Shown here: positions 1 through 64,000 of the stretch, piece by piece
Numbering within the stretch: the stretch's first letter is position 1
How the letters are laid out: the number at the start of each line of letters is the position of its first letter
Assembly: GCA_024274915.1 (NCBI GenBank)
Contig: JAJSAC010000021.1
Location: 1-64,000, forward strand
From: Thermodesulfobacteriota bacterium
Lineage (GTDB): Bacteria; Thermosulfidibacterota; Thermosulfidibacteria; Thermosulfidibacterales; B14-G1
Reading direction: 5' to 3'
DNA length: 64,000 nt
Translations under genes and position numbers: made by a program
The notes under the pieces: generated by a model
Told to the model about the DNA's origin: nothing
The model's input: only the letters and a program-made list of their open reading frames with translations
The model's database searches: none

Positions 1-109
1 CAACTGTGAGCTATGAACCATGAACTACGAGCTATGAACTATGAGCTATCATCTCTGCGTTCGGAACGCCCCGCCCTGCCCCATAAGAGTAAAACTGGGG
101 GAAGTCCTG
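1..109 (+). repeat. MITE-like element, copy 1 (truncated by window edge)
   Basis: These 109 bases match the right part of the complete element at 28364-28607 with no differences that I can find. They hold the second half of the heptanucleotide array, the inner repeat GGAACGCCCCGCCCTG and the right terminal repeat TGGGGGAAGTCCTG ending at 109. The left half lies outside the window. Copies 2 and 3 are flanked by 9-bp direct repeats, so ATCCTTTCA (110-118) is predicted to be the right target duplication. The element ends 58 bases before the start codon of the cupin-type regulator. Confidence 0.85.
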
Positions 110-167
110 ATCCTTTCACCCCTTGCGCTGGGGCAATCCATGTTCTAATCTACCCAAGGAGGGAGGG

Positions 168-719
168 ATGAAAAAGGCCTTGTCCAGAAAGATCAGGGAG
201 CTTAGAGAGGCCAAGGGTCTGTCCAGGGAGGAACTGGCGGAGATGATGGGCATTTCCCAGTCCCTTTTGGCTCAGATGGAAGAAGGGAGGGTAGTACCCT
301 CTGTTGCTAGCCTCATTCACCTGTCCCGATGCTTGGGTGTGCCCCTCAGGACCTTTACCGGGGTTGAGGAGGAAGAGCGACTGGTGGTGGTCCGGGCCCA
401 CGAGAGGAGGGAAGTGGAGCGTAGGCCCCGCTCTGGACCTAGTAAATCAGGTTACCATTACCAAGCTCTGGCTTCCAAGGAGGGTATAGATGCCTTTTAC
501 ATCACCTTTGAGGAGAAAGGCGAAGGCGAGAGGGTATTCTTTCAACATGAAGGCAAAGAGTTCCTGTACCTTCTGGAAGGGAGATTGGAGCTGTGCCTGG
601 ATGAAGAGTGCGTGGTATTAGAGCCTGGAGATTCAGCGTCTTACGAGTCCAGATACCCCCATTCCCTCAGGGGCGTGGGAGGTCCCGCCCTGGCCATCGT
701 AGTGATTTACGGAGAGTGA
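168..719 (+). CDS. XRE-family transcriptional regulator with C-terminal cupin domain
   Basis: Predicted DNA-binding regulator of 183 residues. An N-terminal helix-turn-helix of XRE type (about residues 5-60, with [19 protein letters not shown] and [15 protein letters not shown]) is followed by a small cupin barrel (about residues 110-180, with [14 protein letters not shown] and [17 protein letters not shown]). This architecture usually senses a small metabolite. The start at 168 is chosen for the strong AAGGAGG four bases upstream; an in-frame start at 123 has none. Its stop overlaps the possible GTG start of the POR gamma gene, so it probably belongs to that operon and may regulate it; that role is inferred from position. 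Confidence 0.88.
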
Positions 720-721
720 CC

Positions 722-1270
722 TTGCTGGAGATCAGGTTCCACGGCAGAGGTGGGCAGGGGGCTGTGGTGGCTTCCCGGTTGTTGGCCTTGGCCTTTTTTA
801 AGGAAGGAAAATGGGTCCAGGCTTTTCCCACCTTTGGTGCCGAGAGGAGGGGGGCTCCAGTAGCTGCCTTTACCCGAGTGGACGAAGAGCCCATCACCCT
901 GCGCTGCGGTATCACCGAACCCGACGTTCTGGTAGTCCTGGACGTGACCCTTTTGAAGGACGTGGACGTCACCCAGGGGCTGAGGGAGGAGGGACTGGCT
1001 ATCGTCAATTCCCCCCAGCCTGTGAAGCTGGACGGCGTGAGGACCTGTGTCGTTGATGCCTCTTCCATTGCCTTGGAGCAAGGTTTGGGCACTCCTACCT
1101 ATCCCATAGTGAACACGGCCATGGTGGGGGCCTTCGCCGGGGCCACAGAGCTGGTTTCCATAGAATCAGTGGAAAAGGCCATAAGGGAGTACGTTACCAT
1201 CAAGACGGAAGAGAATCTGCGGGCAGCCCGCCAGGCATGGGAGGAAGCCAAGGAGTCATGCAGAGGCTAA
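722..1270 (+). CDS. porG: 2-oxoacid:ferredoxin oxidoreductase, gamma subunit
   Basis: Gamma subunit of a pyruvate/2-oxoacid:ferredoxin oxidoreductase, an anaerobic enzyme that interconverts 2-oxoacid plus CoA with acyl-CoA, CO2 and reduced ferredoxin. The 182-residue product begins with the family hallmark [18 protein letters not shown] and contains [13 protein letters not shown] and the closing region [16 protein letters not shown]. The TTG at 722 lies seven bases after GGAG; GTG at 716, overlapping the regulator stop, is the alternative. The alpha and beta subunits are encoded on the opposite strand at 5232-7216, so the complex is split over two transcription units. Substrate (pyruvate rather than another 2-oxoacid) is inferred. 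Confidence 0.9.
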
Positions 1271-1680
1271 CCCTGGAAGAGCTTGAGGAGCGGTTGAGCG
1301 GTCATCTTTACAGAGAGAACATCATCAGATCCATAAAGAGTGTCATCGGGGCTGCTGATCCTCTGGCTGTCATCCTCACTGGGGAGTTGACCGCTGAAAA
1401 TCCCTCAGCCGTGGCAGGTGCCGAGTTGGTCCTCCTTTATGGGAAGGCTCGATGTTTTGTTTCCCTTAGCCGGGGAATTAGCCGATCGGATGAGTTTGGC
1501 CTCCTGGATGTGAGCTTTATGGATTTGACCACCCTCATGGGCAAGGTCAAGGATCGGGACCCCCAGGCCTTGGGGCTGTTGGAAAAGGGGTTGGTCATCT
1601 ACACCAAAAAGGACGATGTGTGGAGAGAGGTGGCAGAGATGCTTTCTTTCCTGGCTGCAGGTAAAGAGGGGAGGGTTTGA
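1258..1680 (+). CDS. Uncharacterised protein between POR genes, possibly a degenerate nucleotidyltransferase fold
   Basis: A 140-residue soluble protein I do not firmly recognise. ATG 1258 has GGA-rich sequence just upstream; ATG 1237 is an alternative. The gene overlaps the end of porG and its stop touches the start of the next gene, so it is translationally embedded in the POR operon. The pattern [12 protein letters not shown], then a hydrophobic strand, then [12 protein letters not shown] and [10 protein letters not shown] recalls a minimal nucleotidyltransferase, but the GS and DxD catalytic residues are absent. If the fold is right it is catalytically dead. Function unknown. Confidence 0.7.
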
Positions 1681-1682
1681 CT

Positions 1683-3212
1683 ATGGATATCACACTTCTT
1701 AGGACTTTCGGTTCTACCCGTAGGATAAAGACCGGCGCTTGGAGTCGGCTTCAACCCACATTCCTTCAGGGCATCTCCCCCTGCATGGAGGCCTGTCCAG
1801 CATCTATAGATATGCCCCACCTCTACCAGCTCCTCTTGGACGGCAAAGAGCGGGATGCAGCCCTCCATCTACTGGCCTACAATCCTTTCCCTTCCATCAC
1901 AGGCAGGATTTGTCCCCATTTTTGCCAAGAGAAATGTAACCGCCGGGAGATGGACGAAGCAGTGGAGATCAGAGCCTTAGAAAAGCATTTGGGCGATCTC
2001 ATCCTCAGGGAGGGCATTTTCCCTTCGAAGGAGCTCTTCCAAGGTCCACCTGTGGCTGTTATAGGCTCCGGCCCTGCCGGTTTGGCGGCGGCCTGGTATC
2101 TTGCTTTGGGTGGAATGGAGGTGGTGCTCTTCGAAAGGGAAGAGGTGGTTGGAGGCATGTTGGCTTGGGGTATTCCGTCCTTCCGCTTGGAGAGAGAAGT
2201 GGTGCGGGGGAATGTGAGGAGACTGGAAGAGATGGGGGTCACCATCCTCACCTCATCTAGCGTTACTCCTCAGGATGTGGAGAAGCTGAATAGGGAGTTC
2301 CAGGGGGTGGTGGTGGCAGCTGGGCTCACAAAGGCCCGGGAGTTACCTGTGAAGGGCAAGGACCACGCCTTAAGAGGGTTGGACTTATTGAGATGTTACA
2401 ATCTGGAAGGGGAGCTTCCCTCCGGAGAGAGGGCTGTGGTCGTAGGGGGAGGGAATGTGGCCATAGATGTGGCTCGGGTCTTGGTGAGGGATGGACGACA
2501 GGTGACCCTTGTGTGTGTAGAACCTGAAGGGGAGATGCCCGCCATCCCCGAAGAGATTGGAGAGGCTGTGAAGGAAGGGGTGGTTATAAAGACCTCAACG
2601 GGCCTGGAGGAGATTTTAGCCCGGGATGGAAGGGTGACGGGGGTCAGAGTGGGTCCCGTTTGTATCGTGGGCGAAGAAGACCGTCTCAAAAAGGTGGAGT
2701 TTGTGGACCAGGCCAGGGAGGAATTGCTCTGTGACCTTGTGGTCCTAGCTGTGGGTCAGGAAGTTGGGGAACCCTGGGGTGGGGGTGACCTGATCCTAGC
2801 GGGAGACCTTCTCACAGGGCCTTCCTCAGTGGCCCAAGCTATAGCCTCTGGGAGGGACGCTGCTTTAGCCCTTAAAGCCAAGCTGAAAGGTGAGACCTTT
2901 TCCGATGTGAGAGAGACCCTGTGGCAGCGGGACCATAGGGATGTCATCACCTTTCAGGATCTCAACCCCTTCTACCTAGAGCCTGTCCCTCCAGTGGAGG
3001 TGAGGGACAGTGAAAGCGCCTTGAAAGAAGCTCGGCGTTGCTTCTCCTGCGGTTATTGCAACGCCTGCGGCAACTGCTGGATCTTCTGCCCCGATGTGGC
3101 GGTTATTTTGGAATCCTTGCCCCAATTGGATCGGGAGCACTGTAAAGGCTGTGGCATTTGTGCCACCGAATGTCCCAGAGGGGTTGTTTATATGCGGGAG
3201 AAGGGGTGGTAG
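1683..3212 (+). CDS. GltD-like NAD(P)-binding flavoprotein fused to a 2x[4Fe-4S] ferredoxin domain
   Basis: Electron-transfer protein of 509 residues. The N-terminal Fe-S domain (CMEACPASIDMP near 34, CPHFCQEKCN near 80) resembles that of the glutamate synthase small subunit and dihydropyrimidine dehydrogenase. It is followed by an FAD-binding motif (VIGSGPAGLAAAWYLA near 125), an NAD(P)-binding motif (VVVGGGNVAIDVARVL) and a C-terminal double [4Fe-4S] domain (CFSCGYCNACGNCWIFCP and CKGCGICATECP), which resembles the POR delta subunit. ATG 1683 lies seven bases after GGGGAGGG. No separate porD is present, so this protein probably supplies the delta function and may let the oxidoreductase exchange electrons with NAD(P)H; the coupling is inference. 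Confidence 0.88.
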   Translation: MDITLLRTFGSTRRIKTGAWSRLQPTFLQGISPCMEACPASIDMPHLYQLLLDGKERDAALHLLAYNPFPSITGRICPHFCQEKCNRREMDEAVEIRALEKHLGDLILREGIFPSKELFQGPPVAVIGSGPAGLAAAWYLALGGMEVVLFEREEVVGGMLAWGIPSFRLEREVVRGNVRRLEEMGVTILTSSSVTPQDVEKLNREFQGVVVAAGLTKARELPVKGKDHALRGLDLLRCYNLEGELPSGERAVVVGGGNVAIDVARVLVRDGRQVTLVCVEPEGEMPAIPEEIGEAVKEGVVIKTSTGLEEILARDGRVTGVRVGPVCIVGEEDRLKKVEFVDQAREELLCDLVVLAVGQEVGEPWGGGDLILAGDLLTGPSSVAQAIASGRDAALALKAKLKGETFSDVRETLWQRDHRDVITFQDLNPFYLEPVPPVEVRDSESALKEARRCFSCGYCNACGNCWIFCPDVAVILESLPQLDREHCKGCGICATECPRGVVYMREKGW

Positions 3213-3228
3213 GGGACTGACCTAAGGT

Positions 3229-5118
3229 TTAATCCATCAGCTTTTTCACCAATCTCAGAAGTTCCCCTGGAGTGAAGGGTTTTTGGAGGAAGGTTGTTTC
3301 CTCTCCCGGCCGGTATTGGGGATGTAGGCTATTAGGGGTGTAGCCGCTTATGAAGAGGGTTTTGGTATGGGGGGAGAGGTCTTGAATCTTTGCTCCTACC
3401 TCTTTTCCTCCCATGCCTGGCATGATGAGGTCTAAAATGGCCAGGTCCACTTTTCCATCCATGGAGTAGAAGACCTCCAGGGCTTCTGAACCGGTGGTAG
3501 CCTCCAGGACTTTATAACCCTTCCCTTCCAGAGTCTCTTTTATGACCCTTCTGACGGGGTCTTCATCCTCTACAACTAGAACCACTCTCCCCTTGCCTGG
3601 GAGGGAAGGGATCTCGCCCATTTCCATCTCATCAAACTTCTCTTTGAAGGGAGGCAGAAGGACCGTAAACTCTGCTCCTTCGCCAGGGGTGCTCTCTACC
3701 AAAACGGCTCCTCTGTGTTGCCTCACCAGTCCGTAGACCATGGAAAGGCCTAATCCCAGGCCACCCCCTATCCCTTTCGTGGTGAAGAATGGTTCGAAAA
3801 TGTGGGGCATCACCTTGTCATCGATGCCTATCCCCGTATCTCTCACCACCAGGGCACCGTATCTGTCCTCTTCGAGCCAGGGGTATTCTCTCGTCAGATC
3901 AGGTCCCACTTCAAAAGGGTGGGTTTCCAGGGTGAGGGTGCCCCCCTGGGGCATGGCGTCCACGGCGTTTTTACAGAGATTCAGGAGGATCTCTTTCACG
4001 GCTTCTGGGTCTGCATTCACATGCCCCATCTCGGATTCCAGCCGCACATCTAGGTTGATCCCTTCCTTGAGCACGCTTTCGATCAGGGGTAAGTGCTCCT
4101 TCACGAGGCGGCTCAGGTTGGCCCTTTGAGTGCGAAGGATGGTCTTTTTTCCAAAGGCTGCAAGTTTCCTCACCAGTTCGGCAGCCCTCCTGGCTCCCTC
4201 CCTGATGGATTCCATGTCTCTCACTAGGGGACTTTCTGGGGGTACTTTGAGGGAAGCCAACTCAGCGTACCCTATGATGCCTGTCAATATGTTATTAAAT
4301 TCGTGGGCGATGCCTCCCACAAGGGTACCAATGGCTTCCATTCTGTGGATCTCCCGGATCTGGGCCTCCAGGCGTTTCTGTTCTGTGAGGTCCAGAAAAG
4401 CACCTTCGAAGTACTTCACATTGCCTTCTTCATTCCTCACTGTTCTGGCATAAAGACTTACCCACAGAATGGCGCCGTCCCGCCTCTTCACCTGCACCTG
4501 GAAGTTCTCCACCCTTCCCTTTTCCAGCATGAGGGCCACGAAACGGTCTCTATCCTCGGGGTTCTTGTATACCCTCTCCCTTAGGTCCACTGTGGTTATA
4601 TCTTCCTCGTCCACTCCAAAGATCTCCAGGAGCCGGGCATTGGCGTAGAGGACCTTCCCTTCTGGTGTGGTGCGGAATATGCCTATGGGCGCGCTTTCCA
4701 CGAACTCCCTTAGTCTTTCTTCTGATTCCTTCAGACGCCTTTCTGTTTCTCTTTGATCACTTACGTCCCGAACCTGAACCAGAAAGAGGTGGGAGTCGTC
4801 TTCCAGGGCCAAGGGAGTGAGGGTTATCTCAGCGAGAAAGGTGTCCCCGTTATTTTTGGAGAGCGGGGCCTGGAACCGGCTTCCCCTTTGGGCAACGGCG
4901 CGGGCAAAGTGATCTTGGAGGGTGTCCATTTCTTCTGGGGAGCACAGGTCTTGGCACCTTTTTCCCTTCATTTCCTGGCTTGAAAGCCCGAAGAGTCCCT
5001 CAGCCTGGGGGTTACAGTCTAGAATTATCCCGTCTTTAACGACGAAGAGGGCGTCCTGGAAGGATAGGAAAAACTCCCTGGCCCTTTTTTCCCATATCTC
5101 TGCCAGCTTTTTTTCCAT
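3229..5118 (-). CDS. Hybrid sensor histidine kinase (PAS-PAS-HisKA-HATPase-REC)
   Basis: Cytosolic hybrid kinase of 629 residues with no evident membrane segment. Two PAS domains (about 15-120 and 135-255) precede the phospho-acceptor box GGIAHEFNNILTG, an ATPase domain (N-box LLNLCKNAVDAMP, G-boxes RDTGIGI and GGGLGLGLSM) and a C-terminal receiver domain (about 510-625) with the acceptor Asp in LAILDLIMPGMGG. The start at ATG 5118 is preferred over an upstream TTG at 5127. It is encoded downstream of porA/porB on the same strand. No partner regulator is adjacent; output probably passes through the receiver domain. The signal sensed is unknown. Confidence 0.9.
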   Translation of the reverse strand: MEKKLAEIWEKRAREFFLSFQDALFVVKDGIILDCNPQAEGLFGLSSQEMKGKRCQDLCSPEEMDTLQDHFARAVAQRGSRFQAPLSKNNGDTFLAEITLTPLALEDDSHLFLVQVRDVSDQRETERRLKESEERLREFVESAPIGIFRTTPEGKVLYANARLLEIFGVDEEDITTVDLRERVYKNPEDRDRFVALMLEKGRVENFQVQVKRRDGAILWVSLYARTVRNEEGNVKYFEGAFLDLTEQKRLEAQIREIHRMEAIGTLVGGIAHEFNNILTGIIGYAELASLKVPPESPLVRDMESIREGARRAAELVRKLAAFGKKTILRTQRANLSRLVKEHLPLIESVLKEGINLDVRLESEMGHVNADPEAVKEILLNLCKNAVDAMPQGGTLTLETHPFEVGPDLTREYPWLEEDRYGALVVRDTGIGIDDKVMPHIFEPFFTTKGIGGGLGLGLSMVYGLVRQHRGAVLVESTPGEGAEFTVLLPPFKEKFDEMEMGEIPSLPGKGRVVLVVEDEDPVRRVIKETLEGKGYKVLEATTGSEALEVFYSMDGKVDLAILDLIMPGMGGKEVGAKIQDLSPHTKTLFISGYTPNSLHPQYRPGEETTFLQKPFTPGELLRLVKKLMD

Positions 5119-5231
5119 TTTGCCCAAGTCCCTTTTACTACTGGAGGGTTCTTGCCTTTACTACCAAGGGAAAAACTATAACAAGTATAGACGAAGTTAA
5201 TAAGTCCAGATAGGGTATGTGGTGGGTAAAG

Positions 5232-6098
5232 TCAAGTTCTTCCCCTTATCTCCCTCCAGCGCTCATCTATGGCTTTCTTGAAGGTTATTCTTTCGTTTTC
5301 TTCCATAGAGATGAACCGCCCTTGTATTTCCAAGTACTTTTCTATCGGTATCCAGGAGGGTTCGTGGGTGATTTTCCAGTTTCCATGTTCCACCTCAACC
5401 AGAGGGAAGACCCCCGACTCCACGGCGAGTCGGCCTACCTCCACTGTTTTGCCTTCGTCCATGCGCCAGCCTGTGGGGCAGGGAGCCAGGACCAGGATGA
5501 AACGGAAGCCTTGGATGTTCATGGCCTTTTGAAACTTGGCCAGGAAATCTTGGGGGTAGCTGGGGGAGGCTGTGGCGGCGTAAGGGATGCCGTGGGCCAA
5601 TAGGGCGCCGAGGATATCTTTTTTCCTTTCCTTCTTTAAGGCGGGATAAGGTGTTGTGGTGGTCCACGCGCCGGGGGGAGTGGCTGATGAACGCTGAATC
5701 CCCGTGTTCATGTAAGCCTCGTTGTCGTAACATACGTAGATGATATTCTCGTTACGTTCGGCAGCTGCCGAAAGGGAGCCGAAGCCAATATCATAGCTGG
5801 AGCCGTCTCCTGCCCACACCAAGACCGTTACGTCCCTCTGGCCTAAACGGTCCAGAGCTGCTCGAATACCTGTAGCCACGCTGGGGGCCACCGCGAAGGG
5901 GGTGTGAATGAGGGGGAGCTTCAGGGTGGCATCTGGGTGGCGTCCTGCAATGATGGACCAGCAAGAAGCGGGGATCACCACCCGGGTCTTCTCATCGAAG
6001 GTCTTTAGAGCCAAACGCATGGCTAGAGCAGCACCACATCCTGCACAGGCCAGATGGCCTGGTTCCAAGAACTCGGATCTGGGGTACTTCAGCTCCAT
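5232..6098 (-). CDS. porB: 2-oxoacid:ferredoxin oxidoreductase, beta subunit (ThDP-binding)
   Basis: Catalytic beta subunit of 288 residues. It shows the Fe-S cysteine pair HLACAGCGAAL, further cysteines in ASCWSI and APCPTGW, the thiamine diphosphate motif WAGDGSSYDIGFGSL and the partner segment YDNEAYMNTGIQRS. ATG 6098 follows GAGGGGGTGG; the longer reading frame upstream lies inside porA. It overlaps the porA stop by about ten bases, indicating coupled translation. It pairs with porA here and with the gamma and fused delta parts on the other strand. Pyruvate is the likely substrate given the nearby pyruvate carboxylase, but this is not proven. Confidence 0.93.
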   Translation of the reverse strand: MELKYPRSEFLEPGHLACAGCGAALAMRLALKTFDEKTRVVIPASCWSIIAGRHPDATLKLPLIHTPFAVAPSVATGIRAALDRLGQRDVTVLVWAGDGSSYDIGFGSLSAAAERNENIIYVCYDNEAYMNTGIQRSSATPPGAWTTTTPYPALKKERKKDILGALLAHGIPYAATASPSYPQDFLAKFQKAMNIQGFRFILVLAPCPTGWRMDEGKTVEVGRLAVESGVFPLVEVEHGNWKITHEPSWIPIEKYLEIQGRFISMEENERITFKKAIDERWREIRGRT

Positions 6099-7216
6099 AG
6101 CACCACCCCCTCGGATACCATGGTGCTTCGGTAGTAGAGGTCTTCCACCACCTGGGGAGTCACCTCTCTGCCGCCCATGGAGACTATGCAGCACTGGATG
6201 GGACATAGGCCTCCCAGGGCACCGCGCACTTCCTGGGAAAAAATGCCTTCGGCCCCGTAGGAGATGGCCCTGTCCAGGACCAACACCCGTTTGAGGTGGG
6301 CCATGGTCTCCCTGAGATGGTCGTAGGGGAAGGGTCTGAATAGGCGCAAGATCACCAGGCCCACCTTTTCACCTGCCTCCCGGAGGCTGTCCACGGCATA
6401 GCGCACGGTACCCGTCAAGGCGCCCGAGGCCAAAAAGGCTACCGTGGCGTCTTCTAGTTGATAGCCTTCCACCGGTTCATAGCACCGCCCCGTCACCTCT
6501 TCCCATTTCTGGAAGGCCTGGAGCCAGCCTTCCAGGGCTCGGGCATGGTCCTTGAAGAGATCTTTTCGCTCCCGGTGATAGAGCCCTGGCTCCAGTATGG
6601 GCCATAAGGTGAAGGGGTCGTGGTGAGAAAGGCGCAGAGGAAAGTCCAGGGGGGGTAGAAAGGCTTCCACCTCTTGGGTGTTCACTAGCTCTACGGGCTC
6701 GGCGGTATGGGAGAGAACGAATCCGTCCAGTCCGACCATGGCTGGCAGAAAAACCCCCTCGGCCACTCGGAAGGCCATGACAGTGAGATCCATGGCTTCC
6801 TGGGCAGAAGCGGCAAATACCTGCATCCAGCCTGTGTCCCGCTGGGAAAGCATGTCCTGTTGGTCACACCAGATGTTCCAGGGGGCGCCCACGGCCCTGT
6901 TGGCCACGGCCATGACCACGGGGAGGCGACCCCCTGCCGTCCAGTGGATCATCTCGTGCATGAAGAGGAGTCCATGGGAAGAGGTGGCGGTGAAGGCCCG
7001 CACCCCTTGGGCCACGGCTCCCACCACAACGGCCAGGGCAGACATCTCGGATTCTACCCGTATGTAGCTGGCTTTCATCTCCCCCTTGGCCACATATTCA
7101 GCAAGCTTCTCGATGATGTGGGTCTGGGGGGTGATGGGATATGCGGCCACCACCTGGGGTTGGCAAAGCTTCACGGCATGGGCCACAGCCTCGGCACCTG
7201 TGAGAACCGTCCTCAT
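6089..7216 (-). CDS. porA: 2-oxoacid:ferredoxin oxidoreductase, alpha subunit
   Basis: Alpha subunit of 375 residues, a normal length for the separate alpha chain. The N-terminal pyrimidine-binding domain carries AAYPITPQTHIIEKLAEY, the invariant Glu region RVESEMSALAVVVGA and TATSSHGLLFMHE. The C-terminal half (about 235-340) is the transketolase-C-like domain. Start ATG 7216 overlaps the hepT stop, so the POR alpha/beta genes are translationally coupled to a toxin-antitoxin pair, which is unusual. Downstream it overlaps porB. Confidence 0.93.
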   Translation of the reverse strand: MRTVLTGAEAVAHAVKLCQPQVVAAYPITPQTHIIEKLAEYVAKGEMKASYIRVESEMSALAVVVGAVAQGVRAFTATSSHGLLFMHEMIHWTAGGRLPVVMAVANRAVGAPWNIWCDQQDMLSQRDTGWMQVFAASAQEAMDLTVMAFRVAEGVFLPAMVGLDGFVLSHTAEPVELVNTQEVEAFLPPLDFPLRLSHHDPFTLWPILEPGLYHRERKDLFKDHARALEGWLQAFQKWEEVTGRCYEPVEGYQLEDATVAFLASGALTGTVRYAVDSLREAGEKVGLVILRLFRPFPYDHLRETMAHLKRVLVLDRAISYGAEGIFSQEVRGALGGLCPIQCCIVSMGGREVTPQVVEDLYYRSTMVSEGVVLWS

Positions 7217-7647
7217 CTTAATCCCTTTATCCAGGCCTGGGTCTCTCTCATAAACCCCTGAAAGTCCTGGATTCCTTTTCTGGTGTTTTCCAGCAGGGTC
7301 CGGTCGTCTATATCCCAGTATCTGTGGACCAGCAGGTCTCTGAACCTGAAGAAGAACTTAAACCTGGCCAGCAGGTCCCTGTCCATGACCTTTCTCCTCA
7401 TGGCCTCGTCTATGAGCCCTAGGTAACTATCTACCACTTTTCCCCACTTTCTGGCCAATGAGTGTTGAAGGGTGTTAGCCATGGCCTCGGCTATTTCAAT
7501 GAGGCAGTACTTGAGAGCCTTCATGTCCCTGGAGGAGGAGACGATCTCTTCGTCAGGAGAGGCCAGGATCTCTTCTATGTCTTTCAGGTTCTCCTCCATT
7601 TTGAGGAGGTAGCGGCTGAGCCTTTCCCTGTCTATCTCAAGGGCCAT
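7213..7647 (-). CDS. hepT: HepT-like HEPN-domain toxin (DUF86)
   Basis: Four-helix HEPN protein of 144 residues with the RX4HXY motif seen in RDLLVHRYW near residue 103; this motif forms the RNase active site of HepT toxins and is also the site of neutralising AMPylation in studied MNT-HEPN pairs. The preceding gene encodes the MNT partner, whose repaired frame ends inside the first codons of hepT, the usual overlapping arrangement. Unlike most copies it sits directly before porA, sharing the stop/start junction. The HepT frame itself is intact. Confidence 0.88.
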   Translation of the reverse strand: MALEIDRERLSRYLLKMEENLKDIEEILASPDEEIVSSSRDMKALKYCLIEIAEAMANTLQHSLARKWGKVVDSYLGLIDEAMRRKVMDRDLLARFKFFFRFRDLLVHRYWDIDDRTLLENTRKGIQDFQGFMRETQAWIKGLR

Positions 7648-8078
7648 GGGCTTCCTCCAAGAAGAGAAGTTGTCTCCTCTCCCTTGCCATCCTTTCCATG
7701 AAGTCGTAGAGACGTGGGCCCTGGTCCCTGTGGAACAGGAGCGTTCCCTCCTGCATCACTTTTACGGCCCAATAAGGAGGAGCCTCGTTTATCACCCTCA
7801 CGTCGAAGACCTCCTGAGGCAGGTCCGTGGCTCTGGTAAAGAAGGGCCATGACCTCCAGCTCGGCCTCGTGGGCGGGAATTCCCTCTTCTATGTATATGG
7901 CCAGGTCTATGTCTCCCGGTTGGAGGGGAGACCCCTTCAGCCAGGAGGAGAAGGAGCCGTAGAGGTAAGTGAAGACCACGAATTCCGCCTCTTCCAGGGT
8001 CTTCCTCAGGACCTCCACCAGCCCTGTGGGTGACTCTTTCTCCAACAGTTCCCTGTATTTGGCCTTCTCTTCCATCAT
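7637..8078 (-). CDS. mntA: MNT-family nucleotidyltransferase antitoxin, apparently frameshifted
   Basis: The first 80 or so residues are a clear minimal nucleotidyltransferase, with TYLYGSFSSWLKGS followed by DIDLAIYIE (GSx10DxD catalytic pattern). Near 7831-7845 the reading frame breaks: continuing in the +1 frame gives LPQEVFDVRVINEAPPYW, then VMQEGTLLF and ERMARERRQLLF, the expected C-terminal half, ending at 7637 inside the hepT start. Dropping one T from the TTT in this stretch would restore the whole protein of about 146 residues. As written, the unshifted frame continues to 7632 with an unrelated tail. Either a sequencing error or real loss of the antitoxin C-terminus. Confidence 0.8.
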
Positions 8079-8090
8079 CCCTTATCCATA

Positions 8091-9002
8091 TCACTTTGGT
8101 TCTCCTAGAAAAAGGGCCAGACTTTTCACCAGTTGGGCCATCATGACGTAGTCCAGGGTGTCAGGGGTGTCTGCCGGGGTGTGGTAATTGGGGTTCCGAT
8201 AGTAGGCTGTGTCGGTGATCATCACCGCGGGGTAACCCTTGTCCCAGAAAGAGGCATTGTCCGACAGGCGGCTTCCAGGCAAGGGGTATCCCCTGAGGGG
8301 TACCACCAGAGAATGAACGGGCAGATGGGGATTACCCTTGAAGGCGTCTTCCAGTTTTTTCACCAGTCTCCGGGACCTGCCATCGCCGATGATGCCGATA
8401 AAGTTTCCCACCCGGGGCAATCCTAGCAGCTGTCGGATGAAGGGGGGATAGCCCTGGCATCCCGGTTGGTGACAATAATAGCCCACCATTTCTAGGACCA
8501 GTGCCCCTTTTATGACGTGACCCGCCTTTTGGGCCCGGGAGGCGTAGATTCGGCTACCCATGAGGGGCGTACCAAAGATGGGGGGTTCCTCCAAGGTGAA
8601 GAAAGCAAGGGTGAGGGGCCTGACGGGTTTCAGCTGGCCCTGGGAGACCAACCGGGCCAGCTCCAGGACCACGGCCACTGCCGAGGCGTTGTCGTCGGCC
8701 CCAGGGGTATGGCTCACCGTATCGTAGTGAGCACCCACCAGGTAGTAGGGTTTTTGGGGGGCCCCATCCAGGTGGACGACCAGGTTTTTCACTGGGGTCC
8801 TCCATACTCGATACTCCTGGGTCTCTACAGGGAGGTCCCATTCATTGAGGAGCCCTTGGATGAAGGCCCTCGCCTCTTCCAATTTTTCGGGTTTGTAGAG
8901 GCTCCGGGGACCTATTCGGTTGGCCAGGGTCTCTACATGACCCCGGAGATACTCTTCCACTTTCGAGGGGCAGAAAGCCCTTCCCACCTTTGAGTCTGTC
9001 AT
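8091..9002 (-). CDS. M28-family zinc metallopeptidase
   Basis: Aminopeptidase-type hydrolase of 303 residues without signal peptide, so probably cytoplasmic. Two-zinc ligands are visible in order: His-Asp in VGAHYDTVSHT, Asp in GADDNASAVAV, the Glu pair in FTLEEPPIFGT, an acidic residue in LVLEMVGYY and the late His in NPNYHTPADTPD. It is the first gene of a - strand series leading into the MNT/HepT pair and POR alpha/beta, with 12 bases to the next gene. Peptide substrate unknown. Confidence 0.88.
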   Translation of the reverse strand: MTDSKVGRAFCPSKVEEYLRGHVETLANRIGPRSLYKPEKLEEARAFIQGLLNEWDLPVETQEYRVWRTPVKNLVVHLDGAPQKPYYLVGAHYDTVSHTPGADDNASAVAVVLELARLVSQGQLKPVRPLTLAFFTLEEPPIFGTPLMGSRIYASRAQKAGHVIKGALVLEMVGYYCHQPGCQGYPPFIRQLLGLPRVGNFIGIIGDGRSRRLVKKLEDAFKGNPHLPVHSLVVPLRGYPLPGSRLSDNASFWDKGYPAVMITDTAYYRNPNYHTPADTPDTLDYVMMAQLVKSLALFLGEPK

Positions 9003-9047
9003 GGGAATAAGATAAAACTAAAAAAATCCTGGGCCAAGGAGGGGGGC

Positions 9048-9818
9048 ATGACAGATTTGAGAAACCGGGTGGTTTTTATCACCGGGGCCAGTGCTGGTAT
9101 AGGCCGGGCCTGCGCCCGGGCCTTTGGCAAGCTGGGCTGCCGGCTCATTTTGGCAGCCAGGCGCCAGGATAGGCTGGATGATCTTAAAAAGGAGTTGGAA
9201 GCAATTGGCCTGGAAGTTTTTAGCCTTACCTTGGACGTGAGGGACCGGGGGCAGGTGGAGGGGGCCGTGGCTTCCCTATCCCGAGAGTGGCAAGGGATCG
9301 AGGTACTGGTGAACAACGCCGGCCTTGCCCGGGGCTTGGACAAGATCCATGAAGGCGAGGTGGAGGACTGGGAGGAGATGATAGACACCAACCTCAAAGG
9401 TCTCCTCTACGTCACCCGGGCCGTGCTTCCGGGCATGGTGAAGCGGAACCGGGGACACATCATCAACATCGGCTCCATTGCCGGGCGGGAGGTGTATCAG
9501 GGAGGCGTCGTTTACTGTGCCACCAAACATGCCGTCCGGACCATCACGTTGGGCCTGCGTCTGGACCTCCTGGGCACAGACATCCGGGTCACCACCGTGG
9601 ATCCCGGCATGGTTGAAACGGAGTTCAGCATAGTGCGTTTCAGGGGAGGGGTGGAGCGGGCCAGGGAGGTGTACGAGGGCCTCCAGCCTTTAACGGCAGA
9701 AGACATCGCCGACGCCGTGGTCTACTGCGCTACCCGGCCCCCCCACGTGAACATCAGTGAGGTGGTGGTTATGCCTACCCACCAGGCGGCGGCCACTAGG
9801 GTCTTTCGACGGAAATGA
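9048..9818 (+). CDS. Short-chain dehydrogenase/reductase (YdfG-like)
   Basis: Classical SDR oxidoreductase of 256 residues. The cofactor motif FITGASAGIGRACARAF lies at the N-terminus, the structural NNAG motif in VLVNNAGLAR, and the catalytic Ser/Tyr/Lys in NIGSIAGREVYQGGVVYCATKH (given here as Ser in IGSIAG and YxxxK in YCATK). The segment VDPGMVETEFSIVRF resembles YdfG/serine 3-dehydrogenase-type enzymes acting on small hydroxy acids with NADP. AGGAGGGGGGC precedes ATG 9048. It overlaps ribD by four bases. Confidence 0.9.
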   Translation: MTDLRNRVVFITGASAGIGRACARAFGKLGCRLILAARRQDRLDDLKKELEAIGLEVFSLTLDVRDRGQVEGAVASLSREWQGIEVLVNNAGLARGLDKIHEGEVEDWEEMIDTNLKGLLYVTRAVLPGMVKRNRGHIINIGSIAGREVYQGGVVYCATKHAVRTITLGLRLDLLGTDIRVTTVDPGMVETEFSIVRFRGGVERAREVYEGLQPLTAEDIADAVVYCATRPPHVNISEVVVMPTHQAAATRVFRRK

Positions 9819-10921
9819 AGGGTCTCCAAAACCAGGATGAGAGGTTCATGGCCCTGGCCCTCAAACTGGCCAGGAAGGGCTCCGGTTGGGTGAGCCCCAA
9901 TCCCATGGTAGGGGCAGTTGTCGTGGATCATCAGGGCCGGATTCTGGCTCGGGGTTACCACAGGCGCTATGGTGACCTCCATGCCGAGAGGGAGGCGTTG
10001 AAGAAGCTGAATTGGAAGGCCCCCGGGGCCACCATGTACGTCACCCTGGAGCCCTGCTGCCATCACGGGAAAACCCCTCCTTGCACCGAGGCCATAATCC
10101 GGGCGGGTATCAAGAGGGTGGTGGTGGGTACTCTGGATCCCAATCCCCTGGTGGCGGGCAAAGGGGTGGAAGTCCTGAGGGGAGCGGACATTCAGGTGGA
10201 GGTGGGCACCTTGGAGGAGGAGTGTCGGGATTTGAACCGGGCCTTCTTCAAGTGGGTCACCACGGGGAGGCCCTGGGTGGTTCTCAAGTGGGCCCAGTCC
10301 CTGGATGGCACCATGGCCACGGCCATGGGCCACTCCCAGTGGATTAGCGGTACAGAAGCTTTGAAGTACGCTCATCGTCTCCGGGCTGCGAGCGGTGCTG
10401 TCCTGGTGGGTAGGGAGACGGCGGCTCTGGACGATCCCCAGCTCAGCGTCCGTTTGGTGAAGGGCAGGGACCCCTTGAGGGTGGTCCTGGACACCTACCT
10501 CACCTTGCCCATGGACAGAAGGTTCTTTGCCACTCCACCGCCTACCCTGGTTTTTACTCTGGAGGGAGACCCCGCCAGAGTTGGGGTCTTAAAAGGGAGG
10601 GGCGTTGAGGTGGTGGTTTTGGAAAGCTCCACCGGCCGGGTTCCTCTGGGGCCTGTGCTGGAGGAGCTGGGCAAAAGGCAAGTGGTCCAACTTCTGGTGG
10701 AGGGGGGCGGGAGGATCATCACCTCTTTCTTAAAAGAGGGCCTGGCTGACGAGGTTTGCACCATATTGGCACCTCTCATCCTGGGCCAGGGCCGGTCTCC
10801 TGTGGGCCGTCTGGGTCTGGAGATGGTGGATGAGGGGATAAGACTGGAGAGGGTGACTTATAAAAGACTGGGCCGGGACCTCCTAGTGACAGGCCGGGTG
10901 GTGGTACCGCGTAAAGGGTGA
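9815..10921 (+). CDS. ribD: Bifunctional riboflavin biosynthesis deaminase/reductase RibD
   Basis: Catalyses deamination of 2,5-diamino-6-ribosylamino-pyrimidinone 5'-phosphate and reduction of the product, the second and third steps of riboflavin synthesis. The 368-residue protein has the zinc deaminase domain first (SPNPMVGAVVV, HAEREAL and PCCHHGKTPPCTEAI) and the reductase domain from about residue 145 (KWAQSLDGTMA, VLVGRETAALDDPQL, LVEGGGRIITSFL). The ATG overlaps the stop of the SDR gene. No other rib gene and no FMN riboswitch are in the window. Confidence 0.94.
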   Translation: MKGLQNQDERFMALALKLARKGSGWVSPNPMVGAVVVDHQGRILARGYHRRYGDLHAEREALKKLNWKAPGATMYVTLEPCCHHGKTPPCTEAIIRAGIKRVVVGTLDPNPLVAGKGVEVLRGADIQVEVGTLEEECRDLNRAFFKWVTTGRPWVVLKWAQSLDGTMATAMGHSQWISGTEALKYAHRLRAASGAVLVGRETAALDDPQLSVRLVKGRDPLRVVLDTYLTLPMDRRFFATPPPTLVFTLEGDPARVGVLKGRGVEVVVLESSTGRVPLGPVLEELGKRQVVQLLVEGGGRIITSFLKEGLADEVCTILAPLILGQGRSPVGRLGLEMVDEGIRLERVTYKRLGRDLLVTGRVVVPRKG

Positions 10922-10927
10922 CACACC

Positions 10928-12283
10928 TCAAACTTTCCCTTTCCGTTTCTCCCACAGCGCCCATCCTATCCACAAATGGGAGAGGATGGCCACCGTCACC
11001 ATGGCCCAGAAGGGACGGTTGACCACGCCCCCCAGGAAGATGACAAAGAGGCGTAGGTCTCGGCGGGTGAGTTTGTCTCCAGCGTCTCCATGGGGAAGGT
11101 GGCCGAAGCGCAGGGCATACTCCTTCTTGGCGTAGCTCACCAGGACAAAGGCCAACAGGGACAGGAGCCCTAAAATCCAGGGCCAGGTTCCCCTGTGGCT
11201 ATGACTGTATCCCCAGGTGATGCCCAGTACTATGGCCCCATCGGCGTAGCGGTCCAGGAGGGTATCCCACCAGGCTCCCCAGGGGGTGCTCATGAACTTG
11301 AGACGGGCCACTTCACCGTAGCAGCCGTCTACCACAGAGGCTGCCTGGACCAGGAGGGCCGCCAAGAGGGTGGTGCCCAGCTTCCCAAGGGCAAAAAGGC
11401 ACCCCCCCGTTACCGCCAGTAGGAAAGCCATGAATGTGATATGGTTGGGGGTGAGGGGTGTAGAGACCAGGCGGGCGGTGATCCATCTGGAGAGGTGGCG
11501 GTTGAGGTGCCGGGAGATCCATCCCTCGTCCCTGGAACAGGCCACACAGGCCAAGAGCTCTTTCTTGGCGTATTCTAATCCTTGGGGGGTGTCTACGTCG
11601 GTCCAGAAGCCCTCCTCTAGTCTCACAGCTTCCACCTTCCCCTGGCTAACGAGCCTTTTGACGCCCCCTGTCAGGGAACCATCCCCTCGGCACCTGGCTT
11701 CCTCCAAGGCCTGGAAGATTTCTGGGCCGAAGAGGAAGAGGCCCATGTCCACGGCCTGGTAAGGAAGTATTCCTTTTCCTATGTCTACCACTCGGTCTCC
11801 TTCCAGGCGCACTTTGGTGGCGTCAGCCAGGTCGAAGACCTTGGTCACCCTGGGGTCCACGGCCATTGTGGTGCTGGTTTTACCCATGACCTGTTGCACA
11901 AACCCGTCCACCAGGGAGGGCTGGAAAATATGGTCTACCATAGAAACAAAGAAGGGGGAGGTTATTCGATCCCTCGCCGCCAATACCGAGGTGCCGTTGC
12001 CCTCTTCCCAATGGGGGTTATCTACCACTTCGAGATCCAGGCTGCGGCGTCGGGCCACCTCCCGGGCGTGGGTAGCCACCCAATCCCCTTTCCATCCTAC
12101 CACCACGTAAAACCGCCGGGCACCCGCTTCTACCCAGGAGAGGAGGGCCCGTTCCAGTAGGGTGAGGCCTAGGACGGGAGTGAGGGGTTTGGGCAGGTCG
12201 TCTCTCTCCCTGCGCAACCGGGTTCCCTCTCCGGCTGCCAGAATTACCACCGGGTAGTCCAAGAAAGGGGCTTTTTCACCCAA
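10928..12283 (-). CDS. Inositol-1-phosphate cytidylyltransferase / di-myo-inositol-phosphate synthase fusion
   Basis: Membrane enzyme of 451 residues. The N-terminal half is a nucleotidyltransferase (VVILAAGEGTRLR, DDLPKPLTPVLG); the C-terminal half is a multi-pass CDP-alcohol phosphatidyltransferase. This fusion makes CDP-inositol and then phospho-di-inositol phosphate, precursor of the thermophile solute di-myo-inositol phosphate. The start TTG 12283 has AGGAGG six bases upstream; a longer frame starts at 12340. The CDP-alcohol signature reads DGCYGEVAR followed by GAWWDTLLDRYAD: the second Asp of the usual DxxDGxxAR is Tyr here. Inositol-1-phosphate synthase is not in the window. Confidence 0.85.
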   Translation of the reverse strand: MGEKAPFLDYPVVILAAGEGTRLRRERDDLPKPLTPVLGLTLLERALLSWVEAGARRFYVVVGWKGDWVATHAREVARRRSLDLEVVDNPHWEEGNGTSVLAARDRITSPFFVSMVDHIFQPSLVDGFVQQVMGKTSTTMAVDPRVTKVFDLADATKVRLEGDRVVDIGKGILPYQAVDMGLFLFGPEIFQALEEARCRGDGSLTGGVKRLVSQGKVEAVRLEEGFWTDVDTPQGLEYAKKELLACVACSRDEGWISRHLNRHLSRWITARLVSTPLTPNHITFMAFLLAVTGGCLFALGKLGTTLLAALLVQAASVVDGCYGEVARLKFMSTPWGAWWDTLLDRYADGAIVLGITWGYSHSHRGTWPWILGLLSLLAFVLVSYAKKEYALRFGHLPHGDAGDKLTRRDLRLFVIFLGGVVNRPFWAMVTVAILSHLWIGWALWEKRKGKV

Positions 12284-12468
12284 GGCATACCTCCTCTTCC
12301 GTTCCAGAGAAAAAGTGGACCTCCAGGAACCCTTTGGCAACCCATGGGAAGGGCGAGTCTTCTGGTAAAGCCTTTGTTTAACAATATTTAAAAAATTTCA
12401 ATTCTTCCCTTGTGGGGGCTTTTTAAGGTAGAAAGGTACACCCAAATTTGGTTTTTGAGGTGCAAAAA

Positions 12469-15400
12469 ATGAACAAAGTTATGGCAGCCAACAGGGGCGA
12501 GATCGCCATTCGCATCTTCCGGGCCTGTACGGAGATGGGTATCCGTACCGTAGCCATTTACTCCCACGAGGACCGGTTTTCCCTCCACCGTTACAAAGCT
12601 GATGAAGCCTATCTCATCGGCAAGGGGATGGATCCTGTGGCCGCTTATTTGGATTGGGAGGGGATCCTGGAACTGGCCCTGGCTCGGGGTGTGGACACCA
12701 TTCACCCCGGTTACGGTTTCTTGGCGGAGAATCCCAGGTTTGCCAGGGCTTGTCAGGAGAAGGGGATCGTCTTCGTGGGTCCCAGCCCCGAGGTGATGGA
12801 GCTGGTGGGGGACAAGGTGGAGGCCAGGAAACTGGCCTTGGAGCTGGGCGTCCCCGTGATCCCCGGGACCCCTGAGCCCATAGAGAGAGACGAGGACGCT
12901 GCGGCCTTTGCCAGAGAGTATGGCTATCCCGTCATCATAAAGGCCGCCGCGGGAGGGGGCGGCAGGGGTATGAGAGTGGCTTGGAAGGAGGAGGAACTCG
13001 TCAAAGGGTTGGACATGGCCCAGTCCGAGGCCCTAAAAGCCTTCGGCGACAGCCGGGTCTTTTTGGAGAAGTATCTCATCAAACCTAAGCACATCGAGAT
13101 CCAAGTTTTAGGGGACCAACAGGGTAACCTGGTCCATCTCTTTGAGCGGGACTGTTCTATCCAGAGGAGGCATCAAAAGCTCATTGAGATGGCTCCCTCT
13201 CTTGATCTCGATCCCTTCCTCAAGGAACGCCTATACGACCATGCCCTGCGTATCGCCCGGGCGGTGCATTACGTCGGTGCCGGTACGGTGGAGTTTTTGG
13301 TGGACGAGGAGGGGCGCTACTATTTCATTGAGGTGAATCCCAGGATTCAGGTGGAGCACACCGTCACCGAGGTGATCACAGGTAGGGATCTGGTCCAGGC
13401 TCAACTCCGCATCGCCCGGGGGGAGTCTTTGAAGGACATAGGTTTTCTGGGCCAAGAGGCGATAAAGAAGAGCGGCTATGCCATCCAGTGCCGAGTGACC
13501 ACAGAGGATCCCACCAACAACTTCCTTCCGGACACGGGGCGCATTGTGGCCTATCGGACGGCCGCGGGGTTCGGTATCCGCCTGGACGGGGGCGATGGTT
13601 TTGTGGGGGCTAGGATCACCCCATATTACGATCCCCTCCTGGTGAAGGTGACCAGCTGGGCCCTCAACTTCAAGGACGCTGTGGCCAAGATGGACCGGGC
13701 CCTCCGGGAGTTTCGCATTCGGGGTGTCAAGACCAACATACCTTTCTTGCTCAATGTGTTGGAACATCCCAGATTTTTGGAGGGTAAGTGCGACACCACC
13801 TTTGTGGACACCACCCCAGAGCTTTTCAGGTTCCCTGAGCGCAAGGATAGAGGTACCAAGATCCTTGCCTACCTGGCCCATGTGAGTATCAACGGCTTTC
13901 CCGGCATCAAAGAGAAGCCCCACTTCACCGTGAGAGAGCCCCAGCCCCCCAGGGTGCATGCTACAGACTCGCTTCCCGTGGGTACCCGGGACCTCTTGAA
14001 GAAGATGGGGGCCAAAAGGTTCGTCCAGTGGATCAAGAAACAGAAACCCCTCCTCATTACCGACACCACTTTGAGGGATGCCCACCAGTCCCTCATGGCT
14101 ACCAGGGTCCGTACCTACGACATGCTTCAGGCGGCTCCCAGTATTGCCCATTTTCTGCCTGGCCTTTTCTCTCTTGAGATGTGGGGTGGCGCCACCTTTG
14201 ATGTGGCCATGCGGTTTCTCAAGGAAGATCCCTGGGAACGCCTTATTCAGCTCAGGGAGAGGATCCCCAATATCCTTTTCCAGATGCTTCTCCGGGGGGC
14301 CAATGCCGTGGGCTACACCAACTATCCCGACAACGTGGTGAGAACCTTTGTCCGGGAATCGGCCCAGGCGGGTATAGACCTTTTCCGGATCTTCGACTGT
14401 TTCAACTGGGTAGAGGGGATGAAGGTTTCCATTGAAGAGGCTCTGAAGACGGGAAAACTGGTTGAAGTAGCCTTGTGCTATACGGGGGATGTCACCGATC
14501 CCAAACGCACCAAGTACACCTTGGACTATTACTTGGGTCTAGCCAGGGAACTGGAAGCCATGGGGATCCACATATTAGGGATTAAGGATATGGCGGGACT
14601 GTGCAAGCCCCAGGCGGCTTATCAACTGGTGAGAGCCCTCAAGGAGGAGATAGGATTGCCCATTCACTTCCATACCCATGACACGGCGGGCAGTGGGGTG
14701 GCCTCTTGCCTCATGGCCAGTGAGGCAGGGGTGGATATTGTGGACTTAGCTCTCTCCAGCATGGCGGGCCTAACGGCCCAACCCTCCATGGAGGCCGTGG
14801 TGGCTGCCCTTCAGGGCACAGATCGGGAGCCCCAGGTGGACCTGAACCATGCCATGGCCATGGCCAACTACTGGGAGCGGGTTCGGGAGTTCTATGCTCC
14901 CTTTGAGAGCGGCCTCAAGGGACCCACGGGGGAGGTGTACGTCCATGAGATTCCTGGGGGCCAGTACAGCAACCTGAAACCCAGAGCTGTGGAGCTGGGC
15001 TTGGGAGATCGGTGGGAAGAACTCAAGGCCATGTACGCCAGGGTGAACCAGATTTTGGGGGATCTCATAAAGGTGACTCCCTCCTCCAAGGTGGTGGCCG
15101 ATCTGGCCATCTTCATGCTCAAGAATGACTTGACCGAAGAAGATCTCTATCGGCGGGGTGAGGGCCTCTCCTTTCCCCAGTCGGTGGTGGACTTCTTCAA
15201 GGGCATGATGGGTCAGCCCTACGGGGGCTTTAATGAGAGGCTTCAGCAGGTGGTTCTGAAGAGGGAAAAGCCACTCACCTGCCGACCCGGCGAACTTCTG
15301 CCGCCGGAGGACTTCGAGGCCAAGAAAACAGAACTCAGGGAGCTCCTGGGGCGGGAACCTACCAACCGGGATATACTATCGGCCTTTCTTTACCCCGGGG

Positions 15401-15891
15401 TCTATGAGGATTTCGTGGAACACCAGAAAACATACTCCGACACCTCCGTCATGAAGACCCCCCTCTTTCTGTACGGCTTGGAGGTGGGCCAGGAGGACAG
15501 TGTGGACATCGAGGAGGGCAAGACCCTGGTGATAAAGCTCAACGCTGTGGGGGAGCTTCTCAAGGACGGCACTCGGGTGGTCCACTTTGAGCTCAACGGA
15601 CAGCCCAGGGAGGTTAGGGTCAAGGACCTGTCTGCCCGGGTGGAGGAGGTTCAGAGGCCCAAGGTCGAGCCCAACAACCCCTATCATATCGGTGCTCCCA
15701 TGCCTGGCAAGGTGGTGAAGGTTTTGGTGAACCCTGGGGACAAAGTTAAGAAGGGCGACACCGTGGCCGTGGTGGAAGCCATGAAGGTGGAGACGGCTGT
15801 CATGGCACCCCAGAAGGGCAAGGTGAAAGAGATCTTGGTTTCTCGAGGCGACGCCGTAGAGTCGGGGGATCTGCTGTTGGTGCTGGAGTGA
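12469..15891 (+). CDS. pyc: Pyruvate carboxylase, single-chain
   Basis: Biotin enzyme converting pyruvate, bicarbonate and ATP to oxaloacetate. The 1140-residue length fits the single-chain family (about 1150). Domain order is canonical: biotin carboxylase (MNKVMAANRGEIAIRIFR at the start, ATP loop KAAAGGGGRGMR, YFIEVNPRIQVEHTVTE), carboxyltransferase (TDTTLRDAHQSLMATRVRT near 530, metal site HFHTHDTAG), and the C-terminal biotinyl domain with the biotin-lysine motif VVEAMKVETAV. ATG 12469 follows GAGGTG; the frame extends to 12448 without a ribosome site. With POR it can feed oxaloacetate from acetyl-CoA and CO2, supporting reductive carbon assimilation (inference). Confidence 0.95.
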   Translation: MNKVMAANRGEIAIRIFRACTEMGIRTVAIYSHEDRFSLHRYKADEAYLIGKGMDPVAAYLDWEGILELALARGVDTIHPGYGFLAENPRFARACQEKGIVFVGPSPEVMELVGDKVEARKLALELGVPVIPGTPEPIERDEDAAAFAREYGYPVIIKAAAGGGGRGMRVAWKEEELVKGLDMAQSEALKAFGDSRVFLEKYLIKPKHIEIQVLGDQQGNLVHLFERDCSIQRRHQKLIEMAPSLDLDPFLKERLYDHALRIARAVHYVGAGTVEFLVDEEGRYYFIEVNPRIQVEHTVTEVITGRDLVQAQLRIARGESLKDIGFLGQEAIKKSGYAIQCRVTTEDPTNNFLPDTGRIVAYRTAAGFGIRLDGGDGFVGARITPYYDPLLVKVTSWALNFKDAVAKMDRALREFRIRGVKTNIPFLLNVLEHPRFLEGKCDTTFVDTTPELFRFPERKDRGTKILAYLAHVSINGFPGIKEKPHFTVREPQPPRVHATDSLPVGTRDLLKKMGAKRFVQWIKKQKPLLITDTTLRDAHQSLMATRVRTYDMLQAAPSIAHFLPGLFSLEMWGGATFDVAMRFLKEDPWERLIQLRERIPNILFQMLLRGANAVGYTNYPDNVVRTFVRESAQAGIDLFRIFDCFNWVEGMKVSIEEALKTGKLVEVALCYTGDVTDPKRTKYTLDYYLGLARELEAMGIHILGIKDMAGLCKPQAAYQLVRALKEEIGLPIHFHTHDTAGSGVASCLMASEAGVDIVDLALSSMAGLTAQPSMEAVVAALQGTDREPQVDLNHAMAMANYWERVREFYAPFESGLKGPTGEVYVHEIPGGQYSNLKPRAVELGLGDRWEELKAMYARVNQILGDLIKVTPSSKVVADLAIFMLKNDLTEEDLYRRGEGLSFPQSVVDFFKGMMGQPYGGFNERLQQVVLKREKPLTCRPGELLPPEDFEAKKTELRELLGREPTNRDILSAFLYPGVYEDFVEHQKTYSDTSVMKTPLFLYGLEVGQEDSVDIEEGKTLVIKLNAVGELLKDGTRVVHFELNGQPREVRVKDLSARVEEVQRPKVEPNNPYHIGAPMPGKVVKVLVNPGDKVKKGDTVAVVEAMKVETAVMAPQKGKVKEILVSRGDAVESGDLLLVLE

Positions 15892-15984
15892 AGGGGGGAC
15901 CTGGTGGGGAGGATTTGGTCAGGATGTGGATTGATGTCCGGTACAAGGGAGGAAGCTCTTTAGCAATAGGGGGTAGGCCAGTTG

Positions 15985-16968
15985 ATGGCTCCAAAGGTGG
16001 TGGTTTCGGTGGTCTTCGCTTTGTTCACATTTTGTGTGGGATGCTTTACTACTTGCCAGGTTCATGCTCGTTCCGTCGACATAAAAGGCGCAGTAGTGGT
16101 TGACGGTTTGGAAAGGACGTACATTGCCCACATCCCCTCCAGGTTACCCAGGACAGGGTTGGCACCCCTTCTTATAGCCCTTCATGGTGGTGGGGGATCG
16201 GGCAGGGCTATGGAGAGACTTACACGCCGCGGCTTTAACCGGCTTGCAGATAAGGAGGGTTTCGCCGTTGTTTATCCCGATGCCATTGACAAGCACTGGA
16301 ACGATGGGAGGGGTTTGGTGATATACCGTTCCCAGAGGGAGCGTGTGAATGATGTGGGTTTTATATCTGCTTTGATAGATCACTTTTCGGAGCGATTTGG
16401 GATTGACAGGAGGCGTGTCTACGTTGTGGGCATGTCCAACGGTGCCTTGATGGCCTATCGTCTTGCGTGCGAGTTGCCCCAAAAAATAGCAGCCATTGCT
16501 TCGGTCGCAGGGGGAATGCCAGAGAACTTGTCTCGGCACTGTCCGGCATCAAGGCCCGTGCCGGTGCTAATCATACAAGGGGAGGATGATCCAGTGGTAC
16601 CGTGGGATGGGGGAAAGATTCGATTTGGTCGTTTAAGGTTGGGGAGGGTCTTGTCTGTTTTGGACGCGGTGGACTATTGGTCTAACCGGGACCGCTGCTC
16701 TTACGCAGTTGATGTGGGTTACCTTCCCGATAGAGATCCGAGGGACGGTACTCGGGTATGGAAGAAGGGGTACGCCGGCTGTGCCTTGGGGACGGAGGTG
16801 GTGCTTTACGGCATAGAAGGAGGGGGACATACTTGGCCCGGTGGGTATCAGTATCTGCCAGAGTGGCTTATTGGCAGGACCACTAAGGACATAAACGCCA
16901 ACGAGGTTGTTTGGCGCTTTTTCAAAGAGCTTTCGGGGGGACACAGGGCTGCTGCCCCCTTCCACTGA
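15985..16968 (+). CDS. Secreted PHB-depolymerase-family esterase (LpqC-like)
   Basis: Alpha/beta hydrolase of 327 residues with an N-terminal signal peptide (hydrophobic stretch about 5-25). The oxyanion region LIALHGGGGSG, the nucleophile elbow VVGMSNGALMAYRLAC, the acid region IIQGEDDPVVPW and the His motif GGGHTWPGG are typical of the poly(3-hydroxybutyrate) depolymerase/feruloyl esterase group. Cys pairs in the second half may form disulfides outside the cytoplasm. TTG 15982 just before the ATG is an alternative start. It stands alone between pyc and convergent - strand genes. Actual ester substrate unknown. Confidence 0.85.
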   Translation: MAPKVVVSVVFALFTFCVGCFTTCQVHARSVDIKGAVVVDGLERTYIAHIPSRLPRTGLAPLLIALHGGGGSGRAMERLTRRGFNRLADKEGFAVVYPDAIDKHWNDGRGLVIYRSQRERVNDVGFISALIDHFSERFGIDRRRVYVVGMSNGALMAYRLACELPQKIAAIASVAGGMPENLSRHCPASRPVPVLIIQGEDDPVVPWDGGKIRFGRLRLGRVLSVLDAVDYWSNRDRCSYAVDVGYLPDRDPRDGTRVWKKGYAGCALGTEVVLYGIEGGGHTWPGGYQYLPEWLIGRTTKDINANEVVWRFFKELSGGHRAAAPFH

Positions 16969-16982
16969 GGATTTTTTCCATT

Positions 16983-17824
16983 TTACCCTACCACTTCTGT
17001 CTCTACCAGGGGCCCTACTTTGATGTAGCGCACCTCTCCCTGGGATACTCTCCGCACCCAGGCTTCTGCCGAGGGCTCTCCAGGGGTTACCCTCTTTATC
17101 CAGGCGGTGCCCAAGGTGCGAAAGGCCCCGTCCAAGAGGCCAACCACCCTATCCTTCAGGTCTTCCAGGCTCTGGAAGGGGCCCATAATGAGGGTGGGCT
17201 TGAGGTCCAGGATGGTTTTTGGCCTCGGTAGAAATGGTCTTTCACTCTTTGTAGGCGGAATCGCCTTCGGGTCTCGGTGTCTCGGGCTTTTGCTCCGGGG
17301 GAAGGTTCCAGGACTAGCAGGGGAAAAGTGGAGTGCTTCAACACCCTGATGAGGTGTGTCTCCTCTCTGGTTATGACAATGATGAGATCGGGGTTTATGA
17401 GGTTACATTTGGCCATCTTCAAGGATATAGCTTCTCCCCATATCCAGCCTGTGGTGTCCACCAGTAGCCTGTCGGGTTTCATGGAGAGGGCAAGGCGAAA
17501 GAGGCGTTCCACTCCCCATGTGAATTGGGCCAGGTCTTCCGAAGGGCTTAGGACTCCGGCGAAATGGAGGGCCACTTCCTGGAGTTGGGCCAGGTCTTCC
17601 ACGGGGCTATTACCCGTGCCCAGACCCAGGCTTCCCGGAGGGCCAACGTCTGATTGCCCCACGTCGGTGTCCAGGACCAGAACCCGCTCTCTAGTGCACC
17701 AGTGGTTGTATAGCCTCTTGATAAGGGTGGTTTTGCCTGTATCAACAGGCCCCACCACTAGAATGCGCCGAGCCCTGATGTGCTCTGGGTCCGGCAGGTC
17801 CAATGTGGTGAGGTGCCTCTCCAT
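16983..17824 (-). CDS. Clp1/Grc3-type P-loop polynucleotide kinase-like protein, apparently frameshifted
   Basis: P-loop protein with Walker A GPVDTGKTTL and the Clp1 signature LDTDVGQSDVGPPGSLGLG, the hallmark of the RNA 5'-hydroxyl kinase superfamily found mainly in eukaryotes, archaea and some thermophilic bacteria. The first frame (17824 down to about 17220) ends with an unrelated tail at 17156. Shifting frame at the A5 run (17216-17220 on the + strand) yields TILDLKPTLIMGPFQSLEDL and a further C-terminal domain to 16983, giving a protein of about 280 residues. One extra A would restore it. It starts 4 bases after the Fe-ADH stop. Activity on RNA is inferred from family only. Confidence 0.75.
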
Positions 17825-17828
17825 GGTT

Positions 17829-18977
17829 TCACAGAGAGAGACGGAGAATCTCCTCTATAACTCTGGGGGTATAAAAGTCGCTTAGGTCCCAAACCTCGGC
17901 TAACTGGTAGGCGTTTTGGACCAGTCTGGAGATCTCTTTCTCTCCTATCTTTGCCTGGGAGAGCCTCACGGGACAATTTATAGAGACCAGCCACTTTTCC
18001 AGGGCCTCAATACCTTCTTCGGGACTTTTGGCTCCGAAGACCTTTATGGCAAACCTGTCTAATACGCCCCTTTTCCTGTCGACCATGTAGCGCATCCAGC
18101 CCGGCATCACTATGGCTAGGCCCTCTCCGTGGGCCATGTCGTAAAGGGCGCTCAGGGCATGCTCTATCATGTGGCAGGGCAAGGCCAGGGGGCCCGCACC
18201 CGAAAAGGTGATACCGCACAAAGCCAGGGAGGAGGCCCACATGAGATCGGCCCGAGCGGTGTAGTTCCGGGGATTCTCTACGGCCTGGGGAGCCCGGGTC
18301 ACCACCGTCTTCATGAGGCTCTCCATGATGCCTTCCTGAATGGGGGTGTCCAGGTCTTCCCTGGCCATGTAAACCTCGAAGACGTGGGAGAAGGCGTCTA
18401 CGGCCCCGTAGGCCGTTTGATCTGGGGGTACAGTGAAGGTGACGGTGGGGTCCAGAATGGAGACCTTGGGATAGAGGCAGGGGGCTCTGAGGCCGAACTT
18501 GGCCTGTTTCTCCTCATTGGTGAGAACCATGCCGTTGTTCATTTCCGAGCCTGAACCGCAAATGGTGAGGAGGGTCACTATGGGCAGGGCCTCTTGTATT
18601 TTGGCCCTGGACTCGAAGAATTCCCAGATGTCTGTGTCAGTGACGGCTCCGGCGGCGATGGCCTTGGCTTCGTCTATCACCGAGCCGCCTCCCACGGCCA
18701 CGATGATGTCCACTTTCTCCTTTTTGGCCAGATCCACGCCAGCTCTGGCATGGGAGAGGATGGGATTGGCCTTCACCCCTGGGTATTCCACCACCTCCAG
18801 CCCTGCTCCCCTCAAAGAGGTTGCCACTCTTTCGTAAAGCCCTGTCTTTTTGATGGACTGCCTGCCGTAGATGAAGAGGGCCTTTTTGCCGTAGACCCTG
18901 GCGGCTGGGCCTATCTGGGGCACAGCGTCTCTGCCGAAAATGATGCGGGTAGGGTTGTGGTATTCGAACTCTATCAT
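17829..18977 (-). CDS. Iron-containing alcohol dehydrogenase
   Basis: Group III NAD(P)-dependent alcohol dehydrogenase of 382 residues, about the usual length. The nucleotide motif AVGGGSVIDEAKAIAA and the metal ligands in AVDAFSHVFE, CHMIEHALSAL and DMAHGEGLAIVMP are present. The sequence resembles YqhD/butanol-dehydrogenase-type enzymes, which reduce aldehydes. It lies between a methyltransferase gene (3 bases upstream) and the Clp1-like gene (4 bases downstream), probably one - strand operon. Substrate not predictable. Confidence 0.92.
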   Translation of the reverse strand: MIEFEYHNPTRIIFGRDAVPQIGPAARVYGKKALFIYGRQSIKKTGLYERVATSLRGAGLEVVEYPGVKANPILSHARAGVDLAKKEKVDIIVAVGGGSVIDEAKAIAAGAVTDTDIWEFFESRAKIQEALPIVTLLTICGSGSEMNNGMVLTNEEKQAKFGLRAPCLYPKVSILDPTVTFTVPPDQTAYGAVDAFSHVFEVYMAREDLDTPIQEGIMESLMKTVVTRAPQAVENPRNYTARADLMWASSLALCGITFSGAGPLALPCHMIEHALSALYDMAHGEGLAIVMPGWMRYMVDRKRGVLDRFAIKVFGAKSPEEGIEALEKWLVSINCPVRLSQAKIGEKEISRLVQNAYQLAEVWDLSDFYTPRVIEEILRLSL

Positions 18978-18980
18978 AGC

Positions 18981-19601
18981 TCACCCTCCCTCCTTGTTCT
19001 GGTTCCCTGCCAGGTCTCGGGGAGTATGGGTGCTGGTGTGAGTAAAAACGGCCAAGTAGTTGTAAGGTCCCAGGTCTAAAGTTTTGGTCATAAGAAAGCC
19101 TTGTTGGAGGAGCATCTTTTCGAGTTTTTCAGGTGGGATTCTGATTTCAGCGGGTGGACCGGGAGGCCCATCCATCTTTTTGAACTCGATGATGGCCAAG
19201 GAGCCTCCACGTTTCATCACCCTTTTAATCTCTTTTAGGGTGTTTTCAGCGGTGTTGTCCTGAACAAGATCGTGGAAGACTGTGGCCATCAAACAAACGT
19301 CTATGCAGTGATCCTCTATGGGGATGTGTTCGCTAACGTCGGCCAGGATGGTACATATGGTCTTGGTCTGCCCAGTGGCCACCTTCTTGTTTAGATAATC
19401 GATTCCCTCTTTCCAGAGGTCCACTGCATAGATCTTGCCCCTTTCACCAATGTGGCTCGCTGCAGCTATGGAGTATGCTCCATTCCCACAACCTACATCG
19501 AGGAACACCGAGTCCTCTCGCAGCCCCAGTTCGGAAAACAGTATGTTTGAGTCGATGAGTTCAAAGCTGCTCTTGCCAGCTCCGGTGGGTTTCTTGTCCA
19601 T
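18981..19601 (-). CDS. Class I SAM-dependent methyltransferase
   Basis: Protein of 206 residues with the SAM-binding motif I FLDVGCGNGAYSIA near residue 34, the acidic motif II in IYAVDLWKEG, and the motif IV/V region VCLMATVFHDL. It resembles the UbiE/Methyltransf_11 group. Nothing identifies the acceptor. First gene of the - strand operon with Fe-ADH and the Clp1-like protein. The 270 bases upstream, up to rpmH, hold both divergent promoters. Confidence 0.82.
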   Translation of the reverse strand: MDKKPTGAGKSSFELIDSNILFSELGLREDSVFLDVGCGNGAYSIAAASHIGERGKIYAVDLWKEGIDYLNKKVATGQTKTICTILADVSEHIPIEDHCIDVCLMATVFHDLVQDNTAENTLKEIKRVMKRGGSLAIIEFKKMDGPPGPPAEIRIPPEKLEKMLLQQGFLMTKTLDLGPYNYLAVFTHTSTHTPRDLAGNQNKEGG

Positions 19602-19814
19602 TGAACCGCCCTTGGGTTTCCCATTTCAGCCTTGTTTTTTTGTTGTTTTTATTCTACAAGCCTAGGTCGCCCTTGTCCATGTTCCTTCGTACGGCGGAGT
19701 TGCCTACCGGGAGAAGGGTCCGCAGTACACAATTTTAGGGCCCCAGGGGAGGAGGGCGTCTCCATTGAATTGGCAGAGTTTACCCCTTGTGGGAGTGGAG
19801 AACCGGCTCCTCGG

Positions 19815-19844
19815 TTGACCTTTCTCCCCTTTTTGTGTTTTAGA
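19815..19844 (+). promoter_or_regulatory. Candidate promoter for the rpmH operon
   Basis: TTGACC (19815-19820) followed after 17-18 bases by a T-rich -10-like element (TTTTAG/TTTAGA, 19838-19844), about 30 bases before the rpmH start. The -35 is good and the -10 poor, so this is tentative. No clear DnaA boxes were seen in 19602-19875. Confidence 0.35.
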
Positions 19845-19875
19845 CATCAGGAAAATTCATATGGAGGTAGGGGAC

Positions 19876-20010
19876 TTGAAGAGGACTTATCAGCCCAGTC
19901 GTAGGAAGGCCAAGCGCAGACACGGTTTCAGGGCTAGAATGCGGACCCGCTCAGGCCGGGCCATTGTTAGAAGACGCAGGGCCAAAGGGAGGAAGAGGCT
20001 TACCCTTTGA
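19876..20010 (+). CDS. rpmH: 50S ribosomal protein L34
   Basis: A 44-residue, highly basic protein beginning [17 protein letters not shown] and ending GRKRLTL, exactly the usual L34 length when read from TTG 19876 (initiator translated as Met). The TTG has GGAGG eight bases upstream (19863-19867). An in-frame ATG at 19861 would add five residues, but it precedes that ribosome site. It is a component of the large ribosomal subunit. The stop overlaps the rnpA start, the conserved rpmH-rnpA-yidD-yidC-mnmE order. Confidence 0.95.
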
Positions 20011-20342
20011 GGGATCAATCTTTCCCCAAGGCATTTAGACTCCTCAATAGGGAGGAGTTTAAAAGGGTATATGCCAGGGGGAAGAAGGTGGTTGGCTGTT
20101 ACGTATTGATTCATGCCCTGCCCAATCAGATGGGACATCCTAGGTTGGGGATCACAGTGACTAAAAAGTCGGGGAAGGCCGTGGTGAGGAACCGGTGGAA
20201 GCGCTTGATTCGCGAGATCTTCCGCCGAAATAGAGAGGCCTTTCCCCCAGTGGATATGGTTGTTACGGTGAGGAGGGGTGTGGAGCCTCCCTCCTATTGG
20301 GATCTGGAGAGGGATATGCTCAGCTTGGCGAGGCGGTTATGA
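20007..20342 (+). CDS. rnpA: Ribonuclease P protein component
   Basis: Protein subunit of RNase P, 111 residues, which aids tRNA 5' maturation by the RNA subunit. It has the family RNR signature in [17 protein letters not shown] and the N-terminal [18 protein letters not shown] start overlaps the rpmH stop (TTGA); its own stop overlaps the yidD ATG. rnpB was not seen in the window. Confidence 0.94.
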
Positions 20343-20593
20343 GGAGGGCGGTTTTGTGGCTTATAAGGGGATATAGATATTTGGTGTCTCCCCTTTTCCC
20401 CCGTTCTTGTCGTTTTTATCCCACCTGTTCCCAGTATGCCTTAGAGGCGGTGGAGCGTTACGGTGTGGTGATGGGTTTGTGGTTAGGGTTGAAGAGGGTG
20501 CTAAGGTGTCACCCCTTTCATCCTGGGGGCTATGATCCCCTTCCCCATGATTTGGGAACAAGTAGATTAAAGAGATTGAGGAGAGAGAGCTAA
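20339..20593 (+). CDS. yidD: Membrane protein insertion efficiency factor YidD
   Basis: Small protein of 84 residues with the conserved YidD core: [19 protein letters not shown], then [14 protein letters not shown] and the closing [13 protein letters not shown]. It is thought to aid YidC/Sec-dependent membrane insertion. ATG 20339 overlaps the rnpA stop (ATGA) and yidC starts directly after its stop; the frame is open further upstream but that is rnpA coding sequence. Confidence 0.94.
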
Positions 20594-22165
20594 ATGGAGA
20601 CGGAAAAGAGGCTGTTGCTGGTATTGGCTTTTTCCATCTTGGCGGTGGTCCTTTATCAGAAGTTTTTCGCTACTCCCACCCATGTGAAGAAGGAGGTGGT
20701 CACCCAGGCGGCCAAGGTGGAGAAACCTCCTTTGAGGCAGGTTGTACCTGAAACCCAGGCCCCAGCTGCTGCTCCTATTGAGAAAGGGGGAAGGAGTGTT
20801 TCGGAGGGGGGGGTCGTCTTATTTAAACCCATTGGTGGGAAGGCCCGGGTGATCACCCTCTCTTTTCCCCTCTATAGGGTCTCCCTCAGTTCCCGGGGTG
20901 CGGTGATGAAGAGCTACCTCCTCACTCGTTATACCAATGACCAGGGAGAACCTATGGAGTTGGTAGGAAATGAGGGGTACTTCAGGTATTACATCCCGGG
21001 CAACAGGGGGCTGACCGAGGCCCTGGATAGGTCCGTTTACCATGTGGAGATCCGGGAGGGGAAGAAGGAGAAAAGGGTAACTTTCGTCTTGGATATACCA
21101 AACCAAAATCTGAAGGTGGAGAAGGTCTTCACTTTCTATCCCGATTACAGATTCGATGTGGTGGTCAAGGCCTCCCTGCCCGGGGTGGCTGATGGCGAGG
21201 GGATACTCATCGGTCCCCGCATAGCTCCGAAGGATAGAAAGAGCCACTACTCTTTCTCCGGTCCCCTGGTGTACAGTGGAAAGAAAGCCATCGAGGTGAA
21301 GCTGAAAAAGGAGAGGCAGGCTACCTACTCTGGGTTTGTCTGGACCTCTATTCAATCCCTTTATTTCACTGCTTCTTTAGTGCCAAAGGTGCCGGCTAGG
21401 GTGACTGTCTGGAAGGGGGCCACTAAGGACGAGTACTATCTGGCCTTGGTCTCCCAAAAGGGCGATCTGGCCTTTTGGAGTTTCATGGGCCCCAAGGATT
21501 ATTCCCTCCTGAAGAGCTATGGGGTGGGACTCGAGGAAAATATCCGTTTTGGTGTCTTCAAGATCCTGGCCAAGCCTGCCCTGGAGATTTTGAAGTTCAT
21601 CTACAACTATATCCACAACTATGGATGGGCCATCATCATCCTCACCATTTTGATAAAGATCGTTTTCCATCCCCTCACTGTAAAGGGATACAAATCTATG
21701 AATAAGATGCAGGAACTCCAGCCGTATATAAAGCGGCTGAAGGAGACCTACAAGGACGATCCGGCTGCTCTAAACCGAGAAATGATGGCCATTTACAAGA
21801 AACACAAGGTGAACCCCATGGGCGGCTGTCTGCCTATGCTCCTCCAGATCCCGGTCTTTTTTGCCCTTTACAAGGTTCTCATGGTGGCCATCGAGTTGAG
21901 GCACGCTCCCTTTATCTTCTGGATAGTTGACCTTTCTGCCAAGGATCCCTACTACATCACCCCTGTTCTTATGGGTCTAACCATGCTCATCCAGCAAAAG
22001 ATGACCCCTATGGGTGATCCCACCCAAGCCAAGATGATGATGCTCATGCCCATAGTCTTTACCTTCCTCTTTATCAATTTTCCTTCGGGGTTGGTCATCT
22101 ATTGGCTGGTGAACAACGTGGTCACTATCTTCGAACAGTTTCTCATCAAGAAGGTGTACAGTTGA
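20594..22165 (+). CDS. yidC: Membrane protein insertase YidC
   Basis: Insertase of 523 residues of the Gram-negative type: an N-terminal membrane segment (about 5-22), a large periplasmic domain (about 50-330) and the conserved five-helix membrane core (about 340-523), with the cytoplasmic loop MNKMQELQPYIKRLKETYKD and GGCLPMLLQIPVFFALY. The long periplasmic domain argues for a diderm envelope. There is no jag/khpB gene before mnmE, unlike many bacteria. Confidence 0.95.
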   Translation: METEKRLLLVLAFSILAVVLYQKFFATPTHVKKEVVTQAAKVEKPPLRQVVPETQAPAAAPIEKGGRSVSEGGVVLFKPIGGKARVITLSFPLYRVSLSSRGAVMKSYLLTRYTNDQGEPMELVGNEGYFRYYIPGNRGLTEALDRSVYHVEIREGKKEKRVTFVLDIPNQNLKVEKVFTFYPDYRFDVVVKASLPGVADGEGILIGPRIAPKDRKSHYSFSGPLVYSGKKAIEVKLKKERQATYSGFVWTSIQSLYFTASLVPKVPARVTVWKGATKDEYYLALVSQKGDLAFWSFMGPKDYSLLKSYGVGLEENIRFGVFKILAKPALEILKFIYNYIHNYGWAIIILTILIKIVFHPLTVKGYKSMNKMQELQPYIKRLKETYKDDPAALNREMMAIYKKHKVNPMGGCLPMLLQIPVFFALYKVLMVAIELRHAPFIFWIVDLSAKDPYYITPVLMGLTMLIQQKMTPMGDPTQAKMMMLMPIVFTFLFINFPSGLVIYWLVNNVVTIFEQFLIKKVYS

Positions 22166-22234
22166 AAGGTGAGGGGCTCTGGATAAGGAGCAGGGCTTTT
22201 CGGAACCCCAGGGAGTGTCATAGTTAGTAGGGGT

Positions 22235-23623
22235 ATGGGTTATTCTTTGGAAGATACCATAGTGGCTGTGGCCACCCCTCCTGGTGTGGGTGCTTTAGGC
22301 ATTATCCGCCTTTCTGGGGAGGATACTTTTGAGATCGCCTCCAAGGTGCTACAGCGGCCATCAGGCAAATTTTACTTCTTGGGAGACCTGCCTTCCCACA
22401 CCGTCCATTACGGCTTTCTGGTGACCCCTGAGGAGGAAGAGAGGGTAGACGAGGTTCTCTTCGTCCTCCTCAAGGCTCCCAAAAGCTACACCTCCCAGGA
22501 CATGGTGGAGGTGACCTGCCACGGGGGCCCCATGGTTCTGGAGAAGGGTCTGGAGGCCTTTGTAGCTGCTGGAGCCCGTTTAGCCCGTCCCGGGGAGTTT
22601 ACCCTGAGGGCTTTTCTTCTGGGGAGGCTGGATCTCACCCAAGCCGAGGCAGTGGCAGACCTTGTAGAGAGTGTGTCTGAAGAGGGGAGGCGGGCAGCCC
22701 TGGCCCAGCTCGAGGGGCGATTGTCACGAAGGATGGGAGATTTGGCCGGGGCTCTTCGGGAGGTGCTGGTGGGACTGGAGGTGGCCATAGACTTTCCCGA
22801 AGAGGAGGTGGAATCGGAGGATCCTCTGGCGGATAGGCTGGAGGGTGTATTGCAGGGTATAGATATCTTGATGGCTACTTATCGGGAGGGGAAACTCTGT
22901 AGAGAAGGGGTGAAGGTGGCCATTGTAGGGTTGCCCAATGTGGGTAAATCCAGTCTCTTCAATGCCCTGGTGGGGGAGGACAGGGCCATTGTCACTGCCT
23001 ATCCAGGCACCACTAGAGATGTGGTGGAGGCTCGTGTCTCCGTGGGGGGTATCCTTTTCCGTTTCATGGATACGGCTGGTTTTAGAGAGAGTGGACATGA
23101 GGCGGAAGAGGAAGGTGTGAGGAGGGCTAGACGATGCATGGAGGAAGGGGATCTTGTATTGATGGTCCTGGACCGCTCTCGTCCTATCCAGGAAGGGGAT
23201 AGGGCCCTTCTGAAAGGGGCAGATGAAAAGAGTGTGGTTGTGGTGAACAAGATAGACCTGCCCGGTGCCTGGACTTTGGGGGAGCTGGGTGGGATTTTGG
23301 AGGGTAGGCCTGTTTTCCAGGTCTCTGCCAAAAGGGGTGACGGCGTGGACTCTTTGAGAGAGGCCTTGGTGGAGATGGTGGGAAAGGGAGAAAGAAGGGC
23401 TCGGGAGGTGCCCCTAATCACCAATGTGAGGCATTATCAGGCTTTAGTGAGGGCTCGGGAGGCTCTCTTGCGATCTCTTGAGGCTTGGCAGAAGGGGCTG
23501 AGCGCTGAGTTTTTGGCTGCTGATCTGAAGGAGGCCCTGGATGCTCTGGGGGAGATCACTGGAAAGACCACCCCTGAGGAGGTGTTGGACGCCATCTTTA
23601 GCCGTTTCTGCATAGGCAAATAG
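22235..23623 (+). CDS. mnmE: tRNA modification GTPase MnmE
   Basis: With MnmG, modifies U34 of certain tRNAs at the wobble position. The 462-residue protein has the formyl-THF-binding N-domain (DTIVAVATPPGVGALGIIR, VTCHGGP), a G domain with G1 GLPNVGKSS, G2/G3 TTRD and DTAGFRES, G4 NKIDL, and the C-terminal CIGK motif. A 69-base gap separates it from yidC. mnmG is not in the window. Confidence 0.95.
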   Translation: MGYSLEDTIVAVATPPGVGALGIIRLSGEDTFEIASKVLQRPSGKFYFLGDLPSHTVHYGFLVTPEEEERVDEVLFVLLKAPKSYTSQDMVEVTCHGGPMVLEKGLEAFVAAGARLARPGEFTLRAFLLGRLDLTQAEAVADLVESVSEEGRRAALAQLEGRLSRRMGDLAGALREVLVGLEVAIDFPEEEVESEDPLADRLEGVLQGIDILMATYREGKLCREGVKVAIVGLPNVGKSSLFNALVGEDRAIVTAYPGTTRDVVEARVSVGGILFRFMDTAGFRESGHEAEEEGVRRARRCMEEGDLVLMVLDRSRPIQEGDRALLKGADEKSVVVVNKIDLPGAWTLGELGGILEGRPVFQVSAKRGDGVDSLREALVEMVGKGERRAREVPLITNVRHYQALVRAREALLRSLEAWQKGLSAEFLAADLKEALDALGEITGKTTPEEVLDAIFSRFCIGK

Positions 23624-23671
23624 AGGCCCTCATGTTGTTGTGGAGCCCCATAGTATTTTATCCTATGGAAC

Positions 23672-24655
23672 ATGGACCGATTACTGCTGGTACGGACTGA
23701 CCGAGTGGGGGATTTGATCCTGGCCACTCCCTGTATCCAGGCGGCCAAAGAGGCCTGGCCTTCCTGTGAGGTCACCTTTTTGGCAGGCAGGTATGGAGCT
23801 CCAGTGCTGGAGAATAATCCCTATCTGGATCGGTTGCTGATTTATGATGGAGAGCCGGCCGGTGAATTGGCTCGAGATCTGGGTAAGTACGCTTTCGATA
23901 GCGTGGTCTGCCTGCTTCCCACCTTCTCCCTTTCCCTGGCCTTCTTCAGGGCGAAGATTCCCCTGAGGGTGGCTTCGGGTTTCCGCTGGTATCAGTGGCT
24001 CTACAACAAGAGGACCTACCTAAGGCGGTCTCTGGGCTTTAAGAAGGAGTGGGAGTACAACTTGGACCTGTTGAGGCTTTTGGGATGGGAGGGGGAGTAT
24101 CTTAGGCCCAGGGTTTATCTCTCTCCCCATGAAGGGGAATGGGCCAGGGAGGTGGTTGAAGAGATGGGCTGGCCTGAGGAGTTTGTGGCCTTATACCCCG
24201 GGGGTGGTAAGGAGATACGTTGGCCCATCCGCCATTTCGTGACGCTTGTGAGGCTCTTGAAGGAGAAGGGCATGGCGGCGGTAGTCTTTTGGGGGCCGGG
24301 TGAGGAGGACCTTGCTGGGGCCTTGGGGGAAGAAGGGGCTTTTATGGCTCCTCCCACCAACTTGAGGCAACTCATGGCACTTCTCTCTCTAGCCAGGGCC
24401 ATGGTGACCAACAATACCGGTCCCATGCATATAGGAGCGGCCTTGGATCTGCCCCTGGTTCAGCTTTTTGATCCCCGCAGGGCATGCAATCCTGCCCGGT
24501 GGGGCTATTACGGTGTAGGGAGGCGCGTGCTGCTGCCGGTTGTTCCTCGTTGTGATAAGTGTACACCCAAGTGTGAGTATTACCCCTGTATGGAAGGCAT
24601 AGAACCCCGGGAGGTGCTCGAGGCTCTGGAGGAGGTTCTCCGTGGCAAAAGTTAA
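23672..24655 (+). CDS. Glycosyltransferase family 9 (heptosyltransferase-like)
   Basis: Protein of 327 residues resembling ADP-heptose:LPS heptosyltransferases. It starts with LLLVRTDRVGDLILATPCIQ, has the sugar-nucleotide-binding region VALYPGGGKEIRWP and the conserved TNNTGPMHIGAALDLPLVQLF. A C-terminal Cys cluster (CDKCTPKCEYYPC) is seen in several members. It probably adds a sugar to lipopolysaccharide core. It overlaps the AsmA-like gene by 14 bases. Confidence 0.87.
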   Translation: MDRLLLVRTDRVGDLILATPCIQAAKEAWPSCEVTFLAGRYGAPVLENNPYLDRLLIYDGEPAGELARDLGKYAFDSVVCLLPTFSLSLAFFRAKIPLRVASGFRWYQWLYNKRTYLRRSLGFKKEWEYNLDLLRLLGWEGEYLRPRVYLSPHEGEWAREVVEEMGWPEEFVALYPGGGKEIRWPIRHFVTLVRLLKEKGMAAVVFWGPGEEDLAGALGEEGAFMAPPTNLRQLMALLSLARAMVTNNTGPMHIGAALDLPLVQLFDPRRACNPARWGYYGVGRRVLLPVVPRCDKCTPKCEYYPCMEGIEPREVLEALEEVLRGKS

Positions 24656-27600
24656 TAAGAAGGGGCTGCTGGGGATTTTGGCGGGGGTAGTGGCGGCCCT
24701 TCTAGTTTTGGTTGTGGTGGCCCTTCTTTTCTTGCCCCGCTTCCTCAACACAGCGGCCTTCAAAGAGAGGATTCAGGCCAGGATCTCCCGGGAGCTGAAA
24801 GGCCAAGTGGACTTCAGGCAGGTGGACCTGAGCTTTTTCCCTTCCTTGCAAGTGGTCATTCGAGGGGGAAAGATTCAGGTACCCTCCACCTTAGAGGTCT
24901 CTCTGGATAGTCTCCAGGTGGGTATCAAGTTTTTCCCCCTTTTGAAAGGGAGAGTGGAACCCACCTCTGTAGATGTGGTAGGGCTCAGGGGTTGGGTGAG
25001 GCTGAAGGATAGGGGTAGAGGAAGAAAGGGTCCCTCGTCTTTTGGAATAAAGAGGTTGAAAGATTTGCTAGCCTTACTGGCCTCTAAGACTCCAGGGTTG
25101 AAGATGGTGTTGAGGGGGGACAGCTTGGTCTTCTATGGGGGGAGGACCAAACGGGGCTTGGCCCTTTCAAAGATGGAGGCCCGGCTTTCATTACCCCCGG
25201 GCAGGCTAAAATTTTCTCTGGTCCTGGCTTCACCTGTGGTCTCCCGGTTTCACGCGGAGGGCTGGCTGACTCCCGAGGACCTGAGGGGCCAGATGGAGCT
25301 AGATCTGGAGAAACTTCAAGTCCACCGTTTTCTCTCCTGGTTTTCATCTTTCCCCTCTATCGAGTTTCCTAATGGGTTCATGAAGACCATGGGGTCCATC
25401 ATCAATCTTTCCCTGTCCCTCAAAATCCACGGGTTAGAAAGAATTGAAGGGCAGGTGTCGGGTTCTGTGCCCCGCTTGGTCTTGGTGGGGATGAAGGACT
25501 TACCTCCGGTGATTTGTGAAGAATTTCAAGGGAGCTTCTCCTTTAACAAGCCTGCTGTTCGAGTCTCCCTAGATAGGGTGGCCCTGAAATATCCGGCCTT
25601 GACCCTTTCGGGGAGGTTTTCCATGGCCCCCTCCAAAGGGGTGGAAGTGTTTCTGAAGGGAGAGAACGTGGACGTTCCTTCCGTTAGGAAGGTGGCCCTT
25701 GCACTGGTAGGGAGCCATCCCACGGTACAGAAGGTTTTTCATATAGTCCGGGCTGGGGAGGTATCCTATCTCACCTTTGAAGACCGGAGTTCCAGCCTGA
25801 AGACTCTGGGTAAGCTGGAGAACATGGTGATCCGGGGTAGCATAAGGGGTGGCATCATTGTCATTCCCCAAGATCTTCTCACTGTAAGGGACGTAGGGGG
25901 GGAGGTATTTATCTCCAAGGGCTTCCTTAATGGGAGAGGCCTTGTGGGTCGTTTGGGGAACTCCAAGGTTTTGTCGGGTACCTTGAAGCTGGGTTTGAGG
26001 GGGAAACACCTTCCCCTCCGTTTAGAGGCGGAAGTTGATGCAGACCTGTCCCAACTCCCTGGTATTCTGAAGCGGGTTCTGAGGGGTGGACTCCTTCTCT
26101 CAGAGATCGACCGGATGAGGGAAGTGAAGGGGCGGGCTCTGGGAAGGTTGGTCCTGGCTGAGACCACTCGGGTGGAGAAGGTGGAGGTGGAGGCCCGTAG
26201 CCTGAAGCTTTCCTGCCTTTATGATAGGGTACCCTATCCCATAAAGATTGAGGGTGGGGGCTTTTCTTATAAGGGGTCTCGCATCCGTGTGGTGGGGCTG
26301 AAAGGTAGCCTTGGAAAGAGCACCTTCAATAATCTCTCGGCCTGGGTAGACTGGGGAGGGGAGCAAGGGGCACTCAGAAAATCTCGGCACTCTCCCGGGC
26401 TTTATCTGAAGGTCTCTTCCATGGCCGGAGAGCTGGTGCTGGATGAAATTTACCCCTGGCTCACCTCTTTCGGAGACGTGAAAAAGGCCCTGGTGGACTT
26501 CCCTTTTATGAAAGGGCTTCTGGGTATAGGGACCTTGACCTTGGAGGGTCCTCCCCTTCGGCCTGCCCAATGGGAGTTCAAGATGGAGGGAAGGGTGAAG
26601 GGCTTTTCCATGGGTTTCACCCTTTTCCCGGGTCCTTTACAGGTGGATGCCGGGCAGGTTTCCATGACGCCCAAAGCCCTGGCTTTTCAGAATTGTACAG
26701 CTCATCTGCTAGACGCTTCTGCCAAGGTTTCGGGCAGTCTGGAAGGATATATGCATGGGGTGGAAAAGCTGGCGCTGTCTGTGGATGGTCGGTTTGGTCC
26801 CAAGGCTACAGATTGGGTTTACCGCTTCATAGAGCTTCCCCGAGAGTACAGACTTAAGTCTCCCCTCACCATTAAAAGGTCCCGGCTTTTATGGGAGAGG
26901 GGGGGGAGGACGGACTTCTCAGGTCTTGCAGAGGTGGGAAATGCCAAGGCAGATATTGACTTGGAGATCCTGGGCGACCTCGTCCTCGTAAGGAAACTGG
27001 AGCTGACGGGGGAAGGGTCTTCTGCCCGCATTGGTATGACCTTCCGGGGGAAGACCCTTTCTTTAAATTTTAAAGGCGTCCTGAACAGAGATGTGTTAGA
27101 TTTGCTTTTGGAGAAAAACACCCTCCTCAAGGGCTGGGTGAAGGGAGACTTTGCTGCCTATATCGCTTTGGACAAGGTTGCCGACTTCTCTGCCAAGGGG
27201 AAATTGGAGGTGAAGGGTCTCACATATCTCTGGGGAGTAAGAATGCCTTTGAGAATAGATGAGGCAAGTATAGAAGCCTGTGGCACAGGTCTGAAGGTTA
27301 AGAAGGCCTTTCTTTCTCTAAAGCACAGTTCAATGACAGTTGAGGGGAAGGTGGGGCTAGTGGAAAACCGCCTCCATATGGATTTGGACCTTTCTTCCCC
27401 CTCTCTGGACGTGAAAGAAATAGAAGAGTTTTTTGGGAGAGAGGGGAGTGAGTCAAAAGGGAGATGGGACTTGCCCATCAGTGGAGAGGTGAGGGCCAAG
27501 GTCTTCTCCCTCTTTTACAAGGATTATACTTGGAGCCCCCTCAGGGCCAGGGTCCTTCTATCACCTAACCAGGTCAAAGTGGTGGTGGATAAAGCCCTTA

Positions 27601-28316
27601 TCTGCGGGATTGCCACCCCGGGGACTATAACCTTTGTTCCAGGGAAGGTTGCCATGGATATCAAGATCCGTGCTCGTAAGAGGGACTTTGGAAGTACCCT
27701 TTACTGCCTATTTGACAAAGAGAGATTGGCTCAGGGTACTTTCAGCTTAAAGGGATATCTGAAGGCCCAGGGTGAGGAGGATCCCATATCTGAGGGTTCT
27801 GAGGGGGAGTTTCACTTTAAAGCGGGGAGGGGGCGAGTGTATCGTCTCACCCTTCTTTCCAAGATATTTGCCGTTCTCAATGTTACGGAGATCTTCAGGG
27901 GTAAGCTACCCGACTTGGCCAAAGAAGGCTTCGCTTATGGCTCAATGAAAGTGAATGCCCATTTCAGGAACGGGGTTCTCTTCGTGGATGAGGGTATCAT
28001 AAACGGGGATTCCATGAGGATATTCACCGATGGGAAGGTGGACTTTGTTAGAGAGAAACTGAGACTAACGGTGTTGGTGGCTCCCTTTAAAACCCTGGAC
28101 ACGGTGTTGAGCCATATACCTCTCCTTGGACGGGTGCTTACGGGTAAGAGCAAGACTCTGGTTTCTTTTCCCGTGAGGGTGACGGGCAAACTGGCCGATC
28201 CCACGGTCATTCCCCTCTCGCCCACGGCGGTAGGTTCTGGCCTTTTAGGAATAATGAAGAGAACCATAGAGATGCCTGTGAGGATCATCGCACCTCCGGT
28301 TAAGAAAGGGGATTGA
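24642..28316 (+). CDS. Large AsmA-like envelope protein
   Basis: Protein of 1224 residues with one N-terminal membrane anchor (about 8-32) and a long beta-rich extracytoplasmic region. The N-terminus (FKERIQARISRELKGQVDF) and the C-terminal part (GSMKVNAHFRNGVLFVDEG and the following segment) match the AsmA/AsmA-like C-terminal domain pattern. Family members are thought to bridge inner and outer membrane and move phospholipids. GTG 24642 lies within the end of the glycosyltransferase gene, suggesting coupling. Exact role not known. Confidence 0.82.
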   Translation: MAKVNKKGLLGILAGVVAALLVLVVVALLFLPRFLNTAAFKERIQARISRELKGQVDFRQVDLSFFPSLQVVIRGGKIQVPSTLEVSLDSLQVGIKFFPLLKGRVEPTSVDVVGLRGWVRLKDRGRGRKGPSSFGIKRLKDLLALLASKTPGLKMVLRGDSLVFYGGRTKRGLALSKMEARLSLPPGRLKFSLVLASPVVSRFHAEGWLTPEDLRGQMELDLEKLQVHRFLSWFSSFPSIEFPNGFMKTMGSIINLSLSLKIHGLERIEGQVSGSVPRLVLVGMKDLPPVICEEFQGSFSFNKPAVRVSLDRVALKYPALTLSGRFSMAPSKGVEVFLKGENVDVPSVRKVALALVGSHPTVQKVFHIVRAGEVSYLTFEDRSSSLKTLGKLENMVIRGSIRGGIIVIPQDLLTVRDVGGEVFISKGFLNGRGLVGRLGNSKVLSGTLKLGLRGKHLPLRLEAEVDADLSQLPGILKRVLRGGLLLSEIDRMREVKGRALGRLVLAETTRVEKVEVEARSLKLSCLYDRVPYPIKIEGGGFSYKGSRIRVVGLKGSLGKSTFNNLSAWVDWGGEQGALRKSRHSPGLYLKVSSMAGELVLDEIYPWLTSFGDVKKALVDFPFMKGLLGIGTLTLEGPPLRPAQWEFKMEGRVKGFSMGFTLFPGPLQVDAGQVSMTPKALAFQNCTAHLLDASAKVSGSLEGYMHGVEKLALSVDGRFGPKATDWVYRFIELPREYRLKSPLTIKRSRLLWERGGRTDFSGLAEVGNAKADIDLEILGDLVLVRKLELTGEGSSARIGMTFRGKTLSLNFKGVLNRDVLDLLLEKNTLLKGWVKGDFAAYIALDKVADFSAKGKLEVKGLTYLWGVRMPLRIDEASIEACGTGLKVKKAFLSLKHSSMTVEGKVGLVENRLHMDLDLSSPSLDVKEIEEFFGREGSESKGRWDLPISGEVRAKVFSLFYKDYTWSPLRARVLLSPNQVKVVVDKALICGIATPGTITFVPGKVAMDIKIRARKRDFGSTLYCLFDKERLAQGTFSLKGYLKAQGEEDPISEGSEGEFHFKAGRGRVYRLTLLSKIFAVLNVTEIFRGKLPDLAKEGFAYGSMKVNAHFRNGVLFVDEGIINGDSMRIFTDGKVDFVREKLRLTVLVAPFKTLDTVLSHIPLLGRVLTGKSKTLVSFPVRVTGKLADPTVIPLSPTAVGSGLLGIMKRTIEMPVRIIAPPVKKGD

Positions 28317-28363
28317 GGGTAATACGGGGGGTTCTGGGTCCATTCTCAATATCTACCCTGAAA

Positions 28364-28607
28364 CAGGACTTCCCCCAAGATTCCCTTCTTGGTAAAGGCA
28401 TCATGTTCAGAATTCTGGATTTTTCCCTTCAAACGAGTGAAAGGGCGGGGCATTCCTCCCTTGCCCATGGCTGATAGCTGATGGCTCATGGCTGATAGCA
28501 ACTGTGAGCTATGAACCATGAACTACGAGCTATGAACTATGAGCTATCATCTCTGCGTTCGGAACGCCCCGCCCTGCCCCATAAGAGTAAAACTGGGGGA
28601 AGTCCTG
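28364..28607 (+). repeat. MITE-like element, copy 2 (complete)
   Basis: A 244-bp element bounded by perfect 14-bp terminal inverted repeats, CAGGACTTCCCCCA (28364-28377) and TGGGGGAAGTCCTG (28594-28607). A second, inner inverted repeat pairs AGGGCGGGGCATTCC near 28442 with GGAACGCCCCGCCCT near 28561. The 9-bp sequence CTACCCTGA occurs at 28353-28361 and 28608-28616, the left copy two bases away from the terminal repeat. No coding sequence of useful length; no transposase. The core is a heptanucleotide array. Matches copy 1 over the shared part and copy 3 with several substitutions and one heptamer difference. Confidence 0.9.
28466..28549 (+). repeat. Degenerate heptanucleotide array inside MITE copy 2
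   Basis: Twelve heptamers in unbroken register. The left five follow SATRGCT (for example CATGGCT, GATAGCT); the right seven follow RCTATGA with variants. The two halves are approximate reverse complements of each other, so the array can fold as a ladder-like hairpin. Copy 3 has thirteen heptamers (40290-40380), differing by one inserted CATGGCT. Confidence 0.85.
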
Positions 28608-28621
28608 CTACCCTGAGACGG

Positions 28622-28650
28622 TTGACAGAATTTCAAGCGGGTAATATGTT
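28622..28650 (+). promoter_or_regulatory. Sigma-70-type promoter for the aminotransferase gene
   Basis: Perfect -35 TTGACA (28622-28627), 17-base spacer, -10 TATGTT (28645-28650), 48 bases before the start codon. It lies just outside the MITE and its target duplication, so the gene does not rely on the element for transcription. Confidence 0.6.
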
Positions 28651-28697
28651 GCAGGTTGTCACACGTTGTGAATTTTTTAACTTGTTGGAGGCGTGGT

Positions 28698-29897
28698 ATG
28701 GAAGTGAAGATCGCAGGTAGGATGTCCCAGATCAAACCTTCTCCAACCCTGGCCATCACCGCTAAAGCCAAGGCCCTTAAGGCTCAGGGTGTGGATGTGG
28801 TAGGTTTCGGTGCAGGGGAGCCTGATTTTGACACCCCCGAGCACATCAAGGAGGCCGCCGTCAAGGCCCTGAAAGAGGGCTTTACCAAATATACCCCCGT
28901 GCCTGGCATAGATGAACTGCGCCAGGCCGTGGCCGACCAACTGGCCCGGGATTATGGTCTGGAGTACGCCAAAGAGGAGATTATTATCTCTTGTGGCGCT
29001 AAGCACTCCCTGTACAACATCGCCATGGTTCTCTTGGAGCCTGGAGACGAGGTGATTGTTCCTTCGCCTTACTGGGTCACTTATCCCGCCCAGGTTTACA
29101 TCGCCGAGGCTACGCCGATCATCGTAGAAACCTTGGAGGAGAACGATTTTAAGCTCACCCCTGAACAGCTGGAAGAGGCCATCACACCCAGGACCAAGGC
29201 CCTAATCCTTAACTATCCCAGCAACCCCACGGGGGCTTCTTATACCAAGGATGAGTTGGAGAAGCTGGCCGAGGTGGCCTTGAGGCACGATATCTGGGTT
29301 ATATCCGACGAGATCTATGACAAGATCATTTACGACGGCTTCCAACATGTGCCCTTTGCTACCCTTTCCCCTGAAGTGAAGAAGAAGACCCTGTTGGTCA
29401 ACGGGGTGTCCAAGACCTACTCCATGACGGGATGGAGGATAGGCTGGGTGGCAGGCGACAGGGGAGTGGTGGCGGCTATGAATAAACTCCAGAGCCAGTC
29501 CACCTCAAACCCCACTTCTATAGCTCAGTCGGCGGCCTTGGCGGCCTTACAGGGTCCCCAGGACTGCGTGGCGGAGATGGTGAAGGCTTTTCAGGAGCGG
29601 AGGGATTACATTGTCCAGCGCTTCAATTCCATGGAGGGAGTGTCTTGCTTCAACCCATCCGGTGCGTTTTACGTTTTTCCCAGCTTTGCCGGTCTTTACG
29701 GGAAGTGCTGTGGCGACAGGGTGATTCAGGGTTCTTTGGACTTCGCCGATTACCTCCTCAATGAGTTCAAGGTGGCCATTGTGCCCGGTGTGGCCTTCGG
29801 TGAGGACAGAGGGGCCCGCCTTTCCTACGCCACTTCTATGGAGAACATCAAGAAGGGCCTGGACAGAATAGAAGAGGCCATTTCCCAGTTGAAATAG
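28698..29897 (+). CDS. aspC: Class I/II aspartate-type aminotransferase
   Basis: PLP-dependent transaminase of 399 residues. Motifs include GFGAGEPDFDTPEHI, the NPTG motif in NYPSNPTGASYT, the PLP lysine in VNGVSKTYSMTGWRIG, and the C-terminal Arg region GARLSYATS. It fits the aspartate aminotransferase Ib group, so oxaloacetate/aspartate exchange is likely, but other amino acids cannot be excluded. GGAGGCG precedes ATG 28698; the longer frame to 28656 starts inside the promoter region. A terminator follows. Confidence 0.9.
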   Translation: MEVKIAGRMSQIKPSPTLAITAKAKALKAQGVDVVGFGAGEPDFDTPEHIKEAAVKALKEGFTKYTPVPGIDELRQAVADQLARDYGLEYAKEEIIISCGAKHSLYNIAMVLLEPGDEVIVPSPYWVTYPAQVYIAEATPIIVETLEENDFKLTPEQLEEAITPRTKALILNYPSNPTGASYTKDELEKLAEVALRHDIWVISDEIYDKIIYDGFQHVPFATLSPEVKKKTLLVNGVSKTYSMTGWRIGWVAGDRGVVAAMNKLQSQSTSNPTSIAQSAALAALQGPQDCVAEMVKAFQERRDYIVQRFNSMEGVSCFNPSGAFYVFPSFAGLYGKCCGDRVIQGSLDFADYLLNEFKVAIVPGVAFGEDRGARLSYATSMENIKKGLDRIEEAISQLK

Positions 29898-29922
29898 GCG
29901 TTCTGGTCATTTGGAGCTGTTT

Positions 29923-29947
29923 AAGGGGAGCCAGAGGGGCTCCCCTT
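29923..29947 (+). terminator. Rho-independent terminator after aspC
   Basis: Perfect 10-bp stem AAGGGGAGCC (29923-29932) / GGCTCCCCTT (29938-29947) with a five-base loop, followed by a pyrimidine-rich stretch with short T runs. It separates aspC from the leu operon. Confidence 0.75.
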
Positions 29948-30014
29948 TCCCTTGTCTCTTTGTTTTTGGGTTTATCTTGTGCTAAATCACGGTAAAACCT
30001 GAGAGAGGTTGGCT

Positions 30015-31532
30015 ATGGAAAGGGTCTACGTGGTGGATACCACCCTGAGGGATGGGGAGCAGTCCCCTGAGATCTCTTTCACCCCTGAGGAGAAGGTGAG
30101 GTTTGCCCAGCAGCTGGCCCGGCTGGGGGTGGACGTGATAGACGCGGGCTATCCCGGATTAGGTAAGGATGACGCCCTGGCGGTTTCTTTGGTGGCTCAG
30201 GAAGTCAAGGGTCCTGTTATCATGGCTTTGGCTAGGCCTGAGGAGGAGGAGATAGGAGCGGCCCTGGAGGCCTTAAAGGAAGCCGAAAGGGGGAGGATCC
30301 ATCTCTACATTCCTGTATCTGAGATCCAGCTGAGACACATGCTTAACATCGGTCCTCAAGAGGCTATGGATAGGACTTTGAATGCCTTGGATATGGTAAG
30401 GGGCCTTGGCGTGGAGGTGGAGTTCACTCTGGAAGACGCTTTTCGGGCAGATAGGGGGTTCCTTTTAGAGATGGCCCGGGCCGTGACCCATGAGGGAGTG
30501 GACCTCATAAACCTGTCGGATACGGTGGGCGGTGCCCTGCCCTCCCAGATCGCGGGAGTGGTCTCATGGCTTAAAGGGGAGTTGGGACCAGATGCACCCC
30601 TGTTAAGTATCCATTGCCATGATGACCTGGGCATGGCCACGGCCAACTCTATGGCGGCCTTGGAGGCGGGTGCCCGTCAGTTCCATGCCACCATTGGGGG
30701 GGTGGGCACCAGGGCAGGAAATGCTGCCTTGGAGGAGGTGGTTATGGCGATCAAACTCTGGGAGGGAGAGTTGGGCTTGGCTACAGAGGTGGAAACCCGA
30801 GAGTTTTACCGCACCGTGCGTATCCTTACGGCCATGACCGGGGTGATGATCCAACCCCATAAGGCTATCATCGGGAAGGCGGCCTTTGTCCATAAGGTGG
30901 AATCTCACCTCATGGCCGTGGTTAAGGAGAAGAGTACCTTTGAGATTGTGCGGCCTGAGGACGTGGGGTATCCCAGGAGCCCCACGATCCTTTCTAAGTA
31001 CTCGGGGCGCATCAGCTTTGAGGATAAGCTTGGAGACTTGGGTTATTCTTTGGACGAAGAGCGCCTGGAGGAGGCCTACCAAAGGTTCCGGGAGCTGGTG
31101 GAAAAGAAGCGGGAGATCTACGACGAGGATGTGGTGGCCATAGTGGAAGATATCCTATCCCGGCGGCCCGGGGTCTTCATTCTTCATGACTTTTCCATCT
31201 CTTCAGGTATGGAACAGGAGCCCACGGCCCGGGTGGTCCTTCTCCAGGAAGGGGATACCAAAGAGGCTGCTTCTAAAGGGACGGGTCCCATAGATGCAGC
31301 TTTCAAGGCCATAGACCAGATCACAGGTTTCACTGGGCGCCTTCTCAGTTACTCCATCAAGGCCCTTACCGAGGGTAAAGATGCCTTGGGGGAGGTGGTT
31401 CTCAGGGTAAGGCTCAGGGGGGAAGAGGTGGTTGGTCGGGGAGTGGCCACCGACGTTGTGGAGGCCAGCATAAAGGCTTATCTGGATGCGGTAAACAAGG
31501 TCCTCTATGAAGAGGGCGAGGGCTATACGTAA
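30015..31532 (+). CDS. leuA: 2-isopropylmalate synthase
   Basis: Condenses 2-oxoisovalerate with acetyl-CoA, the committed step of leucine synthesis. The 505-residue product has the TIM-barrel catalytic domain (VVDTTLRDGEQSPEISF, metal site SIHCHDDLGMATANS, GGVGTRAGNAALEEV) and the C-terminal allosteric LeuA dimer domain (about 380-500), so leucine feedback is expected. ATG 30015 has AGAGG six bases upstream; TTG 30009 is an alternative. First gene of leuA-leuC-leuD-leuB, confirming leucine rather than citramalate function. Confidence 0.93.
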   Translation: MERVYVVDTTLRDGEQSPEISFTPEEKVRFAQQLARLGVDVIDAGYPGLGKDDALAVSLVAQEVKGPVIMALARPEEEEIGAALEALKEAERGRIHLYIPVSEIQLRHMLNIGPQEAMDRTLNALDMVRGLGVEVEFTLEDAFRADRGFLLEMARAVTHEGVDLINLSDTVGGALPSQIAGVVSWLKGELGPDAPLLSIHCHDDLGMATANSMAALEAGARQFHATIGGVGTRAGNAALEEVVMAIKLWEGELGLATEVETREFYRTVRILTAMTGVMIQPHKAIIGKAAFVHKVESHLMAVVKEKSTFEIVRPEDVGYPRSPTILSKYSGRISFEDKLGDLGYSLDEERLEEAYQRFRELVEKKREIYDEDVVAIVEDILSRRPGVFILHDFSISSGMEQEPTARVVLLQEGDTKEAASKGTGPIDAAFKAIDQITGFTGRLLSYSIKALTEGKDALGEVVLRVRLRGEEVVGRGVATDVVEASIKAYLDAVNKVLYEEGEGYT

Positions 31533-31561
31533 GGGCAAAAGCGGAGGGCTAAAGGAGGAGA

Positions 31562-32830
31562 ATGGGTATGGCCATGACCATGGCGGAGAAGATCCTGGCG
31601 GACCACGCCGGGTTTGAGGAGGTGGCTCCGGGGCAGATCGTCAATGCCCGGGTGGACATTGTGCTGGGCAATGATGTGACGGCGCCTATAGCTATAAAGG
31701 CCTTTCGAGAGTTGGGGGCCGAGAAGGTCTTCGATTCCGAAAGGGTGGTGTTGGTGCCTGACCATTTCACCCCCAACAAGGATATCAAGTCGGCTCAGCA
31801 GTGCAAGGTTCTCAGGGAGTTTGCCAGGGAGCAGGGGCTCGTCCACTACTTTGAGGTGGGGCAGATGGGTATTGAGCACGCCTTATTGCCCGAGCAGGGC
31901 ATTGTGGTGCCCGGGGACCTGGTGGTGGGTGCCGACTCCCACACCTGTACCTACGGTGCCCTGGGGGCCTTTGCCACGGGAGTGGGGTCTACAGACCTGG
32001 CAGCGGCCATGATCCTGGGGGAGCTGTGGTTTCGGGTGCCCGAATCCATGCTTTTCATCTATTACGGCCATCGTGGGGAGTACGTAACGGGTAAGGATTA
32101 CGTCCTTCACACCATTGGACTCATAGGGGTGGACGGGGCCCGCTATCGGGCCATGGAGTTCACCGGCGAGGCCATAACTGCCCTGCCCATGGACGAGCGC
32201 TTCACTATGAGCAACATGGCCATTGAGGCGGGAGGCAAGGCAGGGCTTATTGCTCCCGACCAGGTGACCCTGGAGTATGTGAGACCCCGCGCTAAGCGGC
32301 CCTGGAAGGTTTATGAGAGCGATCCTGGGGCCAGTTATGTAGAGGCCTTGGAGATTGACGTCTCCCGGCTCATCCCTGTGGTGGCCCTGCCCCATTTGCC
32401 AGAAAACGTGAAACCTGTGGCGGAGGTGGGGGAGATACCCATAGACCAAGTGGTGATAGGCTCCTGCACTAACGGCCGAATTACAGACCTGCGCCAGGCA
32501 GCTCAGGTCCTTAAAGGCAGGAAGGTCCATCCCTATGTGCGTCTCATCATCATTCCTGCTACCCAAGAGATTTATCGCCAGGCCATGGAGGAGGGTCTCT
32601 TTGAGATCTTCGTGGAGGCTGGGGCGGCTGTGTCCACTCCCACCTGCGGACCTTGTTTGGGAGGACATATGGGGGTGTTGGCCGAGGGGGAACGGGCTGT
32701 GGCCACCACCAATAGAAACTTTGTGGGCCGCATGGGCCATCCCAAGAGCGAGGTTTACCTTTCCAATCCTTACGTGGCGGCGGCCTCGGCCATAGCGGGC
32801 CGTATAGTCCATCCCATGGAGGTGCTGTGA
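31562..32830 (+). CDS. leuC: 3-isopropylmalate dehydratase, large subunit
   Basis: Aconitase-family isomerase subunit of 422 residues, of the shorter archaeal/bacterial LeuC2 type. It shows the [4Fe-4S] ligands in [13 protein letters not shown] and [14 protein letters not shown] and the active-site region [26 protein letters not shown] lies three bases before ATG 31562 and nine before ATG 31568; either may be used. Overlaps leuD by four bases (ATGA). Homoaconitase-type activity is an unlikely alternative given leuA and leuB next to it. Confidence 0.93.
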
Positions 32831-33330
32831 TGATAAGGGGCAGGGCTTGGAAGTTTGGTGATCACATAGACACGGACGTCATCATTCCCGCTAGGTATCT
32901 CAACACTTCGGATCCGGGGGAGTTGGCTAGACACTGCATGGAAGATGCTGATCCCCAGTTTGCTAGCAAGGTTCGATCTGGGGACGTCATTGTGGCAGGT
33001 GAGAACTTTGGTTGTGGATCCAGCAGGGAGCATGCTCCCATAGCCATCAAGGCGGCAGGGGTAGCCTGTGTGGTGGCCAAGTCCTTTGCCCGCATATTCT
33101 ACAGAAATGCCTTTAATACAGGGCTCCCCATCGTTGAGTGCCCAGAGGGTGTAGAGGCTATCCAGGATGGAGACGAGGTAGAGGTGGATCTGGAAAGGGG
33201 GGTGGTGAGAGATATCACCAGGGGTGAAGAGTATCCCTTTGTTCCCATTCCCCCTTTCATGCAGGAGCTGCTGAGCAAGGGTGGTCTGTTGGAATATGTG
33301 AGGGAGAGGATGAGTTCCAGTGCAGGTTAA
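32827..33330 (+). CDS. leuD: 3-isopropylmalate dehydratase, small subunit
   Basis: Swivelling-domain subunit of 167 residues, the short form that pairs with LeuC2. It carries [15 protein letters not shown] and the substrate-loop motif [15 protein letters not shown]. The ATG overlaps the leuC stop. Its stop codon is inside the left arm of a hairpin followed by T6, placed between leuD and leuB. Confidence 0.94.
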
Positions 33331-33372
33331 GGCTAAGATTTAATCTTAACCTTAGCCTTAACCTAGTTTTTT
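33325..33372 (+). terminator. Hairpin with T-tract between leuD and leuB (terminator or attenuator)
   Basis: Perfect 13-bp stem GGTTAAGGCTAAG (33325-33337) / CTTAGCCTTAACC (33351-33363), 13-base loop, then TAG and six T (33367-33372). The left arm contains the leuD stop codon TAA (33328-33330), so a terminating ribosome would block the hairpin. An alternative inner pairing AAGATT/AATCTT (33335-33347) competes with it. leuB starts 12 bases after the T-tract. Confidence 0.6.
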
Positions 33373-33384
33373 AGGAGGTGGTGC

Positions 33385-34473
33385 GTGGCTTACAAGGTGG
33401 CGGTCTTGCCCGGTGACGGTATAGGCCCTGAGGTTATGGATGAGGCTTTGAAGGTTTTGGGTGCCGTTTCCCGGCGTTTCGGGTTGGACTTTGAGTACAG
33501 GGAGGCCATGGTGGGCGGAGTGGCCATAGACGAGAGAGGCCATGCTTTTCCCGATGAGACCAAGGAGGTGTGCGACTGGTCCCAGGCTATCCTCTTCGGT
33601 GCTGTGGGAGGGCCTAAGTGGGAGGACTTGCCTCCCGAGGAGCAGCCCGAGAGGGCGGCCCTTCTACCCCTGAGAAAGAGGTACGAGCTTTATGCCAACC
33701 TACGCCCTGCCGTGGTTTTTCCTCCCCTCATCTCTTCATCCCCCCTTAAGGAGGAGATTCTAGGCAAAGAGGGCTTCGACATCCTGGTGGTGAGGGAGCT
33801 CACAGGGGGCATCTACTTCGGGCAGCCCAAGGGTATTTTCCAGGAGGACGGACTGAGGAAAGGCGTAGACACCTTGGTCTATTATGACTGGGAGGTGGAG
33901 CGCATTGCCCGGGTGGCTTTCGACGCTGCCATGAGGCGGGGCCGCCGACTGGCTTCCATTGATAAGGCCAATGTCCTCACGGCCATGGTCCTGTGGCGAG
34001 ATGTGGTGAGGGAGGTGGCCAAAGACTATCCCCAGGTGGAACTTGAGCACCTCCTGGTGGACAACGCTGCCATGCAGCTCATTCGAGATCCCCGGCGTTT
34101 CGATGTGATCTTGGCGGGTAACATGTTTGGTGACATTCTCTCCGACGAGGCGGCCATGCTCACAGGTTCCATCGGCATGTTGCCCTCTGCCAGTCTGGGG
34201 GACGATAAGGGGCTTTATGAGCCCGTCCACGGTAGCGCTCCAGATATCGCCGGCCAGGGAGTGGCTAACCCTCTGGCCATGATCCTCTCGGCGGCCATGA
34301 TGCTCCGCTATTCTTTTAACGAAGAAGAGGCGGCCAGGACGGTGGAGGAGGCTGTGGTCTCTGTCTTAGAGGATGGTTACCGGACGGGAGACCTCTACCG
34401 GGGCGAAGGCAAGCTGGTGAAGACCAAGGAAATGGGGGCCCTGGTGGCGGAAAGGGTGGCAGCTGAAAGATGA
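33385..34473 (+). CDS. leuB: 3-isopropylmalate dehydrogenase
   Basis: NAD-dependent oxidative decarboxylase of 362 residues, last step specific to leucine synthesis. Hallmarks: [46 protein letters not shown], the DKANV-type segment and the metal-binding [14 protein letters not shown], plus [17 protein letters not shown] 33385 follows AGGAGG. The stop overlaps the cdsA start by four bases. Confidence 0.95.
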
Positions 34474-35435
34474 AGGCGGAAAAAGAAAGGAAGAGATTTT
34501 TGTCCCTCATCCCTCATCCCTCATCCTTTATTTCTCAGCGGGTCATTACTGGTTTGGTTCTCCTGGCCTTGGCCTTGGCGGTCTTGCTTGTTCCTCACCC
34601 TCTACCGTTGACCTTGTTGGTATGGGTCCTGGGCATGGTGGGGCTGTGGGAGTACCTGCACCTGGTGGAGATAATAGACGGGGGCCCGGGGCTAACGGCC
34701 AGGGGCCAGGGGGGAGAGAGGGAAATGGCTGTTGGACAAGGGCATTCCTCATCCCTCATCCCTTATTCAAACCTGGCCACCCATTCCCTCATCCGTCTAT
34801 CCACTTCTCTCTTCACCTTCACTCTCTTTATTGCGGGTTGCTATTTCAGAAGCCTGCCTCTCCTTCTGGGCTCCCTGGTTTTGCCTTTCATCTGTTTCTC
34901 CCGGGATCTCTTCATGTTCGGTAAGGCGTTCGAAGAGTGGCCCCAAAGACGCTCCCTCTTGGGTCTTTTTGCAGCTGGTCCCCTCTATTTGGGCCTGGGT
35001 TTGGGCTTGGCCGTCTTTTACAAGGTGGAGGGTAACCTCTGGCCTCTTATCCTCGTGGCGGCCTGCGTATGGGCGGGGGACACGGCTGCCTATTATGTGG
35101 GCAAAGCTCTTGGCAAGCGGCCCCTCCATCCTTTAAGTCCAAAGAAGACGTGGGAGGGAACCCTGGGCGGCTTGGTGGTTGGGGCCCTGGCGGCCATGGT
35201 GGTTGGTTTGCTGGGTAAACTCTTTCCCTGGTGGCAGGGGTTTATCTTTGGTTTGTTGGTCAATGCCGTTGGCCAGTTGGGAGACCTTCTGGAGTCCTTT
35301 CTGAAGCGAGTGGCGGGGGTGAAGGATTCAGGCACCGTTTTCCCTGGCCATGGAGGGGTACTGGACAGGATAGATAGTCTTCTTTTGGCACTGCCGTTTT
35401 ATGCTTTGATATCAGGGTTTTTGGCCCTGTTGTGA
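34470..35435 (+). CDS. cdsA: Phosphatidate cytidylyltransferase with repeat-derived insertion
   Basis: Makes CDP-diacylglycerol from phosphatidate and CTP at the membrane. The C-terminal signature is complete ([13 protein letters not shown], then [12 protein letters not shown]) and several membrane helices are visible. At 321 residues it is longer than usual (about 260-290). The extra length is at the N-terminus (LIPHPSSF) and between the second and third helices (about residues 70-110), both encoded by DNA rich in the heptamer CCCTCAT (three tandem copies at 34504-34524, more at 34747-34792). Lies between leuB and dxr, coupled to leuB by ATGA. Confidence 0.9.
34504..34524 (+). repeat. Three tandem CCCTCAT heptamers within cdsA
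   Basis: Three exact copies of CCCTCAT in tandem (34504, 34511, 34518), with further copies at 34753 and 34786 and imperfect ones beside them. Seven bases is not a multiple of three, so each added heptamer shifts the frame; the current number keeps cdsA open. Confidence 0.85.
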
Positions 35436-35445
35436 GGAGGTTTTA

Positions 35446-35814
35446 TTGTCGGATTCGGAGACCTTAAAGAGGATGAAACAACGCCTGGAGGAGGCCCTGG
35501 AGAGGGCTTCCTCTGATGATCTGGGACCAATTCTGGGCCAGTTGGGCAGGGTAAATTTGGAGCTGGGCGACCAGCATGGGGCCCTTGTCTCCCTCATGGC
35601 TGCCCATATTCTTCTGGTGGCCAAGGAAAAGCCTCAGGCCTCAACGGTAGAGGGTTGGCTTTATAATCTGCGCCAGGACATGGGGGAGGAGAGATTTATG
35701 GACGCCTTTCATAAGGCTTTACCCCAGGCCGGTTTTCTATTGGTTAACTGTCTGGGCAAGGGGGAGGCCGAGGCGGCCATGGAGGAGTTTGCCAGGATAA
35801 AGAGTGGTAGATAG
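35446..35814 (+). CDS. Small helical protein between cdsA and dxr
   Basis: A 122-residue, probably all-helical cytoplasmic protein with no family I can name. The segment LGPILGQLGRVNLELGDQHGALVSLMAAHILL looks like a single TPR-like helical hairpin (motif quoted in part: LGRVNLELGDQHGALVSL). TTG 35446 follows GAGGAGG. The 3' end overlaps the open frame upstream of dxr. Likely a co-transcribed gene; role unknown. Confidence 0.7.
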   Translation: MSDSETLKRMKQRLEEALERASSDDLGPILGQLGRVNLELGDQHGALVSLMAAHILLVAKEKPQASTVEGWLYNLRQDMGEERFMDAFHKALPQAGFLLVNCLGKGEAEAAMEEFARIKSGR

Positions 35815-35866
35815 CTATTCTAATAGCCTTCTTTTGGAGAGTTTGACCGATGTGGATGGAGGGGAA

Positions 35867-37054
35867 ATGGGTGACAGGGTGGGTATAGCCCTTTTAGGAT
35901 CTACTGGATCTGTGGGCCGACAGACTTTGGAGGTCATCTCCCTACACAGAGACAGATTCCGGGTGGTGGCCCTTGCCGCGTGGGGGGGGCACATGGAGCT
36001 CCTTCAGGAACAGGTGGAGCGCTTCTCCCCTGAATTGGTGGTGGTGGCTCAGCCTGCCAAGGCCCGGGACCTTTTTGTTCCACCGGGTACCAAGGTCCTC
36101 ACGGGTGAGGAAGGCCTTCTGGAGGCCGTGGCTCATTCCAGGGTGTCTACGGTGGTGGCGGCCATGGTGGGTACGGCTGGTCTGTCGGCAGTATACTTGG
36201 CCTTGAAGGAGGGCAAGAGGGTGGCCTTGGCCAACAAGGAAACCCTTGTGGCTGCCGGAGAGGTTATCATGCCCCTGGTGGAAGTGGGTCAAGGGGAGCT
36301 TATACCCGTGGACAGTGAGCACAGTGCCCTTTTCCAGTGTCTTTTGGGACACAGGAGGGAGGATGTGGCTTGTATCTGGCTTACGGCTTCAGGTGGACCC
36401 TTTCTCAGCGCCACCCGAGAGGAGCTGGCTCGTGTTACTCCCAGGGAGGCCTTGGCCCATCCCGTGTGGAACATGGGCCCCAAGATTACCGTGGATTCGG
36501 CCACCCTCATGAATAAGGGGCTGGAGGTGATAGAGGCACGGTGGCTCTTCTCCATGGAGCCTTCCAGGATCAAGGTGGTGGTCCATCCCCAGGGGGTGAT
36601 TCACTCTTTGGTTCAGTTTAAGGATGGGGCTGTGCTGGCCCAGATGGGTCCCCCCGACATGCGGGTGCCCATTGCCTATGCCCTGGGATTCCCCAAGAGG
36701 CTGGAGAGCGGGGTGGAGTCCCTGGATTTAGTCCACTTACTTCCCTTGACCTTCCAGGCCCCAGACACGGAGCGTTTTCCCCTGTTGGCCCTGGCCTACA
36801 GGGCCCTGGAGATGGGGGGCACGGCCCCGGCGGCCCTCAACGCCGCCAACGAGGTGGCCGTAGAGGCCTTTTTGAAGGGAGATATCCCTTTCCTGGGGAT
36901 GACTAAGGTGGTGGAAGAGGTTTTAAAGGTATGGCAACCAATTGCCGTAGATTCTCTAAACACCGTAAAAGAGGCCGACATTGAGGCCCGGCGTAAGGCA
37001 AGGGAGATCATAAAACAGATCACCAGCGGCCCCTTCGCCCGTCAGCTGCCTTGA
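35867..37054 (+). CDS. dxr: 1-deoxy-D-xylulose 5-phosphate reductoisomerase
   Basis: Second enzyme of the non-mevalonate isoprenoid pathway, NADPH-dependent, 395 residues. Visible: cofactor motif LLGSTGSVGRQTLEVI, ALANKETLVAAGE, metal/substrate residues in PVDSEHSALFQCL, the flexible loop HPVWNMGPKITVDSATLMNK. ATG 35867 follows GGAGGGG; the frame extends to 35804 without a ribosome site. The order cdsA-x-dxr is common, but rseP, often next, is absent. Confidence 0.95.
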   Translation: MGDRVGIALLGSTGSVGRQTLEVISLHRDRFRVVALAAWGGHMELLQEQVERFSPELVVVAQPAKARDLFVPPGTKVLTGEEGLLEAVAHSRVSTVVAAMVGTAGLSAVYLALKEGKRVALANKETLVAAGEVIMPLVEVGQGELIPVDSEHSALFQCLLGHRREDVACIWLTASGGPFLSATREELARVTPREALAHPVWNMGPKITVDSATLMNKGLEVIEARWLFSMEPSRIKVVVHPQGVIHSLVQFKDGAVLAQMGPPDMRVPIAYALGFPKRLESGVESLDLVHLLPLTFQAPDTERFPLLALAYRALEMGGTAPAALNAANEVAVEAFLKGDIPFLGMTKVVEEVLKVWQPIAVDSLNTVKEADIEARRKAREIIKQITSGPFARQLP

Positions 37055-37101
37055 AATTTTGGGGTTGGCAAGGATTCCTGGGCATCGAGGATTCAATTGA
37101 C

Positions 37102-37125
37102 CTCATCATTACGCTCATCATTACG
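37102..37125 (+). repeat. 12-bp perfect tandem repeat
   Basis: Two adjacent copies of CTCATCATTACG (37102-37113 and 37114-37125) in the gap after dxr, about 125 bases before the decayed lipoprotein gene. No function is evident; the rest of 37055-37248 shows nothing recognisable. Confidence 0.7.
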
Positions 37126-37248
37126 ATTGTCTTAAACTTTATAAAAAGCAAAAAATTGATCCGTTGGTTTCTGGATCTGCCTGGCAGCTGTCTTTCTGGG
37201 CTTCTCCAGCTGTCAGGTGAATTGGCTTTGGGTCGGGTAGGGGAGTAT

Positions 37249-37775
37249 ATGAAGGGTGTTTTGAGGCGGAGTTTGGCGGTAGGGGTGATGTTGGTGGCCA
37301 TTTTTCTCTTGGGCTGTGGGGGCGGCGGAAAGGGGGGGTACCAGCAGGAGCAAGATTAAAGTGCCGGGGCTGGGTCTCTCTTTTAATATCCCCAGTGGCT
37401 GGAAGGTGGACAAGAGCAATCTCCGCTTGTGCTTCAAAGGTAATAGCACGGGATCGTCATTGATGAGGCCCTCAACGGGGAGGGATTTGGCGAGTATATG
37501 ATAGGGTGTGCCAGGAATTCGGAGGTCAGGGGGTGTCTCGGGAGTCCCTAGAGATTGGCGGATACAAGGCCGTAAAGGCAGTGGTTGAATATCCTGATCA
37601 GGGTTCTAAGGCCTTTAAGCTTTTCATCCGGAAGGACGAAAGGGTCATAGATGTCTCCTTCGTGACTCCTATGGAGGAGTTCGAGAAGGGCCAGCCTGCC
37701 ATTGAAATGGCCCTGGAGTTTGTGAAGATTGACTTAGGCCTCTCCGGGGGAGGTTCGGGACTCCCCCGGGGTTGA
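37249..37775 (+). pseudogene. Decayed secreted lipoprotein gene
   Basis: ATG 37249, after GGGGAG, opens a clean lipoprotein signal (hydrophobic run ending AIFLLGCGGGG, lipobox LLGC). The frame then stops soon after a G7 run (37332-37338). Removing one G continues as SKIKVPGLGLSFNIPSGWKVD; a second shift near 37450 leads to IVIDEALNGEGFGEYMI; a third near 37500 leads to the last segment, ESLEIGGYKAVKAVVEYPDQ and onward to 37775. The IPSGWKV start recalls small PsbP/DUF1795-like envelope proteins. Three separate frame breaks make true decay more likely than read error. Confidence 0.7.
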
Positions 37776-37783
37776 CACCAGTT

Positions 37784-38122
37784 TCACAGCAGCTTGGTGG
37801 GCTCTGTGGGCCTGGGAGCCTTTATCACCAGGAAGCGCAGGGTTTTGTCTCCCTGGTTGTACCAGCAGTGGGGAATGCGGGCGGGGCTTTCTATAAGGGT
37901 GTCTGGGCCTACTGTCTCCTTCTCGTCGCCGATCTCCACCACCCCTTCGCCTTCCAGGACATAAAAGATCACATCCACGGGAGTGATGTGACGGATGAGC
38001 TTTTCTCCAGGTTTCAAGGTGATGTGGGCCACCTGGGCGTGCTCCGTGTCGTAGAGCCTCCGGGCATCCACCTTGTGGGGATTATCAATGGGTGAAAGGT
38101 CCTCCCATCTCACTGTTTTCAT
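37784..38122 (-). CDS. Cupin-domain protein
   Basis: Single-domain cupin of 112 residues. Cupin motif 1 is atypical (RHITPVDVIFYVLEGEGVVEIG) and motif 2 is PARIPHCWYNQGD, so a metal could bind through the His residues. AGGAGG precedes ATG 38122, within the end of truA. Likely a small-molecule isomerase, dioxygenase or sensor; not resolvable from sequence. Confidence 0.82.
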   Translation of the reverse strand: MKTVRWEDLSPIDNPHKVDARRLYDTEHAQVAHITLKPGEKLIRHITPVDVIFYVLEGEGVVEIGDEKETVGPDTLIESPARIPHCWYNQGDKTLRFLVIKAPRPTEPTKLL

Positions 38123-38900
38123 GGGCTACCTCCTTTCTTTTTCCGTATTTTACTCGCCACAGGAAGAGCCCCTTGGAGGGAGCGGGGGGAGCAGGGCATC
38201 GGAATCCCTGTGGAAACTCCAGGGCCCTCTTCACCTCTTCCGGACTGGCCCTTACCAGGGCCACCTTGACGGCGGCTCCCACCATGTGGCGCACCATCTT
38301 TCTCAAAAAAGCGTTGGCCTCCAGGGTGATGACCACCAGTCCCCTGTGCCTCTTGACTTGGATCTGGAGCACCTCCCTCACCGTAGAGCCTCCCGGTTTG
38401 GTGGAGGAACCGAAGGCGGCGAAGTCGTGTTTCCCCAGGTAGAGGGAGAGGACGGCTTCAAGGGCCATCAAGTCCAGTTTCTTCTCTATGATCCAGGTGT
38501 ACCGGTGGAGGAAGGGCAGGTGGTAAGGGGATATGAAGTATCGATAGATCCGACTGGAGGCCGAGAAGCGGGCGTGGAAACTCCGGGGGGCATCCTTCAC
38601 TTGGCGGATGCGGATGCTTTTTGGTAGATGGGCATTAAAAGCCCTCTTCATGATAGCTGGGGATAGGTGGTTTTCGGTTTTGAAGTGGACCACCTGGCCT
38701 AAGGCGTGGACTCCCGTGTCAGTTCTGCCTGCTGCTATCACCCTTAGGGGATGTTGAACCACGGCCTCTATGGCTTTCTCCAGAGTGGCTTGGACCGTTT
38801 GGCCCTCTGGTTGGTATTGCCACCCCGAGAAGTCTGTGCCGTCGTAGGCCAAAACCATCTTTATCCGCCGGACTCCAAACTTATGAGTCTTCTCTTCCAA
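38085..38900 (-). CDS. truA: tRNA pseudouridine(38-40) synthase
   Basis: Isomerises uridines 38-40 in the tRNA anticodon arm. The 271-residue product has the catalytic Asp in AAGRTDTGVHALGQV, the N-terminal AYDGTDFSGWQYQP and the C-terminal FLRKMVRHMVG. TTG 38900 is preferred because GGAGGA lies six bases upstream, although it is inside ogt; ATG 38858 just past the ogt stop is the alternative. It overlaps the cupin gene at its 3' end. Confidence 0.93.
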   Translation of the reverse strand: MEEKTHKFGVRRIKMVLAYDGTDFSGWQYQPEGQTVQATLEKAIEAVVQHPLRVIAAGRTDTGVHALGQVVHFKTENHLSPAIMKRAFNAHLPKSIRIRQVKDAPRSFHARFSASSRIYRYFISPYHLPFLHRYTWIIEKKLDLMALEAVLSLYLGKHDFAAFGSSTKPGGSTVREVLQIQVKRHRGLVVITLEANAFLRKMVRHMVGAAVKVALVRASPEEVKRALEFPQGFRCPAPPAPSKGLFLWRVKYGKRKEVAHENSEMGGPFTH

Positions 38901-39343
38901 CTTAGTCCTCCGCTGAAACCTGTGAGTCCCTTTTGGCCCACCACCCGGTGGCAGGGGATGATGATGGGTATGGGGTTCTTTTTCAAGGCCTGGCCCACGG
39001 CCCGGGCTCCCCGTGGGATTCCCAGGCAGGTTGCCAGTTGGCCGTAGGTAATGGTGGTGCCGTGGGGGATGCGGCGGATCTCTTCCCAGATCCTGACTTG
39101 GAAGGCTGTGGTCCCTGAGAGGTCTAGGGGAATGGGTGAGAAGTCCACCTTGTGCCCAGAGAAGTACCGGTTGAGGAGTTCAACAAGGAGGTAGGCCAGG
39201 TCCCATTGGCCATGGGGGGAGGGACCCTCCCCCGGGAAGGAGAGCCTGCGAAGCCCCCGGGTGCTGGTTTGGGCATAGAAGGTGCCCCAGGGGGTGGGTA
39301 TTGCCAATATGGCCTCTATCCTTTCATCATCCTTCAAAGACAT
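38861..39343 (-). CDS. ogt: Methylated-DNA-[protein]-cysteine S-methyltransferase
   Basis: Suicide repair protein that takes alkyl groups from O6-alkylguanine. The 160-residue chain has the acceptor motif IIIPCHRVVG and the helix-turn-helix region IPHGTTITYGQLATCLGIPRG, with an N-terminal ribonuclease-like domain. ATG 39343 (MSLKDDERIE) is chosen; the frame stays open to 39379 with no ribosome site. Overlaps truA. No second alkylation-repair gene nearby. Confidence 0.92.
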   Translation of the reverse strand: MSLKDDERIEAILAIPTPWGTFYAQTSTRGLRRLSFPGEGPSPHGQWDLAYLLVELLNRYFSGHKVDFSPIPLDLSGTTAFQVRIWEEIRRIPHGTTITYGQLATCLGIPRGARAVGQALKKNPIPIIIPCHRVVGQKGLTGFSGGLSWKRRLISLESGG

Positions 39344-39399
39344 AGAAGTAGGATAGCATTGTCCCGGGATTAGGGGCAAAAGAAAAAAGGAGGTGGAGT

Positions 39400-39909
39400 A
39401 TGGAGTGCATGGAGACCCTGTTAACCAGGAGAAGTATCAGACACTATCTGGACAGACCCGTTGAGCGGGAGAAGGTAGAGAGGGCCCTGGAGGCCGCCCA
39501 CTGGGCTCCCTCGGGGAAGAACAACCAGCCTTGGCGTTTCGTGGTGGTTCAAGGCAGGGAAGTCCGGGAGGGGCTGGCCCAGCTCACCGTGTCGGGGCGA
39601 ATCATCCGGGAGGCTCCCGTGGCTATAGCCGTATTCATGGACAAGGAGGTTTCCTATCACAGAGAGAAGGACATCCAGTCTATCGGAGCCTGCATCGAGA
39701 ACATGCTCCTGGCTTTCCACTGCCAGGGCCTGGGTGCGGTGTGGCTGGGGGAGATTCTGAAAAATCGGAGGAAGGTAGAAACAATGTTAAAGGTGCCTCA
39801 TACATGGGAGTTTATGGCTTTGGTATCAGCTGGTTACCCTGCCAGGGATGGTACTTCCACTCGTAGGCCATTGGAGGAGGTTGTAGTTTGGTTTAAGAAC
39901 AAGGGTTAA
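39400..39909 (+). CDS. Nitroreductase-family flavoprotein
   Basis: FMN-dependent NAD(P)H oxidoreductase of 169 residues, a short single-domain member. RRSIRHYLDRPV and APSGKNNQPWRFVVV at the N-terminus bind FMN phosphate; GACIENMLLAFHCQGLGAVWLG is the conserved core helix. AAGGAGGTGG precedes ATG 39400. Electron acceptor unknown. The next gene downstream is disrupted. Confidence 0.9.
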   Translation: MECMETLLTRRSIRHYLDRPVEREKVERALEAAHWAPSGKNNQPWRFVVVQGREVREGLAQLTVSGRIIREAPVAIAVFMDKEVSYHREKDIQSIGACIENMLLAFHCQGLGAVWLGEILKNRRKVETMLKVPHTWEFMALVSAGYPARDGTSTRRPLEEVVVWFKNKG

Positions 39910-39974
39910 AAGATCCTTTTTTGTTTGGACCTTTGGCCTGGGTCGGATACTAAGAAAGGAAAAAATGAGAAGGG

Positions 39975-40473
39975 ATGTGCGTGAAGAAGAAAGTGTTAGT
40001 GGGCTTGGGTATGACGGCAGTGTTTTTTTGTGTTCTTGGGGTGGCAGAGGGGAGGCGTGGAGCGGAGTGCTTGCAACTGGCGCGGTAGCCTGTCGTCCTT
40101 GCAAGTCTAGTAGGGAGTGTAGCGACAAAAACCCCTGCACCAAGGACTACTGCAAGGGGGGATCGGTAGCCATCACGAGAAGATGGACAGGACTTCCCCC
40201 AAGATTCCTTTCTTGGCAAAGGCATCATGTTCAGAATCCTGGATTTTCCCTTTCAAACAAGTGAAAAGGCGGGGCATTCCTCCCTTGCCCATGGCTGATA
40301 GCTGATGGCTCATGGCTCATGGCTGATAGCAACCGTGAGCTATGAACCATGAACTACGAGCTATGAACTATGAGCTATCATCTCTGCGGTCGGAACGCCT
40401 CGCCCTGACCCATAAGAGTAAAAATGGGGGAAGTCCTGGAAGATGGAGAATTGCAAGGCCAGATAAAGGTTAG
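39975..40473 (+). pseudogene. Small secreted cysteine-rich protein, frameshifted and split by a MITE
   Basis: ATG 39975 starts a signal peptide (MCVKKKVLVGLGMTAVFF, then CVLGVAEG). That frame ends at a TAG near 40085; one base apart, an open frame continues with ACRPCKSSRECSDK and NPCTKDYCKGGS, a compact Cys-rich repeat. This frame is then interrupted at 40188 by MITE copy 3. Removing the element and one 9-bp duplication restores a reading frame ending RRWRIARPDKG at the TAG 40471-40473. The intact ancestor would be about 80 residues, exported and disulfide-rich or metal-binding. Function unknown. Confidence 0.6.
40188..40438 (+). repeat. MITE-like element, copy 3 (complete, with 9-bp target duplication)
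   Basis: A 251-bp element running from CAGGACTTCCCCC (40188) to GGGGGAAGTCCTG (ends 40438). It is flanked immediately by the exact 9-bp repeat GAAGATGGA at 40179-40187 and 40439-40447, the signature of transposition with a staggered cut. It differs from copy 2 by several substitutions and by one extra heptamer, accounting for the seven-base length difference. It sits in the 3' end of the Cys-rich gene and 194 bases before the PadR start. Confidence 0.92.
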
Positions 40474-40588
40474 ATAAAGGAGGAACCTTTACCTGTTTAT
40501 AGGGGACCTGGTAAGAACCGGGCTTTCTTTTTCTATTTTTCTGCGGTGCTTTAGGTATGGCTACCATTGAATTTTAGGCAAAATGGGT

Positions 40589-40602
40589 ATATATGCATAT
40601 AT
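40589..40602 (+). promoter_or_regulatory. Palindromic operator candidate upstream of padR
   Basis: Perfect 14-bp palindrome ATATATGCATATAT in an AT-rich island, 30 bases before the padR start. PadR-family proteins commonly bind AT-rich dyads in their own promoters, so autoregulation is plausible. Position and symmetry are seen; binding is inferred. Confidence 0.5.
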
Positions 40603-40631
40603 GTGCAAAATAAATATATATGGAGCGTGGT

Positions 40632-40994
40632 ATGGGACCTCAAGGTTGGGGATACGGTGGTGGATGGGGCAAGAGGGGAGAATGGGTTACTCTTTGGACT
40701 TTAATCATGGTGGCTGAGGGTCCCGTACATGGTTATGAGATTTTGATGCGTTTGAAAGAAGCGGGTATATCCCTCAACCCGGGGAGTCTCTACCGTACCC
40801 TTCGGGCCTTGGAAGCCCAGGGAGTGGTGGAGTCTCGCTGGACCATGGGGGGTGGCCCGGCCAGGAGGCTCTATAGGCTGACTACCCAGGGATGGGCTTA
40901 CTTAAGGGAACTGAGGAGGCTTCTCCAAGAGCAAAGGAGGGTCTTGGAGGAGGTGATGGAGCGTATAGACAAACTAGAAAACCGAGGGAGGTGA
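40632..40994 (+). CDS. PadR-family transcriptional regulator
   Basis: Winged-helix regulator of 120 residues. The core VAEGPVHGYEILMRLKEAGI, NPGSLYRTLRALEAQG and RLYRLTTQGWAYL is typical PadR, followed by a C-terminal dimerising helix (about 90-118). The first 18 residues are Gly/Trp-rich (GWGYGGGWGKRGEW), echoing the composition of the two small proteins downstream. ATG 40632 has GGAG six bases upstream; ATG 40620 has none. It leads a short operon of Gly/Trp-rich proteins. Confidence 0.88.
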   Translation: MGPQGWGYGGGWGKRGEWVTLWTLIMVAEGPVHGYEILMRLKEAGISLNPGSLYRTLRALEAQGVVESRWTMGGGPARRLYRLTTQGWAYLRELRRLLQEQRRVLEEVMERIDKLENRGR

Positions 40995-40998
40995 AGCC

Positions 40999-41274
40999 AT
41001 GTGGGGTTATGGCAGAGGTTTGGGCAGAGGCTACGGTGGTGGCTGGGGGAGAGGATGGTGGGGAGCCTACGGTTACAGGACTTCCCAGGGGTTCACCTAT
41101 GTGGGACCCTGCCGGTGTGGCTTTGGTCCCCACGCCTTCTACATGGACCCCTCTGGCAGGTTGGTCCATGCTTCCCAGGTGTGGGGCTGGGGTGGTTGGG
41201 TTCCCCCTTATCCTCCTCCCCAGGCCGAGGCTGAAGACCTGAGGGCCGAAAGGCTGACCTGGAGGCCAGGCTGA
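40999..41274 (+). CDS. Small Gly/Trp/Tyr-rich Cys-containing protein, C-terminus apparently frameshifted
   Basis: Protein of 91 residues starting WGYGRGLGRGYGGGWGRGWW and containing VGPCRCGFGPHAFYMDPSG, a possible CxC metal site. As read it ends RLTWRPG at 41274. Inserting one G after 41252 instead gives LRAERADLEARLKEIEARLK and a stop at 41315: a coiled-coil tail like those of small DUF5320-type proteins, to which this may be related. The gene starts four bases after padR and is followed by a strong terminator at 41326. Function unknown. Confidence 0.7.
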   Translation: MWGYGRGLGRGYGGGWGRGWWGAYGYRTSQGFTYVGPCRCGFGPHAFYMDPSGRLVHASQVWGWGGWVPPYPPPQAEAEDLRAERLTWRPG

Positions 41275-41325
41275 AGGAGATTGAGGCCAGGTTAAAAGAG
41301 GTGGAGGGGAGCTGAGGTCTTTGGC

Positions 41326-41362
41326 GGTCTTCCATCCCCAAAAGGGGATGGAAGACCTTTTT
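41326..41362 (+). terminator. Strong Rho-independent terminator of the padR operon
   Basis: Perfect 14-bp stem GGTCTTCCATCCCC (41326-41339) / GGGGATGGAAGACC (41344-41357), loop AAAA, followed by TTTTT. Its position just after 41315 supports that stop as the original gene end. Confidence 0.92.
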
Positions 41363-41454
41363 GCCTTGCTTTTTGAGGGCCTTGATCTGTGGAGTAGTTT
41401 CTCCTCCTATGGGAGTGTATCATGAAAATGATCCTGGAGAGGGGAGGTGCTTCC

Positions 41455-41706
41455 ATGTGGTACGGCGACCCCTATGGTAAGGGGGGGTGGTGGGGTTGGG
41501 GCTGGTACTGCAGCGGTTGGGCGGAGTACTGGCTGTGTTGGACAGCCAGCCCTCTGTGTGAGGGGCCCAAGGTGGTGGAGAAGCATCCTTTACCCATCTT
41601 CCATGGTCCCCATTTCTGGACTATGAGCCAGAAGGCAGCCTTTCATGGGGCCACACCGCCTATGGGGTTTGCCCCCGAGGGCTTTTTATTTCTCTTCTCA
41701 ACTTAG
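41455..41706 (+). CDS. Small Trp/Gly-rich protein
   Basis: A possible 83-residue protein with an N-terminus dominated by Trp, Gly and Tyr (MWYGDPYGKGGWWGWGWY) and three Cys. ATG 41455 has GGAGGTG six bases upstream. Its composition matches the preceding gene and the PadR N-terminus, suggesting a related set. The C-terminal codons run over a terminator-like stem (GCCC/GGGC then T5, near 41677-41690), so the true end is uncertain. No known family recognised. Confidence 0.5.
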   Translation: MWYGDPYGKGGWWGWGWYCSGWAEYWLCWTASPLCEGPKVVEKHPLPIFHGPHFWTMSQKAAFHGATPPMGFAPEGFLFLFST

Positions 41707-41888
41707 GGGTACACCAGGAGCATCATGAGAACAAAGCCTTCTATGAGGGATGAGGTGGCCATCCTCTCCAATCTTGGAGAATAGGTTCGGGGATCATCTC
41801 TTCGGGTGAAGAGGAAGGCGGATAGGGCTTATAGGGAAGTGGCCGGTTCTGTCAGGAGACTGTCCAAGAGTCCCCTGGGTTACAGAAT

Positions 41889-42854
41889 TCAAGGGAGTTT
41901 CCTTGGAATCTCATCTGCAGATGGAATGCCGTGGAGGGGGGTGGCAGCTTTTACGGCGTTGATAATCGATTTTTCCAGAGCTTCGGCTGCCATGAGGCCT
42001 ACTAGGTTGGTGTCGGCCTCCTCCTGCCCCAGGGAAGCGGTGATGACAAGGTCGCCGTCGAAGTCGGTGTGAAAAGGGTTTATCACCCGAGTCATGCCCC
42101 CGTGGGCCATTTGGGATACCCGGATGCAGGCGTTACGGGAAAGGGCGGCGTTGGTCACCACCAGGGCTAGGGTGGTATTGGTGGAGAAGTCGGGTATTTG
42201 TCGCAGTATTCCTTTCTTCATGGCTTGGGCAGCATTGAGGAAGGTGCCATTTTCGGGATCCCTGGCCCCTGCAAGGATCTTGTCTTTGGCTGGGTCCACC
42301 ACGTCTCCAAAGGCGTTGACCACGGTGAGACATCCCACTTTCAGGCCCTGGGTTGCCACTAATGCCCAGCCTAGGCCTCCTTTGGTGCCATGCCGGGTGC
42401 CCAGGAGTTTCCCTATAACGGCTCCTGTTCCCGCTCCAACGGTGCCCATGGGCGTAGTAGCCTGGGCTTCTAGGCACGCTTTGATGCCGTCTTGGGGCCC
42501 TGGCCAGGCTTTAGAAGAGCCTATAAATAGGTCGAAGATGACAGCTGAGGGTACCAGGGGGATGGTTAGGTGGTCTATTTTAACGCCCCATCCCTTTTCC
42601 AGAAGGAACTGGAGTACACCGTCGGTGGCTCCCAGGCCGAAGGTGGAACCTCCTGTGAAGAGCACGGCGTGGATCTTTCCTGCGGACCTGAAGCCTGTCA
42701 AAGAATCACAAGCCCGGGTCCCAGGAGATCCTCCCCTCACGTCCATGCCCGCCGTGGCTCCCTGGGGGAAGATGACCACGGTGCAGCCCGTGGCTTTCTC
42801 CAGATCCGTATAGTGACCTACCAGTATCCCTTCAATGCCCAGTTCCTTCCCCAT
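41889..42854 (-). CDS. P1-family (DmpA/L-aminopeptidase D-esterase-like) hydrolase
   Basis: Self-processing N-terminal-nucleophile aminopeptidase family, 321 residues. The N-terminal region (LEKATGCTVVIFPQGATAG, GGSPGTRACDSL) and the auto-cleavage area FSTNTTLALVVTNAALSRNA are typical; cleavage would expose a Thr as nucleophile near residue 230. No signal peptide. AAAGGGG precedes ATG 42854. Divergent from mgtC. Substrate may be small peptides or beta-peptides; not predictable. Confidence 0.9.
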   Translation of the reverse strand: MGKELGIEGILVGHYTDLEKATGCTVVIFPQGATAGMDVRGGSPGTRACDSLTGFRSAGKIHAVLFTGGSTFGLGATDGVLQFLLEKGWGVKIDHLTIPLVPSAVIFDLFIGSSKAWPGPQDGIKACLEAQATTPMGTVGAGTGAVIGKLLGTRHGTKGGLGWALVATQGLKVGCLTVVNAFGDVVDPAKDKILAGARDPENGTFLNAAQAMKKGILRQIPDFSTNTTLALVVTNAALSRNACIRVSQMAHGGMTRVINPFHTDFDGDLVITASLGQEEADTNLVGLMAAEALEKSIINAVKAATPLHGIPSADEIPRKLP

Positions 42855-42946
42855 GTTCCCCTTTCTATCAGGTGGGGGGCCTTTGAAAAAGGGGAATTGT
42901 GCCTATGAGGCGGGATACTATAAAGTGAGTGGTAGGAGGTGCATTT

Positions 42947-43618
42947 GTGAACTGGTGGGTGGTGGTCGAGCGCTTGGCGGTGGCCTTCATACTGGGAGGA
43001 TTGGTGGGCGTGGAGCGGGAGATGAGGAACCAGCCTGCCGGTTTCAGGACTCACACCATTCTCTCTATAGGCTCGGCCCTTATTATGCTCATTTCCATCC
43101 ATGGCTCCCTCCTCTATGGACCGGCGACATCCGATCCCATGAGGATAGCAGCACAGGTGGTGAGCGGCATCGGTTTTCTGGGGGCCGGGGCTATTCTGCG
43201 CATAGGGGTTTCCATTAAAGGGCTCACCACGGCTGCCAGTCTGTGGACTACAGCGGCTATAGGGCTGGCCTGTGGGGCAGGTTTCTACTGGGCAGCTTTG
43301 TTGACCACTTTGTTGGTTCTTTTTTCCCTCTTTTTACTGGGGAAGATGGAGAAGCTCTATCTATTCACCAAACCCAAAAGGAGTCTCTTCATTGAAGCCG
43401 AAGATGTGCCCACCCTGATGGGGGATTTGGAAGAGGTGCTGGGTGAATTTGGATATGCCATGGACTTTGTGGAGGTAGACCGAGACGTGGAGAAGGATAG
43501 GGTGGAGATCCAGATGGTTATTCGCCCCAAACCAGGCTATCCCATGGAAAGGGAGGTAGGGAAACTCACATCGGCGTTGTTGGAGTTGAAAGAGGTGGAG
43601 AACGTGGAGTTGAAGTGA
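42947..43618 (+). CDS. MgtC/SapB-family membrane protein
   Basis: Inner-membrane protein of 223 residues: four or five membrane helices in the first 140 residues with the family motifs VGVEREMRNQPAGFRTH and VVSGIGFLGAGAIL, then a soluble C-terminal ACT-like domain (about 150-223). GTG 42947 follows AGGAGG at seven bases. Family members affect magnesium homeostasis or modulate ATP synthase. The 92-base gap to the divergent P1 hydrolase holds both promoters. A weak hairpin (CCGAGGG/CCCTCGG, 43619-43647) follows the gene. Confidence 0.88.
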   Translation: MNWWVVVERLAVAFILGGLVGVEREMRNQPAGFRTHTILSIGSALIMLISIHGSLLYGPATSDPMRIAAQVVSGIGFLGAGAILRIGVSIKGLTTAASLWTTAAIGLACGAGFYWAALLTTLLVLFSLFLLGKMEKLYLFTKPKRSLFIEAEDVPTLMGDLEEVLGEFGYAMDFVEVDRDVEKDRVEIQMVIRPKPGYPMEREVGKLTSALLELKEVENVELK

Positions 43619-43654
43619 CCGAGGGATTCCGTGGAGGAGCCCCTCGGCCTCCTT

Positions 43655-46207
<2,553 letters not shown>

Positions 46208-46211
<4 letters not shown>

Positions 46212-47800
46212 GATAGGTCTACCAACTTAGCATACGTAATGTTGGGCAATGTTCGGATCTTCTCCATCACCTTTTCAGGCACGGGGGAGTCTACGTTGAG
46301 GATGGCGATGGCCAGCTCCCCGGGCTGGGTTCTTCCTAGCCTCATGCCAGCGATGTTCACCCCTGCATCGCCCAGAATGGTACCTATTCTTCCAATCACG
46401 CCTGGGCGATCGTAGTTGGTGAAGAAGAGCATATAGCCTACGGGTTCGGCTTCTATGGGATAGCCATTTACCATGACAATCCTGGGGGCGTCTCTCTTGA
46501 TAAGGGTACCGGAAGCGCTGGTCTCTTTACCATCGCCCCTGAGCCTAAGGCGTATAAGGCTTATGTAGCCTTCACTCTGATCCGACTTGCTCTCCACTAC
46601 CCTGATACCCCTCTGTTTGGCAATCAGTGGGGCATTCACCATATTGACGCCGTTGCCCAGGATGGGTTTGAGAAGGCCGGTTAAGGCTGCCAGTGTGAGG
46701 GCGGGGTAAATGCCCTCATCCAGGACCTCCCCTGCATACTCTACAAGGAGCTCCTCCATCCGTCCTTCGAAGATCTGGGCGATGAAGGAACCCAGCTTTT
46801 GGGCCAGATGGATGTATGGTTCTGCCTTGGGCATGAGTTCTGGTTTGACGGAAGGCACGTTGACGGCGTTCTTGACGATGCCATTTTTCAGATAGTCTAT
46901 TATCTGCTGCACTATGGCTATGGCCACTACCTCTTGGGCCTCTTTGGTGGAGGCTCCCAGATGGGGAGTGCAGATCACCTCTTCCAGTTTAATCAGGGGA
47001 TAGTCGGGCGGTGGAGGTTCCTGGGCAAAGACGTCCAAAGCGGCTCCGGCCACCTTTCCCATACTGAGGGCCTCGTAGAGGGCCTCTTCGTCTATAATAC
47101 CTCCCCTGGCGCAGTTCACTATCATCACTCCGTCCTTCATCTTTTTGAAAGCCTCTTTCGAGATGAGATTTTTGGTCTCTTGAGTGAGGGGAGCGTGGAT
47201 GGTGATGAAGTCCGATTCCGCCAGTAAGGTCTCCAGATCCGTCAGGGTTACACCCATGTCTTTGGCGGCTTTCTCAGAGAGGTAAGGATCGCAGGCTATA
47301 ACCCTCATGCCCAGTCCTAGAGCCATTTTGGCCACAAGGGAGCCTATGCGTCCCATCCCTATGATGCCCAGGGTCTTTCCATGGATCTCCACACCCATGA
47401 ACCTCTTTTTGTCCCAGTGACCTTTCTTCATGGAGGTATAGGCCTGGGGAATCTTGCGGGCCAAGGAAAGCATCATGGATATGGCGTGCTCTGCTGCCGC
47501 CACGGTGTTGCCGCCTGGGGTGTTCATGACTACTATTCCCTTTTCAGTGGCGGCTTCTATGTCTATGTTGTCCACTCCTGTGCCGGCCCTTCCCACCACT
47601 TTCAACCGCTTGGCAGCTGAGAGGATCTCTCGTGTCACTTTGGTGGCACTGCGGACTATGAGGGCATCATAGTCGCCAATGATCTTTTTCAGTTCGTGAG
47701 GGTGTAGGCCGATTTTTGCGTCCACTTCTATTTCGGGTTCCATATTGAGCAGCTTGATGCCGCTCTCTGATATCTTATCGCTGACCAGTACCTTGTACAA
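46208..47800 (-). CDS. serA: D-3-phosphoglycerate dehydrogenase
   Basis: First enzyme of serine synthesis. The 530-residue long form contains the NAD motif LGIIGMGRIGSLVAKMA, the catalytic His in CTPHLGASTKEAQE, the intervening allosteric-substrate-binding region and the C-terminal ACT domain (about 455-528), so serine feedback is likely. TTG 47800 follows AAAGGAGG. Downstream of a class V aminotransferase that could act on its product. Confidence 0.94.
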
Positions 47801-47812
47801 AGCTGACCTCCT

Positions 47813-48949
47813 TTAGGGAAAGAGAATTTCTTGAGCTTTGCTTACGCCTTTGCCCAATTCTAAGGAATATCCAAGTTCTTTTAGAACCACTTCTACCATG
47901 CCTATGACCAAGAGCATGTCAGCCTTGGAGACGTACCCCATGTGGGAGAGGCGGAAGATCTTGCCTTTTAGCTGTGACTGTCCCCCTGCGATGGTCACCC
48001 CGTACTTGTCCCTTAGGGTTTTGGGGATGGCTCCTCCGTCCACTCCGGCGGGTACTTTAACAGCCGTTACAGCCTCACTGGGAGACTCGGGAGCCAGAAG
48101 TTCCAGTCCCAGAGCTTTCATGGCTTCCCTGGTGGCTTTAGATAACAGGGCGTGACGGGCGAAGATGTTTTCTAGGCCTTCCTTTTTGATGATATCGAGG
48201 GAGGCCCTCAACCCCATGATCATGGAAACAGCGGGGGTGTAAGCCGTGTCGGCTTTGCTTTGGGATTTGCGCTCTTTTTTTAAGTCGAAGTAGTATCTGG
48301 GTCTCTTGGCTTCTTCCACCTTGGCCCAGGCCTTTTCACTCATGGCGATGAAGGCTAGCCCTGGGGGTAGCATGAAGGCTTTTTGGGATCCACTCACCAC
48401 TACGTCCAGGCCCCAGGCGTCCATAGGTATGTCGAAGACTCCAATGGCTGTGATACCGTCCACCACGGAGAAGACCCCGTATTTTTGGCATATCTTGGCC
48501 AGTTCTTGGGTGGGGTGTTTCACCCCAGTAGAGGTCTCACTGGCTTGCCATAAGACGGCCTTCGCCTGAGGATGGGACTTCAGGCTGTTTTCTACAATCT
48601 CAGGTTCCACAGCTTTACCCCACTCCACATCTATATTGATGGGTTTCACCCCGTAGGCGTCACAGATTTCTGCCCATCTCTCCCCGAATTTGCCTCCCCG
48701 GATGATGATTGCTTCTTCTCCTGAGGAAAGAAGATTGGACACTGCGGCTTCCATGGCCCCTGTGCCGGAGGAGGCCAGGACGAGGACGGGTTGTTGGGTC
48801 TGGAACACGTATTTCAAGTCTTCCAGCACACTGCTGAAGAGTTCCTGGAACTGGGGAGTCCTGTGGTGGATAATAGGTCGGGCCATGGCCAGAAGGACCT
48901 CAGGGGGTATAGGAGTGGGTCCAGGGGCAAAGAGGTAAGTTTTCTCCAT
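47813..48949 (-). CDS. Class V aminotransferase (alanine-glyoxylate/serine-pyruvate type)
   Basis: PLP enzyme of 378 residues. FAPGPTPIPPEVL at the N-terminus, LASSGTGAMEAAVSNLL binding the cofactor phosphate, VDGITAIG with the Asp facing the pyridine nitrogen, and the Schiff-base Lys in VSGSQKAFMLPPGLAF. Twelve bases upstream of serA. In organisms without canonical SerC, enzymes of this type can serve as phosphoserine aminotransferase; that role is inferred from position. First gene of the operon. Confidence 0.88.
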   Translation of the reverse strand: MEKTYLFAPGPTPIPPEVLLAMARPIIHHRTPQFQELFSSVLEDLKYVFQTQQPVLVLASSGTGAMEAAVSNLLSSGEEAIIIRGGKFGERWAEICDAYGVKPINIDVEWGKAVEPEIVENSLKSHPQAKAVLWQASETSTGVKHPTQELAKICQKYGVFSVVDGITAIGVFDIPMDAWGLDVVVSGSQKAFMLPPGLAFIAMSEKAWAKVEEAKRPRYYFDLKKERKSQSKADTAYTPAVSMIMGLRASLDIIKKEGLENIFARHALLSKATREAMKALGLELLAPESPSEAVTAVKVPAGVDGGAIPKTLRDKYGVTIAGGQSQLKGKIFRLSHMGYVSKADMLLVIGMVEVVLKELGYSLELGKGVSKAQEILFP

Positions 48950-49032
48950 TACTTACACCTCCAGTTTAATAGCTTTCCACGGGGGCCTTTTAGCAGTTAG
49001 GTAACCCCTTTTCAAGGGGTGGGTGAGTGAGA

Positions 49033-49047
49033 TAAAAGGCTAGGAAA
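49033..49047 (+). repeat. Leader repeat A shared by the two DsbC-like genes
   Basis: TAAAAGGCTAGGAAA occurs here, 35 bases before the first DsbC-like start, and again at 50103-50117, 36 bases before the second. Just upstream both have a related CTTTTCA/GGGG hairpin (perfect ACCCCTT/AAGGGGT stem at 49004-49020, degenerate at the second). The tandem duplication thus included the 5' leader. Confidence 0.75.
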
Positions 49048-49067
49048 TCTTTGATGGGAGGGCTGTG

Positions 49068-49880
49068 TTGAGTAAAAAGAGGTGGTTTGTGCTGTGGATG
49101 CTGGTGGGGTTTCTTTTCGTGGCTCCACTCACCCTGAAAGGGGCCGAGAAGATGGACGCTGCCAAGGTGAGAAAGATGCTGAAGACCTTGGGGATATCCC
49201 AGGTAGAGGTTTTGGGTGTCCAGCCTGCTCCTTTGAAGGGCTTGTACATGGTTTATGTCAAGCTGGGTAATGGCCGGAGGGCGGCTTTTGTCCTCAGCGA
49301 GGATGGTCGGTATCTCATCACTGGTAAGCTTTTGGACATTAAAGAGGGGGGCAAAGACCTCACCATGGAGGTGGGTGTAAGCAAAGGATACTTCCCTTTG
49401 CCTCGGGGCAGGAGCTTGAAAGACGCTAAGGTTGAGATAAATAAGGCTGGTTCTCCTTCCTTTGGTTCTTCCCAGGCGCCGGAAGTGGTGGTTTACTTCG
49501 ATCCCCTCTGTCCTTATTGCCTTAAAGAGTTGCGGGATTTGAAACCTATGGCTGATGAAGGAAGGATTCATTTGGTGTTGAAGTACTTTCTGGTACATGG
49601 TGATAAGGCAAGGAAGTTGGCTTATAAAGCCCTTTGCTTTTATCAACGGGGTCAGAAGAAGGCTTTTTGGAGCTTTATCTTTTCGAGGGGTGCCGTTGGA
49701 GGGAATCTCAAGGGCAAGTGCGATGAGGGCAAGGTGGAGTTCATCCTGACCAGGGACAATGAAGAGGCCCGGAAACTCCAACTGAGGGGAACCCCCGCCA
49801 GTATTGTTGGGGGAAAGATATATACGGGCTATCTGGGTAGGGCGGTGCTGACCAGGATACTTTCCAAAGGAGGGAAGTAG
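49068..49880 (+). CDS. Exported DsbC-like thioredoxin-fold protein (CPYC)
   Basis: Protein of 270 residues with a signal peptide (about 1-26), an N-terminal dimerisation-like region and a thioredoxin-fold domain with the redox motif FDPLCPYCLKEL near residue 148 and the cis-Pro region LRGTPASIVGG. Two further Cys (KALCFYQ and KGKCDEG) may form a structural disulfide. Probably a periplasmic disulfide isomerase/reductase. TTG 49068 has GGGAGGG five bases upstream; GTG 49065 is possible. Paralogue of the gene at 50139. Confidence 0.85.
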   Translation: MSKKRWFVLWMLVGFLFVAPLTLKGAEKMDAAKVRKMLKTLGISQVEVLGVQPAPLKGLYMVYVKLGNGRRAAFVLSEDGRYLITGKLLDIKEGGKDLTMEVGVSKGYFPLPRGRSLKDAKVEINKAGSPSFGSSQAPEVVVYFDPLCPYCLKELRDLKPMADEGRIHLVLKYFLVHGDKARKLAYKALCFYQRGQKKAFWSFIFSRGAVGGNLKGKCDEGKVEFILTRDNEEARKLQLRGTPASIVGGKIYTGYLGRAVLTRILSKGGK

Positions 49881-50102
49881 GCCAGGAGGCAAACAGGGAA
49901 TCCAGAGCACTTGCTTTCGGTGAGAGTGTCCTTTGAACTCCCGTAAGAATGTCTGTACCAAACAAGGAATCCACCGAGAGTAGTGTAGAAGGGCCAGGGA
50001 TGGCGGAGGAGGTTTTTCCGAATTAAAAATCCTGGTTTGTTTTGGGTGACAGTGGTTTCTTTGTAACAAGCTTTTCCTCTTTTCAGGGGCTGAGATTTAG
50101 TG

Positions 50103-50117
50103 TAAAAGGCTAGGAAA
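50103..50117 (+). repeat. Leader repeat B shared by the two DsbC-like genes
   Basis: Second exact copy of TAAAAGGCTAGGAAA, 36 bases before the start of the second DsbC-like gene. The rest of the gap 49881-50102 holds no gene that I can support. Confidence 0.75.
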
Positions 50118-50138
50118 ATCTGGTTTAGGAGGGGTATT

Positions 50139-50957
50139 TTGAAGAAGAGGTTGTTGCTAGCGGTTTTCTTGGTTTTCTTGATGGCGGTGCCTGGGGTTTC
50201 TAGCGCTGCAAAAAAGCCGGGTAATGCCAAGGTATTGAAAGCACTCAACTCTCTGGGAATTTCCAACGTTAAAATCCTGGGTATCCAACCAGCTCCCGTT
50301 AAGAACCTGTACATAGTGTATGTGGATTTGGGTCGGAATGGCAGAAGGGCCTTCATCATCACGAAAGACGCCAAGTATGTTATTGCAGGCAGGCTTCTGG
50401 ATGTGGAAAAGGGGGGCAAGGATCTGATAATGGAGAGGGGGATAGAGAAGGGTTACTATCCTCTGCCTAAGGGGAAGGCTGTGGCGTTGAGGATAAGCAC
50501 TGTGGGCTCTCCCACCTTTGGTCCCCAGAATGCTCCAGAGATTGTCATCTATTATGATCCCCTTTGTCCTTTCTCCCTTAGGGAGCTGAGGGTGCTTAAG
50601 CCCATGATAGATGAAGGGAAGATTCGGGTTGTACTAAAATATTTGATAATCAATGGCCCCGGGGCGAGGAGGCTGGCCAGGGACTCCATCTGTTTGTATC
50701 AACAGGGCAAGAGGAAGGAATTCTGGGCCATGGTTTTCACCAAGGGAGCCGTTGCCAAGAGGTTTAATATCAAGTGTAGGGAGAACCAGGTGGAGCTCAT
50801 AGAACTGCTCCTCACCAGGGACGGGGAGGAGGCCAAGAAGATGAAGCTTGCGGGCACTCCTTCCATGCTCATCGGGGGGAAGGTGTATACTGGATTTATC
50901 AATAGGTTAATGCTGGAAAAGCTGTTGTTGACAGGGGGTGGAAGCAAGGCTAAATAA
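50139..50957 (+). CDS. Exported DsbC-like paralogue with altered active site (CPFS)
   Basis: Protein of 272 residues, colinear with the preceding paralogue: signal peptide (about 1-24), shared segments such as LGISNVKILGIQPAPVKNLY, and the thioredoxin fold. The redox site reads YDPLCPFSLREL, so the second catalytic Cys is Ser, leaving a monothiol. The accessory Cys pair is kept (DSICLYQ, NIKCREN) and so is the cis-Pro (LAGTPSMLIGG). TTG 50139 follows AGGAGGGG. It may be a chaperone-like or mixed-disulfide-trapping partner of the CPYC protein; inference only. Confidence 0.85.
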   Translation: MKKRLLLAVFLVFLMAVPGVSSAAKKPGNAKVLKALNSLGISNVKILGIQPAPVKNLYIVYVDLGRNGRRAFIITKDAKYVIAGRLLDVEKGGKDLIMERGIEKGYYPLPKGKAVALRISTVGSPTFGPQNAPEIVIYYDPLCPFSLRELRVLKPMIDEGKIRVVLKYLIINGPGARRLARDSICLYQQGKRKEFWAMVFTKGAVAKRFNIKCRENQVELIELLLTRDGEEAKKMKLAGTPSMLIGGKVYTGFINRLMLEKLLLTGGGSKAK

Positions 50958-51021
50958 GGATCATGATCTCACAATCAAAATCCGGTTTAGATATTCATTC
51001 TCGGAGAGGAGAGGTGACAGG

Positions 51022-51252
51022 ATGAAGGAACTAGTGGAGGCCATGGCGAGGGCAATGGTGGAGAGGCCCGAAGAAGTTAAGGTTAACGAGATTGATGGTG
51101 CCAAAACGGTGGTGTTGGAGCTTAGGGTTGCTCCCGAAGACCTGGGACGGGTCATTGGGAAGGAAGGTAGCCGGGCCAAGGCCATGAGGACCATAATCAA
51201 CGCTGCCAATAAGGACCGTGATAGAAGGTATATCCTGGAGATTGTGGAGTAG
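51022..51252 (+). CDS. khpA: KH-domain RNA-binding protein KhpA
   Basis: Single type II KH domain, 76 residues, with the RNA-binding loop VIGKEGSRAKAMRTI in place of GxxG (GKEG). ATG 51022 follows AGAGGTGACAGG; the frame is open to 50938 but that overlaps the previous gene. KhpA usually works with KhpB/Jag, which is absent from the yidC cluster in this window. Commonly found with rpsP/rimM, but here alone after the DsbC-like pair. Confidence 0.88.
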   Translation: MKELVEAMARAMVERPEEVKVNEIDGAKTVVLELRVAPEDLGRVIGKEGSRAKAMRTIINAANKDRDRRYILEIVE

Positions 51253-51265
51253 CCGTTTCAAGTTC

Positions 51266-51299
51266 GGGGAGGGACTTTTCTGGCCCCTCCCCTTTGTTT
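51266..51299 (+). terminator. Rho-independent terminator after khpA
   Basis: Stem GGGGAGGG (51266-51273) / CCCTCCCC (51285-51292) with an 11-base loop, followed by TTTGTTTT. Placed in the gap before convergent purN. Confidence 0.8.
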
Positions 51300-51306
51300 T
51301 GCTCTT

Positions 51307-51969
51307 TTAGCCTTCCAGAGGAGGATTTGCCACGGCCCAGGTGTGGATCGGGGCTCTTTTCACCTTCACCCTTCTACCCTCAATCTCCAACCTGCCTTGG
51401 GCGAAGAGCTGAATGGCCCTGGGGTAGATTTTGTGCTCGTATTCTAGGATTCTGGCTGCCAGGGTGTCTTCATCGTCTCCTTCTAGGACAGGTACGGCGG
51501 CTTGGATGATGATGGGTCCATGATCCGTTTTTTCATCCACGAAGTGCACGGTGCATCCCGATATCTTGACTCCATAGTCCAGGGCTTGTTTCTGTCCGTG
51601 GAGGCCAGGAAATGAGGGGAGGAGGGCGGGGTGGATGTTGATTATGCGCCAGCGGAACCTGTTGACAAAATATTCTGAAAGTATGCGCATGTATCCCGCA
51701 AGGCAGATGAGTCCAACGCCCCTCTTTTCCAATTCGTCTCCCACTGCCCTCTCGTGCTCTTCCCGGCTTTCATAGGCCTTGGGGTCTATGAAGAGGGCTT
51801 CTATCCCGTGTTTCCTGGCCCTTTCCAGGGCAAAGGCCTCCTTTTTGTCCGATACGACCAAGGCGATTATGGCTTCCAGATCGCCCCTCTCGATGGCGTC
51901 GATGATGGCCTGAAGATTGGACCCCCTGCCCGATACCAGGACCCCCAGTTTCAGTCGGTTACTCCCCAT
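51307..51969 (-). CDS. purN: Phosphoribosylglycinamide formyltransferase
   Basis: Transfers a formyl group from 10-formyl-THF to GAR in purine synthesis, 220 residues. [17 protein letters not shown] binds phosphoribosyl; catalytic Asn-His-Asp are in the region [19 protein letters not shown] and [17 protein letters not shown] 51969 follows GGAGGTG and overlaps the purM end, so the two purine genes are coupled. Confidence 0.95.
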
Positions 51970-52985
51970 ACTTTCACCTCCCTTTCTCCTTTCGTGATTT
52001 TTCCTATCTCCCAGGCCCTGTATCCTATCCCATCTAGGATTTTCAGGGCCTTTGATGTCTGGGGGAAGGGAAGGACCGCCACCATACCTACTCCCATGTT
52101 GAAGGTTCTAAACATCTCCCTCGAAGGTATCCTTCCCTTTTCTTGGAGGAAGGAGAAGATGGGTGGCACTTCCCACCGAGAGGGATCCAGTTCCATGGCC
52201 AGGTTTGGAGGAAGGATGCGGGGAGGATTTTCCAGGAGACCTCCACCTGTGATGTGGGCCAGCCCGCGGAGATCTATGTCGTGCTTTTTGAGGGCTTCTA
52301 CGGCGGTGACATAGATCCGTGTGGGTTCCAGGAGTTCTTGTACCACCAATCTGCCCCAGGGTAGGGGGCTGGTTACGGACAGTCCCTCCATTTCGAAGAT
52401 CACCTTCCTGGCTAGGGAATACCCGTTGCTGTGGAGTCCAGAGGAGGCTAAGCCCAGCACCACGTCCCCTTCTTGGATTTGGGACCCGTCTATCAATGCT
52501 CCTCGATCAACTATGCCCACGGCGAACCCTGCCAAGTCGTACTCCCCTGGGGGGTAAAAGTCGGGCATTTCGGCCGTTTCTCCGCCTAAAAGGGCACATC
52601 TGGCTTCTCGGCATCCTTGGACTATCCCCTTTACCACCTCTAAGGCTTTCTTCTCCTCCAGCTTTCCTGTGGCCAAGTAGTCCAGGAAGAAAAGGGGCGT
52701 GGCTCCTACTGTGATGAGATCGTTGACGTTCATGGCCACCAGATCTATCCCCATGGTGTCGTGTTTGTTGGCCATGAAGGCTACCTTCAACTTGGTCCCT
52801 ACGCCGTCGGTGCAGGCCACCAAGAGAGGGTCACTGTACTCCTTCCAGGGTGGGGCAAAGAGGCCGCTGAATCCCCCCAGTTCCGTCACCACACCGGGGA
52901 TGACCGTTGTTCTGGCAAGGGGTTTTATGAGCTCTACCAGCCGGGTGCCTGCCTCTATGTCCACCCCCGCCTCTTTATACTCCAT
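51951..52985 (-). CDS. purM: Phosphoribosylformylglycinamidine cyclo-ligase (AIR synthase)
   Basis: ATP-dependent ring closure making AIR, 344 residues. Recognisable: [62 protein letters not shown] and [20 protein letters not shown] precedes ATG 52985, overlapping the ntrX end by 11 bases. The linkage purN-purM-ntrX-ntrY is notable. Confidence 0.95.
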
Positions 52986-54327
52986 TTTCCTTTCTCCTCT
53001 TCTCGGGCTCGATGCCGTAGGTCTTCAGCTTTTTGTAGAGATGGCTCCTTTCTATGCCCAAGTACTCGGCGGTTCGGCTGATGTTCCAGCCAAACTGTTC
53101 CAAGTGCCTCAGTATGTACTCCTTTTCAAAGGCTTCTCGGGCTTCTCTCAGGGTAGAGGGAGGTTGAGTCTGGGTGTCGGAGATGGGATGGGGTAGGTCT
53201 TGGGCACCGATCTCTTCCTTGGGGACCATGATCACCAGTCTTTCCACCATGTTTCTCAATTCCCGGACATTTCCGGGCCAGTGATAGCCCATGAGGAGAC
53301 TCAGGGCTTCCGGGGAGATGGACTTGGGTTTCATGCCATATTTCTGAGAGAAATGTCCCAGGAAGTGGTTCACCAGCAGGGGAATGTCTTCCCTCCGTTC
53401 TCTGAGGGGGGGAACGTGGATGGGAATGACGTTGAGACGAAAGTAGAGATCTTCTCTGAACACCCCCTTCTCTATTTCTTCCTCTAGGTTTTTGTTGGTG
53501 GAGGCAATGATACGAATATCTACCGGGATAGTCTCTCTACCTCCGATGCGCTGGAGTGAGAGTTCTTGGATCACCCTCAGTACCTTGGCTTGGACTTTCA
53601 AGCTCATGTCTCCCACTTCGTCCAAAAAGAGGGTGCCTCGATGGGCCAACTCGAATTTACCCCTGTGGGGAGGAGATTCCGAGTTCTCTTCCCAACCGAA
53701 GAGTTCCTTTTCTATCATGTCTTCAGGGATGGCGGCACAGCTCACTTCTACGAAGGGGTAGTCCTTTCTGATGCTCAGGGTATGGATCTCCCTGGCCACC
53801 AACTCTTTGCCCGTTCCGCTCTCGCCTGTGATGAGTACCCACCCGTCGGTGGGTGCCACCAGTTTTATTTGGTCTCTCAGGGCTTTCATGGGCGGGCTTT
53901 CTCCGATGAGGACCCTTTCTTCTTCCAGTTTCTCCTTGAGTCTAAGATTTTCCAGGCGAAGCCGGTACTCTCTGAGGGCCCTTTCCGTTTTGATGATGAG
54001 TTCGTCCAAGTTAAGGGGCTTTTCCACGAAGTCGTAGGCTCCCAGTTTGATGGTTTTCACCGCCGTTTCTATGGTGCCATGACCCGAAATCATGATGACA
54101 GGCACCAGTGGATTTTTCTCTTTCATCTCTTTAAGAAGGTCCACCCCGTCCATCTCAGGGAGCCATATGTCCAGGAACACCAGGTCTACGGCGTTCTTGG
54201 AGAAGATCTCTAAAGCCTCTTCTCCCGATGCTGCTTCGGCCACTCTGTATCCCTCGTCTTCCAAGACTCCCCTGAGAGATTCTCGAATGGATTTTTCGTC
54301 GTCTACTATGAGTACCAAGTTGCTCAT
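52975..54327 (-). CDS. ntrX: NtrX-like response regulator with AAA+ domain lacking GAFTGA
   Basis: Response regulator of 450 residues: receiver domain (about 1-120, acceptor Asp in LVFLDIWLPEMDG), AAA+ domain (Walker A GESGTGKELVARE, Walker B TLFLDEVGDM) and C-terminal Fis-type helix-turn-helix (NISRTAEYLGIERSHLYKKL). Between ELFG and GKFE, where GAFTGA should be, it reads WEENSESPPHR. The sigma-54 contact loop is therefore missing, as reported for some NtrX proteins, and it may not activate sigma-54 promoters. Starts one base after ntrY. Confidence 0.9.
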   Translation of the reverse strand: MSNLVLIVDDEKSIRESLRGVLEDEGYRVAEAASGEEALEIFSKNAVDLVFLDIWLPEMDGVDLLKEMKEKNPLVPVIMISGHGTIETAVKTIKLGAYDFVEKPLNLDELIIKTERALREYRLRLENLRLKEKLEEERVLIGESPPMKALRDQIKLVAPTDGWVLITGESGTGKELVAREIHTLSIRKDYPFVEVSCAAIPEDMIEKELFGWEENSESPPHRGKFELAHRGTLFLDEVGDMSLKVQAKVLRVIQELSLQRIGGRETIPVDIRIIASTNKNLEEEIEKGVFREDLYFRLNVIPIHVPPLRERREDIPLLVNHFLGHFSQKYGMKPKSISPEALSLLMGYHWPGNVRELRNMVERLVIMVPKEEIGAQDLPHPISDTQTQPPSTLREAREAFEKEYILRHLEQFGWNISRTAEYLGIERSHLYKKLKTYGIEPEKRRKENGV

Positions 54328-56490
54328 CTATGCGGCCTTTCCCGGTAGTTCTATAATGAATACGGCCCCTTTGGGTTTGTTGTTTTTCACCCTGATGTAT
54401 CCGCCGTGGTCTGAGATGATGCGGCTAACAATGGCCAACCCCAGACCCGTACCCCTTTCTTTTGTGGAGAAGTAGGGCATGAAAAGTTTCTCCTTGTCTT
54501 CGGGTTTTATTCCGGTTCCTTCATCGGCCACCTCTACTACCGCTGCCGGGATGCTCTCATCCCATTTGGCTCTGATGGTGATTTTCCCCTTGCCCTTCAT
54601 GGCTTCTATGGCATTTTCCAGCAGGTTTATAAATACCCGGTTCATCTGATCTCTGTCCAGGAGAAGAGGAGGGAGATTCTGGGATACGTCTACTTCGAAG
54701 GAGATCTGTTTATGGGATGCGGAGTAGAGGGCCACGAGGTCCTGGATTAGATCTTGGAGCCTGGTGGGCTTGGGGGTGATTTGGGGCATGCGGGCGAATT
54801 TATAAAATTCGTTGACCATGTGTTTCAGTTCTTCTACCTCTTTGACGATGGTCTCTATGCACCTGTAAAAGATTTCTCCCTCTTCCCCTTTCATGTAATG
54901 GCCGAATTTCCTTTTCAGCCTCTGGGCGGATAGGGAGATGGGAGTGAGGGGGTTTTTGATTTCATGGGCCACCCTTCGGGCCACCTCTTCCCAGGCGGCA
55001 GCTCTCTGGGCCTTCACCAGTTCTGTCAAGTCCTCCATGACCACCACAGTTCCGGTATAACGTCCCTCGTGGTCTAGGAGGGTGGAGGCGCCAACCATGA
55101 GGTGGGTGACCCCTTCTTCCGTGACGAGTTTCACCTCTTTTCTGTCTCCCTCTTTCCCCCGGCGTAACATTTCCTTCACAGTTTCTCTAAGGGGGCCCAG
55201 GTGGTCTTCCCTAAAGATCTGGCGATAGGGTATGCCCAGGTACTCTTCGCGTCCCAGCTTCATAAGTTTCCTGGCTGCTTTGTTTATACTAGAGATTTTG
55301 CCTTCTTTGTCTATGGAGATAACCCCCGTAGCGATGTTGTCCAGGACAGTCTCTATGTAGCGCTTTCTTTCTTCCAGTTCTTTCCTGGATATCTTAAGGT
55401 CTTGGATCATTTGATTGAAGGAGTCTACCAGGATACCTATTTCATCGTCGGCTCTGACGGTTATTTGGGTTTCTAGGTTTCCCCTGGCCACTTCTCGGGT
55501 GGCTGAAGCCAGGGCTTCAATGGGTATGGTTATCCCTTTGGCCAGCTGAAGGCCGAACCATATGGAGGAGAAGACGATCAGTAGGGTGGCCATGAGAAAG
55601 ACCATGATGTAGCTGATCTTGATAGGGTTTTTCAGTTCTTTGGCCTGCCTGTAACCTTCGTAGTACTGGGTAACAGCCGTCAAGTTTTTGTACATCTGGG
55701 AGGGTATCTTATATGAGAGGCTTACTATGCCTTGGGGAAAAGGGATCAGCAGGATGTGGTACCTTTTCTCATCCCAAGATAGGGCCTTGTTGCTTTTCAG
55801 GGTTTCCTTTATCTTTGGGTCTCTCGGTTCTAAAAGGTAGGATTTGCTTTTTCGCTTATTTCCCTTGGAACTGGCCAGTAACTGGCCAGTTGGGCCGAAG
55901 ATTTCTATAGCTTTTAAGCGATGTTCCCGGGCCTTTTCTTTCAGTAGCCATACTAGTTTCCAATAGTTTTTTTTGTCCAGAAGCTGCTGTTTCTGGGCCG
56001 TTTTCACAATTTTCTGGGCTAGGACTCTGCCGGCGCTGTCCATCTCCTTGTAGTAGCCTTGGGCCACGGCAAGGGCTTCTTTTAAGGCCTGTTCTCTCTG
56101 TTGGGTGAACCAGTTTTCGATGTTGGAGGTGATGAGCCCGCTGGCTACCAGGAAAAGGAGGGTGGTGGGGATAATGGTTAGAGCGATGAAGGCTGTGATA
56201 AGCTTGGTTTTAAACTTGGAGCCCAGTACCCCCCTCTTATGCTCAAAGTAGATCTTGGTGAGGTTTCTCCCCACCATGACCACCAGCACCATGAGTATGA
56301 TGAAGTTGAGGTTGACCACCATAAAGACCAAGATGTTAGAGGGGATAGAGGTGGGCTTACCTTGGTGTTGTTGAAGGTATATCTGGAGTCCTGTGAGCCC
56401 CACGAAGACAACGAAGAGCAACCCTGTGAGGATGAGGGATTTCTTTCTTTTGCTGAGCTCTTGTTGACTACGGATTGGGGGTTCCTTCAC
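54328..56490 (-). CDS. ntrY: NtrY-like membrane sensor histidine kinase
   Basis: Kinase of 720 residues with N-terminal membrane helices (about 18-38, 48-70, 88-115), an extracytoplasmic sensor region (about 115-290), another membrane helix (about 298-318), HAMP, PAS (ISIDKEGKISSINKAARKL), the His box RRVAHEIKNPLTPISLSA, N-box VFINLLENAIEAMKG and G-boxes ADEGTGI and GTGLGLAIV. This is the NtrY layout. It partners the adjacent ntrX. The sensed signal is often nitrogen or redox related but cannot be read from the sequence. Confidence 0.92.
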   Translation of the reverse strand: MKEPPIRSQQELSKRKKSLILTGLLFVVFVGLTGLQIYLQQHQGKPTSIPSNILVFMVVNLNFIILMVLVVMVGRNLTKIYFEHKRGVLGSKFKTKLITAFIALTIIPTTLLFLVASGLITSNIENWFTQQREQALKEALAVAQGYYKEMDSAGRVLAQKIVKTAQKQQLLDKKNYWKLVWLLKEKAREHRLKAIEIFGPTGQLLASSKGNKRKSKSYLLEPRDPKIKETLKSNKALSWDEKRYHILLIPFPQGIVSLSYKIPSQMYKNLTAVTQYYEGYRQAKELKNPIKISYIMVFLMATLLIVFSSIWFGLQLAKGITIPIEALASATREVARGNLETQITVRADDEIGILVDSFNQMIQDLKISRKELEERKRYIETVLDNIATGVISIDKEGKISSINKAARKLMKLGREEYLGIPYRQIFREDHLGPLRETVKEMLRRGKEGDRKEVKLVTEEGVTHLMVGASTLLDHEGRYTGTVVVMEDLTELVKAQRAAAWEEVARRVAHEIKNPLTPISLSAQRLKRKFGHYMKGEEGEIFYRCIETIVKEVEELKHMVNEFYKFARMPQITPKPTRLQDLIQDLVALYSASHKQISFEVDVSQNLPPLLLDRDQMNRVFINLLENAIEAMKGKGKITIRAKWDESIPAAVVEVADEGTGIKPEDKEKLFMPYFSTKERGTGLGLAIVSRIISDHGGYIRVKNNKPKGAVFIIELPGKAA

Positions 56491-57029
56491 TGCTGAACCT
56501 CCACTCGGGCTCTATTGGTTTCAAAGTCTGCAGGTGCAGGAGAGAGAAGGGAATAGATGAGGTTGAAGGGGAAGAAGAGGGACGCCGTTCTTCTGTATAC
56601 CCGTATTTCTATATACGATCCTCTCTTCTTCAAGAGGTAGGAAGGAAGGGGAAGGAGGAGATTCTGGGCTTCACGACTGAAGGGTCCAAAGTTGGGGAAA
56701 CTCTTCTCTATCTCGGGGGGGTCTTTAACGACGAAGGTTTTCGTAAGAAGATTGTACTTGATCACTCTGGTGTATACCCCTTTCCAGAGCACAGGATCCC
56801 ATAGGATGGCTCTGTCCCGCTCTATCATCACGGAACAACTGAGGGTTATGGGTATTCCCTCCATGAGAGTCTCCTTAAGCTCCGGGAAGAAGAGCCCATC
56901 GAGTTTCACCTCTAAGTAGAGAAAACCTTCTCCTCCCTTTATTAGCCTGGCTTCCTTGATATGTACTTGCCCGGCTAGCAATGGAGAAGCCAGGAGAAGG
57001 AATATTACTATGAACAGGCCTTTTCTCAT
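56487..57029 (-). CDS. DUF4390-family exported protein
   Basis: Protein of 180 residues with a signal peptide (MRKGLFIVIFLLLASPLLAG) and a beta-rich body (VHIKEARLIKGGEGFLYLEV, TLSCSVMIERDRA), typical of DUF4390 proteins, which are commonly encoded next to ntrY-like kinases. ATG 57029 is chosen for the signal peptide; the frame opens at 57119 with no good ribosome site. It overlaps ntrY by four bases and may be a periplasmic partner of the kinase (inference). Confidence 0.82.
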   Translation of the reverse strand: MRKGLFIVIFLLLASPLLAGQVHIKEARLIKGGEGFLYLEVKLDGLFFPELKETLMEGIPITLSCSVMIERDRAILWDPVLWKGVYTRVIKYNLLTKTFVVKDPPEIEKSFPNFGPFSREAQNLLLPLPSYLLKKRGSYIEIRVYRRTASLFFPFNLIYSLLSPAPADFETNRARVEVQQ

Positions 57030-57243
57030 CGGGGTAGATTTAATCCATTTATCTTCTATGGGCAACTCTTCTCTGCCACGGTGGCCGGAGAGATGGCTGT
57101 ATTGGCATGTTTGCATCATGGTGGTGGTTTTTTTTAAGGTGTTTGGATTGGATGAGGGGGTTGAAAGGGGAGAGGAGTTTCCCGTAGGAATTGGATTTGT
57201 TTAGTTGCATAAGGTAAGGTTATTAGGGAAAAAGGAGGTTCAC

Positions 57244-58071
57244 ATGGGCTACCGCGCTGTAGACATCCATGTCCACGTGGGGAACCTAAACCACTGGAAG
57301 CCCTGGGTCAAAGAGTGGTGGCAAAGGACCAACCCCAGGGACTTCGCCATGGTGAGGGAAGACGGTTCTCTGGACAGAGAGGCCTTTTTAGAGCATTTGG
57401 ACGAGGTGGGAGTGAAGTATGTAGTGGTGTTGGCCGAGAGGTCTCCCGCCACCACCTGTGATGTGCCCACCGAGGAGGTGCTGGAGTTTTGCCGGGGCGA
57501 AAAAAGATTCATCCCCTTTTGCAACGTTAATCTTCACCTTACCGACAAACCATTAAGGGACTTCCAGGAGTATTTGGATCTCGGGGCCCGAGGGCTAAAG
57601 ATCCATCCCGTCCATCAGCTATTCTACCCCAACGATCCTCGTCTTTACCCCCTTTATGCCGTGGCCCAGGAGAGGGGTATCCCTGTCATGTTTCACACGG
57701 GCTCCTCCATATTTCCCGGGGCCAAGCTGAAGTACGGAGATCCCTTGTTGTTGGATGATATCGCCGTGGATTTCCCCGACCTCACCATCATCATGTCCCA
57801 CGGGGGTAGAGGTTTTTGGTACGATAGGGCTCAGTTTTTGGCCAAAATCAGGCCTAATATCTACATTGACGTGTCAGGATTGCCACCAGGCAGGCTTCTA
57901 GAATACTTTCCCGAGTTGGAGAGGTTGAAGGAAAAGTTCATCTTTGGCACTGACTGGCCTGGGGCCATGATGGATAGAAACATAGAAGCCTTTCTTGCCC
58001 TTCCCATCTCCCCTGGGGCCAAGGAGGCCATCTTGATGGAGAACGCCCGCCGGGTGTTGGGCCTGGGTTGA
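57244..58071 (+). CDS. Amidohydrolase-family metal-dependent hydrolase
   Basis: TIM-barrel hydrolase of 275 residues (amidohydrolase 2/ACMSD-like). The N-terminal metal site is DIHVHVG; the second His is in LKIHPVHQLF, others in VMFHTGSS and MSHGGRGFW, with the late Asp in IFGTDWPG. AAAGGAGG lies five bases before ATG 57244. Substrate unknown; decarboxylase or hydrolase both possible. Followed after 21 bases by the C45-type gene. Confidence 0.88.
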   Translation: MGYRAVDIHVHVGNLNHWKPWVKEWWQRTNPRDFAMVREDGSLDREAFLEHLDEVGVKYVVVLAERSPATTCDVPTEEVLEFCRGEKRFIPFCNVNLHLTDKPLRDFQEYLDLGARGLKIHPVHQLFYPNDPRLYPLYAVAQERGIPVMFHTGSSIFPGAKLKYGDPLLLDDIAVDFPDLTIIMSHGGRGFWYDRAQFLAKIRPNIYIDVSGLPPGRLLEYFPELERLKEKFIFGTDWPGAMMDRNIEAFLALPISPGAKEAILMENARRVLGLG

Positions 58072-58092
58072 GGATTGGACTGGAGGTGAAAG

Positions 58093-59781
58093 TTGGGATG
58101 TGAGTTTTTCCAAAAAGATGGCTTTTCCATATGTTATCTGGAAGGTGAGTGGTATCAAATGGGGCTCTTTTTTGGGGAGGTTTTGAGGGAGCGCTTTAAG
58201 GGCAGTCCTCTGGAGTACCACCTCGAGAACGCTCCCCGGGTCTTGGATCATGCCCTCCAGGGTTACCCTTCTTTCTGTCGTCTAGTGGCTCGGTGGGCTC
58301 TCAAATATCTCCTCTTTTTGCCCGTGGCCTTGGGGACCTTTGGAGAAGACAGGGCTTTTTTGAAGGGCATGGCCAAAGGGGCGGGTCTTTCTTATCTGGA
58401 TATGTGGCTTACCCATTCATCTCCCGATGCCCTAAATTTCCTGGTCTCTTTTCTCACCAGGCTCTCCCGCACTGCCATTCCCCAGGTCCCTGTGGCCTGC
58501 ACCAGCTTTGTGGCCTGGGAGAATGCCACGTTGGACGGAAGCCTTCTCCATGGCAGGAACCTGGACTTTTCTGGCGGTGTTCGCTGGTCTCATCGCCATA
58601 CAGTGCTGGTTCTTAAGCCTACTCGGGGCATACCTTCGGTGACGGTCACGGGAGATGGGGCGTACATTCCTGGGGTTACCTCCACCAATGCCAAAGGGCT
58701 TACCGTTGGGCTCCACATGAACTTCACCAGGGATGGTAATTGGATTGGCAGAAACGTTCTCACCTTGGCGTCCCAGGCCATTTTGAAGGGAGGAGACGTG
58801 GACGAGGCTGTGGAGATTGTGGGCCGGGAGCGGAGGATCTCTGGCTGGACCTTCGTCTTCTCCTATGCTCCCTCCCGGACAGCGACCCTTCTGGAGTTGT
58901 CAGGCAACCGGAAAGAGAGGATAGACCCGCGGGGGGACTGGTTGGTTTATTCTAACTGTTATCTTTCTTCCTCATTGAGGGAGACGGAGTATGCCCCTTC
59001 TTATACTTGGGTGGAGGACAATTACTCCCGTTACTATAGTTTGAAGAGGCTCATGGAGGAGCACCAGGGGAGGTTAGATCCTCCAATGGCCCTCTCTATA
59101 CTGGGTAATAGGGTGGATATAACCTGTGGTCGGGAATTGGCCCTGGGCAATGCTGTGGCAGCCGTGGCCAACGTCTCTTCAGCCCTTTTCTGTCCCGAGA
59201 AGGATAGGTTGTGGTTGGCTTTGGGGGTGGCGCCTCCCAACACCTATGGTCGCTATGTGGGCCTTTCTCTGGAGGCCCTCTTCTCTGGTAGGGATCCTGC
59301 TGTGTTGGAGGAACTCCAGGGAGACCCCATGCCTCAGCATAAGAGGCGTTCTCTGGACCACTACATGGAGGCCCTCCGCTTGTGGGATGAGGAGATGGAT
59401 ATGGATGGTGCTCTGGAAGCCGTCAACAGGGCTCTGGATACTTTGGAGGAAGGGGACGAAGAGCCCCTTTATTTTATGGTTAGGGGGCTACTGTTGGCCA
59501 AGAGAGGGGAGTACTCGCCTGCTGGAGAGGACTTCCAGAGGGTCCTAGGCTCTTTCCTATCGCCCTATCGCAAGGCCCAGGCCCTTTTGTGGCTGGCCAG
59601 ACTGGCAGATCTCGAAGGCAGAAGAACGGAGGCCTTGGATAAATACAGGGAGGTTATCTCCCAATCTACTTGGCTGGACATTAGTAAGGCGGCCTGGCTG
59701 GGCATCAGGAAGCCTTACAGCCACAAGTTGCTGAGGAGGATGGACGTGGCCTTCCTGATGGCGGAGTATATCGATTACTGA
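58093..59781 (+). CDS. C45-type autoproteolytic hydrolase/acyltransferase with helical-repeat C-terminus
   Basis: Protein of 562 residues. The first 400 resemble the Ntn-hydrolase family of acyl-CoA:6-aminopenicillanate acyltransferase (peptidase C45) and related amidases: VACTSFVAWENATLDGSLL with the Cys that becomes the N-terminal nucleophile, then HGRNLDFSGG and VTSTNAKGLTVGLHMN. Residues about 420-545 are TPR-like helical repeats (MEALRLWDEEMDMDGALEAV; LARLADLEGRRTEALDKYRE). No signal peptide is evident. TTG 58093 follows GGAGGT. Substrate unknown, probably an amide such as an N-acyl compound. Confidence 0.82.
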   Translation: MGCEFFQKDGFSICYLEGEWYQMGLFFGEVLRERFKGSPLEYHLENAPRVLDHALQGYPSFCRLVARWALKYLLFLPVALGTFGEDRAFLKGMAKGAGLSYLDMWLTHSSPDALNFLVSFLTRLSRTAIPQVPVACTSFVAWENATLDGSLLHGRNLDFSGGVRWSHRHTVLVLKPTRGIPSVTVTGDGAYIPGVTSTNAKGLTVGLHMNFTRDGNWIGRNVLTLASQAILKGGDVDEAVEIVGRERRISGWTFVFSYAPSRTATLLELSGNRKERIDPRGDWLVYSNCYLSSSLRETEYAPSYTWVEDNYSRYYSLKRLMEEHQGRLDPPMALSILGNRVDITCGRELALGNAVAAVANVSSALFCPEKDRLWLALGVAPPNTYGRYVGLSLEALFSGRDPAVLEELQGDPMPQHKRRSLDHYMEALRLWDEEMDMDGALEAVNRALDTLEEGDEEPLYFMVRGLLLAKRGEYSPAGEDFQRVLGSFLSPYRKAQALLWLARLADLEGRRTEALDKYREVISQSTWLDISKAAWLGIRKPYSHKLLRRMDVAFLMAEYIDY

Positions 59782-59795
59782 GGGGGTGGAGAGGT

Positions 59796-61325
59796 ATGCT
59801 GGCCAGGGTCACTAGCGGTGCAGTGGTGGGGATAGAGGGACATCTGGTGGAGGTGGAGGTCGATTTTTCTCGAGGATTGCCCGCCTTCAACGTGGTGGGC
59901 TTGCCAGACGCTGCTGTCAAGGAGGCACGGGATCGGGTGAGGGCGGCCATTAAAAATTCGGGCTTCGATTTTCCCATGAAGCGAATCACCGTCAACCTGG
60001 CCCCTGCCGACCTGAAGAAGGAGGGGGCTGCCTTCGATTTGCCCATGGCTTTGGGCATTCTTGGGGCCATGGGTGTGGTGGAGCAAGGGAGGTTGGGGGA
60101 TTTCATGGTGGTGGGAGAACTATCCCTCAACGGGGATCTGAAACCTATCAAGGGTGCCCTTCCCTTGGCCCTGGGAGCTCAGATAGGGGGAGTGGGGGGC
60201 ATGATCCTCCCCCAGGCCAATACCCAGGAGGCGGCCCTGGTAGATGGAATAGAGGTGTATGGCTTTTCCCACCTTATGGAAGTGATGGCTTTTCTTAGGG
60301 GGGAGCTTTCAAGAAGCCCCGTTAGGGTTGACCGGGAAGAACTTTTCCACCATTCTCGGAGCTATCCCGTGGATTTTGCTGATGTTAAGGGCCAAGAGGC
60401 GGCCAAGCGGGCCCTGGAGGTGGCGGCGGCAGGGGGACATAACATCCTCATGTTTGGCCCGCCTGGCTCTGGCAAAACCATGCTTGCTAGAAGGCTTCCC
60501 ACAATTCTGCCGGATCTCACCTTTCAGGAAGCTTTAGAGACCACCAAGATCCACAGCGTAGCCGGGACTCTCAAAGGTTCCTTGGTGGCCGTGAGGCCTT
60601 TTAGGTCACCCCATCACACCATATCCGATGTGGCCCTCATTGGAGGCGGTAGCTATCCGCGCCCCGGCGAGACCTCCCTGGCCCACAACGGGGTCCTATT
60701 TCTCGATGAATTGCCCGAGTTTAAGCGCAACGTTCTGGAGGTTTTGCGTCAGCCCTTGGAGGACGGTGAGGTGACTATTGCTCGGGCCAGTCTCACCATC
60801 ACTTATCCTGCCCGTTTTCTCCTGGTAGGTTCCATGAACCCTTGCCCTTGTGGATACTTGGGTCATCCCACCAAGGAGTGCACTTGTACCCCCCAGCAGA
60901 TACGGCGCTACATGGCCAAGATTTCTGGTCCCCTCCTGGATCGCATGGACCTGTATATCGAAGTGCCTGCCTTGGAATATCAAGAGATGCGTAGGGAAGG
61001 GGATGGGGAGTCTTCGGCCAGGATCAGAGAGCGGGTGGAGAGAGCCCGCCAGATCCAAGAGAGGCGATTCGCTGGCATAGGTATCCATTTTAATGCTCAC
61101 ATGGGAGTGAAGGAGACCAAGGAGTTTTGTCAGCTAAATGGTCCTTCCCATGCCCTTTTGGAGGCGGCTGTGAAGCGTTTTGGCCTCTCGGCTAGAGCCT
61201 ACCACCGCATCCTCAAGGTGGCTCGGACCATCGCTGACCTGGAAGGGTCAGGAAAGATCTCTCCAGCCCATATAGCCGAGGCCATCCAGTACAGGAGCCT
61301 GGATAGGCGAGAAGGCTGGATGTAG
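59796..61325 (+). CDS. comM: YifB/ComM-family Mg-chelatase-like AAA+ ATPase
   Basis: Hexameric helicase-like ATPase of 509 residues, linked in other bacteria to branch migration during natural transformation. The N-terminal domain (VEVEVDFSRGLPAFNVVGLP) has the ribosomal-S5/Lon-like fold; the AAA+ core shows Walker A GPPGSGKTMLARRLP, the Walker B region VLFLDELPEF and SMNPCPCGYLGH; the C-terminal Mg-chelatase domain ends the protein. Fourteen bases after the C45 gene. No dprA is adjacent. Confidence 0.92.
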   Translation: MLARVTSGAVVGIEGHLVEVEVDFSRGLPAFNVVGLPDAAVKEARDRVRAAIKNSGFDFPMKRITVNLAPADLKKEGAAFDLPMALGILGAMGVVEQGRLGDFMVVGELSLNGDLKPIKGALPLALGAQIGGVGGMILPQANTQEAALVDGIEVYGFSHLMEVMAFLRGELSRSPVRVDREELFHHSRSYPVDFADVKGQEAAKRALEVAAAGGHNILMFGPPGSGKTMLARRLPTILPDLTFQEALETTKIHSVAGTLKGSLVAVRPFRSPHHTISDVALIGGGSYPRPGETSLAHNGVLFLDELPEFKRNVLEVLRQPLEDGEVTIARASLTITYPARFLLVGSMNPCPCGYLGHPTKECTCTPQQIRRYMAKISGPLLDRMDLYIEVPALEYQEMRREGDGESSARIRERVERARQIQERRFAGIGIHFNAHMGVKETKEFCQLNGPSHALLEAAVKRFGLSARAYHRILKVARTIADLEGSGKISPAHIAEAIQYRSLDRREGWM

Positions 61326-61429
61326 GCGGTATTCCTTGGCCTTGCTGGCCCCGGCGAGGTATCTTGGGTATGGCTTGGAGGTCTATTCCTGGATGGGTTA
61401 GCGGGGGTTTTGTCTGGTGTTCCCTTTCC

Positions 61430-61457
61430 TTGACAGTCCTTTGAGAATCTATAGTTT
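61430..61457 (+). promoter_or_regulatory. Candidate promoter for the LLM flavoprotein gene
   Basis: Perfect -35 TTGACA (61430-61435) with -10 candidates TATAGT (61450-61455, short 14-base spacer) or TAGTTT (61452-61457, 16-base spacer). A 6-bp hairpin GACCCT/AGGGTC (61471-61494) lies in the leader. Confidence 0.45.
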
Positions 61458-61521
61458 GTTACGAGCCTGGGACCCTTTCTACCTTACCAGGGTCGCAGAA
61501 TCAGAAGATTAGGAGGAATAA

Positions 61522-62511
61522 ATGGTCAGGATAGGTTTGTACTTGCCGGTTTACGGGGGATGGCTTCCTCGCGGGGGTTCCGCCAAAGCTCTAGCGTCAG
61601 GGGTCAGTTTCGATGGAGAGGGAGAACAGCCGCCCAGCTATGCTTACGTGAAGAGGGTGGCCCTTAAAGCTGAAGAGATAGGAGTGGACTCTCTTTGGAT
61701 TCCCGACCACATGCTGAATCCCATCAGAGGGGAGAAGGCCCATTCCCTGGAGGCTTGGACTTTGGCCACAGCCCTGGCAGAGGCAACCAATAGGGTCACC
61801 ATTGCCCATACCACCCTTTGCGAGGCCTTCAGATATCCGGCGGTCCTCGCCAAGCAGGGGGCTACTTTGGCGGATATCAGTGGGGGGCGTTTTTTGCTCA
61901 GTTTAGGGGCCGGTTGGTTTAAGAGGGAGTATGAGGCCTATGGATTGCCTTTCCTTTCCCATGAGCACCGTATTGTTAGGGCAAAGGAGGCCATGGTGAT
62001 CATTCGGAAACTGTGGGAGGAAGAAGAGGTCACCTTCAAAGGGCGCTTTTACTCGGTGGAAAGGGGGGTTTTGGAGCCCAAACCAGAGCCAAGGCCTCCC
62101 ATTTGGTATGCGGGTATGTCTCCTCTTTCCCGGGACTTGGTGGCGGATGTGGCTGAGGGATGGCTCATGGCAGGGGGTTCTTTGGAGGAGGTCCATAGAA
62201 ACGTGGATGATATGTTGGGGAGGTTGGAAAAGAAGGGTAGGGAGAAGATAGACTTTGCTGTTCCAGGGTTGGCGTTCATCCGGGGTACTGACGGAGAGGC
62301 TGAGAGGTATGTTGAAAGGTTGACAGGAGGGGATAGGAAGGTCTTGGATCGCACCTTGGACACAGGCTTGGTGGGTTCACCCCGAACTGTGGTCCAAAAG
62401 GTTAGGGCGTTGGAGGAGGTGGGCATAGATCATGTCCTCTTCCAGTTGACTTCCACCGAGGGCGAGCTGGATCGTTTGAAAGAGGTGCTGTTCCTTTTGA
62501 GGAGTGAGTAG
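61522..62511 (+). CDS. LLM-class (luciferase-like) flavin-dependent oxidoreductase
   Basis: TIM-barrel protein of 329 residues of the luciferase-like monooxygenase/F420-dependent reductase superfamily: YGGWLPRGG at the N-terminus, DSLWIPDHMLNP, LATALAEATNRVTIAHTTLC, LSLGAGWFKREYEAYGLPF and PRPPIWYAGMSPLSRDLVADVAEGW. AGGAGGAATAA precedes the ATG. Cofactor could be FMN or F420; no F420 gene is in the window, so this is open. Confidence 0.87.
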   Translation: MVRIGLYLPVYGGWLPRGGSAKALASGVSFDGEGEQPPSYAYVKRVALKAEEIGVDSLWIPDHMLNPIRGEKAHSLEAWTLATALAEATNRVTIAHTTLCEAFRYPAVLAKQGATLADISGGRFLLSLGAGWFKREYEAYGLPFLSHEHRIVRAKEAMVIIRKLWEEEEVTFKGRFYSVERGVLEPKPEPRPPIWYAGMSPLSRDLVADVAEGWLMAGGSLEEVHRNVDDMLGRLEKKGREKIDFAVPGLAFIRGTDGEAERYVERLTGGDRKVLDRTLDTGLVGSPRTVVQKVRALEEVGIDHVLFQLTSTEGELDRLKEVLFLLRSE

Positions 62512-62577
62512 TCTTTCTCTGTTCCTTTCGGGCATTGCTCGACCTATCGCCGTGGGCCTTTGTTGATTAGGGGCGGC

Positions 62578-62604
62578 TTGACATATACCTATGGGGGGTA
62601 TAAC
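62578..62604 (+). promoter_or_regulatory. csoR promoter with overlapping CsoR-type operator
   Basis: Perfect -35 TTGACA (62578-62583) and a 19-bp inverted repeat TATACC-N7-GGTATA (62584-62602) with a G-rich centre, in the style of CsoR operators. The candidate -10 TATAAC (62599-62604) overlaps the operator. Bound repressor would cover the promoter, giving autoregulation. Confidence 0.65.
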
Positions 62605-62651
62605 CATACTACCGGTTGTTGGGTTCGAGCAAGGCTTTGGGGAGGTGATCT

Positions 62652-62927
62652 GTGCATCATCCTGATCATAGCGATCAAATCCTCCGTCTCAACCGTATAG
62701 AAGGCCAGGTGCGGGGAATCAAAAGGATGATCGAAGAGAGACGCTACTGTATGGAGATCCTTTATCAGCTCAACTCGGTGACGGCGGCCTTGAATCAGGT
62801 GAAAAGGAACATTCTGAGGAAGCACTTAGAAGGCTGTGTGTCTCAAGCTTTGGGCGCTGGCTCCCTGGAAGACAAGGGAAAAAAGATTCAGGAGATCATG
62901 AGGTTTGTAGATAGCATTCTCAAGTGA
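62652..62927 (+). CDS. csoR: CsoR/RcnR-family metal-sensing repressor
   Basis: All-helical repressor of 91 residues. NRIEGQVRGIKRMIEERRYCMEIL has the first Cys; KRNILRKHLEGC supplies the His and second Cys, the Cys-His-Cys copper(I) set of CsoR. The N-terminal His cluster MHHPDH could add ligands. GTG 62652 follows GGAGGTGATC. No copper ATPase or chaperone gene is next to it in the window, so targets other than itself are unknown. Other thiol or sulfur-sensing members of the family remain possible. Confidence 0.88.
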   Translation: MHHPDHSDQILRLNRIEGQVRGIKRMIEERRYCMEILYQLNSVTAALNQVKRNILRKHLEGCVSQALGAGSLEDKGKKIQEIMRFVDSILK

Positions 62928-63094
62928 GGGGTGGGTTGTAGGGGGTTTTAGGCTTCAGTGTGATACTTCCACCAAGCCCACTATGTTGCAAGGTTCCTTC
63001 TAAGGTGGGGTTTGATCTGGAAAACCTTATCCTGCGGATGGTAGGGAGTGAGGTAGGGTGCTTTTTCTTAATGGTTTTCAAGTTTCGTCAGGAA
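62928..63094. other. Intergenic region between csoR and the haoC-like gene, upstream part
   Basis: The gap 62928-63235 holds no gene that I can support. This first part shows no repeat, hairpin or promoter that I would defend. The second part (63095-63235) is dense in regulatory motifs, listed separately. Confidence 0.6.
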
Positions 63095-63133
63095 TTAACC
63101 ATAGATTAACTTCAATTTAACCGTAGATTAACC
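63095..63133 (+). promoter_or_regulatory. Four TTAAC direct repeats at exact 11-bp spacing
   Basis: TTAACC, TTAACT, TTAACC and TTAACC begin at 63095, 63106, 63117 and 63128, exactly one helical turn apart. Tandem half-sites of this spacing are typical of PhoB/OmpR-type response regulators; TTAAC-like units at 11 bp are known for PhoP of Bacillus. The last repeat ends 10 bases before the candidate -35 at 63144. Confidence 0.7.
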
Positions 63134-63143
63134 TCTGAAGCTG

Positions 63144-63172
63144 TTGCGACCCAATTTGGGCGACAGTATCTT
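63144..63172 (+). promoter_or_regulatory. Candidate promoter of the haoCA-like operon with inner palindrome
   Basis: TTGCGA (63144-63149), 17-base spacer, TATCTT (63167-63172). The spacer contains the near-perfect dyad CCCAATTTGGG (63150-63160), a possible operator. An alternative -10, TAAAAT, lies at 63177-63182. Confidence 0.45.
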
Positions 63173-63185
63173 TGATTAAAATCAG
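63172..63185 (+). promoter_or_regulatory. FNR/CRP-family binding-site candidate
   Basis: TTGAT-TAAA-ATCAG matches the FNR consensus TTGAT-N4-ATCAA at nine of ten positions. FNR/DNR-type regulators control nitrite and NO-related respiration in many bacteria. The box overlaps the candidate -10 region, so its sign (activation or repression) depends on the true start site. Confidence 0.6.
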
Positions 63186-63235
63186 GTTATGGGGAACCCA
63201 GTCCAAGGTCTTTGGGTTAGGCTTTAGGAGAGGGG

Positions 63236-63769
63236 GTGAGAAGATTGCGGAAGGTGATTTTGGGTGTGGTTGTTGGAGGCATTGTGGTCTTTTTCTTTTC
63301 ATTGGTGACGGCTTCTCAATTCAGAAGGACAGGGAAGATAGCTTTTTGCAACTCTTGCCATGAAATGGGGATCTTTTATGGCACTTGGAAGGGGGGTCCC
63401 CATGGATTGGTCCATTTGGGCGCCGTGAGGGCTAAATGTGTGGATTGCCATTTGCCACATGACGGGACCATTCATTACATAAGGGCGAAGGTATATTACG
63501 GGATTAACGACTACATCGCTCACATTTCAGGCAAAAAAGCCACCAAGAAACACTGGCTTGAGCATTGGGAAAGGAAAAAACCTTATGTACACCAGGCTTA
63601 TGAGTCCAGCTGTAAGGGTTGTCATAAAGAGATCATAGGAAACGGAGTTCCCATAAAGGCTATCCTTGCACACAAGGCCTATCTTGATGGGGAGACTCAT
63701 AGAAACTGCATATCTTGTCATCACATGGTGGGACACGGTGACATGTTGGCCGTCCTTCAGGAAAAATAG
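63236..63769 (+). CDS. NapC/NirT/NrfH-type membrane tetraheme cytochrome c (HaoC-like)
   Basis: Quinol-oxidising cytochrome of 177 residues with one N-terminal membrane anchor (about 7-27) and four c-heme sites: CNSCH, CVDCH, CKGCH and CISCH. It should pass electrons from menaquinol to a periplasmic reductase. GTG 63236 has AGGAG five bases upstream. The next gene is an octaheme HAO-like protein, so this most resembles the HaoC partner in haoCA clusters rather than NrfH of NrfHA. Confidence 0.9.
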   Translation: MRRLRKVILGVVVGGIVVFFFSLVTASQFRRTGKIAFCNSCHEMGIFYGTWKGGPHGLVHLGAVRAKCVDCHLPHDGTIHYIRAKVYYGINDYIAHISGKKATKKHWLEHWERKKPYVHQAYESSCKGCHKEIIGNGVPIKAILAHKAYLDGETHRNCISCHHMVGHGDMLAVLQEK

Positions 63770-63794
63770 AGTTTAAATGTGAGGAGGGTGATAG

Positions 63795-64000
63795 ATGAGG
63801 AAAGGGCTTTTGGTTTTAGTAGCGGTCCTACTCTCTTTGAGTGGTGTGTCTTCTGCCCAGTACTATCCCAACTTTTCTAAGAGCACCAACCTAGTGATAA
63901 AGCGGGGATTCTCTAAAGAGGCCCTCAAGTGTATTGAGTGCCACAAGGAGAAGGCCCCGGGGATAGTACTGCAGTGGAAGGAGAGCAGGATGGCCCATGC
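63795..64000 (+). CDS. Octaheme hydroxylamine-oxidoreductase-like cytochrome c, N-terminal part
   Basis: Partial gene cut by the window end; 68 codons visible. ATG 63795 follows GAGGAGGGTG. A signal peptide ([20 protein letters not shown]) precedes the first heme motif CIECH in [20 protein letters not shown], the usual opening of HAO-family octaheme cytochromes. Together with the upstream tetraheme quinol oxidase it suggests periplasmic reduction of nitrite or another nitrogen/sulfur oxyanion. Whether the cross-linking Tyr of true hydroxylamine oxidases is present cannot be seen. Confidence 0.72.

Follow-up and report, generated by a model that had tools for sequence, protein, structure and literature searches.

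The repeats of the 64,000-nt window analysed here (the whole stretch, bases 1-64000 of contig C11 in the source genome G000) belong to a family of MITEs that is very probably IS4-mobilised, inserts in a fixed register to promoters, carries a replaceable hairpin core of heptamer arrays and consists of mosaic copies. The most unusual feature of the family is the near-fixed insertion upstream of a -35 hexamer, which lies outside the positions (28364-28607) on which a preceding sequence-only reading had focused. The source is a hydrothermal-type bacterium with a draft genome of 2.03 Mb in 77 contigs, 93% complete, whose nearest named relatives are MAGs labelled Aquificota bacterium, namely G001 (B14_G1, same genus) and G004 (S016_37, sister genus). 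The draft was assembled from short reads, and many of its contigs end within MITE copies. The sequence-only reading had recognised the MITE, which is borne out by further copies with terminal repeats and duplications, but it had taken the heptamers as the defining core and had missed both the shuffling among copies and the promoter register.

The window repeat is a MITE, and the three copies first described are all present on the plus strand: the right part of one at 1-109, where the contig starts within the element, and two complete copies of 244 bp (copy 2, 28364-28607) and 251 bp (copy 3, 40188-40438). The 14-bp terminal inverted repeat CAGGACTTCCCCCA is exact at 96-109 in copy 1, at 28364-28377 (plus strand) and 28594-28607 (minus strand) in copy 2, and at 40188-40201 and 40425-40438 in copy 3. 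The inner inverted repeat is found as well; in copy 2 its arms, GGGCGGGGCATTCC at 28443-28456 (plus strand) and GGAACGCCCCGCCC at 28561-28574 (minus strand), are complementary at 13/14 positions. Target duplications of 9 bp had been proposed, a size that holds for copy 3, flanked by GAAGATGGA at 40179-40187 and 40439-40447. In copy 2, where the duplication had looked offset, the best reading has 11 bp and a single mismatch, flush with the element at either end (CTACCCTGAAA at 28353-28363 and, as read from the sequence, CTACCCTGAGA at 28608-28618, with 10/11 bases matching). As a family-wide size, 9 bp had to be abandoned, since exact duplications span 7-11 bp. As RNA, the window copies are predicted to fold into one long hairpin, with z at about -7 to -8. 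An Rfam scan of the 64,000-nt window and a PDB search by sequence returned no match, and the exact MITE pattern had no match in a wider contig collection that possibly lacks G000 and its near genomes.

In G000 as a whole, this element without genes occupies about 60 places. A genome search with the 244-bp copy 2 gave 41 matches, 40 of them strong, and terminal-repeat matches with at most one mismatch number 133, against 5 for the reversed pattern. From the retrieved stretches, 39 complete copies of 195-295 bp could be delimited, and several dozen further copies are partial, mostly at contig ends. As is usual for MITEs, the element is short, has no transposase gene and bears the 14-bp repeat at both ends, while exact target duplications of 7-11 bp lie flush against both ends in 21/39 complete copies and are missing in 18/39. 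Seven pairs, in which a contig end is matched with another contig end or with a complete copy, have duplications of at least 8 bp in common, which is what breaks of the assembly within MITE copies would produce. An absence of further copies, or of terminal repeats on them, had been named as the sign of segmental duplication; the search for the ends elsewhere in the genome instead found more copies. QMITE2 and other prokaryotic MITEs (PMC10969869) are alike in their terminal repeats, 7-9-bp duplications, gene-less core and stable hairpin transcript, but they are without the heptamer core found here.

Insertion takes place in a fixed register next to putative sigma70-type promoters, in the order duplication, 3 nt, -35 hexamer and then a -10-like hexamer at 16-18 bp. 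The register was read outward from the duplication edge in the 21 complete copies with exact duplications, taking random genome positions as the null. In 18/21 copies TTG starts at +4 on one side or both (null 2.8%, p = 1e-25), and at +1 to +3 or +5 to +12 it starts in 0 or 1 copies each; the best +4 hexamer matches TTGACA in at least four of six bases in 19/21 (null about 6.5%). A -10-like hexamer (at least 4/6 to TATAAT) follows at a spacing of 16-18 in 35/56 flanks (p = 9e-23), compared with 8.3% of other TTGA sites and 12.5% of exact TTGACA sites elsewhere. By spacing, the counts are 7 (16), 15 (17) and 13 (18), with 0-4 at all other spacings tested; the matches are moderate, reaching at least 5/6 in 7/56 flanks. 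For flanks without an exact duplication, TTGA was searched within a search window of ~11-18 nt, so that its position there is partly due to selection, while the -10 test is independent of that search.

The flanking -35/-10 pairs are to be taken as promoters predicted from sequence. In five flanks, tRNA genes (ARAGORN) start 40-59 nt after the -35, which makes these sites putative tRNA promoters, and among the intragenic copies with TTG at +4 a -10 is also present in 5/7. The promoter can lie on either side, next to the right arm in 12 cases and the left arm in 7, and the element end lies 11-14 bp from the -35. For a spacer of 17 bp, the duplication covers about -39 to -49, the binding region of class II activators and of the alpha C-terminal domain. 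Within the window, on the plus strand, copy 1 has beside it a -35-like TTGCGC at 123-128 with TAATCT at 146-151 (spacing 17). Copy 2 is followed by TTGACA at 28622-28627, at +4 from the 11-bp duplication, and by the -10-like TATGTT at 28645-28650 (spacing 17), downstream of which lies an ORF for an aminotransferase, whose frame has an ATG at 28698. Beside copy 3, the -35-like TTGCAA at 40451-40456 is again at +4 from the duplication, with no clear -10 at 16-18 bp from it. A palindromic target of the form TCAAG...CTTGA was considered and discarded, as almost every duplication-bearing copy has TTGA on one side only, with a -10 after it.

The register suggests that the transposase or its target complex may read the promoter itself, perhaps docked around -39 to -49 beside the RNA polymerase holoenzyme. 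The grounds are that a -10 at the 16-18-bp spacing is generally lacking from TTGA sites, and that most intragenic insertion sites, too, look like -35/-10 promoters. In its broader form, the proposal is that a group of IS4-type transposases from several distant genomes targets the promoter-bound holoenzyme beside sigma region 4 and the alpha C-terminal domain, independently of Mutator-type targeting, and that, in the G000 lineage, the MITE of such a transposase brings heptamer hairpin arrays to promoters as well; we advance this tentatively, as plausible if still short of probable. It is also conceivable, though doubtful, that the transposase recognises a TTGAC-like DNA motif by its cut site and that the sites look like promoters because purifying selection leaves mainly the intergenic TTGACA sites. 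In favour of this, TTG keeps its place to the exact base, as direct DNA recognition predicts, and exact TTGACA has a -10 elsewhere somewhat more often than other TTGA (the 12.5% and 8.3% given above). Against motif recognition stand the -10-like hexamers beside 35/56 insertions, which are found also next to weak hexamers (6/8 of those that have TTG without the A of TTGA), as well as in the 5/7 intragenic sites with TTG at +4.

The likely driver of the MITE is an IS4-family insertion sequence (IS) with the same ends, of the CAGGACTTCCCCC type, which would mobilise it in trans. IS ends carrying the MITE terminal repeat are found at six G000 contig ends: in C54 and C64 the repeat is followed by non-MITE sequence that recurs in G001, and in C73, C37, C68 and C19 it adjoins a transposase C-terminus. 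C54 and C73 have the 8-bp duplication GTCAATCC in common. The transposase with matching repeats and duplications that the sequence-only reading had suggested looking for is therefore recovered in part, as IS ends with an unassembled interior: the transposase core is absent from the G000 assembly, the middle of the IS is missing, and mobilisation by this IS is for this reason deduced from its ends. Searches of the C-terminus against Pfam, NCBIfam, phages, plasmids and viral contigs gave no usable match.

Full-length relatives in distant genomes are IS of 1.44-1.49 kb with similar ends and a single open frame of 397-453 aa, as in IS4 elements, and one of them (L201, 1.45 kb) carries CAGGACTTCCCCC itself, with the duplication GTTCAAATC. 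Duplications of 8-11 bp in the relatives, and of 8 bp at C54/C73, agree with the roughly one helix turn of the IS4 family. The relatives' transposases pass PF01609 and match only this and the IS4/IS701 models; they fall below every NCBIfam IS cut-off, the best IS4 score being 47.5 bits against a cut-off of 160. Six full-length relatives have Y(2)R(3)E(6)K and D(86-90)D(121-126)E, in line with the YREK motif and the D(60-110)D(100-150)E spacing stated for IS4 in the text of PMC2266710, the G000 copy being readable at the C-terminus only. As far as that text goes (De Palmenaer et al. 2008, PMC2266710), the relatives share with the IS4 family the YREK motif, DDE spacing, single ORF, CA ends and 8-11-bp duplications, while the ends CAGGA.TT.CCC have no close fit among the subgroup consensuses listed there, IS4Sa (CA, 8-10 bp) being nearest. 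The promoter register extends to the distant relatives L198, L201, L203 and L259, which likewise have TTG at +4; it was not seen at +4 in L258 and L197. More distant relatives reside on Thermus and Deinococcus plasmids; L259 is the element of Thermus aquaticus pTA16.

ISAs1 was considered as the parent because of the CAGG ends and the 8-10-bp duplications, and was rejected, as PF13808 (DDE_Tnp_1_assoc) has no match in G000 or in the relatives' transposases, which are IS4-type. Unpaired terminal repeats in G003 and G004 were also set aside as autonomous elements, since their appearance is that of nested IS3-like remnants or of truncated MITEs. L147 (G004 C70) and L159 (G003 C36) have similar IS3-like sequence beside or within CAGGACTTC ends, and L159 has a degenerate transposase frame between its two CAGGACTTC ends. 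In L201, a second IS end (GGGGGAGGTCCTG, at 340-377) precedes the full-length IS and adjoins the duplication GTTCAAATC that they share; two IS copies therefore seem to stand in tandem with a single 9-bp duplication between them.

Left arm, core and right arm variants are freely combined among the MITE copies. All four combinations are seen in 185/255 left-right site pairs, and in 110/210 when only duplication-bearing copies are used. In addition, MITE lengths step by 7 bp (27/39 congruent with 244 modulo 7, p = 1e-14). Because of these 7-bp steps and four-gamete patterns, we infer that arms and cores pass between copies, with recombination or gene conversion as the probable route, and that arrays gain and lose whole heptamers, with slippage as the presumed source of length changes; as copies are shuffled among each other, slippage need not explain every length difference. 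Two inverted copies 10 kb apart, C55:23517 and C55:33798 (G000 C55:23517-34041), carry reciprocally swapped target duplications of 12 bp and 8 bp, which reflects an inversion by recombination between the copies or a mis-assembly. Since G000 is a short-read draft, assembly errors could account for some of the mosaicism. That the mosaics are mostly artefacts of short-read metagenome assembly, the true copies forming a few clean subfamilies, is nonetheless unlikely: many contigs do end within copies and the C55 swap could have arisen by mis-assembly, but the mosaic pattern persists among copies in which a duplication of their own vouches for both flanks (the 110/210 pairs). A separate repeat of at least 130 bp is common to three G000 contig ends (C63:1-152, C75:17810-17942 and C73:1-147), and at the first two of these it breaks into a MITE within the heptamers.

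Most MITE cores consist of two facing arrays of the degenerate heptamer [AG]C[TC]A[TC][GC]A, whose three-unit pattern occurs 460 times in G000, against 0 for the reversed control. In copy 2 the left array (28472-28499, minus strand) has 4 units by pattern and the right one (28501-28549, plus strand) 7 units by a relaxed pattern; in copy 3 there are 5 (40296-40330, minus strand) and 7 (40332-40380, plus strand). The two facing half-arrays are thus as first described, while the 12 or 13 heptamers initially counted hinge on degenerate edge units, the pattern giving 4+7 and 5+7. Similarly, copy 3 is one unit longer than copy 2, as had been noted, but it is not simply copy 2 plus one heptamer, as substitutions also separate them (92% identity). 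The view that array length evolves apart from transposition is upheld: length varies independently of the arms, the left and right half-arrays vary independently among copies, and unit number and order vary freely. Elsewhere in the window, at 34503-34526, a different heptamer from that of the MITE, TCCCTCA, is repeated perfectly 3.4 times in tandem.

The family is not defined by its heptamers, because a different, older core exists in G000 and in the sister genus. Five copies (C34, C36:24321, C66, C62:222 and C64:19556) have an unrelated core of ~85 nt at the same position, with target duplications in C34, C36:24321 and C66, and the C18 copy has a third core type. The sister genus G004 has a homologous MITE family with the same ends, and its common core resembles, by inspection, the alternative core of G000. 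The heptamer array is a replaceable module, and the alternative core is the older one. In G004 copies L142, L148 and L157 only half of the core is heptamer-replaced, at other junctions than in G000, and because the junctions differ the heptamers are read as having entered the cores twice, separately in the G000 lineage and in part of the G004 family. The MITE interior is best seen as a hairpin with a replaceable apical module, in which the older core was exchanged for inverted heptamer arrays on both occasions. The cores of G004 L142, L144-L146, L153 and L157 and of G000 C18:39711 and C64:19556 contain small nested hairpins with perfect arms (CCCCACAAAATC..GATTTTGTGGGG; AAAAAGTC..GACTTTTT), as if the core accepted various palindromic inserts. 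Modular MITE interiors are already known from the BOX elements of Streptococcus pneumoniae, which, in the part of the source considered (PMC3049150), are modular and hairpin-forming with variable tandem inner units; the likeness is one of architecture only, as the BOX inner unit is the longer boxB module of other sequence and no promoter register is described there.

Heptamer arrays also stand alone. On G000 C6 three arrays of one orientation (6366-6421, 7788-7852 and 9016-9122) are located at, or just past, open-frame ends, where the units supply TGA stops in changing frames. A facing, hairpin-like pair without MITE ends (C37:23924-23992, in L095) lies within a cobalamin riboswitch (RF00174, 87.9 bits; L095 856-1096), as a 74-nt insertion relative to the family model in its variable, peripheral part. 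Several stand-alone arrays are found in G001, and arrays were detected in 20/386 sampled genomes, G000 included, compared with 4 having reversed-pattern matches; some stand-alone arrays are inverted pairs within 120 bp. A binding-site or regulatory role has been proposed for TAACTGA arrays, through which heptamer arrays are already known as a class (MacGregor 2015, PMC4679880). Like the MITE heptamers, these are short tandem, mostly intergenic arrays scattered over distant phyla; the units here belong to the same class of array without being tandem TAACTGA, a unit that is nearly invariant whereas the present one is degenerate. By analogy, the arrays could be the functional unit under selection, for instance as regulatory protein- or RNA-binding sites, with the MITE as their vehicle. 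The stand-alone arrays in G000 and other genera, including the one in the riboswitch, and the location of MITE copies at promoters would fit this account, which we nevertheless consider quite improbable, as the older-core copies C34, C36:24321 and C66 also became established with duplications, and heptamer number and order vary freely. Finally, the idea that the copies are segmental duplications or recombination-spread repeats can be dismissed, since mosaic arms do occur but homology between copies stops exactly at the terminal repeats, 21 complete copies have their own direct duplications, and insertions keep a fixed register to promoters.

Insertion directed to promoters has been described for TnGBS, for ISLre2 and for certain ISKra4 elements, which are all of Mutator type (Guerillot et al. 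2014, PMC3942029). Like the MITE, these insert at a fixed distance upstream of a sigmaA -35, and those TnGBS-type elements with near-perfect repeats do so in either orientation, as is the case here; the distance to the -35 differs (15-17 bp against 11-14 bp), and the transposase here belongs to a superfamily other than the Mutator type. The text of the IS4 review (PMC2266710) mentions a striking target-arm specificity for some IS4-subgroup elements and does not mention promoter-tied insertion of the kind seen here; in the papers searched, including the text of that review, no report of promoter targeting by IS4-type elements was found, though the habit may already be on record.

A second, unrelated promoter-targeting transposase family, if true, would suggest that bacterial mobile DNA has repeatedly found a safe harbour at promoters, probably via RNA polymerase, as the yeast Ty elements have at Pol III genes. 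The spread of heptamer arrays has been an open point, with no evident mechanism for TAACTGA arrays (PMC4679880), and many of the arrays described here sit within, and ride in, a transposable element. The fixed geometry makes promoter targeting directly testable. Insertion just upstream of the -35 displaces upstream activator sites, and therefore dozens of promoters in one genome may be rewired by the same 240 bp.
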